Below are positions 1-64,000 of a DNA stretch of 64,000 nt, in pieces. Below the pieces are notes generated by a model, which saw nothing but the letters and a program-made list of their open reading frames with translations, was not told the origin of the DNA and did not search any database. How positions within the stretch are numbered: position 1 is the stretch's first letter; every line of letters begins with the position of its first letter. A program made the translations under genes and the position numbers. Source of the stretch: Microbacterium sp. Yaish 1 (lineage in GTDB: Bacteria; Actinomycetota; Actinomycetes; Actinomycetales; Microbacteriaceae); assembly GCF_002245215.1 (NCBI RefSeq), contig NZ_NPMR01000002.1:62001-126000 (forward strand), read 5' to 3'.

Positions 1-369
1 CGCTGTCTCGTGCTCCGATCCGACCTCGCGATGGCCGTCATCAGCGACGAGCTCGAGCTCCAGGGCTACGAGGTCGACGTCTGCATCGCGTACCGGACGG
101 TGGGGGTCGATCTCACTCCCGAGATCGCCGAAGAGGTGCGCACCGGGAAGATCGACACCGTGCTCCTCACGTCGCTCAGCGTCGGGCGCGAGCTCCGCCG
201 CCAGGTCGGCATCCCCGGGCCCGAGGTGTTCATCGCCTCGATCGGTCCCGGCACCACGCGCGACGCCGAGAAGCTCGGCTACACCGTGCACCACACCGCA
301 CACTCGCAGAGCGTCGACGCCCTCATCGCGGAGCTCGACGCGCGACCCGCACCAGAGGATTCCCCATGA
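1..369 (+). CDS. hemD: Uroporphyrinogen-III synthase, C-terminal part (partial at window start)
   Basis: The reading frame is open from base 1, so the gene begins outside the window. The visible 122 residues look like the C-terminal half of HemD, which cyclises hydroxymethylbilane to uroporphyrinogen III in cytoplasmic tetrapyrrole synthesis. The segments [12 protein letters not shown] and [14 protein letters not shown] match the usual 'T-S ... IG..T...a..lG' pattern of the family. The stop codon overlaps the hemB start in an ATGA arrangement, so the genes are translationally coupled, and hemB and hemL follow. Family assignment rests on these motifs and the operon context; the N-terminal domain cannot be inspected. 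Confidence 0.85.
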
Positions 370-1361
370 GCACCTTCCCCGAGCGGCGCCTGCGCCGCAC
401 GCGCCGCACCCCCGCGATGCGCCGTCTGTCGACCGAGCACCACCTCGTCGCCGCGCAGCTCGTGCTGCCGGTGTTCGTCAAGGAGGGCATCGACGAGGCC
501 CTCCCGATCGCCAGCATGCCGGGGGTCATGCAGCATCCGATCGAGGCCATCGCGAGCGTCGTGACGGATGCCGCGGACGCGGGCGTCGGCGGCATCATGC
601 TGTTCGGCGTGCCCGCTGTCCGCGACGCCGAGGGCTCGGGGGCGGTCGCCGAGGACGGCATCCTCAACCGCGCGATCCGCGTGGCGCGCGACGCGGCCCA
701 GGGACGCATCACGGTGCAGGCCGACCTGTGCCTCGACGAGTTCACCGACCATGGGCACTGCGGCCTGCTCGCCGCCGACGGATCGGTCGACAACGACGCG
801 ACCCTCGAGGTCTACGCCCGGATGGCGCTCGCGCAGGCCCGGGCCGGCGCCGAGGTGCTGGGACTGTCGGGGATGATGGACGGACAGGTGGCCGTCATCC
901 GAGCCGCTCTCGACGAGGCCGGTCACAGCGACGTCGCGCTGCTGGCGTACTCCGCCAAGTACGCCTCGGCCTACTACGGGCCTTTCCGCGACGCGGTCGA
1001 GTCGACCCTGCAGGGCGACCGACGCACCTACCAGCTCGACCCCGCCAACGGGCGCGAGGGGCTGGCCGAGGCGATGCAGGACATCGCCGAGGGTGCTGAC
1101 TACGTGATGGTCAAGCCCGCCGGGCCGTACCTCGATGTGCTCGCGCGCGTCGCGGACGCCGCCACGGTGCCGGTCTGGGCGTACCAGGTGTCGGGGGAGT
1201 ACGCGATGATCGAGCTCGCCGCCCGTGCCGGTGCGATCGACCGCGAGCGCACGATCGCCGAGTCGCTCGTGGGCATCCGGCGCGCCGGCGCCGACGTCAT
1301 CCTCACCTATTGGGCCCGCGAGGTGGCCGATTGGATCCGTGCCGGAAAGGACTTCGCATGA
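366..1361 (+). CDS. hemB: Delta-aminolevulinic acid dehydratase (porphobilinogen synthase)
   Basis: This 331-residue protein condenses two 5-aminolevulinate molecules to porphobilinogen in the cytoplasm. The two Schiff-base lysines are visible as K198 in [13 protein letters not shown] and K250 in [11 protein letters not shown]. The active-site metal region reads [14 protein letters not shown] (about 120-133). It has Cys at the first and third positions of the classical zinc triad but Asp at the middle one, so it is intermediate between zinc-type and magnesium-type enzymes. Length is normal for the family. The gene overlaps hemD upstream and hemL downstream by ATGA junctions, forming a coupled haem operon. 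Confidence 0.97.
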
Positions 1362-2677
1362 CCCGTAACGACGATCTGTTCGACCGCGCCCGGGCGGTCA
1401 TCCCCGGCGGCGTCAATTCGCCGGTCCGCGCGTTCGGCTCGGTCGGCGGCACGCCGCGCTTCTACGTGTCGGCGACCGGCCCCTACGTCACCGACGCGGA
1501 GGGGCGCGACTACGTCGACCTCGTCGCGAGCTGGGGTCCGGCGCTGGTCGGTCACGCGCATCCCGAGGTCATCGACGCCGTCGTCGACGCCGCTCGCCGG
1601 GGCCTGTCGTTCGGCGCGTCGACGCCCGCCGAGACCGAGCTGGCGGAGGAGATCCGCCGCCGGGTGCCGATCGCGGAGAAGATCCGTCTCGTCTCGACGG
1701 GCACGGAGGCGACGATGACCGCCATCCGGCTCGCACGCGGAGCGACCGGTCGCGACCTGCTCGTGAAGTTCTCCGGCCACTACCACGGCCACTCGGACGG
1801 CCTGCTCGCTCAGGCCGGCTCGGGGCTCGCGACCCTCGCGCTGCCGGGATCCGCGGGCGTCCCCGCCCCGATCGCGGCGCAGACCCTCGTGGTGCCCTAC
1901 AACGACCGGGTCGCCCTCGAGGCCGTCTTCGCCGAGCACGGCCCGAACATCGCCGCGGTGATCACCGAGGCCGCCGGCGCGAACATGGGCGTCGTCCCGC
2001 CCGCACCCGGCTTCACGACGTTCCTCCGCGAGCTGACGGCCCGCCACGGCGCACTGCTCATCAGCGACGAGGTCCTGACCGGATTCCGCTCGGGGCCATC
2101 GGGATACTGGGGAGTCCTGCGCGAGGCGGGCGAGGACGTGGCCCCCGATCTGCTGACCTTCGGCAAGGTCGTCGGCGGCGGCCTCCCCGTCGCGGCCCTG
2201 GCCGGGCGTGCCGAGATCATGGATCTGCTGGCGCCCCTCGGGCCGGTGTACCAGGCCGGCACGCTCTCGGGTAACCCCGTCGCCGTCGCCGCGGGCCTCG
2301 CGACCCTCCGCCTCGCGGATGCCGACGTCTACGCCCGCATCTCGCGAGCGGCCGACACGGTCTCCGTGGCGGCATCCGCGGCTCTCGACACCGCCGGCGT
2401 CGCACACGTCGTCCAGCGAGCCGGAACGCTCTTCAGCGTCTTCTTCGGCCCCGCCGTCGTCGCGGGCGTTCCCGACTACGAGACGGCGACGCGTCAGGAT
2501 GCCGCCGCCTACGCGGCCTTCTTCCACGCGATGCTCGATGCGGGGGTGTCACTTCCCCCCTCGGCTTTCGAGGCGTGGTTCCTCACCGCGGCGCACGACG
2601 ACGTCGCCCTCGGCCGCATCCTCGAGGCCCTCCCGGGCGCCGCGCGGGCCGCCGCCGCTGCATCCGCCGACGCATGA
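1358..2677 (+). CDS. hemL: Glutamate-1-semialdehyde 2,1-aminomutase
   Basis: A PLP-dependent class III aminotransferase-fold enzyme of 439 residues. It converts glutamate-1-semialdehyde to 5-aminolevulinate, the C5-pathway precursor of haem, so the substrate of HemB is made by its operon neighbour. The PLP lysine is K270 in [25 protein letters not shown] at 236-244 supplies the PLP-contacting Asp. The N-terminal [16 protein letters not shown] is the family hallmark. The ATG at 1358 was chosen because it overlaps the hemB stop (ATGA) and begins the conserved N-terminus; an open frame extends upstream but has no conserved sequence. Probably the last gene of the haem operon. Confidence 0.97.
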
Positions 2678-2721
2678 CCCGCGCGCCGCGTCGTCCGCGG
2701 GGCTGCGCGGCGCCGCGCAAC

Positions 2722-2727
2722 TAGGCT
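2722..2727 (+). promoter_or_regulatory. -10 hexamer TAGGCT of rsmA
   Basis: TAGGCT lies 7 bases before the rsmA ATG and there is no ribosome-binding sequence in between. Transcription should begin at or next to the A of the start codon, giving a leaderless mRNA. The -35 region has no clear consensus. Confidence 0.6.
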
Positions 2728-2734
2728 GGTCCTC

Positions 2735-3580
2735 ATGCCTGTGACCCTGCTCGGTGCCGCCGAGATCCGCGCCCTCGCGGCCGAACTCGACGTGACGCCG
2801 ACGAAGAAGCTCGGGCAGAACTTCGTCGTCGACGCCAACACCGTCCGCAAGATCGTGCACGCGGCCCGGGTCCAGCCGGGCGAGCGCGTCGTCGAGATCG
2901 GACCGGGCCTGGGATCGCTGACCCTCGCGATCCTCGAGGCCGGTGCGCGTGTCACGGCCGTAGAGATCGACCACCGCCTCGCCGCGCACCTGCCGGTCAC
3001 CGCCGCTCGGCACGGCGTCGCCGACGATGCGCTGACGGTCGTCGACGCCGATGCGCTCCGGGTGACCGAGCTGCCGGGTGAACCGACGGTGCTCGTCGCG
3101 AACCTGCCCTACAACGTCAGCGTGCCCGTGCTGCTGCATTTCCTCGAGACCTTCCCGTATCTGCAGCGCGGTGTCGTGATGGTTCAGGCCGAGGTCGCGG
3201 AACGTCTCGCCGCCGCACCCGGTTCGAAGATCTACGGCTCGCCGAGCGCCAAGGCCGCGTGGTACGGATCGTGGCGCCTCGCCGGTACGGTGTCGCGGCA
3301 GGTCTTCTGGCCCGTCCCCAACGTCGACAGCCTGCTGGTCGCCTTCGAGCGGGACGCCGAGTCCCGTGGCGACGACGACCTCCGCCGTCGCACCTTCCAG
3401 ATCATCGACGCCGCCTTCGGCCAGCGCCGCAAGATGCTCCGCCAGGCGGTCTCGCCGCTGTTCGGCGGCACCGCGGCGACGGCCTCCGCCGCCCTCGAGG
3501 CCGTCGGCATCGACCCGACCCTGCGCGGCGAGCAGCTCACGATCGATGATTTCGTGCGGCTCGCGGCATCCGTTCACTGA
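2735..3580 (+). CDS. rsmA: 16S rRNA (adenine(1518)-N6/adenine(1519)-N6)-dimethyltransferase
   Basis: RsmA/KsgA dimethylates two adjacent adenines in the 3'-terminal helix of 16S rRNA using S-adenosylmethionine, late in 30S assembly. The protein has 281 residues. KKLGQNF near residue 24 and [11 protein letters not shown] (53-63) form the SAM-binding motif I. NLPYNVS (123-129) is the catalytic motif IV typical of N6-adenine methyltransferases, and FWPVPNVDS is the family signature for the C-terminal rRNA-binding domain. A TAGGCT -10 box seven bases upstream separates it transcriptionally from hemL. In many actinobacteria ispE follows rsmA directly; here about 3.7 kb intervenes. Confidence 0.97.
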
Positions 3581-3680
3581 ATGATCATCAGCGCGTCATC
3601 GGGTTCTCCCGAAACATGCCGGTAACATTCGGGGCGAGCCGCGAGCGTCGCGGCGAGCATCACCCGACCCGGAAGAGACG

Positions 3681-4601
3681 ATGCGAAGCGCCGAGTACCC
3701 GGCACCCGAGAGGGTGCTGCTGCACCTGAGCGACACCCACGTGCGAGCCGCCGGCTCCCAGCTCTTCGACCGCGTCGACGCGGCCGCGCATCTGCGCCGC
3801 GCCCTCGACGCGATCGAGGCGGCGGCCCTCCGTCCCGACGGCATCGTCTTCACCGGCGATCTCGTCGACCTCGGCGAGCGCGGCGCGTACGCGGAGCTGC
3901 GCGACCTCGTCGAGCCGTTCGCCGAGCGTCTCGAGACGCGCGTGTTCTGGGTGATGGGCAACCACGACGACCGTGCGGGGTTCCGCGAGACGCTGTGGCG
4001 CGAGCCCGGCACCGCCGAGGCGGCCGACCGGGTCGACGAGATCGATGGGCTCCGGCTCATCACGCTCGACACGAGCGTGCCCGGCGCGCATCACGGCGAA
4101 GTGCGCCCCGCCCAGCTCGCGTGGCTGCGAGAGGTGCTCTCGACGCCCGCGCCGCTCGGATCGATCCTCGCGATGCACCATCCACCGGTGCCGAGCGTGC
4201 TGCCGCTGGCCGCGAGCGTCGAGCTGCGCGACCAGCGCTCGCTCGCCGCCGTGCTGGCCGGATCCGACGTCCGCGCCATCATCGCCGGGCACCTGCACTA
4301 CTCGACGTTCGCGACCTTCGCCGGCATCCCCGTCTCAGTGGCGTCGTCGACCTGCTACGCCCAGGACCTCACGGTCCCGGTGGGCGGCACACGGCCCCAG
4401 GACGGGGCTCAGTCGTTCAACTTCGTCCACGTCTACGACGACACCGTCGTCCACTCGGTCGTCCCGATCGACGCACCGACGACGCTCGAGTACACCGATG
4501 CCGGCGAAGCCCAGCGGCGCCTGGCCGAGGCCGGGATCGCGCCCGTCAGCGCTTCACGCCGGAGCGCGCCGCCGACGCGTCCCGTGCCTGTCCTTCGCTG
4601 A
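3681..4601 (+). CDS. Calcineurin-like metallophosphoesterase (CpdA/Icc-like)
   Basis: A 306-residue cytoplasmic phosphoesterase with the complete di-metal motif set: LSDTH at 16-20, GDLVD near 59, GNHDD near 94, HHPP near 166 and GHLH near 199. This arrangement and length match the CpdA/Icc branch, often annotated as 3',5'-cyclic-AMP phosphodiesterase, but the substrate cannot be read from sequence. The ATG at 3681 follows a purine-rich GGAAGAG. A TAACAT hexamer at about 3623 could be the -10 box. Its 3' end overlaps the convergent Stealth gene by 56 bases. Confidence is high for the fold and low for the substrate. Confidence 0.88.
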
Positions 4602-6180
4602 CGGCCGGGATCTCCCACGGCGCCCGGATCGGGAACATCCGCTCGAGCACGTCGCGCAGCGCCGCGACCCGGATCTCTTCGGGAACCTCGGTCTCGCCGC
4701 CGTCGTTCAGGCAGAACATGTCGATGTCCCGTCGCTTCGCCAGACGCTCCATGCCGGCGAGTGAGCGGGCGAGCGTCGTCTGCACGTACCGCGTGCGCGG
4801 CACCGACGTCGGCAGCGCACGCCCGGTGAACATCGCGTAGTAGTGGTACAGCGAGTTCGTCACCGAGATGTCGGTCGCGGCGCGGAAGCGGGATGCCGCG
4901 GTGCGGCGGAAGTCCTCGGGGAACGTCTCCTCGAGCTCCTGCATGACGCTGCGGCGCAACGGGGCGGCGCAGTGCTCCAGGTCGCGCACGATGACGCGGC
5001 CGAACCGTTCCTGCAGCAGGGCGCGGTTGACGCGGAGGCCGTTGTCGTGACCCGAGCGCTCGACGCGCGGGTCGCCCGAGCCGATGCGGACGTCGCATTC
5101 GACGAACGACGAGATGCCGCCGGGCGAGAAGAACAGCTCCGGATGGACCGGTCGGCCGAAGAACATGTCGTCGTTCGAGTACAGGAAGTGCTCCGCGAGC
5201 CCCTCGATGCGGTGCAGCTGCGCTTCGACGGCGTGGGAATTGTGCGTCGGGAGCGTCGAGGGATCGGCGAAGAACTCCTCGCTGCGCACGATCGTCACCT
5301 TCGGGTGATCGGCCAGCCATGCGGGGGCGGGGGAGTCGGTCGCGATGAAGATGCGGCGGACCCAGGGTGCGTACATGTGGACGCTCCGCAGCGCATAGCG
5401 CAGCTCGTCGACGTGGCGGTACCGGGCCGGGCCGTCGTCGCCCTCGCCGACGACGTACTCCGACAGCTGCGCCGCGCGCTGTCGCTGGAACTCGCTCGCG
5501 GAGCCGTCGACCCACGAGAACACCATGTCGATGTCGTGGGTGATCTCGCGGGGGTGGGGATCGAGCATGCCGGCGACGGTCTGCCACTCGCGGCCGTACC
5601 GGGTCGCCGTGACGATGTCCACGTCCTGGGCGGGCGTGATGCGGCGCATGAGGGCGTTGGCCTGCGGGGCCTCCACGGAGGTCTCGCCGAAACGCCAGAA
5701 CTCCACCCGCACGCCGTACTCGTGGTCGTAGCGCCGGCCTCCCGTAGCGCTCACGCGCGGCCGATACGCGCGCAGCGCGTGCGGCGCGGAGTCGGGGATG
5801 ACGGCGTCGGCGGCGAACACCGGCGCCGCGCCCTTCGCCTTGAGGTACAGCGGCTCGCGCCGACCGAGAGCGCGCAGTGCCGTCGCCGTCCGCTCCGCGT
5901 CCGCGCGGTCGATCGCGAGCGCGGGGGTGTGGAGATCATGACGGATCAGCAGCGCGCGGATGCCGGCGGCGTCGAGCGCCTCCGCGAGCAGCAGCAGATC
6001 CGCGGTGCGGGCGGCATCGGGCGTCGTCGTGTCGTGGACGAGACGCAGAACGCCCTCGTCGAAGACGACGTCGTCGCGTCGCGCGGGCAGATCGATCCAG
6101 GGGTTCTCGCGGCGGGGCAGAGCGGAAAGGGCCAGGGTTTCCTCCTCGGGGAAAGATGTCTTCGTAGGCAGAGTAGACAT
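4546..6180 (-). CDS. Stealth family protein (predicted hexose-1-phosphate transferase for capsule or surface glycan)
   Basis: A 544-residue protein with the four conserved regions of the Stealth family. CR1 is [12 protein letters not shown] (216-227). CR2 runs from [15 protein letters not shown] to RIFIATD (254-282), with [11 protein letters not shown] following. CR3 is around [14 protein letters not shown] (400-413) and CR4 is FCLNDGG (489-495). The family includes bacterial capsule polymerases that transfer sugar-1-phosphate to build phosphodiester-linked polysaccharides, and the GlcNAc-1-phosphotransferase of animals. About 210 residues precede CR1 and are not recognised; there is no signal peptide. 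No other capsule or glycosyltransferase gene lies nearby, so acceptor and polymer are unknown. Confidence 0.9.
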
Positions 6181-6254
6181 TCTCCGTTACATCGGTGTTT
6201 CCGCGCACGTCGGACATCCCTCCGGGGGCGGGACTGGTCCCGGCGAGCTGTCGA

Positions 6255-6260
6255 TAGGCT
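6255..6260 (+). promoter_or_regulatory. -10 hexamer TAGGCT before the aldo/keto reductase
   Basis: TAGGCT ends six bases before the GTG at 6267, with no Shine-Dalgarno between. This is the leaderless arrangement seen repeatedly in the window and supports the GTG start. Confidence 0.55.
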
Positions 6261-6266
6261 CGGATC

Positions 6267-7337
6267 GTGACCGCCTCGCCCCGCTTCCCCGCTTCGCGCG
6301 GCGGAGACCTGCACCGCCCCTACACCGCAGCACCCGATCGCTACGAGAGCAGCGGGTACCGACAGGTCGGGTCGTCCGGTCTCTTCCTGCCTCCGATCTC
6401 GCTCGGGCTGTGGTGGAACTTCGGCGACAACATCCCGTTCGACCGTCAGCGCGAGGTGCTGCGTCACGCCTTCGACCGCGGCATCACGCATTTCGACCTC
6501 GCGAACAACTACGGCCCGCCCTACGGCTCGGCGGAGACGAACTTCGGCCGCATGATGCGCGAGGATTTCGCCCCCTACCGCGATGAGCTGATCATCTCGT
6601 CCAAGGCGGGATACGACATGTGGGACGGCCCGTACGGCAACCACGGGTCGCGGAAGTACCTCATCGCGAGCGCCGAGCAGTCGCTGACGCGGATGAGCGT
6701 CGACTACGTCGACATCTTCTACTCCCACCGCGAGGACGACACGACCCCGATCGAGGAGACGGTGGGAGCCCTCGACGCGCTCGTGCGTCAGGGCAAGGCC
6801 CTCTACGTGGGGATCTCGTCCTACTCGGCCGAGAACTCCGCGCGCGCCGCCGCGGTGGCCCGCGAGCTCGGCACGCCGCTGGTGATCCACCAGCCCTCCT
6901 ATTCGATCCTCAACCGCTGGATCGAGGACGGCCTCACCGACCAGTTGCGGACGGACGGGATGGGCGCCATCGGCTTCATGCCGCTGCAGCAGGGGCTCCT
7001 GACGGGGCGATACCTCGACGACGGCACGTCGGAGCGTTCGATGCAGCGGTTCTCGCTGCCCGACGATGGGCGACTGTCGGCATCGGCGCTGGCGGGGCTG
7101 CGCGAGCTGGGCGACCTCGCCCGCGAGCGCGGGCAGACCCTCGCGCAGCTCGCGATCCGCTGGACGCTGCGCGATCCCGTGGTCGCGTCCGCGCTCATCG
7201 GAGCCTCGCGAACGGCGCAGCTCGACGAGAACCTCGCCGCCCTCGACGGCCCCGACCTCACCGACGACGAGCTGCGGCGCATCGACGAGATCGCGGCTCG
7301 CATCGGCTCGATCTGGGACGGGCCGGACGGGTCATGA
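6267..7337 (+). CDS. Aldo/keto reductase, L-glyceraldehyde-3-phosphate reductase-like
   Basis: A 356-residue NADPH-dependent oxidoreductase of the aldo/keto reductase superfamily, closest in pattern to the YghZ/Gpr (AKR14) branch, which detoxifies L-glyceraldehyde 3-phosphate and methylglyoxal. The catalytic tetrad is visible: D77 and Y82 in FDLANNYGPPYGSAE, K113 in SSKAGYDMW and H154 in FYSHRED. QPSYSILNRW and GFMPLQQGLLTGRY are characteristic of this branch. The GTG start sits six bases after a TAGGCT -10 box. The stop overlaps the ispE ATG (ATGA), so it heads a coupled operon with ispE and the Eis-like gene. Substrate assignment is by family only. Confidence 0.88.
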   Translation: MTASPRFPASRGGDLHRPYTAAPDRYESSGYRQVGSSGLFLPPISLGLWWNFGDNIPFDRQREVLRHAFDRGITHFDLANNYGPPYGSAETNFGRMMREDFAPYRDELIISSKAGYDMWDGPYGNHGSRKYLIASAEQSLTRMSVDYVDIFYSHREDDTTPIEETVGALDALVRQGKALYVGISSYSAENSARAAAVARELGTPLVIHQPSYSILNRWIEDGLTDQLRTDGMGAIGFMPLQQGLLTGRYLDDGTSERSMQRFSLPDDGRLSASALAGLRELGDLARERGQTLAQLAIRWTLRDPVVASALIGASRTAQLDENLAALDGPDLTDDELRRIDEIAARIGSIWDGPDGS

Positions 7338-8275
7338 GCCTCAGTGCCGTCCCCGACCGCGTGCGTGTGCGGGCGCCCGGCAAGATCAACCTGTTCCTCG
7401 ACGTCGGCTCGGTGCAGGACGACGGTTACCACGACGTCGCCTCCGTGTATCAGGCCGTCTCGCTCTACGAGGACCTGGTGGCCACCCCGGCGGACGACTT
7501 CACCGTGAGCGTCCGCGACGAGACCGGCGAGGCCGTGCCCGGCGTTCCGCTCGACGATCGCAACCTCGCCCTGCGTGCCGCGCGTATGGTGGCGCGCGAG
7601 GTCGGCTATCTCGGCGGCGTGCACCTCGACATCCGCAAGGCCGTCCCCGTGGCCGGGGGCATGGGCGGGGGCTCGGCGGATGCCGCGGCCGCGCTCGTGG
7701 CGTGCGATGCCCTCTGGGGGGCAGGGCTCACGTCGCCCGCTCTGCAGGAGATGGCGTCTCGCCTGGGCGCCGACGTCCCCTTCTCGCTCATGGGCGGCAG
7801 CGCCGTCGGCACGGGACGCGGGGATCGGTTGAGCCCGGCGCTCGGGCGAGCGCGCTTCGACTGGGTCGTGGTCGCCGACGGCGGCGGGCTCTCGACCCCC
7901 GAGGTCTACGCGGAGCTCGATCGACTGCGCGCCGCTCGGCGTCCCGACATCGCGCCGCGTCCGGAACCACCGGAGGTCGACCCCGTCGTGCTGCAGGCCC
8001 TGCGGTCGGGTTCGCCCGACCTGCTCGCGACCGCTCTGCGCAACGACCTGCAGGAGGCGGCGTGCGAACTGCGCCCCGATCTGCGTGTGCTGCTGGATCG
8101 AGCCGCCGAGCTCGGCGCCCTGGCGGGACTCGTGTCCGGTTCCGGGCCCACCCTCGCCTTCCTGGCGGCCGATGTCACGACCGCCCAGAGCCTCGAGCAG
8201 AACCTGTCCGCGATGGGCCACCGGGCCCGTCATGTCTCCGGCCCGGTGACGGGCGCGAAAGTGGTGACCCGATGA
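7334..8275 (+). CDS. ispE: 4-(cytidine 5'-diphospho)-2-C-methyl-D-erythritol kinase
   Basis: IspE phosphorylates CDP-methylerythritol in the MEP isoprenoid pathway; it is a GHMP kinase of 313 residues. The N-terminal APGKINLFL carries K17, the ATP-binding glycine-rich loop is PVAGGMGGGSADAAA (105-119), and D147 in LGADVPF fits the catalytic aspartate. GSGPT near the C-terminus is GHMP motif 3. The ATG at 7334 overlaps the stop of the aldo/keto reductase. Open frame continues far upstream, but conservation begins here. The gene is coupled to the acetyltransferase that follows by another ATGA overlap. Confidence 0.96.
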   Translation: MSLSAVPDRVRVRAPGKINLFLDVGSVQDDGYHDVASVYQAVSLYEDLVATPADDFTVSVRDETGEAVPGVPLDDRNLALRAARMVAREVGYLGGVHLDIRKAVPVAGGMGGGSADAAAALVACDALWGAGLTSPALQEMASRLGADVPFSLMGGSAVGTGRGDRLSPALGRARFDWVVVADGGGLSTPEVYAELDRLRAARRPDIAPRPEPPEVDPVVLQALRSGSPDLLATALRNDLQEAACELRPDLRVLLDRAAELGALAGLVSGSGPTLAFLAADVTTAQSLEQNLSAMGHRARHVSGPVTGAKVVTR

Positions 8276-9585
8276 CCGAAACTCCGAACCCCCTGCTGCA
8301 CCGCGACGTCGACGAGGCGTCCCGTCATGCCCTCGCCGAGCGCGGCCTGGCGTACCGCACCGTGCCGCCGCACGAGCCGGCGTTCGAGGGGTGGATCCAG
8401 GCGGTCTCGCGCGGGTTCCAGGACGGCGAGCGCTCGGCCGAGCAGATCGCCGGAGCGCGCGGTCGCAACAGCGCACGGCGGTTGACGGGCGTGTTCGACG
8501 AGAGCGGCCCGATGCCCGAGGTCGCCGTCGGCACGATCGCGTCGTGGCCCTCCGAGCTCACCGTGCCGGGCGGAACGATCCCCGCCGGTGCCATCAGCGC
8601 CGTCACTGTCGCGCAGACGCACCGGCGCCGAGGCATCGCGCGGGCGCTCCTGGAGGGCGAGGTGCGCACCGTCGCGGCGGCCGGGCTTCCCATCGCCATG
8701 CTCACGGTGACCGAATCGACGCTCTACGGCCGCTACGGCTTCGCCTCGGCGGCATCGGCGGCCATCCTCGACATCGACACCCGTCGGGTGCGCTGGGCGG
8801 GTCCCACGCCCGACGGACGCCTCGACTTCATCGGCCGGACCTCCGCGCGCGACCTCGTCGCAACGCTCCACGAGCGCACGCGTCGCCGCACCCCGGGCGA
8901 CATCGCGCTGCCGCCGGGACACGGCGACCGCTTCACCGGCACCGATCCCGACGAGAAGGACGGGGGAGCGATCCGCTGCGTGCAGTACCGGGATGCGGCG
9001 GGCGAGGTGCGCGGCATCCTCACGTACACGCTCGCGCCGCACGAGCGCGACATCGTCAAGGGCACGGCGAAGGTCACGATTCTCATCGCCGAGACCGACG
9101 ACGCCTACGCCGCGCTCTGGCGGTTCCTGCTCGAGCTCGATCTGGTGGCCCACGTCCGCGCGGAGCTGTGCTCGGTCGATGAGCCGGTGCTCTGGATGAT
9201 CGGAGATCGGCGGGCGGCGTCGGTCTCGGTCTTCGATCACCAGTACCTGCGCATCCTCGACGTGCCGGCCGCCCTCGGCGCGCGCACCTACGGCTCCGCG
9301 GGGCGCGCGTTGCTGCGGGTGAGCGATCCGCTCGGGATCGCGGCGGGGGAGTACCTCCTGGCCGTCGATCACGACGGCGCGGGCACCGTCTCGGCGGCGA
9401 CGGAGGGCGATACTGCCGGCGTCGATGTGCTCGACCTGTCCGTCGTCGAGCTCGCCGCGATCTACCTCGGTGGCGTGTCGCCCGAGACTCTCGGGCGGGC
9501 CGGTCGCGTGCGCGGCACCGATCTGGCTGGAGCCTCGCGGATGTTCGCGTCGACGACGGTGCCTCGGGTCGGTCTCTGGTACTGA
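8272..9585 (+). CDS. GNAT family N-acetyltransferase, Eis-like
   Basis: A 437-residue protein with the Eis layout: an N-terminal GNAT domain, a second GNAT-like domain and a C-terminal sterol-carrier-like domain. The acetyl-CoA signature is VTVAQTHRRRGIARALL (111-127). Y152 in TLYGRYGF corresponds to the tyrosine used as general acid in Eis proteins, where the C-terminal carboxylate acts as the base; this chain ends GLWY. Known Eis enzymes acetylate aminoglycosides, peptides or lysines, but no substrate can be assigned here. It overlaps ispE by four bases, so it is probably co-transcribed with that housekeeping gene. Confidence 0.85.
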   Translation: MTETPNPLLHRDVDEASRHALAERGLAYRTVPPHEPAFEGWIQAVSRGFQDGERSAEQIAGARGRNSARRLTGVFDESGPMPEVAVGTIASWPSELTVPGGTIPAGAISAVTVAQTHRRRGIARALLEGEVRTVAAAGLPIAMLTVTESTLYGRYGFASAASAAILDIDTRRVRWAGPTPDGRLDFIGRTSARDLVATLHERTRRRTPGDIALPPGHGDRFTGTDPDEKDGGAIRCVQYRDAAGEVRGILTYTLAPHERDIVKGTAKVTILIAETDDAYAALWRFLLELDLVAHVRAELCSVDEPVLWMIGDRRAASVSVFDHQYLRILDVPAALGARTYGSAGRALLRVSDPLGIAAGEYLLAVDHDGAGTVSAATEGDTAGVDVLDLSVVELAAIYLGGVSPETLGRAGRVRGTDLAGASRMFASTTVPRVGLWY

Positions 9586-9664
9586 CCCTCGCCGGGTCAG
9601 GATGCGCTGCTCTAGTCCATTTCACGACATGACGCAACACGGCCCGGTTGTCGGCTCCGAACGC

Positions 9665-9670
9665 TAGCGT
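9665..9670 (+). promoter_or_regulatory. -10 hexamer TAGCGT before the DUF427 gene
   Basis: TAGCGT lies within a 13-base word CGCTAGCGTGAGA that recurs exactly at 21193-21205 upstream of the FMN-binding lipoprotein gene. Transcription would start about 22 bases before the ATG at 9699, leaving room for the GGGAGGGG ribosome-binding site. Confidence 0.45.
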
Positions 9671-9698
9671 GAGAGACCACAACGGGAGGGGCGGCGCC

Positions 9699-9989
9699 AT
9701 GCGTGCACGACTGGGCGACACGATCATCGCCGAAGCCGACGAGAGCGATCTCGTGCGGATCGAGGGCAACTGGTACTTCCCGCCGCGGAGCATCGCGCCG
9801 GGAGTCCTGACCGAGAGCGACACGCCGTACACGTGTGCGTGGAAGGGCGACGCCCAGTACTTCGACGTCGCCGGCTCGCCCGACAAGGCATGGTCGTACC
9901 CGACGCCCTATCCGACCGCGATCGAGCGCGTGGGCACCGACTTCTCGGGGTACGTCGCGTTCGACCGCTCGGTCGTCATCGAGAGCTGA
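9699..9989 (+). CDS. DUF427 domain-containing protein
   Basis: A small 96-residue soluble protein with the DUF427 (NTP_transf_9) pattern: VRIEGNWYFPP near 20-30, TPYTCAWKGDAQYFDV near 45-60 and GYVAFDRS near the end. The biochemical role of this family is not established. The ATG at 9699 is preceded by a strong GGGAGGGG at a suitable distance; an in-frame upstream ATG at 9648 lacks one. It stops four bases before the osmoprotectant ABC ATPase, so it may lead that operon, but no functional link is known to me. Confidence 0.8.
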   Translation: MRARLGDTIIAEADESDLVRIEGNWYFPPRSIAPGVLTESDTPYTCAWKGDAQYFDVAGSPDKAWSYPTPYPTAIERVGTDFSGYVAFDRSVVIES

Positions 9990-9993
9990 ACGC

Positions 9994-10815
<822 letters not shown>

Positions 10816-10816
10816 G

Positions 10817-11500
10817 GTGTCGTGGATCTGGTCGAACCTCGACCTCATCTTCTCGCTCGCCCTCGACCACATCCGGCAGAGCGTCATCGCGATCGTGCTC
10901 GGGTTCGTGCTCTCGGTCCCGCTCGGGTGGGTCGCGTGGCGCTATCGCCTGCTGCGCGGGTGGGTCATCACCCTGACGGGACTGCTCTACACGATCCCCT
11001 CGCTCGCGCTGCTCGTGCTGCTGCCGAGCGCGCTCGGGTACGGCATCCGCACCGAGACGAACCTCATCGTCGGCCTGACGATCTACGCGATCGCGATCCA
11101 GACCCGCTCGGTCGCCGACGGCTTCGACTCGGTCGACCCGGGCGTCCGGCAGGCGGCGACGGCCATGGGATACGGCGGGTTCCGCCGTTTCTGGGCGGTC
11201 GACCTGCCGCTCTCCGGCCCGGTGCTGCTCGCGGGCCTGCGGGTCATGGCCGTCTCGACGGTGTCGCTCGCGACCGTCGGCATCCTCGTCGGCGTCACGA
11301 ACCTCGGGTATCTCTTCACCAACGGCATCCAGCGCCGTCTGCTCGAGGAGGTGTTCGCGGGCATCCTCGCCGTCGCGATCATCGCCCTCGTCATCGACGC
11401 GCTGCTCGTCGTGGTCGGACGACTCGTGATGCCTTGGGCGCACGCGGGCTCGGCCCGTCGCGACCGTCGTGCGCGCCGCCGACGGGAGGCGACCGCATGA
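10817..11500 (+). CDS. Glycine betaine/osmoprotectant ABC transporter, permease (first)
   Basis: A 227-residue inner-membrane protein of the OpuCB/OpuCD type with about five or six hydrophobic segments. The cytoplasmic coupling loop has the EAA-like stretch VDPGVRQAATAMGYGGF followed by VDLPLSGPVLLAGLR. TIPSLALLVLLP and VGVTNLGYLF are typical of choline/betaine permeases. Start GTG at 10817 is one base after the ATPase stop. It ends in a basic tail and overlaps the second permease gene by an ATGA. It should form a heterodimeric channel with that protein. Confidence 0.92.
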   Translation: MSWIWSNLDLIFSLALDHIRQSVIAIVLGFVLSVPLGWVAWRYRLLRGWVITLTGLLYTIPSLALLVLLPSALGYGIRTETNLIVGLTIYAIAIQTRSVADGFDSVDPGVRQAATAMGYGGFRRFWAVDLPLSGPVLLAGLRVMAVSTVSLATVGILVGVTNLGYLFTNGIQRRLLEEVFAGILAVAIIALVIDALLVVVGRLVMPWAHAGSARRDRRARRRREATA

Positions 11501-12210
11501 ACGTCTTCGTCGACGCGATCGCCTGGGTGCTCGATCCCGCCCAGTACACCGGCAGCAACTCGGTGCCGTTCCTGATCGGCCAGCAGCTGTTCTACACCTT
11601 CGTCTCCGTCGCGATCGCCGCGCTCATCGCGGTGCCGATCGGCTGGGCCATCGGTCACACCGGCAAGGGGCGCGAGTTCGCCGTCGCCGTCTCGGGGGCG
11701 GCACGCGCCATCCCGTCGTTCGGGCTGCTGATCCTGCTGATCCTGCTGCTCGGCGTCACCCAGAAGACCGGGGCGGCGTTCATCACCTTCGTCGTGCTGG
11801 CGATCCCGCCGCTGCTCGCGGGGGCGTACAGCGGGCTTCAGGCGATCGACCGGCGCACGATCGATGCGGCTCGCGCGGTCGGCATGACCGAGTGGCAGAT
11901 CCTCTGGCGCGTCGAGGTGCCTCTCGGCCTGCCGCTGCTCATCGGCGGGCTGCGCTCGGCCGTGCTGCAGGTCGTGGCCACCGTGACCATCGCGGGCTAC
12001 ACCGACCTCGGGGGGCTCGGCTTCCGCATCATCCAGGGCATCGACCTCCGCGCGATCGACCAGGTGCTCGGCGCCGCACTGATCCTCGCGCTCCTCGCGC
12101 TGCTGCTCGACGCCGTCTTCGCCCTCCTGCAACGTCTCAGCGTGCCGCGTGGCGTACGCGCCGCCGACGGGCCGCAGCGCAGCCGCCGGCCCATCGCCGC
12201 GACCGCCTGA
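11497..12210 (+). CDS. Glycine betaine/osmoprotectant ABC transporter, permease (second)
   Basis: A 237-residue integral membrane protein partnering the preceding permease. The EAA coupling loop reads IDRRTIDAARAVGMTEWQ then VEVPLGLPLLIGGLR. AIPSFGLLILLILLL and GYTDLGGLGFRIIQG match the OpuCD branch. The ATG at 11497 overlaps the previous stop, and the frame upstream of it is a shadow of the first permease. About 55 bases separate it from the binding-protein gene. It acts in the cytoplasmic membrane. Confidence 0.92.
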   Translation: MNVFVDAIAWVLDPAQYTGSNSVPFLIGQQLFYTFVSVAIAALIAVPIGWAIGHTGKGREFAVAVSGAARAIPSFGLLILLILLLGVTQKTGAAFITFVVLAIPPLLAGAYSGLQAIDRRTIDAARAVGMTEWQILWRVEVPLGLPLLIGGLRSAVLQVVATVTIAGYTDLGGLGFRIIQGIDLRAIDQVLGAALILALLALLLDAVFALLQRLSVPRGVRAADGPQRSRRPIAATA

Positions 12211-12264
12211 CCGACCATCCCGACCCACAGCACCGAACCTTCGCATCACCGAAAAGAGGAACCC

Positions 12265-13182
12265 ATGTCCCGCTTCACCACCCGCCGCCTGTTGACGGCC
12301 GGTGTCGGCGTGCTCGCCGCCACCACCCTGTTCGCCGGATGCGCGAGCTCCGACCCGCTCGCAGAGAGCGGCGGAGAGTCGGCGGCCCCCGCCGACGGCA
12401 CCATCGTCATCGGCTCGCAGGACTACTACTCCAACGAGATCATCGCCGAGATCTACGCGCAGGCTCTCGAAGGTGCCGGCAAGACCGTCGACCGGCAGTT
12501 CACGACCGGTCAGCGCGAGGCGTACCTGCCCGAGCTCGAGAGCGGGTCGCTGACGCTGTTCCCCGAGTACACCGGCAACCTGCTGCAGTACTTCGACGAG
12601 GACACCACGGCCCGCACCTCCGAGGACGTCTACGCCGCTCTCGCCGACGCGCTCCCCGAGAACCTGACGGTGCTCGATCAGGCGACTGCGAGCGACCAGG
12701 ACTCGTACACCGTGACCGCGGCGTTCGCACAGCAGTGGAACCTGACCACGATCGCCGACCTTGCGAACGTGACCGAGCCGCTCACCCTCGGCGGTCCCGC
12801 TGAGCTCGAGCAGCGTCCCTACGGCCCGACGGGCCTCGCCGACACGTACGGCATCCAGGTCGGCTTCCAGGCGACCGGCGAGACGACGGTCGACGACCTC
12901 GTCGCCGGCACGGTCAACGTCGCGAACGTCTTCACGGCCGACCCGCGCATCCAGACCGACGACCTCGTCGTGCTCGAAGACCCCGAGGGGCTCTTCCTCG
13001 CCTCCAATGTCGTCCCCGTCGTGAACAAGGACCTCGCGGGCGAGGTCGAGGACACCATCAACGCCGTCAGCGCGAAGCTCACCCCCGAGGCCCTGGTCGC
13101 CCTGAACGTCCAGAGCACGGTGGACAAGCTCGAGCCGGCCGCGATCGCGAAGAAGTTCCTCGAGGACAACGGACTCGTCTGA
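12265..13182 (+). CDS. Glycine betaine/osmoprotectant ABC transporter, substrate-binding lipoprotein
   Basis: A 305-residue OpuCC/ProX-like binding protein. The N-terminus has basic residues, a hydrophobic core and the lipobox LFAGC, so it should be lipid-anchored outside the membrane. TIVIGSQDYYSNEIIAEIYAQ starts the mature fold, and LFPEYTGNLLQYF is the family signature around the ligand pocket. A clear AAAAGAGGA ribosome-binding site precedes the ATG. It closes the transporter operon, followed by a strong hairpin shared with the convergent ABC-F gene. Confidence 0.93.
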   Translation: MSRFTTRRLLTAGVGVLAATTLFAGCASSDPLAESGGESAAPADGTIVIGSQDYYSNEIIAEIYAQALEGAGKTVDRQFTTGQREAYLPELESGSLTLFPEYTGNLLQYFDEDTTARTSEDVYAALADALPENLTVLDQATASDQDSYTVTAAFAQQWNLTTIADLANVTEPLTLGGPAELEQRPYGPTGLADTYGIQVGFQATGETTVDDLVAGTVNVANVFTADPRIQTDDLVVLEDPEGLFLASNVVPVVNKDLAGEVEDTINAVSAKLTPEALVALNVQSTVDKLEPAAIAKKFLEDNGLV

Positions 13183-13188
13183 TCCGCC

Positions 13189-13225
13189 ACGAAGCCCCCG
13201 GTGCGCAGCGCGCCGGGGGCTTCGT
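13189..13225. terminator. Bidirectional hairpin terminator between the osmoprotectant operon and the ABC-F gene
   Basis: ACGAAGCCCCCGG (13189-13201) pairs perfectly with CCGGGGGCTTCGT (13213-13225) across an 11-base loop. It lies between two convergent genes and has no U tract, as is common in high-GC actinobacteria. Confidence 0.75.
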
Positions 13226-13239
13226 CGTGCGACGCGCAG

Positions 13240-15063
<1,824 letters not shown>

Positions 15064-15072
15064 ATTGCTTCC

Positions 15073-15078
15073 AGGCTA
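15073..15078 (-). promoter_or_regulatory. -10 hexamer TAGCCT of the ABC-F gene
   Basis: On the minus strand TAGCCT is followed after nine bases by the ATG at 15063. The interval GGAAGCAAT gives only a weak ribosome-binding site, so the transcript is leaderless or has a leader of a few bases. Confidence 0.45.
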
Positions 15079-15122
15079 GGCCACCCCTGCCGGGCGCACG
15101 CTGTCAGCGAGTCTCGGACTCC

Positions 15123-15641
15123 TCAGGCGGACGGCGGCGGGGGAGAGCCGTCGAAGCCGAGCGACAGCTTGCGCAGGAGCGAGGCCAGTCGGTCGCGGTC
15201 GCTCTTGGACAGACCGGCCAGGAGCACCGCCTCCGCGTCGACGAGGCGCGTGATCGCGGCATCCACGCGGATGCGTCCGTCATCGGTCAGAGTGACCAGG
15301 ACGCTGCGTCCGTCGCCCGGGTCGGACTCGCGCCGCACGAGCCGGCGGGCGACGAGCCGGTCGATGCGATTGGTCATCGTGCCGCTCGAGACGAGGGTCT
15401 GCTGGAGGAGCTGCTTGGGGCTCAACTGGTAGGGCTCGCCGGCGCGGCGGAGGGCCGACAGGACGTCCCACTCCCAGGGCTCGAGGTCACTGCGGCGGAA
15501 CGCCTCGCGACGCGCGCGGTCGAGATGGCGCGACAGCCGATCCACGCGCGAGAGCACTTCGAGCGGCGAGAAGTCCAGGTCGGGACGCTGCAGCGACCAC
15601 GCACCGACGATGCGGTCCACCTCGTCGGTCTCGTGTGCCAT
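15123..15641 (-). CDS. MarR family transcriptional regulator
   Basis: A 172-residue winged-helix regulator. SPLEVLSRVDRLSRHLDRAR forms the dimerisation helix, LSPKQLLQQTLVSSGTMTNR the recognition helix-turn-helix (about 76-95) and RRESDPGDGRSVLVTLT the beta wing. The MarR hallmark D-x-R-(S/x)-x-x-V-x-L-T is intact. A GATAAT hexamer six bases before the ATG implies a leaderless transcript. The neighbours (ABC-F ATPase, tRNA-Gln, glmU) do not reveal its target or ligand. Confidence 0.9.
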   Translation of the reverse strand: MAHETDEVDRIVGAWSLQRPDLDFSPLEVLSRVDRLSRHLDRARREAFRRSDLEPWEWDVLSALRRAGEPYQLSPKQLLQQTLVSSGTMTNRIDRLVARRLVRRESDPGDGRSVLVTLTDDGRIRVDAAITRLVDAEAVLLAGLSKSDRDRLASLLRKLSLGFDGSPPPPSA

Positions 15642-15647
15642 GGCCCC

Positions 15648-15653
15648 ATTATC
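15648..15653 (-). promoter_or_regulatory. -10 hexamer GATAAT of the MarR gene
   Basis: GATAAT on the minus strand ends six bases before the ATG at 15641. No ribosome-binding site fits in the gap, so a leaderless mRNA is expected. Confidence 0.5.
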
Positions 15654-15739
15654 GCGAACCTCGCGCGCGACACCGGCGCCGCGGAGACGGGGCGCCGTGC
15701 GCTCTGGCAGACTTGTCGGGCTGCACCTCGGTGCGGCGG

Positions 15740-15811
15740 TCCGCCGTGGTGTAATGGCAGCACGACAGCCTTTGGAGCTGTGAGGTCTAGGTTCGAGTCC
15801 TGGCGGCGGAG
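15740..15811 (+). tRNA. tRNA-Gln (anticodon TTG)
   Basis: The cloverleaf is complete. The acceptor TCCGCCG pairs with CGGCGGA (15804-15810) and G15811 is the discriminator. The anticodon arm ACAGC-CTTTGGA-GCTGT gives anticodon TTG, and a TTCGAGT T-loop follows. No CCA is encoded. A CAGACT hexamer at 15708-15713 may be the -10 box. The tRNA ends one base before the glmU ATG, so tRNA and mRNA are probably one transcript separated by 3' tRNA processing. Confidence 0.95.
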
Positions 15812-15812
15812 C

Positions 15813-17285
15813 ATGAGCGACACCCAACTCGACCCCCGTCTCGCCGTCGTGATCCTCGCCGCGGGGCAGGGGACGCGGATGAAGTCGTCCCTCCCGAAGG
15901 TGCTGCACCGCATCGGCGGTCGTCCGCTCGTCGGTCACGTGCTCGACACGGCGCGCGACCTCGCCCCCACCCACGTGCTCGTCGTCGTCCGCCACGAGCG
16001 CGATCGTGTCGCCGAGGCCGTGCTCGGCGTCTCGCCCGAGGTCGTGGTCGTCGACCAGGACGAGATCCCCGGCACCGGGCGGGCTGTCGAGGTCGCCCTC
16101 GATCAGCTGCCGGAGTTCACGGGCGACGTGCTGGTGCTGAGCGCCGACGTGCCGCTCCTCGACGACGGCACGCTCCGCGAGCTGCTGCGCACGCACCGCT
16201 CGACCGGCGCCGCGGCCACGATGCTGAGCGCACGGTTGTCCGACCCGACCGGCTACGGCCGCGTCATCCGCGATACCGCCGGCGGCGTCGACCGGATCGT
16301 CGAGCACAAGGACGCGACGGATGCCGAGCGCGCCGTCGACGAGGTCAACGCCGGGGTCTACGCCTTCCAGGCGGGGCCGCTGCGCGAGCGACTCGGCCGG
16401 ATCAGCACGGCCAACGTCCAGGCCGAGAAGTACCTCACCGATGTCGTGGGGATGCTGCGTGCCGACGCCCTCGCCGTCGCCGCGCAGCCGGTCGCCGACC
16501 CGACCCTCATCGTCGGCGTCAACGACCGGGTGCAGCTGGCCGAGGCCGGGCGCCTGCTCAACGCCCGCACCGTGCGCCGCTGGCAGCTCGAGGGGGTCAC
16601 GGTGCAGGACCCCGCGACGACATGGATCGACGTCACGGCGACTCTGGCGCCCGACGTGACCGTTCTGCCGAACACGCACATCCTGCGCGCGACGGTGATC
16701 GCGGAGGGTGCCACGGTCGGCCCCGACACGACACTGACCGACTGCGAGGTCGGTGCGGGCGCGTCGGTCACCCGGAGCGACGCGACGCTCGCCGTCATCG
16801 GGGCGGGGGCGACCGTCGGACCGTTCTCGTACATCCGGCCGGGCACGCAGCTGGGGGAGCGCGGCAAGATCGGCACCTTCGTCGAGACGAAGAACGCCGT
16901 CATCGGCGAGGGCAGCAAGGTTCCGCACCTGTCGTACGTCGGCGACGCCGAGATCGGCCGTGGTGTGAACCTGGGTGCCGGTGCCATCACCGCGAACTAC
17001 GACGACCTCGCCAAGCACCGCACGGTCATCGGCGACGAGGTCCACGCCGGCTCGCACAACGTCTTCGTCGCGCCGGTTAAGATCGGTGAGGGCGCCAAGA
17101 CGGGCGCCGGAGCGGTCATCCGCAAGGACGTCCCGGCCGGTGCTCTCGCGCTCAGCGTCGCCCCCCAGCGCAATGTCGCAGGGTGGGTCGAGAAGAACAG
17201 ACCCGGTACTGCAGCCGCCGCAGCAGCGGCACGCGTGCGGTCTTCACAGGAAGCGGACGATGGCTCGCAAGAAGAACACGGTTGA
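15813..17285 (+). CDS. glmU: Bifunctional UDP-N-acetylglucosamine diphosphorylase/glucosamine-1-phosphate N-acetyltransferase
   Basis: GlmU makes UDP-GlcNAc, the precursor of peptidoglycan, from glucosamine-1-phosphate. The 490-residue protein has the N-terminal pyrophosphorylase domain (LAAGQGTRMKS at 15-25, GTGRAV near 90) and a C-terminal left-handed beta-helix of hexapeptide repeats (about 265-460) with GTFVETKNA and NYDDLAKHRT, the acetyltransferase region. The last 25 residues are Ala-rich, then acidic, and not conserved. The ATG at 15813 lies one base after tRNA-Gln with no ribosome-binding site. The 3' end overlaps prs by 26 bases. Confidence 0.97.
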   Translation: MSDTQLDPRLAVVILAAGQGTRMKSSLPKVLHRIGGRPLVGHVLDTARDLAPTHVLVVVRHERDRVAEAVLGVSPEVVVVDQDEIPGTGRAVEVALDQLPEFTGDVLVLSADVPLLDDGTLRELLRTHRSTGAAATMLSARLSDPTGYGRVIRDTAGGVDRIVEHKDATDAERAVDEVNAGVYAFQAGPLRERLGRISTANVQAEKYLTDVVGMLRADALAVAAQPVADPTLIVGVNDRVQLAEAGRLLNARTVRRWQLEGVTVQDPATTWIDVTATLAPDVTVLPNTHILRATVIAEGATVGPDTTLTDCEVGAGASVTRSDATLAVIGAGATVGPFSYIRPGTQLGERGKIGTFVETKNAVIGEGSKVPHLSYVGDAEIGRGVNLGAGAITANYDDLAKHRTVIGDEVHAGSHNVFVAPVKIGEGAKTGAGAVIRKDVPAGALALSVAPQRNVAGWVEKNRPGTAAAAAAARVRSSQEADDGSQEEHG

Positions 17286-18294
17286 CCTCGACGTCTCGCG
17301 GGGCATCGCCCCGGGACTGGTCGCCAAGACCAAGAAGCGTCTCGTCGTGGCATCCGGTGGCTCGCACCCTGCGCTGTCGGCCGAGGTTGCGACTCAGCTC
17401 GGCACGGAGCTCGTCCCCACCGAGCACCGCACCTTCGCCTCGGGTGAGATCCTCACCCGCTTCGAGGTGTCGATCCGCGGCTGCGACTTCTTCCTCGTGC
17501 AGTCGTTCGGTCCTCCGGTCAACGAGTGGCTGATGGAGACGCTGATCATGCTGGATGCCGCCAAGCGCGCATCCGCCAAGCGCATCACCGTCGTCGCGCC
17601 GTACTACCCGTACTCGCGCCAGGACAAGAAGGGTCGCGGGCGCGAGCCCATCAGCGCCCGCCTCGTCGCCGACCTGTTCAAGACGGCCGGCGCCGACCGC
17701 GTGATGAGCGTCGATCTCCACGCGGCGCAGATCCAGGGCTTCTTCGACGGTCCCGTCGACCACCTGTTCGCCAAGCCGGTCCTGCTCGAGCACTTCGAGC
17801 GCACGCTGACCCCGGAGGACCGCGAGAAGCTCACCGTCGTGTCGCCCGACACCGGCCGCGTCCGCGTCGCCGACACCTGGTCCGACAGCCTCGGCGCTCC
17901 GCTGGCCATCATCCACAAGCGTCGCGACCCGAATGTCGCCAACCAGGTCACCGTCAACGAGATCGTCGGTGACGTGCGCGGGCGTGTCTGCCTGCTGGTC
18001 GACGACATGATCGATACCGGTGGCACCATCGTCAAGGCCGCGCAGGCCCTGAAGAACAACGGCGCCGAGCGGGTCATCGTCGCGGCGACGCACGCCGTCT
18101 TCAGCCACCCGGCAGTCGAGCGCCTGCAGGATGCCGCGATCGACGAGGTCGTCGTCACCGACACGATCCCGCTCGGTGACGACAAGCGGTTCCCGGGCCT
18201 CACGATCCTTCCGATCGCCCCGCTTCTGGCGCGCGCGATCAAGGAGGTCTTCGAGGACGGCTCCGTCACCAGCATGTTCGACGGCGCCGCCTGA
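17260..18294 (+). CDS. prs: Ribose-phosphate pyrophosphokinase
   Basis: PRPP synthetase transfers pyrophosphate from ATP to ribose 5-phosphate, feeding purine, pyrimidine, NAD, histidine and tryptophan synthesis. The enzyme has 344 residues, a little longer than the usual 315-325 because of a charged N-terminus. TVVAPYYPYSRQDKK (about 110-124) is the ATP-binding flexible loop region, VDLHAAQIQGFF carries the metal-binding His, and LLVDDMIDTGGT (245-256) is the PRPP-binding motif. The ATG at 17260 lies inside glmU in another frame, after GGAAGCGG. The glmU-prs pair is conserved in many bacteria. Confidence 0.96.
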   Translation: MARKKNTVDLDVSRGIAPGLVAKTKKRLVVASGGSHPALSAEVATQLGTELVPTEHRTFASGEILTRFEVSIRGCDFFLVQSFGPPVNEWLMETLIMLDAAKRASAKRITVVAPYYPYSRQDKKGRGREPISARLVADLFKTAGADRVMSVDLHAAQIQGFFDGPVDHLFAKPVLLEHFERTLTPEDREKLTVVSPDTGRVRVADTWSDSLGAPLAIIHKRRDPNVANQVTVNEIVGDVRGRVCLLVDDMIDTGGTIVKAAQALKNNGAERVIVAATHAVFSHPAVERLQDAAIDEVVVTDTIPLGDDKRFPGLTILPIAPLLARAIKEVFEDGSVTSMFDGAA

Positions 18295-18443
18295 CTCGAC
18301 CTGACCGCGGCCGTCTTACCCGGTGGGCTGGCCCCGGCGGGGCTGGCCCGGCGGGCCGACTGTCCCGTCATCAGGCTCGATGCCCACGCGGCACACGGGG
18401 ATCTTCTCCGGCGGGCTCCGGTGTTTCGCAAAGCCGCGCGCCG

Positions 18444-18449
18444 TAGGAT
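18444..18449 (+). promoter_or_regulatory. -10 hexamer TAGGAT of the P-type ATPase gene
   Basis: TAGGAT ends seven bases before the ATG at 18457. The gap has no ribosome-binding site, fitting a leaderless transcript and fixing this start over possible upstream ones. Confidence 0.6.
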
Positions 18450-18456
18450 CGGCCCC

Positions 18457-21162
18457 ATGGCTGCCCCTGTCTCCGAGGCGGACCTCGAGTCGCCTCGCTC
18501 CTACGCTCACCCCGTCGACGAGGTCGCTGCGGCGCTCGGGACCAGTGCCGACGGCCTGAGCTCGGATGAAGCCGCGCGGCGTCTCGACGCGGCGGGGCCG
18601 AACGTCCTTCCCGAGGGCAAACGCACCCCCGCGTGGCTGCGGTTCCTCTCGCACTTCAACGACACCCTGATCTACATCCTCCTGGCCGCCGCCGCGATCA
18701 AGGCGGTCATGGCGGACTGGCTCGATGTGTGGGTGATCCTCGCCGTCGCGATCATCAACGCGGTGATCGGGTTCGCCCAGGAGGGACGTGCCGAGAAGGC
18801 TCTCGCGGGCATCCGCGGCATGCTGTCCTCGGAAGCGAGCGTCCGCCGTGACGGTTCCTGGCGGAGTGTGCCCGCCGCCGAGCTCGTACCCGGCGACGTC
18901 GTGCGCCTGTCGCCGGGCGACAAGGTTCCGGCCGACCTCCGGCTCGTCCAGGCGAGCCAGCTGCGCATCGACGAGGCGGCGCTGACGGGCGAGTCGGTCC
19001 CGGCGTCGAAGCAGACCGATCCGGTCGACGCGGATGCCGGTGTCGGCGATCGGGCGTCGATGGCGTTCTCCGGCACGATCGTGTCGGCGGGACAGGGCCG
19101 CGGGATCGTGACGGGCACGGGCGCTCGTACCGAGATCGGCAAGATCCAGGCGCTGGTCGGCGGCGCCGGAGCCCTGACGACGCCTCTCACGAAGCAGCTC
19201 GACGCGTTCGGGCGGGTCCTGACCCTCGTCATCCTCGGCATGGCGGCCGCGATGATGCTCATCGGCCGATTCGTGCACGGGATGCCGTTCGGCGAGCTCG
19301 TCTCGGCCACGATCGGTTTCGCCGTGGCGGCGATCCCGGAAGGGCTGCCGGCGCTCGTGACGATCACGTTGGCGATCGGCGTCCAGCAGATGGCCCGGCG
19401 TCGCGCCATCACGCGGAAGCTCCCCGCTGTCGAGACCCTGGGCTCGGTGACGACCGTCTGCTCCGACAAGACGGGCACGCTGACCAAGAACGAGATGACG
19501 GTGCGACGGATCGTCACCCTCGTCGCCCGTTACGACGTCTCGGGGCTGGGCTACGAACCGGTGGGCGAGATCGAGCGCACCGACGGGGACGGGCGTTCCG
19601 GCGGTGATCTGTCGGCCGTCCTCGCCGTGGCGGACCTCTGCAACGACGCGAACGTCGTCTCGGATGACGACGGCTGGAAGCTTGTCGGTGAGCCGACCGA
19701 GGGTGCGTTGCGCGTCGTGGCGATGAAGGGCGGACACGACGGCGAGGCCGACGGCGTCCGGCGGGTCGACGTGCTCCCGTTCGACTCGGAGAACAAGTTC
19801 ATGGCGACCCTGAACGAGGGTGCCGACGGCTCGCGCGCCCTCCTCGTCAAGGGCGCGCCCGACCGGCTGCTGGACCGCTCCACGCGCCAGCGCGGGGCCG
19901 CGGGGCCGGAGGAGCTCGACCGCGAGTTCTGGGAGGCGGCCGTCGCCGACCTGAGTGCCGAGGGCCTGCGCGTGCTCGCCGCCGCGCGCAAGCCGTCGCG
20001 CCTCGACGAGGTCGGGATCGATGACGTCGACGAGCTGGAGTTCCTCGGCCTCTGGGGGATTCTCGATCCCCCGCGCCCCGAGGCCGTCGAGGCGATCGCC
20101 GACTGCCACCGTGCCGGCATTCGCGTGAAGATGATCACGGGCGACCACGCGGGGACCGCCGTCGCGATCAGTCGCGAGATGGGGCTGGTGTCGGACGACG
20201 AACCCCGCGTGCTCACCGGCGGCGAGCTCGAGTCGCTCAGCCAGGAGAAGCTGAAGGATGTCGTCCGCGACGTCGACGTCTACGCCCGGACGAGCCCCGA
20301 GCACAAGATCCGCATCGTCCGTGCGCTCCAGTCGCACGGCGAGGTCGTCGCGATGACGGGTGACGGCGTCAACGACGCGCCCGCCCTCACCCGCGCGAAC
20401 GTGGGGGTCGCGATGGGCATCAAGGGCACGGAGGCGACGAAGGAAGCCGCCGAGATCGTGCTCGCCGACGACAACTTCGCCACGATCCGTTCCGCGATCC
20501 GCGAGGGGCGCCGGATCTACGACAACCTCCGCAAGTCGATCGTGTTCCTGCTGCCCACCAACGGGGCGCAGTCGCTCGTGATCCTCGTCGCCGTCGTCTT
20601 CGGGTTGGCGCTGCCGCTGTCTCCCGTGCAGGTGCTGTGGGTGAACATGGTCACAGCGGTGACGCTCTCGCTCGCCCTCGCGTACGAGCCGGCCGAGCCG
20701 GGGATCATGTCGCGACCGCCCCGGTCGAGCGGAGGATCGATCATCTCGCTGCGCGAACTCCTGTTCGTGCTCGTCGTGTCGGTGATGATCGGCGGAGCGA
20801 CGCTCGCGGCGTTCGCGATTGTCCGAGCAACGGGCGCCGAGCTCGACGTCGCCCGGACGGTCTCGGTCTCCGTACTCGCGCTCGGACAGCTGGCGTTCCT
20901 GTTGAACTGCCGGTTCTTGAGCCGCTCGAGCGTGACCCGAGACGTCCTGCGCGGCAACCGGGTCATCTGGTTGTCGGCTGCAGCCCTCGTCGGCCTGCAG
21001 CTCGTCTACACGTACGTGCCGTTCATGAACGCCCTGTTCGACTCGCGGCCGCTCTCGGTGCAGGCGTGGCTGCTGCCGCTGGGTTTCGCGGTGGCGATCT
21101 TCTTCGCCGTCGAAGGGCTGAAAGTGCTGTGGCGCGCATCTGAACTCGATGCAAACGCATAG
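18457..21162 (+). CDS. Cation-transporting P-type ATPase (P2-like, calcium/cation type)
   Basis: A 901-residue membrane pump. In order it has the N-terminal cation ATPase domain, two early membrane helices (about 65-110), the actuator loop with LTGES near 178, the IPEGLPALV ion-site helix near 295, the phosphorylation motif [10 protein letters not shown] with D337, KGAPD for nucleotide binding, and the hinge [12 protein letters not shown] near 645. About six C-terminal helices follow, one with [22 protein letters not shown] points to the P2 calcium/cation group rather than heavy-metal P1B pumps, and there is no N-terminal metal-binding domain. The transported ion is not certain. A TAGGAT -10 box sits seven bases before the ATG. 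Confidence 0.9.
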
Positions 21163-21195
21163 GAACAACAGAGGGGAGCCATGGCGACGGCCCGC

Positions 21196-21201
21196 TAGCG
21201 T
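21196..21201 (+). promoter_or_regulatory. -10 hexamer TAGCGT of the flavin electron-transfer operon
   Basis: TAGCGT is part of CGCTAGCGTGAGA, identical to the word at 9662-9674. Transcription would begin near 21208, giving a leader of about 40 bases that ends with a strong AGGAGG at 21238-21243, seven bases before the ATG. Confidence 0.5.
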
Positions 21202-21250
21202 GAGATCAGCCCACCTCCCCCCGGAGGGGCACGACACAGGAGGACCCGTC

Positions 21251-21745
21251 ATGATCCGCGCCACTGCCGTACCCCGTTCGCTCCGCGTGACCGCCGCCGC
21301 GGCATCCGTCGCCGGCCTCGCCCTCCTCGCCGGCTGCGCCGGGCAGGCCGAAGCCGAGCAGCCCGCCTCGGGCGCGGGGCCTTCCGCCGACGCGACGACC
21401 CAGTCCGGTTCGGCCGGTTCGGCGGGATCGTCGGGGGCGACCGGTGGCACCTACACGGACGGCACGTACACGGCGGAGGGGACCTATCAGACCCCCGAGG
21501 GCCCCGAGACGATCACCGTGAAGCTCACGATCGCGTCTGACGCCGTGACCGCGGTCGAGGTCACCGGCGAGCCGACCCGCCGCGAGAGCAAGCAGTACCA
21601 GTCGCAGTTCATCGGCGGCATCTCGGACGCCGTCGTCGGCAAGAGCCTCGACGACGTGAAGGTCGACCGCGTGGCGGGCTCGTCGCTCACGAGCGGTGGC
21701 TTCAACGCGGCGGTCGAGGAGATCCGCACCGACGCGGCGGCATGA
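21251..21745 (+). CDS. FMN-binding domain lipoprotein
   Basis: A 164-residue secreted lipoprotein. Residues 1-29 are a signal peptide with lipobox LLAGC (C29). Residues 35-66 form an Ser/Gly/Ala linker. Residues 67-160 form an FMN_bind domain, with YTDGTYTAEGTYQTPEG and TVKLTIASDAVTAVEV at its start. The segment DRVAGSSLTSGG from D139 matches the position of the DxxSGA(T/S) flavinylation site, with S145 as the likely covalent FMN acceptor (variant: A-G-S in place of S-G-A). The next gene encodes the ApbE transferase that would attach FMN. Expected to sit outside the membrane as a redox carrier. Confidence 0.87.
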   Translation: MIRATAVPRSLRVTAAAASVAGLALLAGCAGQAEAEQPASGAGPSADATTQSGSAGSAGSSGATGGTYTDGTYTAEGTYQTPEGPETITVKLTIASDAVTAVEVTGEPTRRESKQYQSQFIGGISDAVVGKSLDDVKVDRVAGSSLTSGGFNAAVEEIRTDAAA

Positions 21746-22614
21746 TCGCCGCGACTGCCGGCTTCGGGCGGTGGGAATTCGGCGCCATCGGAACCGCATG
21801 GTGCGTCGACAGCGAGGTGCCGCTGCGTGACGACGATCGGGCAGCTGTCATGTCGCTCGTGGAGACGTTCGACCGGGACTGGTCGAGGTTCCGCCCGGAC
21901 TCGACCGTGAGCCGGGTCGCGGCCGGCGGGTCGGTCGCGGCGCCTCCTGACGCGGCAGCCATGCTGGCGCTGTACGGCGAGCTGGCCGACGCCACGAACG
22001 GCTCGGTCAACCCGCTCGTCGGCGACGCGCTCGCGCGGCGCGGTTACGACGCGTCGTACTCCCTGCGCGATCGCGGCGCGCTGGCTGCGCCGGACCGGTG
22101 GCGCGACGTCATCGAGCTGGCGGACGACCGCCTCACGCTCCACAGCCCGGCGACGATCGACGTGGGGGCCGTAGGCAAGGGTCGCCTCGTGGATCTCGTG
22201 ATGTCGGAGCTGCGGCGGCGCACGCCCGGCTGGCTCGTCGTCGACGCGAGCGGCGACCTCGCGATCGACGGGGTGCGGCAGCGTGTCGCGCTCGAGCACC
22301 CGTATGACGCGTCTCGGGCCGTCGGAGTCTGGACGCTGGACGTCGGGGCGCTGTGCGCCTCCGCGACCAATCGTCGAGCGTGGGGCGATGGCCTGCATCA
22401 CGTTCTCGACGCCCGCACGGGCGAACCGGTTCGGGAGTACGCGGCGACGTGGGCGGTCGCTTCGGACGCGATGACGGCGGATGCCGTCGCCACAGCCCTC
22501 TTCTTCGACGGCGGCCCGCGCTTCGCGGAGCGCAGCAGGGCTTCGTGGGTGCGGATGCGCACCGACGGATCCGTCGAATGGTCACCCCACTGCGAAGCGG
22601 AGTTGTTCGTATGA
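21742..22614 (+). CDS. apbE: FAD:protein FMN transferase (ApbE family)
   Basis: A 290-residue ApbE-type enzyme that uses FAD to attach FMN to a Ser or Thr of partner proteins. TIDVGAVGKGRLVDLVM, WLVVDASGDLAIDG and the metal-site region SDAMTADAVATALFF are the family landmarks. No signal peptide or lipobox is visible; many ApbE proteins carry one, so the place of modification is unclear. It overlaps the FMN-binding lipoprotein by four bases (ATGA) and the reductase by four. The lipoprotein is the obvious substrate. Confidence 0.9.
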   Translation: MIAATAGFGRWEFGAIGTAWCVDSEVPLRDDDRAAVMSLVETFDRDWSRFRPDSTVSRVAAGGSVAAPPDAAAMLALYGELADATNGSVNPLVGDALARRGYDASYSLRDRGALAAPDRWRDVIELADDRLTLHSPATIDVGAVGKGRLVDLVMSELRRRTPGWLVVDASGDLAIDGVRQRVALEHPYDASRAVGVWTLDVGALCASATNRRAWGDGLHHVLDARTGEPVREYAATWAVASDAMTADAVATALFFDGGPRFAERSRASWVRMRTDGSVEWSPHCEAELFV

Positions 22615-24158
22615 CATCCCTGACGGCCCTTTGGAACCGCGTCGTCGGCGCGCTCGGACGCGTGTCGATGTACCGGTTCGTCCTCATGGCGCTCTCCGTG
22701 CTCGCGGTCATCGCCTTCGTGCTGACCGTCGCCGGTCAGATCGCGGGCGATCCGCTCGCGCTCCCGGTGTCGCTCGTCGTGCTGGCCGCCGCGATCATCG
22801 TGGTGGATGCCGTGGCGCAGCGGCTGCTCGGCCGGACGTGGCGCATCGAATCGGCGGTCATCACCGCGCTCATCCTGCTGTTCGTGCTGCGCCCGACGCT
22901 CGATCCGGCGGGGCTCGCGGGGCTCGCCGTCGCCGCTGCCGTCGCTTCCGCATCGAAGTACCTGCTGGCCTGGCGCGGGCGGCACATCTTCAATCCCGCC
23001 GCGGCGGGCGCGACCGTGCTGACTGTCCTCAGCATCCCGTTCCCCGACCTGGGCGCGTCGGCCTGGTGGGTGGGTTCGCCCGTTCTCGCGGTGCCCGTCA
23101 TCCTGCTCGGCGGTCTCGTGCTCGTGCGCACGGAGAAGGTGCGCGTGGTCGCGGTCTTCCTCGTCGTCGCGGTCGTCGTCGCGCTCGTGCGGACGTTCGT
23201 GCAGTACTCTCAGGTCTCGCTCCCCGTCGATGCGACCGTCATCGGGCAGGTGCTGTGGTCGTCGCCGTTCCTCTTCCTGGGTGCGTTCATGCTGTCGGAG
23301 CCGCTGACTCTTCCGCCGCGTCGGAGGCAGCAGTACGCGGTCGCCGCGCTGGTGGGGGCACTGGCCGGCTGGCCGATCCTCATCGGTGACGTCAGTCTCG
23401 GACAGGAGCGTGCGCTGCTGATCGGCAACCTGCTCGCGTTCTTCTTCGCCTACCGCGCGGCGGTGCGGCTGACCTTCGTCGAACGCAGGGCGCTGACCCC
23501 CTCCGTGCGGGAGCTGACGTTCCGCGCTCATCGTGGCTTCCGATTCCGTCCCGGACAGTACCTCGAGCTCGAAGTGCCGCATCGCCGGCCCGACGCGCGG
23601 GGCACGCGGCGCGAATTCTCGATCGTTTCGGCGCCCGCGGAGCTGCCGGAGGTGCGGATCGCCATCCGCGAGGGGTCGCAGTCGAGCTACAAGAAGGCCC
23701 TCGCCCTCGTTGAACCCGGCCGCGATCTTCCCGTGACGGGCGTCTGGGGCGACTTCGTGCTGCCCGCGCGGACGGAGGCCAAGGTGCTGCTGGTGGCGGC
23801 GGGGATCGGCGTGACGCCGTTCGTGTCGCAGCTGCGCGAGATGCGGCTCGCGGGTGAGCAGCGCGACGTCGTCATGATCTATGTCGCGTCGGATGCCGAG
23901 GAGCTGGCGTTCCGCGACGACATCATCGCCGCGGGCATCCCGGTGATGGTGGTGACGCGGAATGAACCTCGGAACCTTCCCGACCATTGGCGATGGACCG
24001 GGGGAGAGCGGCTGAGTGCGGCTTCCCTGGCGGGCCTCGTGCCGGACCTCAACGAGCGGCACGCGTTCATCTCGGGTCCGCCTCGGCTCATCGCCGACCT
24101 CGCCCCCGCGCTGTCGAAAGCCCGATCGCTCACCACCGATGCGTTCGCCGGCTACTGA
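22611..24158 (+). CDS. RnfD/NqrB-like membrane domain fused to ferredoxin-NAD(P)H-reductase-like domain
   Basis: A 515-residue fusion. Residues 20-285 contain about nine or ten hydrophobic segments resembling NqrB/RnfD, with HIFNPAAAGATVL near 125-137 recalling the family's conserved N-P-A element. Residues 290-515 form a flavin reductase domain: FRPGQYLEL, the FAD motif RREFSIVSAP (about 331-340), the NAD(P)-binding AAGIGVTPFVSQL (about 395-407) and FISGPPRL near the end. No ferredoxin domain is attached. The domain order suggests electrons from NAD(P)H cross the membrane to the FMN lipoprotein encoded two genes upstream. It is coupled to apbE by an ATGA overlap. Confidence 0.85.
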   Translation: MTSLTALWNRVVGALGRVSMYRFVLMALSVLAVIAFVLTVAGQIAGDPLALPVSLVVLAAAIIVVDAVAQRLLGRTWRIESAVITALILLFVLRPTLDPAGLAGLAVAAAVASASKYLLAWRGRHIFNPAAAGATVLTVLSIPFPDLGASAWWVGSPVLAVPVILLGGLVLVRTEKVRVVAVFLVVAVVVALVRTFVQYSQVSLPVDATVIGQVLWSSPFLFLGAFMLSEPLTLPPRRRQQYAVAALVGALAGWPILIGDVSLGQERALLIGNLLAFFFAYRAAVRLTFVERRALTPSVRELTFRAHRGFRFRPGQYLELEVPHRRPDARGTRREFSIVSAPAELPEVRIAIREGSQSSYKKALALVEPGRDLPVTGVWGDFVLPARTEAKVLLVAAGIGVTPFVSQLREMRLAGEQRDVVMIYVASDAEELAFRDDIIAAGIPVMVVTRNEPRNLPDHWRWTGGERLSAASLAGLVPDLNERHAFISGPPRLIADLAPALSKARSLTTDAFAGY

Positions 24159-24188
24159 CCTCGCAGCCTGCCCGGATCCGACACGCGC

Positions 24189-24204
24189 CTCGGCCCTCGC
24201 CGAG
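24189..24204. terminator. Possible terminator hairpin after the flavin operon
   Basis: CTCGGC-CCTC-GCCGAG forms a six-base-pair stem with a four-base loop in the space between convergent genes. The stem is short and there is no U tract, so this is tentative. Confidence 0.35.
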
Positions 24205-24265
24205 TCCGTCAGGTGAGTTCGGCGCCCGTCGCTCTTCGCGGCCCGTCCCGAGATCGCTCGATTCC

Positions 24266-25670
24266 TCAGAAGGGTGGCGGTTGTCCCGGCGGTGGTCCGC
24301 CGGTTCCGGCATCCGGTGGCGGATCGGCGGTGTCGACGGTGAAGCACACCGCCGGTATGGGGACGTCTTCGCGGTAGACCCGGCCGAGGGGTGAGGTCCA
24401 TTCGAGGACCCCGCCGCCGACCTGTCGGACTTCCCACTTGGTGAATTGCTTCATCGAGTGGTGCCTTTGGCAGAGGTGGGCGAGGTTGAAGATGTGGGTG
24501 TGCCCGCCGAGGGCGTGGTCGATGGTGTGGTCGAGTTCGCATCGGATGGCGGCTCGTCGGCATCCGGGGAACCGGCAGTGCTGATCCCGGGCGGTGAGGA
24601 GTTTCTTCATCGATGCGGTGGGCCGGTAGGTGTCGATCTCGACCGGGGTTCTGGTGACGGGGTCGATGAAGAGCCGGTCCCATTCGCTGACCTGCCCGGC
24701 GAGCTGTCGCGCCGTGTCGGCGTCGATCAGCGCGCCCCCGACTGCTTCGGCGGGGTGCTCGTCGCGCCCCATCAGGGTTTCCGCGGTGACGGCGACTTGC
24801 ACGCGTGCTCGGATCGCGCCGAGCCCACCGGCCCGGTCGGTGCCGTAGGTGGGGTCGACGACGGGTGCTCCGCCGAGGACGAGGTCTCCGAGGATGTCGG
24901 CGCGCAGCTGATCCATCGTCCGCGTGTCGGCGGGCTCGTCTGCGCCCGCGGTATCCGGTCCACTAGCCGCCCCGGCACCGCCAGCATCCGCCCCCGGCAC
25001 CACCAGCGCCCGCCGCCCGGGCGTCCTTGACGGACTGTCCCATCTGCGTGAGCCGGTCGAGCATCCCCACCGCGATCACGGTCGGGACGGTCGCGATGAC
25101 ATCCGACATCCCGTCCGCGCCGTGCGAGACCCGCACGCACCGTCCGGCGGCGGCTTCGCGGTGCCGGTCGGTGAACGTGCGCTCGTGCAGCCTCTCAGCC
25201 AGGGACCGCAGGGCCGGTCTCACCCGGGTGGCGATGTCGCGCTCGCACACCGCGATCGCCGCGACCTCGAACTCGCCCCGCACCTCATCGGGCAGCCCGG
25301 TTCCCGCTGTGACGACCGCGTCGACGTGGTCGCGGGTGATCCGCCGCTCCTCCCATGCCGCGAACACGGTGGGGTAGTCGTCGACGACCGTCAGCGCATG
25401 GTCGATGTCGGCCTGCAGGCGCCTGTCGGTCCGCCGGGCAAGCCCCGCGGCTTCGGCTGCGACCGACCGCAACTCCATGTCCGACGCCATCCCACGCACT
25501 CCTTCACGGCGCGCCTCACGCAACGCGGACCGGCCCAGCTCGGCCAGAGCCCGCACCGACGCGACCTCCGCGTCATGCACCAGCGCGAGCGCCTCGCCGT
25601 AAGCCGCGATCGCGGGACCGTGCGGCGAGACCTCGATCTCGTCCGAGCCGCCACCCCTGTTCGCTGACAT
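24266..25670 (-). pseudogene. DUF222/HNH endonuclease (13E12-type), interrupted by a frameshift
   Basis: The N-terminal half (25670 down to about 24995) and C-terminal half (about 25000 to 24266) are open in different frames and together make one DUF222/HNH protein of about 467 residues, a normal length. The C-terminal half holds CRFPGCRRAAIRCELDH and HIFNLAHLCQRHH, the HNH nuclease motif. The frames join if one G is dropped from the GGGGG run at 24991-24995 (CCCCC on the plus strand). This could be a true frameshift or a sequencing error. These multicopy proteins are of unknown function and may be mobile. A CACAAT hexamer six bases before the ATG resembles a leaderless promoter. Confidence 0.8.
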
Positions 25671-25772
25671 GTTCCCATTGTGGCAGCGGCGTCAGACATT
25701 CAGATCGAAGAAAGATGCGATGTGCAAACCCCGTCGCGCCCCGACCCTGGGGAGGACCGAACGTTGCTGTGC

Positions 25773-25821
<49 letters not shown>

Positions 25822-25851
25822 CGCGAGCGCTCGATCAGCGTTCCGCCGTCG

Positions 25852-27537
25852 TTACGGTCGATCCGTACCGGAGCCCGCATCGCCGGCCGCACCCGACGCC
25901 GACCCGGCAGCCGCCCCTGATCCGGCATCCGACCCTGATCCGGTACCCGACCCCGGCCCGACATCCGACCCCGCCCCGATATCCGATTCCGACCCCGCGT
26001 CGGCTCCCGCGGCCGAACTCGACCCCGACCCGGGATCGGCCGGTCGCGCGGTCAGGCGCAGCTCGAACGTGGTCGATCCGGGTTCGCTCTGCACCGTGAG
26101 CGAGCCTCCGTGCGCCGCGACGATGGCGCGGGCGATCGAGAGGCCGAGGCCCGTGCCGCCCGTCTGCCGTGCGCGCGAGCTGTCGCCTCGCGAGAAGCGC
26201 TCGAAGATCTCATCGACGACGGCAGGGTCGATGCCTGGGCCGTCATCGTGCACCGACAGGATCGCCGTCCCGTCGGCGACGCGCACCGCGGTGGTGACGG
26301 TCGTTCCGGCGGGAGTATGGACGCGGGCGTTGGCCAAGAGGTTCGCGACGACCTGCGTGATGCGGGTGGCGTCCGCCGCGACGACGACCGGTTGGTCACC
26401 GACATCCAGCCGCCACTCGTGGTCCTGTCCCGCTGCGCGCGCGTCGGCCACGGCGTCGATCGCGAGCGCGGTGAGGTCGACGGTTCCGTAGACCAGCTCC
26501 TGCCCTTCGTCGAGACGCGCGAGGAGCAGCAGGTCTTCGACGAGGCTGGTCATGCGCAACGACTGCGCCTGAATGCGCTCGAGCGCGGCGGTCGTGGTCT
26601 CTTCGACCCCGGGCACGCCCTGCCGCATCGCGCGAAGCGAGAGCTCGGAGTATCCGCGGATCGAGGCGAGCGGTGTGCGAAGCTCGTGACTGGCGTCCGC
26701 GACGAACGACCGCATGCGCTCCTCGTTGCGCTGTCGTGCGACGAGGGATTCGTCGACGTGGTCGAGCAACGTGTTGAGGGCGGCTCCCACGCGGCCGATC
26801 TCGTCGTGGTCGTCCGTCTCCTCCGCGGGAACCCGCTCGGTGATCGAGACAGCGCCCTGTGAGAGGGGGAGCGATGCCACCCGCGTCGCGGTGTCGGCGA
26901 CGACGCGCAGCGGCCGCAGCGAACGCTGGATGACGACCGCGATCGCTGCGCTCAGCAGCAGCAGGCCGCCGATCGTGACGATCGCGATCGTCGTGACGAC
27001 GGTCGCGACGGTCGTGTCTACCTGGGCGAGCGGCAGCGCCCCCAGTCCCGTGATGTCGCCGGCTTTGAACGACACGACGCGGAACGCGCCGAGATCACCG
27101 ATCTCGATCGTCGCCGGGAGGGCGCTCAGGTCTGTCGAAGCCAGACCGTTCAGCTCGGCGGCCGTGAGGCTGCGCACTCCCTCCTCGCCGTCGAAGGTCG
27201 CGCCGGTGACCGGACCGCGTGGGTCCTGCACGAGCAGCGTGTAACCGTAGGGGAGTCCCGGTGTGCCCGCGATCGTCTCTTCCGCCGACCGTGCTCGCAC
27301 GACGTAGCCGCTGCTGTCGAACAGCTTGAGGCTCCGGGTGAGCGACTCGGTGTTCGTGTCGACGGTGGAGACCAGAACGGTCCCGATGGTGGTGGCGAGT
27401 CCGACCGCACTCGCGATCAGCGTCAACGCGACGACGCTGACCACCGTGAGCATGAGCCGCGTCTGCAGCGTCCAGCGCTTGCGGGGCTGCCGATCCGCGC
27501 GTCCGCGCGCAGCGGAGCCATCCGGGGAGGGCGTCAC
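25852..27537 (-). CDS. Two-component sensor histidine kinase (TcrY/MprB-like)
   Basis: A 561-residue membrane kinase. TM1 lies near 26-50 (LMLTVVSVVALTLIASAV), followed by an extracytoplasmic domain (about 55-175), TM2 near 180-205, a HAMP linker (SLRPLRVVADTATRVASLPL) and the HisKA domain with H284 in SHELRTPLASIRG. The ATPase domain has N box VVANLLANARVH, G1 DDGPGIDP and G2 GGTGLGLSIA. After FELRLTARP the last 65 or so residues are a repetitive Gly/Ser/Asp/Ala tail with no known domain. The GTG start overlaps the response-regulator stop. The signal is unknown. Confidence 0.92.
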   Translation of the reverse strand: MTPSPDGSAARGRADRQPRKRWTLQTRLMLTVVSVVALTLIASAVGLATTIGTVLVSTVDTNTESLTRSLKLFDSSGYVVRARSAEETIAGTPGLPYGYTLLVQDPRGPVTGATFDGEEGVRSLTAAELNGLASTDLSALPATIEIGDLGAFRVVSFKAGDITGLGALPLAQVDTTVATVVTTIAIVTIGGLLLLSAAIAVVIQRSLRPLRVVADTATRVASLPLSQGAVSITERVPAEETDDHDEIGRVGAALNTLLDHVDESLVARQRNEERMRSFVADASHELRTPLASIRGYSELSLRAMRQGVPGVEETTTAALERIQAQSLRMTSLVEDLLLLARLDEGQELVYGTVDLTALAIDAVADARAAGQDHEWRLDVGDQPVVVAADATRITQVVANLLANARVHTPAGTTVTTAVRVADGTAILSVHDDGPGIDPAVVDEIFERFSRGDSSRARQTGGTGLGLSIARAIVAAHGGSLTVQSEPGSTTFELRLTARPADPGSGSSSAAGADAGSESDIGAGSDVGPGSGTGSGSDAGSGAAAGSASGAAGDAGSGTDRP

Positions 27538-28265
27538 TGCGGAGCTTTGATCATGTAGCCCACACCCCGGACGGTGTGGATGAGCGGCTCGCGACCGGCA
27601 TCGATCTTCTTGCGCAGGTACGAGATGTACAGCTCGACGACCGAGGAGCGCCCGCCGAAGTCGTAGTTCCAGACGCGGTCGAGGATCTGCGCCTTCGACA
27701 CGACGCGCCGCTGGTTGCGCATGAGGTAGCGCAGGAGCTCGAACTCGGTGGCGGTGAGTTCGATGCTCGTGCCGGCGCGCTCGATCTCGTGCGAGTCCTC
27801 GTTGAGCGTGAGGTCCCCGACACGGAGCACGGGGTCGGCGCCGCCGGCGGTCGCGGTTCCGGCGCGTCGCATGAGGCCCCGCAGCCGCGCGACGACCTCC
27901 TCGAGGCTGAAGGGCTTCGTGACGTAGTCGTCGCCGCCCGCCGTGAGCCCCGCGACGCGGTCGCCCACGGAATCCTTCGCGGTGAGGAACAGCACGGGAA
28001 CATCGTCACCCGACTGGCGCAGCCGCTGCAGCACCGACATCCCGTCGAGGTCGGGCATCATGATGTCGAGCACCATCGCGTCGGGTTCGAACTCCCGCGC
28101 CATCGAGAGGGCCTCGAAACCGGATGCCGCCGAGCGGACCTCCCACCCTTCCATCTTGAGCGCCATCGAGAGCAGATCGGTGAGCATCTGCTCGTCGTCG
28201 ACGACGAGGACGCGCAGCGGAGAGCCGTCGGGACGCTGCAGGGTGGCGGGTGCTGGGGTGGTCAT
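27534..28265 (-). CDS. Two-component response regulator, OmpR/PhoB family
   Basis: A 243-residue DNA-binding response regulator. The receiver domain (about 17-130) has VVDDEQ, the phospho-acceptor D67 in MVLDIMMPDLDG, the switch Thr in FLTAKD and K117 in VTKPFS. The C-terminal winged helix (about 145-243) includes ELTATEFELLRYLM, RSSVVELYISYLRKKID and HTVRGVGYMI. It is the first gene of the operon with the kinase. A CACAAT -10 box six bases before the ATG implies a leaderless mRNA. Three CTATG repeats at 28287-28314 overlap its -35 region and are probably its own binding site. Confidence 0.94.
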   Translation of the reverse strand: MTTPAPATLQRPDGSPLRVLVVDDEQMLTDLLSMALKMEGWEVRSAASGFEALSMAREFEPDAMVLDIMMPDLDGMSVLQRLRQSGDDVPVLFLTAKDSVGDRVAGLTAGGDDYVTKPFSLEEVVARLRGLMRRAGTATAGGADPVLRVGDLTLNEDSHEIERAGTSIELTATEFELLRYLMRNQRRVVSKAQILDRVWNYDFGGRSSVVELYISYLRKKIDAGREPLIHTVRGVGYMIKAPQ

Positions 28266-28271
28266 GATGCC

Positions 28272-28277
28272 ATTGTG
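28272..28277 (-). promoter_or_regulatory. -10 hexamer CACAAT of the response-regulator operon
   Basis: CACAAT on the minus strand ends six bases before the ATG at 28265. The same hexamer at the same distance precedes the HNH gene at 25670. Confidence 0.5.
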
Positions 28278-28286
28278 AGGCGTTTT

Positions 28287-28314
28287 CTATGGAGAAGCTA
28301 TGGGCGACGCTATG
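28287..28314. promoter_or_regulatory. Three CTATG direct repeats, likely response-regulator operator
   Basis: CTATG starts at 28287, 28298 and 28310, at 11- and 12-base intervals, about one helical turn. OmpR-family regulators typically bind such head-to-tail repeats. The site lies in the divergent space between the response-regulator gene and corA and covers the -35 position of the former. Confidence 0.55.
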
Positions 28315-28341
28315 TCTGAGCTGTGAGCATGCGCGGTGGCA

Positions 28342-28347
28342 TACGGT
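28342..28347 (+). promoter_or_regulatory. -10 hexamer TACGGT of corA
   Basis: TACGGT ends six bases before the ATG at 28354. This favours that ATG over the in-frame GTG at 28336, which lies upstream of the hexamer. Confidence 0.5.
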
Positions 28348-28353
28348 GACCTC

Positions 28354-29367
28354 ATGACGAACGTTGAGACGGCGGTCTACGTCGACGGCGCGATGGCGGG
28401 CGACGGTCTCCCGCCGGCAGAGGCGGCCGCGCTCGCACGAGAGCGGGACGGGTTCGCGTGGATCGCGCTGGTCGATGTCGACGACGCCGCGCTCGAGTCC
28501 CGCGCGATCGAGCTGGGCGTGCCTCCCATCGCGGTGAAGGAGGCGCTCCGGCCCCACCAGCGGTCGATCTTCGAGCGCTACGGGGATCACGCGTTCGTGG
28601 TGCTGCAGCCCGCGCACTACGACGACGCCTCCGAGACGGTGCGCTGCGATGAGATCGACGTCTTCCTCGCACCTCACCTCATCGTGACCGTCACGCGGTC
28701 GGATCGCATCGACCTCGCCCAGCTCCGCGAGCGGCTCCAGACGCATCCGCAGCTTCTTCGTCGGGGACCGGCATCCGTCATGTGGGTGCTCGCCGAACTC
28801 GTCACGACCGGTTACCGTGCCGTGCTCGACGGTGTGGAGAACGACATCGATGAGATCGAGGACCAGCTGTTCGGCGACGACCCCGGAGTGTCGAGGCGCA
28901 TCTTCGACCTGCAGCGGGAGGTGATCGACCTCGCTCACGCCACGACGCCCCTGCCGGACGTCCTGACGCGGCTCGGTTCGACCCTCACGGATGCCGCGGC
29001 GGGCGCGGAGCCGGCCGGATGGGACGACGTCCGAGGCCGCGCGCAGTACGTGGCGGAGCGCGTGCAGTCGATGCGCCACACGCTCGACGACGCACTGACG
29101 ATTCACGCGACTCTCGTCAACCAGCGGCTGGACGAGAAGATGGCCGACCTCACCGTCGTGCAGGTGCGCCAGAACGAACAGGTCAAGAAGATCTCGTCCT
29201 GGGCGGCGATCGGATTCGCCCCGACGTTCGTCGCGAGCGTCTACGGCATGAACTTCAGGTTCATGCCCGAGCTCGCACAGCCGTGGGGATACCCGATGGC
29301 ACTCGGGCTGATGGTGCTCCTGAGCGCCGGTCTCTACGGCATCTTCAAGCGCAACGACTGGCTCTGA
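28354..29367 (+). CDS. corA: CorA family magnesium/divalent cation transporter
   Basis: A 337-residue CorA-type channel protein that would assemble as a pentamer in the cytoplasmic membrane. The large N-terminal cytoplasmic domain (1-270) has the acidic/helical stretch VENDIDEIEDQLFGDD and the long stalk helix ending VVQVRQNEQVKKISSW. Two C-terminal membrane helices flank the selectivity motif YGMNF (297-301), with the family's short periplasmic loop MPELAQPWG. The ATG at 28354 follows a TACGGT -10 box by six bases. A strong hairpin lies between it and convergent gndA. Confidence 0.93.
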   Translation: MTNVETAVYVDGAMAGDGLPPAEAAALARERDGFAWIALVDVDDAALESRAIELGVPPIAVKEALRPHQRSIFERYGDHAFVVLQPAHYDDASETVRCDEIDVFLAPHLIVTVTRSDRIDLAQLRERLQTHPQLLRRGPASVMWVLAELVTTGYRAVLDGVENDIDEIEDQLFGDDPGVSRRIFDLQREVIDLAHATTPLPDVLTRLGSTLTDAAAGAEPAGWDDVRGRAQYVAERVQSMRHTLDDALTIHATLVNQRLDEKMADLTVVQVRQNEQVKKISSWAAIGFAPTFVASVYGMNFRFMPELAQPWGYPMALGLMVLLSAGLYGIFKRNDWL

Positions 29368-29393
29368 CACCGTCGGCGCCCGCCCGGTACGGC

Positions 29394-29431
29394 GAAGGCC
29401 CCGCCGAGCGGAGATGCTCGACGGGGCCTTC
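29394..29431. terminator. Bidirectional hairpin terminator between corA and gndA
   Basis: GAAGGCCCCG-C-CGAGC (29394-29409) pairs with GCTCG-A-CGGGGCCTTC (29416-29431) around a six-base loop, with one internal mismatch. It serves both convergent genes. Confidence 0.78.
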
Positions 29432-29447
29432 GTGAACCCGGAACGGG

Positions 29448-31040
29448 TCAGTGCGTGTCTTCGGCCTCGACCTCGGAGCGGTCGCCCGACCACAGGGTGT
29501 GGAAAGTGCCGTCCTTGTCGATGCGCTTGTAGGTGTGCGCGCCGAAGAAGTCGCGCTGGCCCTGGATGAGGGCGGCGGGCAGGCGCTCCGCCCGCAGGCC
29601 GTCGTAGTACGACAGCGACGAGCTGAAGGCCGGAGCCGGGATGCCGGCACCGGCAGCGGCCTGCACCACGTGACGCCAGGCGTCCTGAGCGCGGCCGAGC
29701 GCCTCGACGAAGTACGGCGCGGTCAGGAGGACGGGGAGCTCGTCACCGGTCGCGTAGGCGTCGGCGATGCGGTTGAGGAACTGTGCACGGATGATGCAGC
29801 CGCCGCGCCAGATCTTCGACACCGCACCGAGGTCGATGTTCCAGCCGTACTGCGCGGCGCCGGCACGGATCTCGTCGAAGCCCTGCGAGTACGCGACGAT
29901 CTTCGAGGCGTAGAGCGCGAGGCGCACCTGCTCGATGAAGGCATCGGCGTCCTCGACGGTGAACGACGCGTCGTCGGGCCCGGGCAGCGAGCCCGAGACG
30001 TCGCGCTGCTCGCGGTGGCTCGAGAGCGAACGCGCGAAGACGGCCTCCGCGATGCCCGAGACGGGCACGCCGAGGTCGAGCGCCGTCTGCACGGTCCACG
30101 CGCCGGTGCCCTTGGCGCCGGCCTGGTCGACGATCACGTCGACGAGGGGCTTGCCGGTGGCGACATCCGTCTGGCGCAGCACCTCGGCGGTGATCTCGAT
30201 GAGGTACGACTCGAGCTCGCCGCGGTTCCACTCGGCGAAGATGTCGGCGATCTCGGCGGGCGACTTGCCCGTGCCGCGGCGGATGAGGTCGTAGGCCTCG
30301 GCGATGAGCTGCATGTCGGCGTACTCGATGCCGTTGTGCACCATCTTCACGAAGTGGCCGGCGCCGTCGTGGCCGACGTGCGTCACGCACGGCTCGCCCT
30401 CGGCGACCGCGGCGATCGACTTCAGGATCGGGCCGAGGGTCACCCACGACTCGTCGGGGCCGCCGGGCATGAGGGACGGGCCCAGCAGGGCGCCCTCCTC
30501 GCCGCCGGAGACGCCCATGCCGACGAAGTTGAAGCCGGCCTCGCGGACCGCCTTCTCTCGGCGGATGGTGTCGGTGAACAGCGAGTTGCCGCCGTCGACG
30601 ATGATGTCGCCCGGCTCGAACACGCGCATCAGTTCATCGATGACGGCGTCGGTGGGGCGACCGGCCTTGACCATGATGATCGCGGTGCGCGGCTTCTGCA
30701 GGCTGGCCGCGAACTCCTCGTACGAGAAGGCGGGGATGAAGCCCGCCTCGGGGTGGGCTTCGATGAGCTCGTCGGTCTTCGACGGCGACCGGTTGAACAC
30801 GGCGACGGTGTTGCCCTCGCGGCTGGCGAGGTTGCGGGCGAGGTTCGAGCCCATGACGGCGAGTCCGACCACGCCGATGTTGGCGGCGCCCGAACCGGCG
30901 TCCGCGGGAGCAGCGCTCTCGTCGGGGGTCGGGCGGTCGACCTCCTCGGGACGCGGCGCGCCCTCGTGAGCAGTGGCCGCTTCGTGCGGCGCCTGATCCT
31001 GATCGGTCGAGGGTCCTGTCGGTGAGGGGGTCGACGCCAT
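29448..31040 (-). CDS. gndA: NADP-dependent 6-phosphogluconate dehydrogenase, decarboxylating
   Basis: Oxidises 6-phosphogluconate to ribulose 5-phosphate with release of CO2 and NADPH in the oxidative pentose phosphate pathway. The 530-residue chain has the Rossmann motif IGVVGLAVMGSNLARN (about 55-70), the substrate-binding VGMGVSGGEEGALLGPSLMPGG, and the catalytic HNGIEYADMQ (preceded by FVKMV). The C-terminal YKRID loop is characteristic of the homodimeric long form. About 50 residues before the Rossmann fold are low-complexity (Pro, Glu, Ala, Asp), and no other start codon exists within them. It receives 6-phosphogluconate from the nearby gluconate kinase. Confidence 0.96.
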   Translation of the reverse strand: MASTPSPTGPSTDQDQAPHEAATAHEGAPRPEEVDRPTPDESAAPADAGSGAANIGVVGLAVMGSNLARNLASREGNTVAVFNRSPSKTDELIEAHPEAGFIPAFSYEEFAASLQKPRTAIIMVKAGRPTDAVIDELMRVFEPGDIIVDGGNSLFTDTIRREKAVREAGFNFVGMGVSGGEEGALLGPSLMPGGPDESWVTLGPILKSIAAVAEGEPCVTHVGHDGAGHFVKMVHNGIEYADMQLIAEAYDLIRRGTGKSPAEIADIFAEWNRGELESYLIEITAEVLRQTDVATGKPLVDVIVDQAGAKGTGAWTVQTALDLGVPVSGIAEAVFARSLSSHREQRDVSGSLPGPDDASFTVEDADAFIEQVRLALYASKIVAYSQGFDEIRAGAAQYGWNIDLGAVSKIWRGGCIIRAQFLNRIADAYATGDELPVLLTAPYFVEALGRAQDAWRHVVQAAAGAGIPAPAFSSSLSYYDGLRAERLPAALIQGQRDFFGAHTYKRIDKDGTFHTLWSGDRSEVEAEDTH

Positions 31041-31081
31041 GCGTAGCTCCAGGTTCGCGTGCGGGTGGAATGGCAGGGACT

Positions 31082-31104
31082 GCGAGAGAGCCCGGCTCTC
31101 TCGC
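31082..31104. terminator. Inverted repeat between gndA and eda, likely eda terminator
   Basis: GCGAGAGAGCC (31082-31092) and GGCTCTCTCGC (31094-31104) are perfect complements around a single base. The repeat is five bases past the eda stop codon on the minus strand and 42 bases upstream of the gndA start. A transcriptional terminator for eda is the simplest reading; a regulatory site for gndA is also possible. Confidence 0.6.
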
Positions 31105-31108
31105 CACT

Positions 31109-31771
31109 TTATCCGTTCGGCAGGCCGGCCGGAGCGGCTTGCGACGAGGCCGAGACACGTGCGACGGCGTCGGATGTCGCCCGCGCGATGCGCGCCGCGT
31201 CACGTGCCTCGACGGCGTCGCGCGGCAGCATCCAGGAACCGCCGACGGCCGTCACCCGGGGATGGGCGAGGTAGGCGTCGAGGTTCGCGGCGTCGATGCC
31301 TCCGGTGGGCACGAAGCGGACGTCTCCGAACGGGGCTGCCAGCGCGCGGAGCGCGGGCAGGCCGCCCGAGGTCTCGGCAGGAAACAACTTCACCGTCGTG
31401 ATGCCGGCGGCCAGCGCCGCCATGATCTCGGAGGCGCTGATGGCTCCGGGGACGAGGGGAACCCCGCGCTCCGCGGCGCGATCGGCGACCGCCGGGTGGA
31501 AGCCGGGGGAGACGAGGAAGCGCGCTCCCGCGTCGACGGCGGTGTCGACCTGCGCCGGCGACACGATCGTGCCGGCACCGACGAGGATGTCGCCGCGTGA
31601 CGCGATCGCCGCGATGGCGTCGGGTGCTGCGGCGGTGCGGAAGGTGATCTCGGCTACCGGGAGCCCGCCTTCGGCGAGGGCATCGACGATGAAGGAACCC
31701 TCGGCGACGGAATCGGCCACGACGACCGGAACGAGCCGGTGACGGGCGATCTCTTCGAGAACAGCGACCAT
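31109..31771 (-). CDS. eda: 2-dehydro-3-deoxy-6-phosphogluconate (KDPG) aldolase
   Basis: A 220-residue class I aldolase that cleaves KDPG to pyruvate and glyceraldehyde 3-phosphate. E41 and R45 in AEITFRT, the GAGT strand (ILVGAGTIVSP), the Schiff-base K128 in TTVKLFPAE and the phosphate-binding VPTGGI are all present. The ATG at 31771 follows a GGAGGAG ribosome-binding site. It diverges from the FGGY kinase gene across 97 bases containing a palindrome that covers both -10 boxes. The dehydratase Edd that makes KDPG is not in this window, so the source of substrate is open. Confidence 0.95.
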   Translation of the reverse strand: MVAVLEEIARHRLVPVVVADSVAEGSFIVDALAEGGLPVAEITFRTAAAPDAIAAIASRGDILVGAGTIVSPAQVDTAVDAGARFLVSPGFHPAVADRAAERGVPLVPGAISASEIMAALAAGITTVKLFPAETSGGLPALRALAAPFGDVRFVPTGGIDAANLDAYLAHPRVTAVGGSWMLPRDAVEARDAARIARATSDAVARVSASSQAAPAGLPNG

Positions 31772-31805
31772 GGTGTTTCTCCTCCGGGGTGTTCATCTTC
31801 GACCG

Positions 31806-31820
31806 AATGATCATATCATT
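31806..31820. promoter_or_regulatory. Palindromic operator AATGATCATATCATT between eda and gluconate kinase
   Basis: AATGAT-CAT-ATCATT is a perfect inverted repeat with a three-base centre. It contains TATGAT on the minus strand (31815-31810), a good -10 for eda, and TATCAT on the plus strand (31814-31819), a good -10 for the kinase gene. A near copy, AATGATCGTATC, lies beside the GntR gene at 34993-34982. A repressor bound here would silence both operons. Confidence 0.65.
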
Positions 31821-31868
31821 GGAGCTCGGCGACGCTGCTGCCCGCCGGACACCCGACGATGGGCCCTC

Positions 31869-33311
31869 ATGAAGATCCTCGCTCTCGAAGCCAGCACCAC
31901 CTCGGCGAAGACCATGCTCTTCGACACGGACACCGGCGCGGTCGCCGTGCGCAGCCGGAGGTTCGAAGTCGACGGACCCGATTCCGCGGTCCGGGACGCC
32001 GATGCGATCTACATCCAGCTCATGGCCCTCGGTCGCGAGGCCGCGGCCGGCCAGCGGATCGACCTCATCGTGCTGAGCGGCACGTGGCACGGCCTGACCC
32101 TTCGCTCCGACGACCTCTCGGCGGTCACCCCGGTGATGGAGTGGCCCTACACCGGCGCGCAGGACCTCAGCGCGGCCCTCCGCGCGGACGACGACTTCAC
32201 GTGGTGGTTCTACGAACGCACCGGTTGCATGGTCAACGCGATCTATCCCGTTTTCAAGCTCCAGCATCTGCGCTCGCAGGGCCTCGACATCGACGGGCTG
32301 CTGGCCCTCGACCAGGCCAGCCTCATCTTCGCCCGGATGACGGGTGAGATCTGGACGAACGACTCCCTGGCCTCCGGCAGCGGGCTGCTCTCCGCCACCG
32401 ATGCGACGTGGGACCGCGAGGTCATCGACCGGTTCGATCTCGGCCGGGTGCGGCTGCCCGAGCTGCACGGGACGACGGCGACGGCGCCGCTGTCGGACGA
32501 GGCGGCGGTGCTCCTGGGTCTCGCCGCGGGCACCCCGGTGCTGACCCCCGGCCCGGACGGCGGCCTGAACCAGGTCGGCGACCTCGCGACCGAGCCCGGG
32601 GAGATGACCTTCTCGATGGGGACGAGCGGCGCCCTCCGGGTCGCCTCGCGTCATCCGGCGTTCTCGCCCACCCTCAGCACCTGGTCGTACCGCTCGCCGC
32701 TCGGGGCTCTCAGCGGCGCAGCGACCTCGGGATGCGGCAACTGCGTCGACTGGGCGCGCGACCGCCTGTTCGGAGCCTCGACCGACTACCTCGACATCGA
32801 GCCGTCGCTGTCGACCGACCGCGTCGACCTCCCGGTCTTCCTGCCCTTCCTCTTCGGCGAGCGGAGCCCGGGCTGGCAGGACCAGCGCCGCGGCGGCTTC
32901 GTCGATCTCGCACCGGCGCACTCGCGTGTGGACATGTACCAGTCGGTGCTCGAGGGCATCGTCTATTCGCTCTACCACTGCTACAAGGAGCTCACCGCGC
33001 TCGGCGGCGCACCGCGTCGGATCATCCTCTCGGGCGGCGTCCTCTCGTCGCCGTTCTGGACCCAGCTGACAGCCGATGTCTTCGGGGTGGAGATGCAGGT
33101 CTCGGCGCAGCAGCACACCTCGATCGTCGGTGCAGTCCGGATGGGGATGCTCGCGAGCGGGCTCGACCTGCGGCATCCGGCGTTCGACGACGTCGAGGTC
33201 CGCACGATCGCACCCCGGACGGAGCATCGCGATCGCTACGATGAGGGCTTCGCCCGCTACCTCGACCAGTACCAGCGCACGGTGCCCGGGTCGCAGGGAG
33301 CCGCGCGATGA
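31869..33311 (+). CDS. gntK: FGGY family carbohydrate kinase (gluconate kinase-like)
   Basis: A 480-residue sugar kinase of the FGGY family. LALEASTTSAKTMLFD at the N-terminus is the first phosphate loop, STWHGLTL-like SGTWHG near 75 and MGTSGALR near 250 follow, and ILSGGVLSSPFWTQLTADVFG (about 380-400) is the C-terminal FGGY signature region. In this context, between eda and GntP, D-gluconate is the likeliest substrate, giving 6-phosphogluconate; other aldonates cannot be excluded. The ATG at 31869 starts the conserved domain. The stop overlaps the next gene (ATGA). The promoter palindrome at 31806-31820 suggests GntR control. Confidence 0.85.
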   Translation: MKILALEASTTSAKTMLFDTDTGAVAVRSRRFEVDGPDSAVRDADAIYIQLMALGREAAAGQRIDLIVLSGTWHGLTLRSDDLSAVTPVMEWPYTGAQDLSAALRADDDFTWWFYERTGCMVNAIYPVFKLQHLRSQGLDIDGLLALDQASLIFARMTGEIWTNDSLASGSGLLSATDATWDREVIDRFDLGRVRLPELHGTTATAPLSDEAAVLLGLAAGTPVLTPGPDGGLNQVGDLATEPGEMTFSMGTSGALRVASRHPAFSPTLSTWSYRSPLGALSGAATSGCGNCVDWARDRLFGASTDYLDIEPSLSTDRVDLPVFLPFLFGERSPGWQDQRRGGFVDLAPAHSRVDMYQSVLEGIVYSLYHCYKELTALGGAPRRIILSGGVLSSPFWTQLTADVFGVEMQVSAQQHTSIVGAVRMGMLASGLDLRHPAFDDVEVRTIAPRTEHRDRYDEGFARYLDQYQRTVPGSQGAAR

Positions 33312-34276
33312 AGGTCCTGGTGACGCCGACCTCCCTGTGCCGTGATCCGCAGGGCGCGTCGCTCCGCAGGCTCCGTGACGAGGTCGGCGAGGTCGTCCTC
33401 AATCCCCACGGACGCCCGCTCACGGCGGCGGAGCTCGTCCCGCTCGTCGCGGACGTCGACGGCATCATCGCCGGGCTCGACGACTATGACGCCGCCGTGT
33501 TCGAGGCTGCGCCCCGTCTGCGCGTCCTCGCGCGCTACGGCGTCGGCGTGGACCGGGTCGACCTGGATGCCGCGGCGGCGCGGGGCGTCGTCGTGACGCG
33601 GACGCCCGGCGCCAACGCGATCGCCGTCGCCGAGCTCGCGATCGGCCTCGTGCTCGCCGCAGCGCGGGGCATCCCGCGGCTCGACGAGGCGGTGCGTGCG
33701 GGGGAGTGGCCGCGCCTCGAGGGCAAGGAGCTCACGGGCGGCACCGCCGGGGTCGTGGGCTTCGGGGCGATCGGCCGCCTGGTCGCCGAGCGTGCGCGGG
33801 GCCTCGGCATGACGGCGATCGCCTACGACCCGATGCTGCCCGACGAGGCGTTCGCACAGGCCGGGGTCGAGCGGGTCGACATCGACGAGCTGTGCCGCCG
33901 CAGCGACGTCGTCAGCCTCCACGTCCCGCTGCTTCCCGAGACCCGTCATCTGCTCGACGAGCGCCGGCTGGGGCTGCTGCCACCGCGAGCGATCGTCGTC
34001 AACACGGCTCGCGGCGGGCTGCTCGACGAGGCCGCGGCACGTCGGGCGCTCGACGACGGACGCCTCCACGGTGTCGCCGTCGACGTCTACGAGACCGAGC
34101 CGCCCTCGAGCTCGCCGCTCGTGGGCCACCCCGGCGTGGTGGCGACGCCTCATGCGGGCGGGCACACGAGCGGCGCGGTGCAGCGGATGACGGATCAGTC
34201 GATCGATGCGCTCGTGACGGCGCTCCGCGGCGGCCGGCCCGACGGGCTGGTCACACCAGCGCCCGCACCTCGCTGA
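33308..34276 (+). CDS. D-isomer specific 2-hydroxyacid dehydrogenase
   Basis: A 322-residue NAD(P)-dependent dehydrogenase of the D-2-hydroxyacid/phosphoglycerate dehydrogenase family. The nucleotide-binding loop is GFGAIG (151-156) and the catalytic trio is R235 (NTARGG), E264 (YETEP) and H282 (TPHAGGH). Its place in the gluconate/idonate block suggests 2-ketogluconate or a related 2-ketoaldonate as substrate (GhrB-like), but this is inference. No ACT domain follows, so it is not a full-length SerA. It is coupled to the kinase gene and overlaps convergent GntR by 26 bases. Confidence 0.85.
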   Translation: MKVLVTPTSLCRDPQGASLRRLRDEVGEVVLNPHGRPLTAAELVPLVADVDGIIAGLDDYDAAVFEAAPRLRVLARYGVGVDRVDLDAAAARGVVVTRTPGANAIAVAELAIGLVLAAARGIPRLDEAVRAGEWPRLEGKELTGGTAGVVGFGAIGRLVAERARGLGMTAIAYDPMLPDEAFAQAGVERVDIDELCRRSDVVSLHVPLLPETRHLLDERRLGLLPPRAIVVNTARGGLLDEAAARRALDDGRLHGVAVDVYETEPPSSSPLVGHPGVVATPHAGGHTSGAVQRMTDQSIDALVTALRGGRPDGLVTPAPAPR

Positions 34277-34946
34277 GGACCGCGTCGACATAGCCCCGCG
34301 TGTGGCGCTCCGCGCCGTCGGCGTCGCCGCGCGCGATCGCCGCGGCGGTCTGGACGTGGTTGTCCAGGGCCTCTTCGTAGGGGATCGCGGGCGTGAGACC
34401 CACGTCGGACCGCCCGGCGATGACGGCGGCGATCGCGGCCTTGTTCGCGGCGAGCATGAGGTTGCCGCTCATGTCGAGGATGAGGTCGTGGAACTGGATG
34501 TCGACCTCGAGGTACTCCGGCGAGGCGCCGCGCCCGCTGTGGCCTAGCTCTTCGAGGCGCGCCGCGAGCCGCAGCAGCTCCGACCGCTGCACGTCGGTGC
34601 CGCGCTGTGCGGCCAAGCGCGCCGCGATCGGCTCGACCGCCGAGCGCAGCTCGTTGACCACGACGATCTGATGATCGCGCCGGGGGGAGGCGAGCTGCCA
34701 GCCGATGAGGCGGGTGTCGAGCGCGCTCCACTCGCTCGTCGGGGTGACGGTCAGACCGACCCGGCGGCGGGACGAGAGCATGCCCATGGCCTCCAAGACC
34801 CGGACGGCTTCTCGTACGACCGTCCGGGAGACGCCGAACTCGGCTTCGAGATCGGCGAGGGTGCACACCGACCCGGGTGCGAGCTCACCCGACGCGATAC
34901 GCAGCCCGAGGGCGTCGAGCACGGATCCGTGGGATGCCTGCGCCAT
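34251..34946 (-). CDS. GntR family (FadR subfamily) transcriptional regulator
   Basis: A 231-residue repressor. The N-terminal winged helix (about 5-75) includes LADLEAEFGVSRTVVREAVRVLEAMGML. The all-helical FadR-type C domain (about 90-225) has the metal/ligand residues in YLEVDIQFHDLIL and the late HVQTAAAIARGDADGA. It sits between the dehydrogenase and the gluconate permease, so gluconate or 6-phosphogluconate is a likely effector. Two ATACGATCA repeats lie just upstream of its start and match the palindrome at 31806-31820, suggesting autoregulation and control of the whole block. Confidence 0.92.
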   Translation of the reverse strand: MAQASHGSVLDALGLRIASGELAPGSVCTLADLEAEFGVSRTVVREAVRVLEAMGMLSSRRRVGLTVTPTSEWSALDTRLIGWQLASPRRDHQIVVVNELRSAVEPIAARLAAQRGTDVQRSELLRLAARLEELGHSGRGASPEYLEVDIQFHDLILDMSGNLMLAANKAAIAAVIAGRSDVGLTPAIPYEEALDNHVQTAAAIARGDADGAERHTRGYVDAVLSEVRALV

Positions 34947-34960
34947 GACGCCTCCGATAA

Positions 34961-34993
34961 ATACGATCAGTGGTTGTAAAAGATACGATCATT
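34961..34993. promoter_or_regulatory. Two ATACGATCA repeats upstream of gntR and gntP (putative GntR operators)
   Basis: ATACGATCA occurs at 34961-34969 and 34983-34991, 22 bases apart. The second copy read on the minus strand is AATGATCGTATC, eleven of twelve bases identical to the eda/gluconate-kinase operator. They lie between the gntR start (34946, minus) and gntP. From here to the gntP ATG at 35111 no further signal is evident. Confidence 0.6.
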
Positions 34994-35110
34994 GTGCGAG
35001 GATCGCTCTGCTCCGCTGCCGTGGCACGGGGCAGCTCGAATACTAACGCGGGACGATCCGCGGGGCTCGGCCCCCCGGTCGTCCGCTTCCCGACATCAAC
35101 GGAGATACCG

Positions 35111-36499
35111 ATGGAAGACTGGACCCAGACCCTGGGTGCCGGACCGCTGCTGCTCATCGCAGTCGGCGCGATCGCCCTCATCCTGTTCCTGATCATCGTC
35201 TGCAAGGTCCACGCCTTCCTGACGCTGATCATCGTCTCGCTGCTCACCGCGTTCGTCGCTCAGGTGCCGGTCTCGGCGATCGCGAAGACGCTCACCGACG
35301 GATTCGGCGGGACACTCGCCGGAGTCGCCCTCCTCGTCGCCCTCGGCGCGATGCTGGGCAGGCTCATCGAGCACTCCGGCGGCGCCAAGGCGCTCGCCGA
35401 CAAGTTCGTCGAGGTCTTCGGCGAGAAGCGAGCACCCTTCGCGCTCGGCATCGCCTCGCTCATCCTCGGCTTCCCGATGTTCTTCGACGCGGGCCTGGTG
35501 ATGATGCTCCCGATCATCTTCGCGATCGCCCGCCGCGTCTCGAAGGCGAACGTCCTGCTCTTCGGCATCCCCGCCGCCGCGGCGTTCTCGGTCATGCACG
35601 TCTTCCTGCCGCCGCACCCCGGCCCCGTCACGGCGACCGAGGCGTACGGAGCCAACCTCGGTCTCGTCCTGCTCCTCGGTCTCATCATCGTCTTCCCCGT
35701 CTGGTACGTCTCCGGTTACCTGTGGGGCAAGTTCATCGCCGCCCGGATCCCGCTGCCCGTGCCGGCGCTGTTCGGCGAGAAGGACGACGACCAGCCGGCG
35801 AACCCGCCGCGTCCGCTGACGATCGTGCTCCTGCTGCTCCTGCCGATGATCCTCATCTTCATGAACACGGGGCTCACCACCCTCGCCTCCGCGGGCGCCG
35901 TGTCGACGGACGACCTGTGGGTGCAGGTCCTGGTGCTCCTCGGCAACTCGTTCGTGGCACTGCTCATCACCGTCATCGTCGCCACCTTCGTGCTGGGCAC
36001 TCGTCGCGGCGAGAAGGGCACGGCGCTCGAGAAGGTCGTCGACTCGGCACTCGGCCCCGTCGCCTCGGTCATCCTCATCACCGGTGCCGGCGGCATGTTC
36101 GGCGGCGTCCTGCGCGCCTCGGGCATCGGCGACGCCCTCGCCGACACGCTCTCCGACCTCGGGCTCCCGATCATCGTGGCCGCCTACGTCATCGCGGTGA
36201 TCATCCGCCTCGCGCAGGGCTCGGCCACCGTCGCCCTCGTGACGGCCGCCGGCCTCGCCGCCCCCGCGGTCGCCGCCGGTGATTTCAACCCGCTCCAGGT
36301 GGCCGCGATCGTCCTGGCCACCGCAGCCGGCTCGGTGTTCGCCGGACACGTCAACGATTCGGGCTTCTGGCTCGTCGGACGCCTCATGGGCATGGACGTC
36401 AAGACGACCCTGAAGACCTGGACCGTGCAGCAGGCCATCGAATCCGTGACCGCGTTCGTGCTCGTGCTCGGCGTCTTCGGCCTCGCGTCGCTGATCTGA
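35111..36499 (+). CDS. gntP: Gluconate:H+ symporter, GntP family
   Basis: A 462-residue permease with about twelve to fourteen hydrophobic segments, importing gluconate or a related aldonate with protons. Family landmarks are GAMLGRLIEHSGGAKALAD near 80-100, GFPMFFDAGLVMMLPI near 120-135, FLPPHPGPVTA near 165 and ITGAGGMFGGVLRASGIG near 325. The final third has AGHVNDSGFWLVGR. An ATG with GGAGA upstream at 35111 begins the conserved region; frame upstream is open but not conserved. It heads the group gntP-idnO-idnD and sits downstream of two GntR-type repeats. Confidence 0.94.
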   Translation: MEDWTQTLGAGPLLLIAVGAIALILFLIIVCKVHAFLTLIIVSLLTAFVAQVPVSAIAKTLTDGFGGTLAGVALLVALGAMLGRLIEHSGGAKALADKFVEVFGEKRAPFALGIASLILGFPMFFDAGLVMMLPIIFAIARRVSKANVLLFGIPAAAAFSVMHVFLPPHPGPVTATEAYGANLGLVLLLGLIIVFPVWYVSGYLWGKFIAARIPLPVPALFGEKDDDQPANPPRPLTIVLLLLLPMILIFMNTGLTTLASAGAVSTDDLWVQVLVLLGNSFVALLITVIVATFVLGTRRGEKGTALEKVVDSALGPVASVILITGAGGMFGGVLRASGIGDALADTLSDLGLPIIVAAYVIAVIIRLAQGSATVALVTAAGLAAPAVAAGDFNPLQVAAIVLATAAGSVFAGHVNDSGFWLVGRLMGMDVKTTLKTWTVQQAIESVTAFVLVLGVFGLASLI

Positions 36500-36527
36500 T
36501 CCGCCCTCTTCACGACAAGGAGATCCG

Positions 36528-37295
36528 ATGTCCTCTCTGTTCGATGTGACCGGCCGCGTCGCCCTCGTGACGGGCTCGTCGCGCGGGCTCGGGCGATCCC
36601 TCGCACTCGCCCTGGCCCGGGAGGGCGCACGTGTCGTCGTCCACGGCCGTGATGCCGAGGCCGTCGAGCGCACGCGCCGCGAGGTCGCCGAGGCCGGCTC
36701 GCCCGAGCCGGTGTCCACGGTCTTCGACGTCACGGATGCCGCTGCGGTCGAGGCAGGGGTCGCGGCGATCATCGCCGAGGTCGGAGTGCCCGACATCCTC
36801 GTGAACAACGCGGGGATCCAGCGGCGCGCGCCGTTCACGGAGTTCCCCGTGGCCGACTGGGACGAGATCGTCGCGGCGAACCTCAACGGCGTCTTCTACG
36901 TCGCACGGTTCGTCGCCCCCGGCATGGTGGAACGCGGATCGGGCAAGATCGTCAACATCGCCTCGGTGCAGTCGGCGCTCGCGCGCCAGACGATCGCGCC
37001 GTACTCGGCGACCAAGGGCGCTGTCGCGCAGCTGACGAAGGGGATGGCGGCCGACCTCGCCCGGCACAACGTGCAGGTCAACGCACTGTCGCCCGGGTAC
37101 TTCGCGACCGAGATGAATCGGGCGCTCGTCGACGACGCCGACTTCAGCGCGTGGCTCGCGCAACGCACGCCGGCTCAGCGATGGGGCGACTTCAGCGAAC
37201 TCGACGGAGCCCTGCTCTTCCTCTGCTCGGACGCCTCGAGCTTCGTGTCGGGGCAGAACATCTTCGTCGATGGCGGCATGACCGCCGTCGTCTGA
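36528..37295 (+). CDS. idnO: Gluconate 5-dehydrogenase-like short-chain dehydrogenase
   Basis: A 255-residue classical SDR. The cofactor loop is TGSSRGLG (15-22), NNAG lies at 93-96, and the catalytic residues are S146, Y159 and K163 in YSATKGAV. The sequence FDVTGRVALVTGSSRGLGRSLA and the C-terminal SGQNIFVDGGMT are characteristic of 5-ketogluconate reductase/gluconate 5-dehydrogenase. It would reduce 5-ketogluconate to gluconate for the kinase encoded nearby. It starts 28 bases after gntP with an AAGGAG site and precedes idnD, the natural partner in L-idonate catabolism. Confidence 0.85.
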   Translation: MSSLFDVTGRVALVTGSSRGLGRSLALALAREGARVVVHGRDAEAVERTRREVAEAGSPEPVSTVFDVTDAAAVEAGVAAIIAEVGVPDILVNNAGIQRRAPFTEFPVADWDEIVAANLNGVFYVARFVAPGMVERGSGKIVNIASVQSALARQTIAPYSATKGAVAQLTKGMAADLARHNVQVNALSPGYFATEMNRALVDDADFSAWLAQRTPAQRWGDFSELDGALLFLCSDASSFVSGQNIFVDGGMTAVV

Positions 37296-37310
37296 CCCGG
37301 AAGGACCTCC

Positions 37311-38324
37311 ATGCGCGCAGCACACATCCACGGCAAGCAGCACATCGAGATCTCGGACGTCGCCGAGCCGGAGCCCCGCGGGGGGGAGGTGCGGATCCGC
37401 GTCGACTACGTCGGCATCTGCGGGTCGGACCTGCACTACTACTACGAAGGCGCCAATGGAGCCTTCGTCGTGCGGGAGCCCCTCATCCCCGGGCACGAGC
37501 TCAGCGGCCGCATCGATCTCGACCCCACGGGGCAGTGGGAGCCCGGCACGCCGGTGACGCTTCACCCCGCCACCTTCGGGCGGAAGGTCGAGGCGATCGC
37601 CGACGACCCGCACCTCTGGCCAGGCGGAGCGTATCTGGGCAGCGCCTCGACGACGCCGCACACCCAGGGCGCCCTCGCCGAGCTCATCGTCGCCGATCGG
37701 TCCATGGTGCGACCCCTCCCGCCGACGCTGCCGGTCCGTCGTGCCGTGCTGGCCGAGCCGCTCGCGGTCGCCCTGCACGGGCTGAGCAAAGCAGGCGACG
37801 TCGCGGGTGCGCGGGTCCTCGTGACCGGTGCCGGGCCGATCGGGCTGCTCGCGGTGGCCGCGGCGACCGCTGCCGGGGCGGCGGAGGTGCACGCCACCGA
37901 TGTGCTGGCCGGACCCCTCGACCGTGCGAGCCGACTCGGCGCGACCCGAACGTTCGACGTCACCACGGAGCAGCCCCCCGCTGACTCCTACGACATCGTG
38001 CTGGAGTGCTCGGGTGTCGCGGTCTCGGTGTCCGCGGCGCTGCGGGCGGCCCGGCCGGCAGGGCGCGTCGTGCAGGTGGGAATAGTCCCGAACGAGCCGC
38101 GACCGATCAACCTGGCGCCCTTCATCTCCAAGGAAGTCGTCTACGTCGGCACCTTCCGCTTCAAGGACGAGATCGACGAGGCGGTCCGGCTCCTCGACGA
38201 GCGCCCCGAGATCGAGCAGGTGATCACCCACGTCGTCGACGCCGGTGACATCGTCGAGGCGTTCGCGACGGCCAAGGACTCGGAGGCGTCCGGCAAGGTC
38301 GTCGTCGCGGTCTGGCCCGCTTGA
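37311..38324 (+). CDS. idnD: L-idonate 5-dehydrogenase-like zinc-type alcohol dehydrogenase
   Basis: A 337-residue medium-chain dehydrogenase. The catalytic zinc ligands C37 (GICGSDLHYY), H62 and E63 (PGHE) are present, and GAGPIGLLAVAAA is the nucleotide-binding loop. GSDLHYYYEG and the late FKDEIDEAVRLL resemble IdnD, which oxidises L-idonate to 5-ketogluconate. The four-cysteine structural zinc loop expected after LHPA is absent; that stretch (LHPATFGRKVEAIADDPH) has no cysteine. It lies 15 bases after idnO with a GGAAGGA site. Assignment to idonate rests on family resemblance and neighbours. Confidence 0.82.
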   Translation: MRAAHIHGKQHIEISDVAEPEPRGGEVRIRVDYVGICGSDLHYYYEGANGAFVVREPLIPGHELSGRIDLDPTGQWEPGTPVTLHPATFGRKVEAIADDPHLWPGGAYLGSASTTPHTQGALAELIVADRSMVRPLPPTLPVRRAVLAEPLAVALHGLSKAGDVAGARVLVTGAGPIGLLAVAAATAAGAAEVHATDVLAGPLDRASRLGATRTFDVTTEQPPADSYDIVLECSGVAVSVSAALRAARPAGRVVQVGIVPNEPRPINLAPFISKEVVYVGTFRFKDEIDEAVRLLDERPEIEQVITHVVDAGDIVEAFATAKDSEASGKVVVAVWPA

Positions 38325-38374
38325 GTGCCTCGCGCTTTCGTCGATCGGGGCGTCACGGCGACGCCCGGGTCGGG

Positions 38375-38497
38375 TCAGCCCTTGCGGTAGCCCTGTCGTC
38401 CCATCGCGAACAGCGCGAGGCTGACGGAGACGATCGAGCCGAGCGTCATCGCACCGATGACCCACAGAAGCACGTGCGAGAACCAGCCGTAATCCAT
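38375..38497 (-). CDS. Very small single-helix membrane protein
   Basis: A 40-residue open frame starting MDYGWFSHVLLWVIG and ending MGRQGYRKG. It has one hydrophobic helix (about 8-32) and a positively charged C-terminus that would stay in the cytoplasm. A textbook GGAGGA lies five bases before the ATG. On the minus strand TAGGGT at 38534-38529 could be the -10 box, giving a leader of about 25 bases. It diverges from rplY. I do not recognise a family; the ribosome-binding site and membrane-protein composition are the reasons for calling it. Confidence 0.65.
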   Translation of the reverse strand: MDYGWFSHVLLWVIGAMTLGSIVSVSLALFAMGRQGYRKG

Positions 38498-38528
38498 TTT
38501 TCCTCCGGGCGTAGACGACGTCTCAACC

Positions 38529-38551
38529 ACCCTACCCAGCGCTGGTAGAGT
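38529..38551. promoter_or_regulatory. Divergent -10 hexamers for the small membrane protein (TAGGGT, minus) and rplY (TAGAGT, plus)
   Basis: TAGGGT is read on the minus strand at 38534-38529 and TAGAGT on the plus strand at 38546-38551. Both fit TANNNT and face outward from the same short region, indicating back-to-back promoters. Confidence 0.45.
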
Positions 38552-38557
38552 AGGGGT

Positions 38558-38709
38558 GTACTTCGGCGAGGGATGCCGCGTGCCCGCTGTGCGGGAACCG
38601 GGATCCGTGATCGACGAGGGTGTGTGCAGGACGTTCCTCTCCACGCGCTCGCGTTCGCGTCGAACCCGCATACCGCTGAGCAGGGCCTCGGGCCCACAAG
38701 GAGAAACGC
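38558..38709 (+). other. Long 5' leader of rplY
   Basis: If transcription starts after TAGAGT, the rplY mRNA has a leader of about 150 bases, far longer than others in this window. It contains a short perfect hairpin CCCGC-TGT-GCGGG (38583-38595) and ends with AAGGAG seven bases before the ATG. Many ribosomal-protein leaders bind their own product, so an L25 autoregulatory structure is possible, but I cannot show one. Confidence 0.4.
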
Positions 38710-39348
38710 ATGTCCACCGAGACCGACACCAAGGTCGTTGCAGAGACGCGCACCAACTTCGGCAAGGGCTTCGCCCGCCGTCTGCGTGCCGCCGGTCAGA
38801 TCCCCGCCGTCATCTACGGCCACGGCACCGACCCCGTCCACGTCGCCCTGCCGGGCCACCAGATGCTGCTGCTCGTCCGTCGCGCGAACGCCGTCATCGA
38901 GCTGACCATCGACGGCAAGGAGCAGCTGGTCCTCGTCAAGGACGTGCAGCGCGACCCCGTGCGTCAGATCATCGAGCACATCGACCTCCTCGTCGTGAAC
39001 AAGGGCGAGAAGGTCCAGGTCGACGTTCCCGTCGTCGTGACCGGCGAGCCGTTCTCGGGCACCATCGCGACGCAGGACGCGTCGTCGATCACGCTCGAGG
39101 TCGAGGCCACCCACATCCCCACCAACGTCGAGGTCGACGTCGAGGGCCTCGAGGACGGCGCGCGCATCACGGCCGCCGACCTGACGCTGCCCCGCGGCGC
39201 CGTGCTGGTGACCGACCCCGAGACGCTCGTCGTCGCCGTGTCGGTTCCCGCAGCGACGCTCGCCGCCGTCGACGAGATCGAGGCCGCCGATGAGGCGACC
39301 GCGGCCGAGCAGTCCGACGAGGCCGAGGGCGACGAGAAGTCCGAGTAA
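38710..39348 (+). CDS. rplY: 50S ribosomal protein L25/general stress protein Ctc
   Basis: A 212-residue long-form L25 (Ctc type), which binds loop E of 5S rRNA. The N-terminal L25 domain (about 8-95) has RTNFGKGFARRLRAAGQIPAVIYG and RDPVRQIIEHIDLL. The C-terminal TL5-like beta domain (about 100-185) follows, and the last 25 residues are an acidic Glu/Ala/Asp tail. An AAGGAG site precedes the ATG. A hairpin follows the stop, then pth, a common gene order that links ribosome and peptidyl-tRNA recycling functions. Confidence 0.96.
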   Translation: MSTETDTKVVAETRTNFGKGFARRLRAAGQIPAVIYGHGTDPVHVALPGHQMLLLVRRANAVIELTIDGKEQLVLVKDVQRDPVRQIIEHIDLLVVNKGEKVQVDVPVVVTGEPFSGTIATQDASSITLEVEATHIPTNVEVDVEGLEDGARITAADLTLPRGAVLVTDPETLVVAVSVPAATLAAVDEIEAADEATAAEQSDEAEGDEKSE

Positions 39349-39360
39349 TTCTCACCCCCG

Positions 39361-39396
39361 CGGAGCCCGTTCTCACCTCGGTGGGGGCGGGCTCCG
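39361..39396 (+). terminator. Hairpin between rplY and pth
   Basis: CGGAGCCCG (39361-39369) pairs perfectly with CGGGCTCCG (39388-39396) around an 18-base loop. It may terminate or attenuate rplY transcripts before pth, whose ATG is at 39415. Confidence 0.6.
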
Positions 39397-39414
39397 TCGT
39401 TCGAAAGGCGATCC

Positions 39415-39996
39415 ATGGCGGACACCTGGCTCATCATCGGTCTCGGCAACCCGGGGCCGCGTTACGAGGCGACCCGGCACAACATCGGCCAGATGGTCAT
39501 CGACGAGCTCGCCGGCAGGCGCGGAGAGACGCTCCGTTCGCACAAGGCGAACGCGTGGGCCGCCGAATCGTGGCTCCGCCCCGGTGCCGCCAAGATGGTG
39601 CTGGCCAAGCCGAAGACGTTCATGAACGTCTCGGGAGGCCCGGCCGCCGCGCTCGCCTCCTTCTACGGCGTCGACCCCGGCCACGTGGTCGTCGTCCACG
39701 ACGAGCTCGACATCCCCTTCGACACCATCAAGCTCAAGACGGGTGGCGGCCACGGCGGACACAATGGCGTGCGCGACATCGCCAAGGCCCTCGGCACTCC
39801 CGACTTCGCCCGCGTCCGCGTGGGGATCGGACGCCCCCCGGGCGCGCAGGACCCGGCGGACTGGGTCCTCGACCCGTTCTCGTCGGCCGAGCGGAAGACC
39901 CTCGGCATCCTCGTGTCGGATGCTGCCGATGCGGTCGAGACGGTGGTGGGCGAGGGGCTCCTCGCCGCGCAGCAGCGCTTCCACGCGCCGCGCTGA
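39415..39996 (+). CDS. pth: Peptidyl-tRNA hydrolase
   Basis: Pth cleaves the ester bond of peptidyl-tRNAs released by stalled ribosomes. The 193-residue protein has the N-terminal [18 protein letters not shown] with N12 and catalytic H22, FMNVSG near 69-74 with the conserved Asn, and [14 protein letters not shown] near 95 carrying the catalytic Asp. [12 protein letters not shown] is the second family signature. CGAAAGGCG precedes the ATG. It lies between rplY and mfd, the latter having its own leaderless promoter. Confidence 0.97.
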
Positions 39997-40041
39997 GCCG
40001 GCCGTCCGGCCAGACCGAGCGCCCGTGTCGGCGGCCGGCGG

Positions 40042-40047
40042 TAGGCT
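40042..40047 (+). promoter_or_regulatory. -10 hexamer TAGGCT of mfd
   Basis: TAGGCT ends six bases before the GTG at 40054 and only three before the in-frame GTG at 40051. The usual spacing favours 40054 as the leaderless start. Confidence 0.55.
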
Positions 40048-40053
40048 TCTGTG

Positions 40054-43000
40054 GTGACAGTTCCCGGGATCGTGCGCGCCCTTTCGCAGGCTGACTCCTT
40101 CCGGGAGGCGGTGACATCCGGCGCCGTCGGCAGTCTCGACTACTCGCTGGTCGACGGGCTCGACGCCCCGCTCCTCGCGGCTCTGCTCGAGCAGCGTCGC
40201 CGCGATGGCCGGCCCGCCGTCGTCCTCGCGGTCGCCCCCACCGGGCGCCGCGCCGAGACCCTCGGTGCCGCGCTGCAGTGCCTCGTGCCCGAGGCCGAGA
40301 TCGTGCACTTCCCCGCGTGGGAGACCCTGCCGCACGAGCGGCTCAGTCCGAGCCCCGAGACGGTCGGTCGTCGTCTCGCCGTGCTCCGCCGTGCGGCGTC
40401 GCACGACGGCAGCACTCCGCTGGTCATCACCGCCTCTGTCCGCGCCGCCCTGCAGCCGCTCGCGGCCGGCCTGACCGACGCCGACCCGGTGTCGCTGTCG
40501 GTGGGTACCCGGGGGAGCGACCTCGAACAGGTCGTCCGTCGGCTCGTCGAGCTCGCCTATCACCGGGTCGACATGGTCTCGCGGCGCGGCGAGTTCGCCG
40601 TGCGCGGCGGCATCCTCGACGTCTTCCCGGCCGCGGCCGATCATCCGCTGCGCATCGACTTCTTCGGCGACGAGGTCGACCAGATCCGGGCGTTCTCGAT
40701 CGCCGACCAGCGGTCCCTCCCGGGCGAGGTCGGCGAGGCCGTACTCCTCCCGGCGCGCGAGCTGCTGCTGACGCCGGCCGTCCGCGAGCGGGCTGCGGCG
40801 ATGGCCCCGACCTTCCCGAGTCTGACGGGCATGCTCGAGAAGATGTCGCAGGGCATCCCCGTCGAGGGAATGGAGTCGCTCCTGCCGGCGCTCGCTGAAG
40901 GCGTCGTGCCGCTCGTCGACTACCTGCCCCGCGGCTCGGCGATCGCGCTCGTCGACCCCGAGCGCTCGCGTACGCGCGCCCGCACCCTCGGCGAGACCAA
41001 CCGCGAGTTCCTCGAGGCGGCCTGGAGCGCCGCGACCGCCGGAGCGGACAGCCCCGTCGACCTCGGCTCGGGCGACTTCCTGACGCTTCCCGCGCTCCGC
41101 GAGGCGATGCGTGAGCGCTCCGGGGTGTGGTGGACGCTGAGCGCGTTCGACTCGGGAGCCGCGGATGCCGCCGACGAGGGCTTGACCGAGACCGGCGACG
41201 ACCTCCGCATCGACGGCACCCCGGTCCCGTCGTTCCAGGGCAACGTCGACGGCGCCACCGCTCATATCGGCGACCTGCTGGCGCGCGGCTGGCGCGTCGT
41301 CGTGTGCGCCTCCGGTCCTGGCCTCGTCGACCGTGCCCGCGACGTGCTCGCCGAGCGCGGTATCGCCGCGCGCACGAGCGAGGGGATCGCCGAGATCGCC
41401 GACGAGGCCGTCGCGGTCTGCGTCGTGGCGTCGCTCGAGCGCGGCTTCGAGTCCGCCGAGGCGAAGCTCGCCGTCCTCACCGAGAGCGAGTTCTACGGGC
41501 GCACGATCGGCAGCGACGGGCGCGTCGTGAAGAAGCTCGCGACGCGTCGGCGCAACGTCGTCGATCCGCTGCAGCTCAAGCCCGGCGATGTGGTCGTTCA
41601 TTCGACGCACGGCATCGGCAAGTTCGTCGAGCTCGTGCAGCGCGAGGTCTCCAGCGGCGGTCGCAACGCCGTGAAGACCCAGCGCGAGTACCTCGTGCTC
41701 GAGTACGCGCCCGCCAAGCGCGGCTATCCCGGCGACAAGCTCTTCGTGCCGACCGACCAGCTCGACCAGCTCTCGCGCTACGTCGGCGGTGAGGCTCCGG
41801 TGCTGTCGAAGATGGGCGGCAGCGACTGGGCGGCCGCCAAGGGCAAGGCGCGCAAGGCCGTGCGCGACATCGCGGTCGAGCTCGTCAAGCTGTACTCGGC
41901 GCGGATGGCCTCGAAGGGCCACGCATTCGGGCCCGACACCCCGTGGCAGCGCGAGCTCGAAGAGGCGTTCCCGTTCGCGGAGACGCCCGACCAGCTGCAG
42001 ACGATCGACGAGATCAAGGCCGACATGGAGAAGCCGATCCCCATGGATCGCCTGCTGTCGGGCGACGTCGGCTTCGGCAAGACCGAGGTCGCCGTCCGTG
42101 CGGCGTTCAAGGCGATCCAGGAGGGCAAGCAGGTCGCGATGCTCGTGCCGACCACGCTTCTGGCCAAGCAGCATCTCGAGACGTTCACCGAGCGTTTCGC
42201 GGGCTTCCCGGTCAAGGTGCGGCCGCTGTCGAGGTTCCAGACGGCGAAGCAGGCCCGCGAGACGGTCGACGGCCTCGCCGACGGCACGGTCGACATGGTC
42301 ATCGGAACCCACCGCATCCTGACCGAGAAGGTCGTCTTCAAGGACCTGGGGCTCCTCATCATCGACGAGGAGCAGCGGTTCGGCGTCGAGCACAAGGACG
42401 CCCTCAAGAAGCTCAAGACCGGCGTCGACATCCTCGCGATGAGCGCGACGCCGATCCCGCGGACCCTTGAGATGGCCGTCACCGGCATCCGCGAGATGTC
42501 GACACTCGCGACGCCGCCGGAGGAGCGGCATCCGATCCTCACCTACGTCGGACCGCGCAGTGACAAGCAGATCGCGGCCGCCATCCGGCGCGAGCTGCTG
42601 CGCGAGGGCCAGGTGTTCTTCGTGCACAACCGGGTCCAGTCGATCCAGCGCGTCGCCGCGCAGCTCGGCGAGCTCGTTCCCGAGGCTCGCATCGCCGTCG
42701 CGCACGGTCAGATGGGGGAGCACCAGCTCGAGCAGGTCGTCGACGACTTCTGGGAGCGTCGTGCCGACGTCCTCGTCTCGACGACGATCGTCGAGACGGG
42801 CCTCGACATCTCGAACGCCAACACGATCATCATCGACCGGGCCGACAAGTACGGCCTGAGCCAGCTGCACCAGCTGCGCGGCCGGGTCGGGCGGGGGCGC
42901 GAGCGCGCGTACGCGTACTTCCTGTACGACGAGAACAAGCCGCTCAGCGAGACCGCCGCCGACCGGCTCGAGACGATCGCGGTCAACAACGACCTGGGCT

Positions 43001-43650
43001 CGGGCATGCAGGTCGCGCTGAAAGACCTCGAGCTGCGCGGCGCCGGCAACCTGCTGGGGGCCGAGCAGGCCGGTCACATCGCCGGGGTCGGGTTCGACCT
43101 CTATCTGCGGATGATCGGCGAGGCCGTCTCGACCTTCCGGGGCGAAGAGGTCGACGGGCCGGCCGAGCTGCGGCTCGAGTTGCCCGTGGCCGCGCGCATC
43201 CCCGAGGACTACATCGACAGCGAGCGCCTGCGCCTCGAGGCCTACCAGAAGCTGTCGGCGGCGGCAGCGGTCAGCGCCAAGGACGAGGCGATCGACCTCG
43301 TCGTCGAGGAGCTCACCGACAGGTACGGGCGCCCGCCGGCCGAGGTGGAGGGGCTGCTCGCGGTCGCCCGCCTGCGCCGGCGAGCAGCGCAGGCCGGGCT
43401 GACCGACGTCGTCGCGATGGGGCCCAACCTGCGAGTCGCGCCGGCGCGGCTGCCCGAGTCGATGCGCATCCGGCTGCAGCGGCTGTATCCGAAGGCCAAG
43501 CTGCTCGCCGGCGGCGAAGCCCTCGTGGTCCCGCTGCCGACGGCAGGAGGCGCCATGCTCGGCGATGCGGATCTCATCGCCTGGACGGGTCAGCTGCTCG
43601 AGCAGCTCTTCCCGGTCACCGCGCAGGCGACACCGGCCGCGTCGTCCTGA
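40054..43650 (+). CDS. mfd: Transcription-repair coupling factor
   Basis: Mfd removes RNA polymerase stalled at DNA lesions and recruits UvrA. The 1198-residue protein has the UvrB-like N-terminal module (about 1-350; FPAWETLPHERLSP and YHRVDMVSRRGEFAVRGGI), a CarD-like RNA-polymerase-interacting domain (KPGDVVVHSTHGIGKFVEL, about 510-575), and the superfamily 2 translocase with Walker A GDVGFGKTE (about 670-678) and DEEQ box (771-774). The GRVGRGRERAYAYF motif VI and the C-terminal TRCF domain (about 1010-1140) follow. The GTG at 40054 sits six bases after TAGGCT. It ends 15 bases from the convergent permease gene. Confidence 0.97.
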   Translation: MTVPGIVRALSQADSFREAVTSGAVGSLDYSLVDGLDAPLLAALLEQRRRDGRPAVVLAVAPTGRRAETLGAALQCLVPEAEIVHFPAWETLPHERLSPSPETVGRRLAVLRRAASHDGSTPLVITASVRAALQPLAAGLTDADPVSLSVGTRGSDLEQVVRRLVELAYHRVDMVSRRGEFAVRGGILDVFPAAADHPLRIDFFGDEVDQIRAFSIADQRSLPGEVGEAVLLPARELLLTPAVRERAAAMAPTFPSLTGMLEKMSQGIPVEGMESLLPALAEGVVPLVDYLPRGSAIALVDPERSRTRARTLGETNREFLEAAWSAATAGADSPVDLGSGDFLTLPALREAMRERSGVWWTLSAFDSGAADAADEGLTETGDDLRIDGTPVPSFQGNVDGATAHIGDLLARGWRVVVCASGPGLVDRARDVLAERGIAARTSEGIAEIADEAVAVCVVASLERGFESAEAKLAVLTESEFYGRTIGSDGRVVKKLATRRRNVVDPLQLKPGDVVVHSTHGIGKFVELVQREVSSGGRNAVKTQREYLVLEYAPAKRGYPGDKLFVPTDQLDQLSRYVGGEAPVLSKMGGSDWAAAKGKARKAVRDIAVELVKLYSARMASKGHAFGPDTPWQRELEEAFPFAETPDQLQTIDEIKADMEKPIPMDRLLSGDVGFGKTEVAVRAAFKAIQEGKQVAMLVPTTLLAKQHLETFTERFAGFPVKVRPLSRFQTAKQARETVDGLADGTVDMVIGTHRILTEKVVFKDLGLLIIDEEQRFGVEHKDALKKLKTGVDILAMSATPIPRTLEMAVTGIREMSTLATPPEERHPILTYVGPRSDKQIAAAIRRELLREGQVFFVHNRVQSIQRVAAQLGELVPEARIAVAHGQMGEHQLEQVVDDFWERRADVLVSTTIVETGLDISNANTIIIDRADKYGLSQLHQLRGRVGRGRERAYAYFLYDENKPLSETAADRLETIAVNNDLGSGMQVALKDLELRGAGNLLGAEQAGHIAGVGFDLYLRMIGEAVSTFRGEEVDGPAELRLELPVAARIPEDYIDSERLRLEAYQKLSAAAAVSAKDEAIDLVVEELTDRYGRPPAEVEGLLAVARLRRRAAQAGLTDVVAMGPNLRVAPARLPESMRIRLQRLYPKAKLLAGGEALVVPLPTAGGAMLGDADLIAWTGQLLEQLFPVTAQATPAASS

Positions 43651-43665
43651 CGGTGCGGCCGCGGG

Positions 43666-45129
43666 TCAGATGCTGATCTGGCCCGTGGCCAGCAGCACGA
43701 CGGCGGACACCGCGCCCGCAACGGCGGCCGCGAACACGATCCACTCCACCTTCGTGAAGACGCGTGCCCCCGCGCGTCGGCGCGCAGCGGCGAACAGCGC
43801 GGTGCCGGGCACGATGATCAGCAGCGAGAGCAGGAGGTAATGCGCGCCGGCCGCGATCAGGAGGAAGATCGTGTAACCCGTCGCGATGACGGCGACGACG
43901 AGGTCGCGGGAACGCGCACGGTCGCCCCGGCGGTAGGTCTCACCGGTGACGGTGAGCTTCAGCGCGTAGCCGGCCGAGAGGACGAAGGGGATCAGCACGA
44001 GCGCGCTCGTCAGATCGAGCGCCACCGAGAAGGCGTTCTCGGCGAACAGGACCACGACCAGGAGCACCTGGACGAGTGCCGTCGACAGCATGAGCGCGCC
44101 GACCGGGGTGTCTTCGGCGTTGGTGCGCGAGAGGAACGCCGGCAGATCGCCGGACCGCGACGCCTCCAGCAGCACCTCGGCGGCCATGAGCGTCCAGGAG
44201 AGGTAGGCGCCGAGCACAGCCACGATGAGCGACACACCGATGAACACAGCGCCGGCGGGACCCACGATCGACTCGAGCACCCCGCCCAGCGAAGGCTCGG
44301 GGAGCGCTGCGATCTGCTCCCGCGGCATCACCCCGAACGAGACGATCGTCACCGAGGCGAAGACCGCGAGCACGCTGAGGAAGCCGAACAGGGTCGCCCG
44401 TCCCACGTCGCGGCGGGAGCGGGCGTGGCGCGAGTTGACGCTCGCACCCTCCAGGCCGATGAAGACGAAGACGGTGACGAGCATCGTCGCGCGGATCTGG
44501 TCCCACAGCGGGGCTCCCGACGGGCCCGCCCAGTTGGCGGCGAACACCGCGGGGTCGAAGACCGTCGCGCAGAGCACGACGAAGACGACGATCGGGAGCG
44601 TCTTGGCGATGCTGACGACGCGGTTCACGGCCGCCGCCGATCGCACTCCGCGCCGGATGAGGATGAAGAACAGCCAGAGCCCCGCCGACGACACGGCGAC
44701 GGCGGCCACGGTGTCGCCTGCGCCGAGGGCCGGGAACACCGCTCCCAGCGTCGAGGTGATGAACACCCAGTAGAAGACGTTGCCCGCGCACGCGCTGGCC
44801 CAGTATCCGAACGCGGAGAAGTATCCGAGGTACCTCCCGAAACCGGCTCGCGCGTAGCTGTAGACGCCCGCGTCGAGGTCCGGCCGGCGGTTGGCCAGCA
44901 GCTGGAACGCGAAGGCGAGGGCGAGCATCCCGCCTCCTGCGACCGCCCACGCGACGAGCGTCCCGGCCACGCCGGTCTCGGCGGCGAAGCCGGCGGGAAG
45001 GGAGAACACCCCCGCGCCCACCATCGAGCCGACGACGAACGTCGACAGCGTGAGCATCGACACGGTCGCGGGGCGGGTTCCCGGACGCGTCAGAGCGGAC
45101 TCCGTGGGGGAGGAGGGATCGGAAGGCAC
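43666..45129 (-). CDS. Basic amino acid antiporter (arginine/ornithine-type, APC superfamily)
   Basis: A 487-residue permease with about twelve or thirteen membrane helices. STFVVGSMVGAGVFSLPAGFA in helix 1 is the G-[S]-x-[V/I]-G-x-G signature of the APC superfamily, and AGVYSYARAGFGRYLGYFSAFGYW is typical of the arginine/ornithine antiporter (ArcD-like) group. FVFIGLEGASVNSRHARSRRDVG lies in the middle. The GTG at 45129 is chosen because TAGGCT lies eight bases before it on the minus strand. An upstream open frame is not conserved. No arginine deiminase genes are nearby, so the exchanged substrates are uncertain. Confidence 0.85.
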   Translation of the reverse strand: MPSDPSSPTESALTRPGTRPATVSMLTLSTFVVGSMVGAGVFSLPAGFAAETGVAGTLVAWAVAGGGMLALAFAFQLLANRRPDLDAGVYSYARAGFGRYLGYFSAFGYWASACAGNVFYWVFITSTLGAVFPALGAGDTVAAVAVSSAGLWLFFILIRRGVRSAAAVNRVVSIAKTLPIVVFVVLCATVFDPAVFAANWAGPSGAPLWDQIRATMLVTVFVFIGLEGASVNSRHARSRRDVGRATLFGFLSVLAVFASVTIVSFGVMPREQIAALPEPSLGGVLESIVGPAGAVFIGVSLIVAVLGAYLSWTLMAAEVLLEASRSGDLPAFLSRTNAEDTPVGALMLSTALVQVLLVVVLFAENAFSVALDLTSALVLIPFVLSAGYALKLTVTGETYRRGDRARSRDLVVAVIATGYTIFLLIAAGAHYLLLSLLIIVPGTALFAAARRRAGARVFTKVEWIVFAAAVAGAVSAVVLLATGQISI

Positions 45130-45137
45130 GGGGTGAA

Positions 45138-45143
45138 AGCCTA
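45138..45143 (-). promoter_or_regulatory. -10 hexamer TAGGCT of the antiporter gene
   Basis: TAGGCT on the minus strand ends eight bases before the GTG at 45129, suggesting a leaderless or near-leaderless mRNA. Confidence 0.45.
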
Positions 45144-45178
45144 ACCCGGCTCGCGCCCCACCCGGCTCCCGGACGGCG

Positions 45179-49337
<4,159 letters not shown>

Positions 49338-49344
49338 GCCTCCC

Positions 49345-49350
49345 AAATTA
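49345..49350 (-). promoter_or_regulatory. -10 hexamer TAATTT of ppc
   Basis: TAATTT on the minus strand ends seven bases before the ATG at 49337, the same geometry as the other leaderless genes here. Confidence 0.5.
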
Positions 49351-49422
49351 CTGGCACGCGCGGGGTCCGATTGACACGGTCGTCATACACGAGCCGCCCG
49401 ACCCCGCTGTGTTACGCCGGAC

Positions 49423-49428
49423 TAGCCT
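49423..49428 (+). promoter_or_regulatory. -10 hexamer TAGCCT of mazG
   Basis: TAGCCT places the start of transcription near 49435, about 19 bases before the mazG ATG. The short leader contains GAAGGAG at 49443-49449. Confidence 0.5.
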
Positions 49429-49453
49429 GGGACTCCCCGTCCGAAGGAGCCCG

Positions 49454-50113
49454 ATGTCCGATCCGCTGCGCGCTGCCGCCGACACGATGCGCGCCGTCCG
49501 CGACCGATGCGTGTGGACGGCGCAGGTCTCCCATCGCGACCTCGTCCCGTACCTCGTCGAGGAGTCGGCGGAGGTCGTGGACGCCGTGGAGGCCGGTACC
49601 GCTGCGGATCTTCGCGAGGAGCTGGGCGACCTCCTCTGGCAGGTGCTGTTCCATGCCGAGATCGCGTCGCGATCGGCATCCGAGCCCTTCGACATCGACG
49701 ACGTCGCCCGTGGGCTCACGGAGAAGATGGTGCGGCGGCATCCCCATGTCTTCGGCGACGAGACGGCCGAGACGCCGGAGCAGGTGCTGGTGCTGTGGAA
49801 CGCGGCGAAGGCGGCAGAGAAGCGAACCCGCACGAGCGTGCTCGACGGCGTGTCCGTCCACATGCCGACGCTCGCTCTCGCGCAGAAGATGCTCGCGAAA
49901 TCGGCTCCTGTCCTGTCGGCGGCACCGGCGCTCCCCGCGGAGCCGCCCGCCGACGAGGCCGAGCTCGGCGATGTGCTGCTTGCGCTGGTCGCGCACGCCC
50001 GCGCCCAGGGATGGGATGCCGAACGCGCGCTTCGCGAACGGCTGCGCATCCTCGACGCCGACATCCGCGCGGCCGAGGGCGCCGGTGGCGCCGCCGCCGA
50101 CCTGGAAGGATAG
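49454..50113 (+). CDS. mazG: MazG family nucleoside triphosphate pyrophosphohydrolase
   Basis: A 219-residue house-cleaning enzyme that hydrolyses (d)NTPs to monophosphates. The metal-binding helices are visible: E36, E37 and E40 in VEESAEV, then E55, E56 and D59 in REELGDLLWQVLFHAEI. RRHPHVFGDE and VLVLWNAAKAAEK match the first MazG domain of the two-domain proteins. The C-terminal part is shorter and degenerate, so only one active domain is expected. CGAAGGAG precedes the ATG. The stop lies four bases before the hisS start; the two genes are probably one operon. Confidence 0.93.
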   Translation: MSDPLRAAADTMRAVRDRCVWTAQVSHRDLVPYLVEESAEVVDAVEAGTAADLREELGDLLWQVLFHAEIASRSASEPFDIDDVARGLTEKMVRRHPHVFGDETAETPEQVLVLWNAAKAAEKRTRTSVLDGVSVHMPTLALAQKMLAKSAPVLSAAPALPAEPPADEAELGDVLLALVAHARAQGWDAERALRERLRILDADIRAAEGAGGAAADLEG

Positions 50114-50117
50114 GACG

Positions 50118-51401
50118 GTGCCCACCGTGAACCCGCCGCGCGGCATGCGCGATTTCCTCCCCGCCGACAAGGCCCGCCGCGAGCGCGTTCTCGCCGTCGT
50201 CCGCGAGCGCTACCGCGCGCACGGCTTCGACGAGATCGAGACGCCGGTCATGGAGGAGTACGGACGGCTCCACGCCGGCATCGGCGGCGACAACGAGAAG
50301 CTCGCCTACAACGTGCTCGCCCGCGGGCTCGACGCCGACGGCATCCGTGCCGCGGCCGACGACCCGGCCTCGTTGACCGATCTGGGGCTCCGCTACGACC
50401 TCACTGTGCCGCTCGCCCGCTTCTACGCCTCGCACCGTGCCGAGCTGCCGACGGTGTTCCGCGCGATCCAGATCGCGCCGGTGTGGCGCGCCGAGCGGCC
50501 GCAGAAGGGTCGTTACCGGCAGTTCGTGCAGTGCGACATCGACATCATCGGCGACGCGACTCCGCGCGCGGAGGCCGAGCTGATGACGGCGAGCCTCGAC
50601 GTGCTCGACGCGCTCGGACTGTCCGGAGCCTCGGTGCGCGTCAACGACCGGCGCGTGCTCGACGCGATGCTCGCGACGTTCGGTTTCGCCGAGGCCGAGC
50701 GCCCGGGCGTGCTCATCACGATCGACAAGCTCGACAAGCTCGGCACCGACGGAGTCGTCGCCGAGCTGCGCGAGCGCGGCGCGACGCCGGCCGCCGCTGA
50801 TGCGTTCGAGGCGTTCCTTCGTCGTCCGCAGTCGGATGCCGCGGGGTTCGACGCCGACGGCATCCGCTCGCGACTGCCCGAGGGCGTCGGCGATGACGTC
50901 ATCGCCCACCTCGTCGGCATCGGAGAGGCCGTGCGCGCCGCGCGCGGCGGCTCGGCCGAGGTGCCGCTGGTCTTCGACCCGTTCCTCGTGCGCGGCATGG
51001 GCTACTACACCGGCACGATCTTCGAGCTCGCGCACCCGTCGGTGTCGTACTCGCTGGGCGGGGGCGGTCGCTACGACGGCATGATCGGCCGGTTCCTCGG
51101 CTCGGACGTGCCCGCCGTGGGCTTCTCGCTGGGGTTCGAACGGCTCGTCGACCTGCTGGGCTCGTCTGCGGGCGGTGACCGCACCGGCATCGTGCTGGTC
51201 CACGATCGTGACGTGCCGCTTCCCGAACTCCTCGCCGCGAAGTCGCACCTGGTCGCGACCGGCTCCCGGGTGCGGCTCGAGCAGCGCCCGAAGAACCTCA
51301 AGGCGCTGCTGGAGCGCGCCGCCGCCGACGGCTACGCCTCGTTCGTCGCGCTGCGCGCGGGGGAGGATGTCCGATCGGCCGAGCCACGCCCGATCGGCTG
51401 A
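50118..51401 (+). CDS. hisS: Histidine-tRNA ligase
   Basis: A 427-residue class II aminoacyl-tRNA synthetase. Motif 1 lies around YRAHGFDEIETPVMEEYG, motif 2 is APVWRAERPQKGRYRQFVQCDID (given here in two parts: APVWRAERPQKGRY and FVQCDIDIIG), the HisA signature is LVRGMGYYTGTIFE, and motif 3 is GGGGRYDGM followed by VGFSLGFERL. A short anticodon-binding domain follows. The GTG at 50118 begins MPTVNPPRGMRDFLP, the canonical N-terminus. The open frame running far upstream is a shadow of ppc and mazG. It is directly downstream of mazG. Confidence 0.96.
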   Translation: MPTVNPPRGMRDFLPADKARRERVLAVVRERYRAHGFDEIETPVMEEYGRLHAGIGGDNEKLAYNVLARGLDADGIRAAADDPASLTDLGLRYDLTVPLARFYASHRAELPTVFRAIQIAPVWRAERPQKGRYRQFVQCDIDIIGDATPRAEAELMTASLDVLDALGLSGASVRVNDRRVLDAMLATFGFAEAERPGVLITIDKLDKLGTDGVVAELRERGATPAAADAFEAFLRRPQSDAAGFDADGIRSRLPEGVGDDVIAHLVGIGEAVRAARGGSAEVPLVFDPFLVRGMGYYTGTIFELAHPSVSYSLGGGGRYDGMIGRFLGSDVPAVGFSLGFERLVDLLGSSAGGDRTGIVLVHDRDVPLPELLAAKSHLVATGSRVRLEQRPKNLKALLERAAADGYASFVALRAGEDVRSAEPRPIG

Positions 51402-51414
51402 GCACGAGCTCGTC

Positions 51415-51459
51415 GTCAACGAGAGGTTGACGCTATCCATATGTCAACTTAAGCTTGAC
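51415..51459. promoter_or_regulatory. Promoter with two GTCAA...TTGAC operators upstream of the membrane-protein/HTH pair
   Basis: The promoter is near consensus: TTGACG (51427-51432), a 17-base spacer and TAAGCT (51450-51455), then six bases to the ATG. Two 17-base inverted repeats overlap it: GTCAACGAGAGGTTGAC (51415-51431) ends in the -35 box, and GTCAACTTAAGCTTGAC (51443-51459) contains the -10 box. They are 28 bases apart. A dimeric regulator bound to both would block polymerase; the HTH protein encoded second in the operon is the natural candidate. Confidence 0.75.
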
Positions 51460-51461
51460 GC

Positions 51462-51713
51462 ATGGACGAGCGCACCTCACCCCACCGAATCATCCGGCTC
51501 CGACGGGCGGCCGCGGTGGCCGCTATAGCCGGAGCGCTCCTCGCTCTGGTGGCCGTCGGGTTCGATTTCTCGGGTTTCTGGGGCGGCTTCGCGCTCGGAA
51601 CGGGGGTCGGATTGATCGTGGTCGCGGCCTATCTCTCGGGTCTGGTCACCGGAATGAGGCGTGCTCTGCCGGCTTCGATGTGGCTCCCCGCTCGCGAGAA
51701 CGGCTCAGTGTGA
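51462..51713 (+). CDS. Small two-helix membrane protein
   Basis: An 83-residue protein with a basic N-terminus (HRIIRLRR) and two hydrophobic helices, about 16-35 and 40-62, separated by the short turn DFSGFWGG. The rest, about 63-83, is polar. No enzyme motif is visible and I do not recognise a family. The start codon is six bases after a TAAGCT -10 box within a near-consensus promoter, so the mRNA is leaderless. The stop overlaps the start of the HTH gene (GTGTGA), so the two proteins are translated together. Confidence 0.8.
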   Translation: MDERTSPHRIIRLRRAAAVAAIAGALLALVAVGFDFSGFWGGFALGTGVGLIVVAAYLSGLVTGMRRALPASMWLPARENGSV

Positions 51714-52297
51714 GCCCTCGCCGCGTCAGCGGTCCCGACGGCGGAGCCAGCACCGCCCCAGCGAGCATCGACAGCATCGGCGACGACATCGGTCGCATCG
51801 TTCTCGATGCCGCAGGGGTGGAGGAGGCGGAGGGAATCGACGCCGAGGGGCACGTGCGGGTCATCGCTGCCAGCGCCGCTGCCGAGCGTGCGGCGCGCAC
51901 ACTTCTGCACCGGTCGGTCGTGGCGGCGCGAGCCGGCGGAGCCAGCTGGTCGCGCATCGGTGCGGAGCTCGGGATGTCTCGTCAGGCCGCCCAGCAACGC
52001 TTCGGAGCTGAGCCGTCGGCGGGGGAGGCGTCGGGGGAGGAACGTTGGCTCGGACCCGTCACCGCGTTCGACGAGCTGCCCGAACTCGAGGCGGCGGGGC
52101 GGCAGGGGTGGCGGACCGTGGGAGCCGGGATGCTCGCGCACCGGATGCGACGCACCGACACTCAATGGGAGCATCGCCGCATCTTGTGGCGGGTCTCGCT
52201 GGATCGGGAGCGTCAGGAAGGCTGGGAGGTCGGCTGCCGGGCGTTCCCCTGGATCTACCTCGTGCGGGATCTCGGCATCCCACCCGTCGCGGACTGA
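51710..52297 (+). CDS. Helix-turn-helix protein of unknown family
   Basis: A 195-residue soluble protein. The first 50 residues are acidic; VRVIAASAAAERAARTLLHRSV is helical. GASWSRIGAELGMSRQAAQQRFG (about 75-97) is a clear helix-turn-helix of the 'W-x-x-I-x-x-x-L-G-x-S-x-Q-A-x-x-x-R' type; it is given here as GASWSRIGAELGM plus SRQAAQQRFG. The C-terminal half is rich in Trp, Arg and Glu (GWRTVGAGMLAHRM, WEHRRILWRVSLDRE) and is not recognised. The GTG at 51710 overlaps the membrane-protein stop. It is the probable ligand of the paired operators upstream. Confidence 0.75.
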   Translation: MSPRRVSGPDGGASTAPASIDSIGDDIGRIVLDAAGVEEAEGIDAEGHVRVIAASAAAERAARTLLHRSVVAARAGGASWSRIGAELGMSRQAAQQRFGAEPSAGEASGEERWLGPVTAFDELPELEAAGRQGWRTVGAGMLAHRMRRTDTQWEHRRILWRVSLDRERQEGWEVGCRAFPWIYLVRDLGIPPVAD

Positions 52298-52372
52298 GGA
52301 ACCCCGGTCACGTTCGCATGAGCGTCGGACGGCCTTCCGCGTCCGTTCACCCGGCGGTGTTGTGCTGGCCCC

Positions 52373-55269
<2,897 letters not shown>

Positions 55270-55289
55270 TCTGCGCTGAAACGTCATGA

Positions 55290-55325
55290 GAGGGGGAGCC
55301 GTGGTCAAGACGACGGCTCCCTCTT
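55290..55325 (+). terminator. Terminator hairpin after eno, overlapping the start of the next gene
   Basis: GGGAGCCGT (55294-55302) pairs perfectly with ACGGCTCCC (55313-55321), and the stem continues through G-T and A-T pairs to about 55290/55325. CTTCTCGTT follows. It lies just past eno but covers the likely GTG start (55301) of the septum-formation gene. Confidence 0.6.
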
Positions 55326-55771
55326 CTCGTTCCCGGCGGCGTGTCGACGTTCGCGAGTGGATGGGCGGCATCCGGGTGTCGGGCTTCGCCTTCATCATGC
55401 TGGGACTCGTCGTGCTGGCCGCCTGCGTGCTGGTCCCGTCGGTCAGCACCTACCTCGATCAGCGCGCCCAGATCGCCGCGCTGGAGGAATCGGTCCGCGT
55501 CGGTCAGGACGAGGTCGACGCCCTCTCGGCCGAGCGCGAGCAGTGGCGGGATCCGGCGTTCATCATGACCCAGGCGCGCGATCGGCTCTATTACGTGCGT
55601 CCCGGCGAAGTCGTCTACCTCATCGACGACGATCTCCCGGCATCCGCCGTGCCCGATGATCCGGCGGCGGTCTCGAGCGACGTCGAACGCACCCGCACCG
55701 ACTGGATGTCGCAGTTCGTGCGTTCGGTCGTGACCAGCGGATCCGCGCGCACGGCCGCCACCGGCCCGTGA
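55301..55771 (+). CDS. Septum formation initiator family protein (FtsB/DivIC-like)
   Basis: A bitopic division protein of about 156 residues. A basic cytoplasmic N-terminus (SRRRVDVREW) is followed by one membrane helix (GFAFIMLGLVVLAACVLV, about 28-47), a coiled coil (IAALEESVRVGQDEVDALSAE) and the family motif REQWRDPAFIMTQARDRLYYVRPGE (shown in part: RDRLYYVRPGEVVY). FtsB/DivIC acts in the divisome with FtsL and FtsQ. I chose the GTG at 55301, preceded by AGGGGG; the ATG at 55286 has no ribosome-binding site and lies inside the eno hairpin. An ATG at 55361 is also possible. Confidence 0.85.
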   Translation: MVKTTAPSSRSRRRVDVREWMGGIRVSGFAFIMLGLVVLAACVLVPSVSTYLDQRAQIAALEESVRVGQDEVDALSAEREQWRDPAFIMTQARDRLYYVRPGEVVYLIDDDLPASAVPDDPAAVSSDVERTRTDWMSQFVRSVVTSGSARTAATGP

Positions 55772-55815
55772 GCACCGGCGCCGTGCCGCCCCAGGAGCCA
55801 GCCAGCGGCGGACGG

Positions 55816-55821
55816 TAGCCT
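55816..55821 (+). promoter_or_regulatory. -10 hexamer TAGCCT of the DUF501 gene
   Basis: TAGCCT ends six bases before the GTG at 55828, with no ribosome-binding site between, so this transcript is probably leaderless. Confidence 0.55.
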
Positions 55822-55827
55822 GTCAGG

Positions 55828-56346
55828 GTGACTGCTCCCGCTCTGACGCCCGCGACCGACGCCGACCTCGAGGTCATGCGCGAGCAGCTGGGACGCCCGA
55901 TGCGCGGTGTGGTGGGCATCGCGGCGCGCTGCGTGTGCGGCAACCCGACGGTCGTGTCGACCGAGCCGCGGCTGCCCGACGGCACGCCGTTCCCGACGTT
56001 CTACTACCTGACCCACCCCGGCGCGACAGCGGCCATGTCGGCCCTCGAGGCGACCCATGTCATGCGGGAGCTCTCCGACCTGCTGGCCGACGACTCCGAC
56101 ATCGCCGCGGCCTATCAGCGTGCCCACGAGCGGTACCTCGCCGACCGTGCCGCGTACGGCGAGGTCGACGAGATCGCCGGCATCTCCGCCGGAGGGATGC
56201 CGACGCGCGTCAAGTGCCTGCACGCGGTCGCCGCCCACGCACTGGCTGCCGGCCCGGGGGTCAACCCCATCGGCGACCTCGCGCTGGAGCGATCCACCTG
56301 GTCGCCCGAGCGGTGCACGTGCGCGAACCCCCGGGTGGCCGCGTGA
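55828..56346 (+). CDS. DUF501 domain-containing protein
   Basis: A 172-residue soluble protein of the DUF501 family, conserved in actinobacteria between the ftsB/divIC-like gene and downstream genes. Landmarks are MREQLGRPMRGVVGIAARC, PTFYYLTHPGATAAMS and GGMPTRVKCLHAVAAHALA, with VNPIGDLAL near the end. Conserved cysteines (two near 32-34, one in VKCLH and two near the C-terminus) could bind a metal, but the function is not known. The GTG start is six bases after TAGCCT. It overlaps the protease gene by four bases. Confidence 0.88.
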   Translation: MTAPALTPATDADLEVMREQLGRPMRGVVGIAARCVCGNPTVVSTEPRLPDGTPFPTFYYLTHPGATAAMSALEATHVMRELSDLLADDSDIAAAYQRAHERYLADRAAYGEVDEIAGISAGGMPTRVKCLHAVAAHALAAGPGVNPIGDLALERSTWSPERCTCANPRVAA

Positions 56347-57608
56347 CGCGGCGCGTCGGGCGGTTCCTGCGCGCGACCGTCGTCGGCGTGCTCGTCGTCA
56401 CCGCGGCGACGGCGGGAGCGGTGGTGCCCCCGGCAGACCCGGCGCGTCAGGCGGAGTACTGGCTCGACGACTACGGCATCCGCACGGCGTGGCAGACCAC
56501 GCGCGGTGCAGGAACGACGATCGCCGTCATCGACACCGGCATCGGACGCGGCCCGGCCGAGTTCGAGGGGGCGGTCAGCGCTGGAGCGGACTTCTCGGGC
56601 TCGGGCAGCGCCGACGGCCGCACTCCGGTGGGAGGCGACGACCGCGACCACGGCAGCTGGGTCGCTTCGCTGGCGGCGTCCCGCGGCACCGGTCCCGACA
56701 CCGGGATGATCGGGGTGGCGCCCGAAGCGAAGCTGCTGTCGCTGTCGATCGGATTCGGCGGCAGCTCTGACATCCCGTTCGCCACGCAGGTCGCCGACGC
56801 CATGACGTGGGCCGTCGACCAGGGCGCCGACGTCATCAACCTCTCCTTCACGACGAACCTCCTCGAATGGGACCCGTCGTGGGACACGGCCTTCCAGTAC
56901 GCGTACGACCACGATGTCGTGGTCGTCGTCGCCGCCGGCAACCGGGGGACCGGCACCGACCGCGTCGGGGCCCCGGCGACGATCCCGGGCGTCCTCACCG
57001 TCGGCGGTGTCGACCGCGGCGGAGTCGCGAGCCAAGAGGCGTCGACGCAGGGCATCACGATCGGCATCTCGGCGCCGAGCGAGGGCCTGCTCGGGGTCTC
57101 CGCCGACGGCCGGATCGTGGTGTGGGACGGAACCAGTGGCGCAGCCCCGATCGTCGCGGGCGTCGCGGCGCTGGTGCGCTCGGCGCACCCTGGACTCGAC
57201 GCGAACAACGTCATCAACCGCATCATCAAGACCGCGCGGGCCGTGCCCGGCGTCTCGGCGAAACCCGACCCGCTCTACGGGTACGGGCTGCTGGATGCCG
57301 CGGCCGCGGTGACCGCCGCTGTTCCGGCCGTGTCGGAGAACCCGATGGGCGATCTCGCGGAATGGGTGCGCATCTATCGCCGTGCGGAGCAGGCGCCCGC
57401 ACCGCAGCCCACGACCTCGCCCGTCGCGCTTCCGGAGCTGCCCGCCGCCGACCCTCCGTCCGAGGCCGGTTCGCCGCTGCTGCCGAGCATGAATACGCTG
57501 CTGTACGGGACGGTCCCGCTCGTGGGTGCGACCATGGCCGCTATACTGGTGGCGCTCGGCGTCACTGCTGCTGTCCGGCGCATCCGATCGGCCCGCGCGT
57601 CGCGCTAG
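56343..57608 (+). CDS. S8 family serine protease, mycosin-like, membrane-anchored
   Basis: A 421-residue subtilisin-type protease. Residues 1-28 are a signal peptide. The catalytic triad is complete: D64 (IAVIDTG), H103 (DHGSWVAS) and S265 (GTSGAAP), with oxyanion N200 (AAGN). A Pro-rich linker (about 355-385) leads to a C-terminal membrane helix (LVGATMAAILVALGVTAA) and a basic tail. The layout equals that of mycosins, the proteases of type VII secretion, but no ESX gene is in the window. The GTG at 56343 overlaps the DUF501 stop. It should act at the outer face of the membrane. Confidence 0.9.
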   Translation: MTRRVGRFLRATVVGVLVVTAATAGAVVPPADPARQAEYWLDDYGIRTAWQTTRGAGTTIAVIDTGIGRGPAEFEGAVSAGADFSGSGSADGRTPVGGDDRDHGSWVASLAASRGTGPDTGMIGVAPEAKLLSLSIGFGGSSDIPFATQVADAMTWAVDQGADVINLSFTTNLLEWDPSWDTAFQYAYDHDVVVVVAAGNRGTGTDRVGAPATIPGVLTVGGVDRGGVASQEASTQGITIGISAPSEGLLGVSADGRIVVWDGTSGAAPIVAGVAALVRSAHPGLDANNVINRIIKTARAVPGVSAKPDPLYGYGLLDAAAAVTAAVPAVSENPMGDLAEWVRIYRRAEQAPAPQPTTSPVALPELPAADPPSEAGSPLLPSMNTLLYGTVPLVGATMAAILVALGVTAAVRRIRSARASR

Positions 57609-57639
57609 CCGAGCCCCCGATCAAGGAGTTCTTCCGAAC

Positions 57640-59088
57640 GTGTCCACATCTGTGCCCCAGATCCTCGTCGTCGGTGGCGGCTACGCCGGCTTCTACACTG
57701 CGTGGAAGCTCGAGAAGCACCTCCGCAAGGGTGAGGCCGAGGTCACCATCGTCGACCCGCTGCCGTACATGACCTACCAGCCCTTCCTCCCCGAGGTCGC
57801 GGCCGGTGAGATCGAGGGCCGCCACGTCGTCGTGGGTCTCCGTCGTCACCTCAAGCGCACGAACGTCGTCAACGCGAAGGTCACGAAGATCGACCACGCG
57901 AACAAGGTCGCCACGATCACGCCCGCCGAGGGCGAGCCGTGGGAGCACCGCTACGACCAGATCGTCGTGACCGCCGGCGCCGTCTCGCGCACCTTCCCCA
58001 TCCCGGGCATCGCCGACAACGCGATCGGCCTGAAGACGGTCGAAGAGGCCATGGCGATCCGCGACCGCATCCTCACCAACTTCGACCGCGCGGCGAACCT
58101 CCCGGCCGGTCCCGAGCGCGACCGTCTGCTGACCGTCGTCGTCGTCGGCGGCGGCTTCGCGGGCATCGAGGTCTTCGCCGAGCTGCGCGCCATGGCGTCG
58201 TCGCTGCTGAAGAACTACCCCCAGCTGCGCTTCGAGGACACGCACTTCCACCTCATCGAGGCCATGGGCCGCATCATGCCGGAGGTTTCGCTCGAGACGA
58301 GCCAGTGGGTGCTGAAGGACCTCGCGAAGAAGGGCGCCAACGTGCACCTGGACACGCAGGTCCAGGGCGCCGAGGGCGGCAACGTCGCGCTGTCGACGGG
58401 CGAGGTCATCCCGACCGACGTCATCATCTGGACCGCCGGTGTCATGGCGAACCCGACCGTCGTCCGCGGCAGCGACCTGCCCGTCGAGGAGCGCGGCCGC
58501 ATCCGCACGCGCGCCGACCTCCGGGTGGGCACGCCCGAGGAGATCGTCGAGGGCGCGTGGGCTGCCGGTGACATCTCGGCCGTCCCCGACCTGAGCGGCG
58601 GCGGCGTGGGCGGCTACTGCGTGCCCAACGCGCAGCACGCCGTGCGTCAGGCCAAGCTCCTCGCGAAGAACCTCGTCGCGGTGCTGCGCGGTGAGACGCC
58701 TCGGGAGTACTTCCACAAGAACCTCGGTGCGGTCGCCGGTCTCGGCCTCGGCAACGGCGTGTTCCAGTCGGGCAAGATCGCGATCAAGGGCTTCTTCGCC
58801 TGGGTCGCGCACCGCGGCTACCACGGCCTCGCTATGCCCTCGTGGGAGCGCAAGTGGCGCGTCGTCGGCGACTGGTGGATGAACTTCTGGCTCGGGCGCG
58901 ACAACGTCGCGCTTCAGGGCACGCTCACCCCGCGCGCCGCGTTCGAGGAGTTCGCCGCACGTCCGCGCCCCGCGCAGCCGGCCGCCGAGAACCCGCAGCC
59001 GCCGATCGACCCCAAGAGCGTCGCGAAGGACGAGGGCGCCGCGGCGGTGGCCCCGGCCGAGAAGGACAACAAGGTCAACGCGAGCTGA
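57640..59088 (+). CDS. ndh: Type II NADH dehydrogenase
   Basis: A 482-residue non-proton-pumping NADH:quinone oxidoreductase on the inner face of the membrane. The FAD-binding loop is VVGGGYAGFYTAWKLE (about 8-23), the NADH-binding loop is VVVGGGFAGIEVFAE (about 165-179), and WAAGDISAVP is the second FAD motif. A C-terminal amphipathic segment near GYHGLAMPSWERKWR probably contacts the membrane. The last 45 residues are Pro/Ala rich and acidic. The GTG at 57640 follows AAGGAG by 11 bases. A long hairpin terminates it. Confidence 0.95.
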   Translation: MSTSVPQILVVGGGYAGFYTAWKLEKHLRKGEAEVTIVDPLPYMTYQPFLPEVAAGEIEGRHVVVGLRRHLKRTNVVNAKVTKIDHANKVATITPAEGEPWEHRYDQIVVTAGAVSRTFPIPGIADNAIGLKTVEEAMAIRDRILTNFDRAANLPAGPERDRLLTVVVVGGGFAGIEVFAELRAMASSLLKNYPQLRFEDTHFHLIEAMGRIMPEVSLETSQWVLKDLAKKGANVHLDTQVQGAEGGNVALSTGEVIPTDVIIWTAGVMANPTVVRGSDLPVEERGRIRTRADLRVGTPEEIVEGAWAAGDISAVPDLSGGGVGGYCVPNAQHAVRQAKLLAKNLVAVLRGETPREYFHKNLGAVAGLGLGNGVFQSGKIAIKGFFAWVAHRGYHGLAMPSWERKWRVVGDWWMNFWLGRDNVALQGTLTPRAAFEEFAARPRPAQPAAENPQPPIDPKSVAKDEGAAAVAPAEKDNKVNAS

Positions 59089-59101
59089 CACCCAGCCGCC
59101 G

Positions 59102-59136
59102 CGAGGCCCCCGCACCGCACGGTGACGGGGGCCTCG
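59102..59136 (+). terminator. Terminator hairpin after ndh
   Basis: CGAGGCCCCCG (59102-59112) pairs with CGGGGGCCTCG (59126-59136), with an inner CACCG-CA-CGGTG stem; GTCGTTTCTG follows. The rest of the gap to the tRNA at 59254 holds only the tRNA promoter. Confidence 0.8.
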
Positions 59137-59239
59137 TCGTTTCTGCTCACGGCGCCCCTGGCGCGGGTTGGCGGGTCGCGCCCCTTCGCGGGCTGTGAGC
59201 GGGCGTGTGCTGCCAGGCGAGGGGCCGGCGCGGGGCCGG

Positions 59240-59245
59240 TAACGT
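59240..59245 (+). promoter_or_regulatory. -10 hexamer TAACGT of the tRNA-Leu gene
   Basis: TAACGT ends eight bases before the mature tRNA, so transcription would begin within a base or two of the tRNA 5' end. Confidence 0.45.
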
Positions 59246-59253
59246 GGGACCGG

Positions 59254-59326
59254 GCCCCCGTAGCCCAATGGCAGAGGCAGGCGACTTAAAATCGCTTCAG
59301 TGTGGGTTCGAGTCCCACCGGGGGTA
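59254..59326 (+). tRNA. tRNA with anticodon TAA (Leu), short variable arm
   Basis: The cloverleaf folds as acceptor GCCCCCG/CGGGGGT (59254-59260 with 59319-59325, the outermost pair G-T), anticodon stem GGCGA/TCGCT with loop CTTAAAA, a T-arm GTGGG-TTCGAGT-CCCAC, and A59326 as discriminator. The anticodon TAA reads the leucine codon TTA, and A73 is the leucine discriminator. The variable region is only TCAGT (59297-59301), whereas bacterial tRNA-Leu normally has a long variable arm. No CCA is encoded. The EamA gene runs into it on the other strand. Confidence 0.85.
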
Positions 59327-60194
59327 CGCGCGGCGTCTTCGGGCGCGGCTGCGCCACCGCGGCCGTGACCGATGCGAGCACAGCCACCAAGCCGAGGGCT
59401 TGCAGTGTGCTCAGGGTCTCTCCCGCGACGATCAGCCCGAGCAGGACGGCCACGACGGGGCTCAGCAGTCCGACGAAGGCGGGCAGGCGCGTCGGCAGCG
59501 ACCGCACGCCCCGGAACCACAGCACGTAGGCGAGGGCGGTGCCGATGAGCGTGAGGTACGCGTAGGCGCCGACCTCGGTCGCCGTCGGCAGCGCGTCCGG
59601 GAGCGGCTCGACGAACGCCGTGAGCACGGCGAGCAGGAGCCCGCCGGCGAGCAGCTGCCACGCCGTCATCGCGAGCGGCGGCTGGCCGGAGCCCCAACGT
59701 TTGGTCAGCACGGTCCCGACGGCCATCGACACGGCTCCGCCGAGCGCCGCTGCGACGCCGACCGGGTCGAGGGCCGCGCCGCCCGGCGCGACGATGAGTC
59801 CGACACCGACGACCCCGGCGGCACCGGCGAGTACCGTCACGACGGGGAGACGCTCCGACAGGATCCGCCACCCGAGTACCGCTACGAGGAGCGGCTGGAT
59901 GCCGCCGACGACGGCCGCGACACCTCCGGGGAGCCGATCGGCGGCGACGAAGAGGTACCCGAAGAACGCGGTGAAGTTCAGGGCGCCGAGCACCCAGGAG
60001 CGCCACCACCACGATCCGGAGGGGAGCCGCCGGGCGGCGAGGAGCAGGATCAGTCCGGCCGGCAGCGCGCGTACCGTCGCGATCAGCAGGGGATGCCCCG
60101 GCGGGAGGAACGTCGTCGTGGTGAGGTACGTGGTTCCCCACGCGACGGGCGCGATGGTGGTGAGGGCGACGAGAGCGGCACGATTGCTAAGCAC
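59286..60194 (-). CDS. EamA/DMT family transporter
   Basis: A 302-residue permease of the drug/metabolite transporter superfamily with about ten hydrophobic segments and two EamA repeats (about 5-135 and 150-285). IAPVAWGTTYLTTT and PLLVAVLGWRILSERLP are typical. The GTG start at 60194 follows a TATAGT -10 box by six bases, within a MarR-type operator. The last 13 residues are read from the antisense strand of the tRNA, giving the PPVGLEPT signature, and the TAA stop is the complement of tRNA bases 59286-59288. It diverges from a MarR regulator that probably represses it; the substrate is unknown. Confidence 0.87.
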   Translation of the reverse strand: MLSNRAALVALTTIAPVAWGTTYLTTTTFLPPGHPLLIATVRALPAGLILLLAARRLPSGSWWWRSWVLGALNFTAFFGYLFVAADRLPGGVAAVVGGIQPLLVAVLGWRILSERLPVVTVLAGAAGVVGVGLIVAPGGAALDPVGVAAALGGAVSMAVGTVLTKRWGSGQPPLAMTAWQLLAGGLLLAVLTAFVEPLPDALPTATEVGAYAYLTLIGTALAYVLWFRGVRSLPTRLPAFVGLLSPVVAVLLGLIVAGETLSTLQALGLVAVLASVTAAVAQPRPKTPRVPPVGLEPTLKRF

Positions 60195-60220
60195 TTAGCC
60201 ACTATAGCGAAGTGCTTAGC
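60186..60220. promoter_or_regulatory. Paired MarR-type operators between the EamA and MarR genes
   Basis: GCTAAGCACTTAGC (60186-60199) and GCGAAGTGCTTAGC (60207-60220) are near-palindromes of the same 14-base site, one reading as the inverse of the other with one difference. Their starts are 21 bases apart, two helical turns. The EamA -10 (TATAGT, minus, 60206-60201) lies between them and the MarR -10 (TAGGAT, 60224-60229) directly follows, so one regulator can silence both promoters. Confidence 0.8.
60201..60206 (-). promoter_or_regulatory. -10 hexamer TATAGT of the EamA gene
   Basis: TATAGT on the minus strand is close to the -10 consensus and ends six bases before the GTG at 60194, giving a leaderless transcript. 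Confidence 0.6.
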
Positions 60221-60223
60221 GAC

Positions 60224-60229
60224 TAGGAT
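60224..60229 (+). promoter_or_regulatory. -10 hexamer TAGGAT of the MarR gene
   Basis: TAGGAT ends seven bases before the ATG at 60237. The second operator covers the region just upstream, where the -35 contacts would lie. Confidence 0.6.
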
Positions 60230-60236
60230 GACGGAC

Positions 60237-60716
60237 ATGGACCACGTGGACCGGATCCTCGAACAGTGGGCACGCGAGAAACCCGGGCTCGACGTGAGCC
60301 CGATGGCCGTCATCGGGCGACTCGGGCGGGCTGCCGCATCCGTCGATGCGCGGCTCGCCGCGACCTTCGCGAGCCACGGCATCGACGCCGCGACTTTCGA
60401 CGTCCTCGCGACCTTGACCCGGCAGGGCGCGCCCTATGAGCTGACGCCGGCCGCACTCGCTGCCGACGCCATGATCACCTCCAGTGCCGTCGCGCAGCGG
60501 CTGAACCGGCTCGAGGGTCTCGGCTACGTCAGCCGCCATCCCGACCCGGCCGACGGGCGGGGCAAGATCGTCCGGCTGACCGCGGAGGGTCGCGCCGTCG
60601 TCGAACGCGTGCTCCCCGACCATCTGGAGACCGAGCGGGTAGCGCTCGCTCCGCTCTCGGACCCCGAACAGGCGCAGCTCGCCAAGCTGCTCTCCCGACT
60701 CGCCCCCGGTGGGTAA
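60237..60716 (+). CDS. MarR family transcriptional regulator
   Basis: A 159-residue winged-helix regulator. ATFDVLATLTRQGAPYELTPA is the start of the DNA-binding domain, AADAMITSSAVAQRLNRLEG the recognition region and RHPDPADGRGKIVRLTAEG the wing. It sits divergently next to the EamA gene with two 14-base operators between them, the classic layout of a MarR repressor controlling an efflux or uptake pump and itself. The ATG follows TAGGAT by seven bases and lacks a ribosome-binding site. The inducing ligand is unknown. Confidence 0.93.
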   Translation: MDHVDRILEQWAREKPGLDVSPMAVIGRLGRAAASVDARLAATFASHGIDAATFDVLATLTRQGAPYELTPAALAADAMITSSAVAQRLNRLEGLGYVSRHPDPADGRGKIVRLTAEGRAVVERVLPDHLETERVALAPLSDPEQAQLAKLLSRLAPGG

Positions 60717-60764
60717 GACCTGCGAGTTCCGCCGCGCGGCGGATTCGGCCGGAGGCTCGCTGGT

Positions 60765-60770
60765 TAGACT
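60765..60770 (+). promoter_or_regulatory. -10 hexamer TAGACT of lemA
   Basis: TAGACT gives a transcript start near 60777 and a leader of about 18 bases containing GAGAGAGGGG, a fitting ribosome-binding site for the ATG at 60795. Confidence 0.5.
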
Positions 60771-60794
60771 GGTCGCGGAGAGAGGGGACATGCA

Positions 60795-61361
60795 ATGGAG
60801 TGGCTGATCCCGGTCATCGTCGTCGTCGCACTGCTTGCCATCGTCGGCATCTATCTGTGGGCGACGTACAACTCGCTCGTGGCGCTGAACGTCCGTGTCG
60901 ACGAGGCCTGGAGCGACATCACGGTGCAGTTGAAGCGCCGCGCCGACCTGCTCCCCAACCTCATCGACACCGTTCGTGGCTACGCCGCTCACGAGAAGGC
61001 GGTGTTCGAGAACGTCACCCGTGCCCGCGCGGAGATCCTGTCGGCGAGCGGACCCGCGGAGGCGGGCGTGGCGGAAGGCCACGTGCAGCAGGCTCTGAAG
61101 TCGCTCTTCGCGGTTGCGGAGGCGTACCCCCAGCTGCAGGCCAGCCAGAACTTCCTCCAACTGCAGCAGGCGCTCGTCGACACCGAGGACAAGATCCAGG
61201 CGTCTCGCCGCTTCTACAACGGCGGCGTGCGCGAGCTGAACACCAAGATCAAGGTGTTCCCCAACAACCTGTTCGCCCGCAGCCTCGGATTCACCGAGCG
61301 CGAGTTCTTCGAGGTCGAGAACGGGGCGGCGATCGCCGAGCCCCCGCGCGTCCAGTTCTGA
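60795..61361 (+). CDS. lemA: LemA family protein
   Basis: A 188-residue protein with an N-terminal membrane helix (about 3-24) and a long helical cytoplasmic or surface domain. The family motif ATYNSLVALNVRVDEAWSDI leads into VQLKRRADLLPNLIDTVRGYA, and the C-terminal half has RRFYNGGVRELNTKIKVFPNN and FFEVE. LemA proteins are widespread; no firm biochemical function is known, though some are linked to two-component signalling or membrane proteases. It follows its own TAGACT promoter and lies between the MarR gene and an AI-2E type permease. Confidence 0.93.
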   Translation: MEWLIPVIVVVALLAIVGIYLWATYNSLVALNVRVDEAWSDITVQLKRRADLLPNLIDTVRGYAAHEKAVFENVTRARAEILSASGPAEAGVAEGHVQQALKSLFAVAEAYPQLQASQNFLQLQQALVDTEDKIQASRRFYNGGVRELNTKIKVFPNNLFARSLGFTEREFFEVENGAAIAEPPRVQF

Positions 61362-61413
61362 GCACCCGCTCTGAGACGGCTCCGGGCGGTCGGGCGTGCC
61401 TCCGCCGGAGTCT

Positions 61414-61419
61414 TAGACT
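61414..61419 (+). promoter_or_regulatory. -10 hexamer TAGACT of the AI-2E family gene
   Basis: TAGACT ends six bases before the ATG at 61426, another leaderless arrangement. Confidence 0.55.
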
Positions 61420-61425
61420 GACGGG

Positions 61426-62607
61426 ATGAGCGACGACAAGGTCGGGCGGTCGTTCCTCGACGCCCTGCGCAACCGCACCGTTGCCACCGAGACGTCGACG
61501 AGCATTCCTCGCGGCCTGCGTCTCGCTACGGCGTACTCGTGGCGACTGCTCGTGGTCGCGGCCGCCGCCGGCGTGGCTATCTGGATCATCATCCAGTTGA
61601 AACTGCTCGTCATCCCGCTGCTCATCGCGATCCTCATCGCCGCGCTCCTGTGGCCCGGGCTTCTCTGGATGCTGGAGCACCGCGTGCCGCGCTGGGCCGC
61701 GATCGTGCTGAGCGTGCTCGCGACGATCGCCGTCATATCGGGCCTGCTCTGGCTCGCGATCTGGCAGATCAGCCGGCAGTGGGCATCGGTGCAGGCGCGC
61801 ACGGTCGAAGCGGTCGGTCAGCTGCGCCAGTACCTCATCGACGGACCGCTCCATCTCACCTCGACGGAGATCGACGACCTCCTCCAGCAGGGCTGGGGCT
61901 TCCTCGAGCAACAGGCGTCGTTGCTGTGGTCGGGTGCCCTCGCGATCGGTTCGACCGTGGGTCATGTCGCGACCGGCGCCCTGCTGGTGCTGTTCATCCT
62001 GCTGTGCATCCTCGCTGACGGCGGGCGCATCTGGCGCTGGGTCGTCCGCCTCTTCCCGCGTCAGGCTCGGCCGGCGGTCGACGGCGCCGGGCGCACCGGA
62101 TGGCGCACGGTCGTGACCTACGCCCGGACCCAGCTCCTCGTCGCGACGATCGACGCGACGGGCATCGGTCTGGGCGCCCTGTTCCTCGGCGTGCCGCTGG
62201 CCGCTCCCATCGCGGTGCTGGTGTTCCTCGGAGCGTTCATCCCGTTCGTCGGTGCCGTGGTCACGGGAGCTCTCGCCGTCTTCCTCGCGCTCGTCTACAA
62301 CGGCCCCTGGATCGCCCTGTGGATGCTCGTCATCGTGCTCGGGGTCCAGCAGGTCGAGGGCCACATCCTGCAGCCGCTCCTGATGGGATCCGCGGTCAAG
62401 GTCCACCCGCTCGCCGTCGTCATCGTCGTCGCCGGGGGTGCGATGGTGGCCGGCATCCCGGGGGCCCTGTTCGCCGTGCCGCTGGCGGCATTCGTCAACG
62501 TCGTCGTGCTCTACATATCGCGACGTTCGTGGGAGACAGGGGTCGCCCCGCGACCCGATGAGATGATCTGGAGCACCGTGCCCCGAGACCGGAGGAAGAA
62601 CGCATGA
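61426..62607 (+). CDS. AI-2E family transporter
   Basis: A 393-residue membrane protein with about seven or eight helices, of the AI-2E (TqsA/PerM/YdiK) family. The N-terminal pair (IIQLKLLVIPLLIAILIAALLWP and a following helix) is given in part as LLVIPLLIAILIAALLWP. A cytoplasmic helical region lies near 130-180. The late segments FLGAFIPFVGAVVTGALAV and VQQVEGHILQPLLMG are the family signature. Members export signals or act as Na+/H+ antiporters; no substrate is assigned. It overlaps ilvA by four bases (ATGA). Confidence 0.9.
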   Translation: MSDDKVGRSFLDALRNRTVATETSTSIPRGLRLATAYSWRLLVVAAAAGVAIWIIIQLKLLVIPLLIAILIAALLWPGLLWMLEHRVPRWAAIVLSVLATIAVISGLLWLAIWQISRQWASVQARTVEAVGQLRQYLIDGPLHLTSTEIDDLLQQGWGFLEQQASLLWSGALAIGSTVGHVATGALLVLFILLCILADGGRIWRWVVRLFPRQARPAVDGAGRTGWRTVVTYARTQLLVATIDATGIGLGALFLGVPLAAPIAVLVFLGAFIPFVGAVVTGALAVFLALVYNGPWIALWMLVIVLGVQQVEGHILQPLLMGSAVKVHPLAVVIVVAGGAMVAGIPGALFAVPLAAFVNVVVLYISRRSWETGVAPRPDEMIWSTVPRDRRKNA

Positions 62608-63830
62608 CCGGACCCACTCCGGCCGATCTCGACGCCGCGGCAGCCGTGCTCGACGGCGTCGTCACCCGCACGCCGATGGAATACTCCGAGCACCTCTCGG
62701 ATCTCCTGGGCGTGCCCGTGCACCTGAAGCTCGAGAACCTGCAGCGCACCGGGTCGTTCAAGATCCGCGGTGCGACCTACCGCCTCTCCCGCCTGACGGC
62801 GGAGGAACGCGCTCGCGGTGTGGTCGCGGCCTCGGCGGGCAACCATGCGCAGGGCGTCGCGCTCGCAGCGCAGAAGCTCGGCATCCCCGCGACGATCTTC
62901 ATGCCGCTCGGGGTTCCCGTTCCCAAGCTCCTCGCGACCCGCGGTTACGGCGCGGACGTCGTGCTCGAGGGCGCGACTGTCGAGACGCCGCTCCGGCTGG
63001 CTGCGGAGTTCGCGGAGCGGACGGGCGCGGTGCTCATCCATCCGTTCGACCACCCCGACGTCATCACGGGGCAGGGGACGCTCGGGCTCGAACTCGTCGA
63101 GCAGGTGCCCGACATCGAGACGCTCCTCATCCCCATCGGGGGAGGCGGGCTCATCGCCGGTGTCGCCGCCGCGGTCAAGGGCCGCGCCGCCGCCGAGGGG
63201 CGACGGGTGCGCGTTATCGGCGTCCAGGCGGAGAACGCCGCCGCCTATCCCTCGTCGCTGGCGGCAGGGATGCCGCTGGCGGTCGAGACGACGCCGACCA
63301 TCGCCGACGGCATCGCGGTCGCGCGGCCCGGTGATGAGACGTTCGCGGTGATCCGCGAGCTCGTCGACGAGGTCGTGACCGTTTCGGACGACGACATCGC
63401 CCGCGCGCTCCTGGTGCTCCTCGAGCGTGCGAAGCAGGTCGTCGAGCCGGCGGGGGCCGTCGGCGTCGCCGCGATCCTCGCGGGAAAGGTCACGGCGTCG
63501 GGGCCGACCGTCGCCGTCCTCTCCGGCGGGAACATCGATCCGCTGCTGCTGCAGCGGGTCGTATCCCACGGGCTGGCGGCATCCGGGCGCTACATGACGC
63601 TGCAGATCCCGCTGCCCGACCGTCCCGGTCAGCTCGCACGCGTCTCGGAGCTGCTGTCGGTCGCGGGGGCCAACGTGATCGAGGTGCTGCACACCCGCCA
63701 CGGGCAGGGACTGCAGATCAGCGAGGTGATCCTGCAGCTGAGCGTCGAGACGCGGGGCGAGGAGCACCGCGCACAGGTGATCTCGATCCTCGAGGATGCC
63801 GGCTTCGCGCCGACGGTCGTCGCCGATTGA
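62604..63830 (+). CDS. ilvA: Threonine ammonia-lyase with C-terminal ACT domain
   Basis: A 408-residue PLP enzyme converting threonine to 2-oxobutyrate and ammonia, the first step toward isoleucine or threonine breakdown. K53 in TGSFKIRGA binds PLP, SAGNHAQGVA is the cofactor ring contact and GGGGLIAGVAAAVKG the phosphate loop. LSGGNIDP lies near residue 310. A single C-terminal ACT domain (about 330-405; PDRPGQLARVSELL) is the short regulatory form, shorter than the double-domain IlvA of enterobacteria and longer than TdcB. The start overlaps the AI-2E gene stop. It converges with greA. Confidence 0.93.
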   Translation: MTGPTPADLDAAAAVLDGVVTRTPMEYSEHLSDLLGVPVHLKLENLQRTGSFKIRGATYRLSRLTAEERARGVVAASAGNHAQGVALAAQKLGIPATIFMPLGVPVPKLLATRGYGADVVLEGATVETPLRLAAEFAERTGAVLIHPFDHPDVITGQGTLGLELVEQVPDIETLLIPIGGGGLIAGVAAAVKGRAAAEGRRVRVIGVQAENAAAYPSSLAAGMPLAVETTPTIADGIAVARPGDETFAVIRELVDEVVTVSDDDIARALLVLLERAKQVVEPAGAVGVAAILAGKVTASGPTVAVLSGGNIDPLLLQRVVSHGLAASGRYMTLQIPLPDRPGQLARVSELLSVAGANVIEVLHTRHGQGLQISEVILQLSVETRGEEHRAQVISILEDAGFAPTVVAD

Positions 63831-63854
63831 CGGACGCCGGCGCGAAGCCGAGGG

Positions 63855-64000
63855 TCACTGACCCGAGTAGGTCTCGACCTTGACGATCTCCACGGAGATC
63901 TCGCGTCCGTTGGGCGCGGTGTAGGAGGTCTTGTCGCCCTCCTTGAGGCCCAGGATGGCCTCGCCCAGCGGCGACGCCTCGCTGTAGACGTCGAGTTCGG
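63855..64000 (-). CDS. greA: Transcription elongation factor GreA, C-terminal part (partial at window end)
   Basis: The last 47 or so codons of greA lie on the minus strand; the gene continues beyond base 64000. GreA stimulates transcript cleavage by backtracked RNA polymerase. The visible C-terminal domain reads SPLGEAILGLKEGDKTSYTA, then PNGREISVEIVKVETYSGQ, matching the FKBP-like GreA/GreB C-terminal domain with its conserved S-P-L/I-G-x-A-l-l-G. The N-terminal coiled coil with the catalytic acidic tip is outside the window. It ends 24 bases from the convergent threonine ammonia-lyase gene. Confidence 0.92.
   Translation of the reverse strand, partial: ELDVYSEASPLGEAILGLKEGDKTSYTAPNGREISVEIVKVETYSGQ

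Follow-up and report, generated by a model that had tools for sequence, protein, structure and literature searches.

Among the gene clusters devoted to flavinylation, NQR/RNF-like systems have been described for which a one-way flow of electrons was proposed (Meheust 2021, PMC8238504; Huang 2024, PMC11334425). According to the parts of these papers drawn on here, the systems are found primarily in Actinobacteria and candidate phyla, their membrane domain has no conserved threonine for covalent flavin, and by definition they have ApbE or FMN_bind no more than five genes away, with a signal peptide or a lipidation site on one or more of these proteins. The published substrate consensus of the transferase ApbE is D-x-x-[S/T]-G-A-[S/T].

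The window considered here, a stretch of 64,000 nucleotides from Microbacterium sp. Yaish 1, contains three genes that were confirmed as open reading frames, all on the + strand, and that encode an FMN_bind lipoprotein, an ApbE and a membrane-reductase fusion (Table 1). ApbE and the FMN_bind protein are encoded next to each other, and the latter has a lipobox cysteine, C29, which places the cassette within the proximity used to define the published systems. An earlier note on this DNA had the three genes coupled by ATGA overlaps at 21742 and 22611, and both overlaps are seen in the sequence. The single promoter it had assumed found no support: a scan for sigma-70 promoters, with other promoter types outside its scope, gave no match, and the lipoprotein ATG follows 88 bases after the end of a P-type ATPase gene of the same orientation. 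No Rfam family was found within 18000-28500 at gathering scores.

Table 1. Features of the flavin cassette, in positions of the window.
Feature	Position	Strand	Basis
Likely ribosome-binding site of the lipoprotein gene, AGGAGG	21238..21243	+	Sequence
FMN_bind lipoprotein, 164 aa	21251..21745	+	ATG 21251, TGA 21743-21745, Pfam, fold match
Codon of S145, predicted FMN acceptor, in DRVAGSSLTS	21683..21685	+	Alignment to 8p2a, conservation
ApbE FAD:protein FMN transferase, 290 aa, without signal peptide	21742..22614	+	Pfam, conserved residues, hydrophobicity test
Fusion (515 aa), membrane domain, residues 1-283, RnfD/NqrB-like	22611..23459	+	Pfam, predicted fold, profile match
Fusion, C-terminal FAD/NAD(P)H reductase domain, residues 284-515, NqrF-like	23460..24158 (last base of the stop codon)	+	Predicted fold

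The fusion is present in 75 of the 79 genomes sampled from the genus, so that in Microbacterium the export of electrons by flavins in one direction seems to belong to the core traits and not to be a rarity. In the family it was found in 44 of 100 genomes, own genome included. The order FMN_bind-ApbE-fusion is kept in 103 of 125 loci, which were fetched because the fusion is present and hold some genomes twice under two ids (e.g. L039/L108, L049/L112 and L063/L156), and the figures thus count loci and not independent events. Given this gene order and the frequency of the fusion in the family, the linkage goes beyond chance. Loci with this order include Actinomycetota and candidate-phylum genomes, the minimal set crossing both genera and phyla. 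Many of the cassette parts score below Pfam thresholds, and the 127 NQR/RNF-like systems counted in the part of the literature consulted are therefore probably too few.

The predicted structure of the fusion has a pLDDT of 93.4. The fold of its first half matches RnfD (8rbq_D, Z 23.0) and NqrB (8a1t_B, Z 22.2), while that of the second half matches the FAD domain of NqrF (8ad0_F, Z 22.8). The membrane half scores 34.7 bits against Pfam NQR2_RnfD_RnfE (PF03116, cut-off 27.7), and its profile matches RnfD (8ahx_D, E 3.1e-5); the single sequence of this half gave no match among PDB sequences, the profile alone giving one. These results bear out the RnfD/NqrB-like membrane domain proposed in the earlier note. 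An unrelated permease fold is ruled out for this half by the fold matches and the RnfD profile match. The reductase half reaches 20 bits against Pfam NAD_binding_1 (PF00175), just below the cut-off of 22, and among the best 50 Foldseek matches of the fusion only reductases and related chains are found. Judged from the modelled NqrF-like fold, it is the flavin reductase that had been suggested, and the C-terminal NAD-binding domain sits on the same chain as the membrane domain. No match to a 2Fe-2S family was found in the fusion. In the profile alignment, residues 143-221 of the RnfD chain have no counterpart in the membrane half, and it is within these residues that we take the covalent-FMN acceptor of RnfD to fall. 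The pattern D..[ST]GA[ST], used as a check for a covalent acceptor in the membrane domain, occurs in none of the 41 proteins of set A2.

The cassette is probably a self-contained electron exporter that works in one direction and belongs to the kind published as NQR/RNF-like, with cytosolic flavin loading of its lipoprotein. The cytosolic reductase domain would pass hydride from NAD(P)H to FAD, and the RnfD/NqrB-like domain of the same chain would carry the electrons outward by way of a non-covalently held flavin. The next station would be the FMN carried by the lipoprotein, which is anchored on the outside, and from there the electrons may go on to an acceptor; candidates are ferric iron, a quinone and a protein of the envelope. 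The outward direction of the flow is very likely. The earlier reading of the locus as an electron-transfer module thus stands as far as the folds, the reductase, the predicted acceptor and the lack of a PF02508 match in the genome are concerned. Its view that the single-polypeptide RnfD/FNR fusion is the less described part does not, since this fusion has already been published as the "NQR/RNF-like system".

The ApbE scores 113.5 bits against its Pfam family (PF02424, cut-off 25.6) and, by sequence, is a member of the ApbE FMN transferase family with a predicted enzymatic role. S207, H220, D247 and T251 are kept in fractions of 1.00, 0.99, 0.99 and 0.98 of 113 cassette ApbEs, and by alignment the first three appear to be the published catalytic triad. 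It is the single ApbE of its genome and would be the enzyme that attaches FMN to S145. Inspection of its N-terminus and a hydrophobicity test revealed neither a signal peptide nor a lipobox, and there is no ATG, GTG or TTG start option upstream of 21742. With a Kyte-Doolittle window, which is not a trained predictor, a hydrophobic N-terminal segment was seen in none of 112 cassette ApbEs (own included), as against 22 of 27 positive controls from the same phylum, where five fell below the threshold. Nor was it seen in any of 64 other ApbEs from family, class and phylum, a set that includes four cassette ApbEs again (L210, L211, L281 and L283) and 20 class and phylum members (L268-L287) picked by hand and not at random. 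The starts of the reading frames, assigned by rule, are provisional, the more so for seven of the 102 cassette ApbEs, where no ATG, GTG or TTG lies near the domain; in one of these seven, L058, the domain is preceded by an acidic repeat of weak hydrophobicity (1.51 over 11 residues).

An ApbE without a leader makes the assumed transfer of FMN outside the cell doubtful, and the missing export signal points to a carrier that receives its flavin while still inside the cell. The same exporter could also be served by an ApbE that exits by a non-classical route and flavinylates the lipoprotein outside, as in the standard model. This is unlikely; the hydrophobicity test and the impossibility of an earlier start argue against it, and we know of no unconventional export route for ApbE, which also counts against it. 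It would fit the general picture in the part of a review consulted here, where ApbE is typically membrane-anchored on the outside and its targets are secreted, and the portion of PMC9973259 used places FmnB and other ApbEs outside the cytosol.

Cytosolic loading of the lipoprotein, either ahead of its export by Sec or in the course of it, is the somewhat likelier arrangement, because the ApbE is leaderless. Sec requires unfolded cargo, and the flavinylated chain would therefore have to cross unfolded, which is a point against it. From their sequences, the carrier signals look Sec-type. The signal peptide of this lipoprotein has no RR, and among 100 carriers with a located lipobox the strict twin-arginine motif is found in six and any RR in 15. 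Tat export of a holoprotein was rejected, since the own signal has no RR and the strict motif is rare; TatC is nonetheless encoded in the genome. The acceptor motif lies about 19 residues from the carrier C-terminus, and it is tentatively proposed for actinomycetes and such cassettes generally that a cytosolic ApbE attaches FMN there before the unfolded chain is threaded through Sec. If true, this would be a third cofactor route beside Tat export of folded holoproteins and loading outside after Sec, and an FAD exporter would be unnecessary. The accepted site of flavinylation, and with it the question of how FAD gets outside, would then change for a large bacterial class.

The lipoprotein consists of a signal (residues 1-28), the lipobox LAGC with C29, a low-confidence linker (about 30-70) and the FMN_bind domain (about 71-164), which scores 24.8 bits against Pfam FMN_bind (cut-off 22). 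Its predicted fold matches domain 2 of SaFMN3 (8p2a; Z 10.8, rmsd 2.0, 87/89 residues) and less clearly NqrC (8a1t_C, Z 8.3). The Z scores of IscU and lipoyl-ligase chains, 7 to 8.4, are level with that of NqrC, so that only 8p2a is clear of the rest. S145, six residues past D139, is present as the earlier note had it and in the alignment falls on the SGAT Thr of 8p2a, in line with its being the predicted acceptor; its column has at least 90% identity among 35 aligned relatives. The own motif, D-R-V-A-G-S-S, keeps the Asp, the Gly and the acceptor of the consensus but departs from it at two places, with no Ala before the acceptor and no S/T three before it. Among 113 cassette carriers the acceptor is Ser in 111, counted with a pattern that required Ser/Thr there, so that the presence of the letter is no evidence in itself. 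Ser and not Ala directly precedes it in 104, while the Asp at -6 is kept in only 27 of the 113 relatives.

The two departures would suit a lipoprotein without covalent flavin, whose FMN_bind domain would be inactive or bind FMN loosely while ApbE serves another, cytosolic protein, and so would the leaderless ApbE of Klebsiella, which modifies a cytosolic fumarate reductase according to the part of PMC12052999 consulted. This is slightly less probable still than an ApbE acting outside. The linkage of the three genes and the conservation of S145 speak against it, and the letter before the acceptor covaries with the type of ApbE, being Ser in 101 of 103 carriers with a cassette-type ApbE and Ala in all four that go with a different ApbE. 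The cassette of genome G016 has lost apbE, yet a cassette-type ApbE is found elsewhere in that genome (L206, 348 bits). In the own genome Pfam FMN_bind matches once and DUF2271 not at all; Pfam FMN_bind catches only 13 of 45 cassette lipoproteins of family genomes, and a further, divergent FMN_bind protein is therefore possible. Covalent FMN on the lipoprotein is rather likely.

It is highly improbable that the cassette is left over from a complete NQR or RNF pump or is an accessory to one: the membrane, reductase and FMN_bind parts do fold like RnfD/NqrB, NqrF and NqrC/RnfG, but the own genome has no match to PF02508 (NqrD/E, RnfA/E) at E <= 0.001, and the same minimal set recurs across genera and phyla. 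The PF02508 result also agrees with the earlier view of a fusion in place of a multi-subunit complex.

The neighbourhood was searched for the electron acceptor. At 1e-3, Pfam families were matched by eight of ten neighbours in the window (glmU-like, prs-like, P-type ATPase, DUF222, sensor kinase, response regulator, CorA and 6PGD). Ten neighbours from ten other loci, out of 157 listed neighbour ORFs, had no common theme, one being without a Pfam match, and no conserved partner pointing to a terminal acceptor was found among these two sets of ten. The sensor kinase/response regulator pair is conserved in 21 of the 24 loci L078-L101, but is convergent to the cassette; outside these loci it was matched at 1e-15 in two, the own locus and one other.

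Na+-NQR and RNF share with the cassette the RnfD/NqrB fold, the NqrF-like reductase fold and the NqrC-like FMN domain. They differ in that they comprise several polypeptides where the cassette has one, in that the own genome has no NqrD/E or RnfA/E match, and in the 2Fe-2S domain, for which the cassette has no match. The FmnB/PplA system of Listeria likewise combines an ApbE-type transferase with a flavinylated extracytosolic carrier, the flavin here being predicted. The Listeria transferase, however, is extracytosolic and needs exported FAD, according to the part of PMC9973259 consulted, whereas the present one has no signal peptide. The cytosolic ApbE of Klebsiella pneumoniae also has no signal peptide, but its target, in the part of PMC12052999 used, is a soluble fumarate reductase and not an exported lipoprotein. 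Closest are the NQR/RNF-like systems, which, as far as the cited parts of their descriptions go, share with the cassette the fusion of an NqrB/RnfD-like membrane domain, at the N-terminus, to an NAD-binding reductase domain, and an extracytosolic partner of NqrC/RnfG type. A leaderless ApbE and a GSSLT acceptor motif are not mentioned in those parts. The machine is thus of the published kind, and what is newly noticed is not the fusion but the leaderless ApbE and the unusual acceptor motif.

The three genes of the cassette, which encode the FMN_bind lipoprotein P0001, the ApbE transferase P0002 and the membrane-reductase fusion P0003, are coupled as the earlier note had claimed, with the coordinates it gave: at the ATGA sequences at 21742 and 22611 each start codon overlaps the stop codon of the gene before. 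The lipobox with C29 was also read in P0001, and the observation as a whole was judged correct. The proposed single promoter found no support, as a promoter scan for the cassette detected no sigma-70-like site and the P-type ATPase gene, which has the same orientation, stops 88 bases before the lipoprotein start codon.

Genes of the cassette and its surroundings
Feature	Position	Strand	Remarks
P-type cation ATPase	18421-21162	+	Directly upstream of cassette; matched in 9/24 loci L078-L101
P0001, FMN_bind lipoprotein, 164 aa	21251-21745	+	Lipobox LAGC, C29; C-terminal FMN_bind, 24.8 bits
P0002, ApbE, 290 aa	21742-22614	+	ApbE profile, 113.5 bits
P0003, fusion, 515 aa	22611-24158	+	First half NQR2_RnfD_RnfE, 34.7 bits; second half reductase families
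DUF222-type gene, two overlapping frames	24266-25003 and 24963-25670	-	Only the first ORF has a match
Sensor kinase and response regulator	25852-27537 and 27534-28265	-	Downstream, convergent to cassette

The structure of P0003 was modelled with AlphaFold2 from an alignment of 41 fusion sequences (A2), giving a pLDDT of 93.4 and a pTM of 0.89. In structure comparisons (VIA-align 2) the membrane half matched RnfD (8rbq_D, Z 23.0, rmsd 4.3, 256 aligned; 9eri_D, Z 22.5) and NqrB (8a1t_B, Z 22.2, rmsd 3.6, 251 aligned), and residues about 279-512 matched the FAD domain of NqrF (8ad0_F, Z 22.8, rmsd 2.9, 226 aligned) as well as many other reductases (top Z 24.9). A profile of the membrane half aligned with RnfD 8ahx_D in two collinear blocks, chain positions 32-142 and 222-329; the E-value of 3.1e-5 comes from the second block, the first alone being insignificant. 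The RnfD/NqrB-like membrane domain and the NAD(P)H:flavin reductase domain described earlier are thus both present in one chain. The RnfD stretch between the two blocks has no counterpart in P0003, and we take the covalent FMN site of RnfD to lie within it. None of the 41 fusions of A2 contains a D..[ST]GA[ST] motif, and Huang 2024 describes the NQR/RNF-like membrane domain as being without the conserved site of NqrB and RnfD. The cassette belongs to this already published kind of system (Meheust 2021; Huang 2024), so the fusion is not the less described part it had been taken for.

Counting the genome studied here, the fusion is found in 75 of 79 genomes in the genus sample (G448 being a partial match) and in 44 of 100 in the family sample. 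Five of the 296 phylum-sample genomes encode a full-length fusion, and in the remaining 54 of the 59 matching ones the match starts at about model position 240, that is, in the reductase part. Genomes of phylum family f12 (L163-L175) have proteins resembling the reductase half only. Among the matches listed, of 423 relatives, a scan of named genomes gave 80 loci, from Microbacterium, Arthrobacter, Agreia, Aeromicrobium, Nocardioides, Cellulomonas and others, and beyond these genera from Saccharibacteria, further candidate phyla and Dictyobacter. The gene order FMN_bind-ApbE-fusion is seen in 103 of the 125 loci analysed (45 family and 80 named, part of them reaching contig ends); six have no ApbE match, five no FMN_bind match, six the fusion alone, and five are arranged otherwise or did not pass the spacing rule. 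At 1e-3 the Pfam profiles PF03116 and PF00175 recognise 19 and 34 of the 41 fusions, respectively, and in our reading Pfam finds the lipoprotein of 13 among the 45 family cassettes; the 127 clusters counted by Meheust 2021 are therefore probably too few.

The model of P0001 (pLDDT 78.5, with blocks of 90-98 in the domain part) resembles domain 2 of SaFMN3 (8p2a, Z 10.8, 87/89 residues) more clearly than NqrC (8a1t_C, Z 8.3). The predicted attachment residue S145 falls on the Thr of the 8p2a SGAT motif (sequence alignment, E 0.0056). Among the relatives, 114 had an FMN_bind match, and 113 of these fitted the motif pattern; the exception, L109, lacks the Gly. In these 113 the acceptor is Ser in 111 and Thr in two (the pattern itself required one or the other), 18-20 residues from the C-terminus, preceded by Ser in 104 and Ala in nine. 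The published ApbE substrate motif is D-x-x-[S/T]-G-A-[S/T] (PMC12052999), from which the cassette carriers depart in an unusual way. The position of the conserved Asp holds Ser in 64, Asp in 27, Thr in 15, Gly in five, and His or Asn in one each. A mutational study cited in PMC12052999 reports minor effects of changing this Asp. The lipobox rule is satisfied by 100 of the 114; the others are ten candidate-phyla records with an N-terminal membrane segment, two other bacteria and two with a cut or doubtful N-terminus.

P0002 has no signal peptide, a point overlooked earlier. The first ATG, GTG or TTG of its frame is at 21742, and the domain motif FGAIGT starts 12 residues on. A permissive rule accepted as start any of these codons within 60 codons upstream and called a segment hydrophobic if its best 13-residue Kyte-Doolittle window reached 1.8; by it a hydrophobic N-terminal segment was found in none of 112 cassette ApbEs, 11 loci without an ApbE match and two without an aligned N-terminus being left out. 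The same was true of other family ApbEs (0/30 from best-scoring loci; 0/14 from 20 loci, six without a match) and of hand-picked class and phylum ApbEs (0/20), although four of these 64 (L210, L211, L281, L283) are cassette ApbEs counted again. As a positive control, 22 of 27 best-scoring phylum-sample ApbEs had such a segment and five fell under the threshold, three further unaligned ones being left out. By an earlier rule 7 of 102 ApbEs had no standard start nearby; the other 95 had a median of 10 residues ahead of the motif, and L058, with an acidic repeat, was the sole one above 1.3 in an 11-residue window. Some leaderless ApbEs outside the cassette (L218-L237, L268-L287) also stand beside membrane-anchored FMN_bind-like proteins; these neighbours, found by motif search in 18 of 40 loci, have hydrophobic N-terminal segments (weak in L286), so the arrangement may be typical of the class as a whole.

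The catalytic residues are retained in the cassette ApbEs. In a tree 106 of them cluster with L210, L211, L281 and the in-trans L206 (support 0.707); the seven outside this group have low scores and come from candidate phyla and Dictyobacter. The Amnibacterium cassette (L063, L156) has no apbE match, and the cassette-type L206 (348 bits) is encoded elsewhere in that genome (G016). Where both were found, cassette-type ApbEs go with Ser before the acceptor in 101 of 103 cassettes, and other ApbEs with Ala in 4/4 (Fisher p 3e-6, uncorrected for kinship, L109 excluded), and this pairing supports a relation of enzyme and substrate between cassette ApbE and carrier. In the genome studied here ApbE and FMN_bind are each matched once and DUF2271 not at all, so the exported lipoprotein is the only substrate indicated by these families; as Pfam FMN_bind misses many relatives, a further one may exist.

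The neighbouring genes examined give no pointer to the terminal electron acceptor. In loci L078-L101 glmU- and prs-like genes lie on one side (17/24 and 20/24) and a sensor kinase and a response regulator on the other (21/24 each); the latter pair is a possible, unproven regulator of the cassette. The DUF222-type gene is perhaps frameshifted; beyond its own locus its ORFs have a close match only in L078 (97 and 92 percent), and its first part matches four Arthrobacter-clade loci at 35-42 percent. Iron would be a fair guess as acceptor, since six published clusters contain the iron transporter VIT1 (Meheust 2021) and, in a different system, the FMN_bind gene sifE and apbE were found in an iron-limitation screen of Bifidobacterium breve (PMC5449479).

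TatC is found in this genome. A strict twin-arginine motif is present in only six of 100 carriers with a located lipobox (any RR in 15), and the P0001 signal has no RR, which makes Sec the likelier route. The proposed reading is that ApbE loads FMN onto the C-terminal motif in the cytosol, ahead of translocation. This is plausible because ApbE needs only seven residues (PMC12052999) and the Sec channel is about 16 angstrom wide in simulation and 22 in experiment (PMC5963308). In titles and abstract openings, with subscription papers, preprints, figures and supplements mostly outside the scope, no report was found that links a leaderless ApbE to exported carriers in an actinobacterium, which falls short of proving novelty in print. 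A cytosolic ApbE is described in Klebsiella and intracellular ones in trypanosomatids (PMC12052999). That ApbE is leaderless and that the acceptor motif is unusual together pose a clear, testable question. Two routes are set out in PMC9973259: the holoprotein leaves folded through Tat, or the protein passes through Sec and is loaded outside, where the extracellular ApbE depends on exported FAD. The combination of this cassette, a leaderless ApbE and a carrier that is more likely exported by Sec, fits neither.
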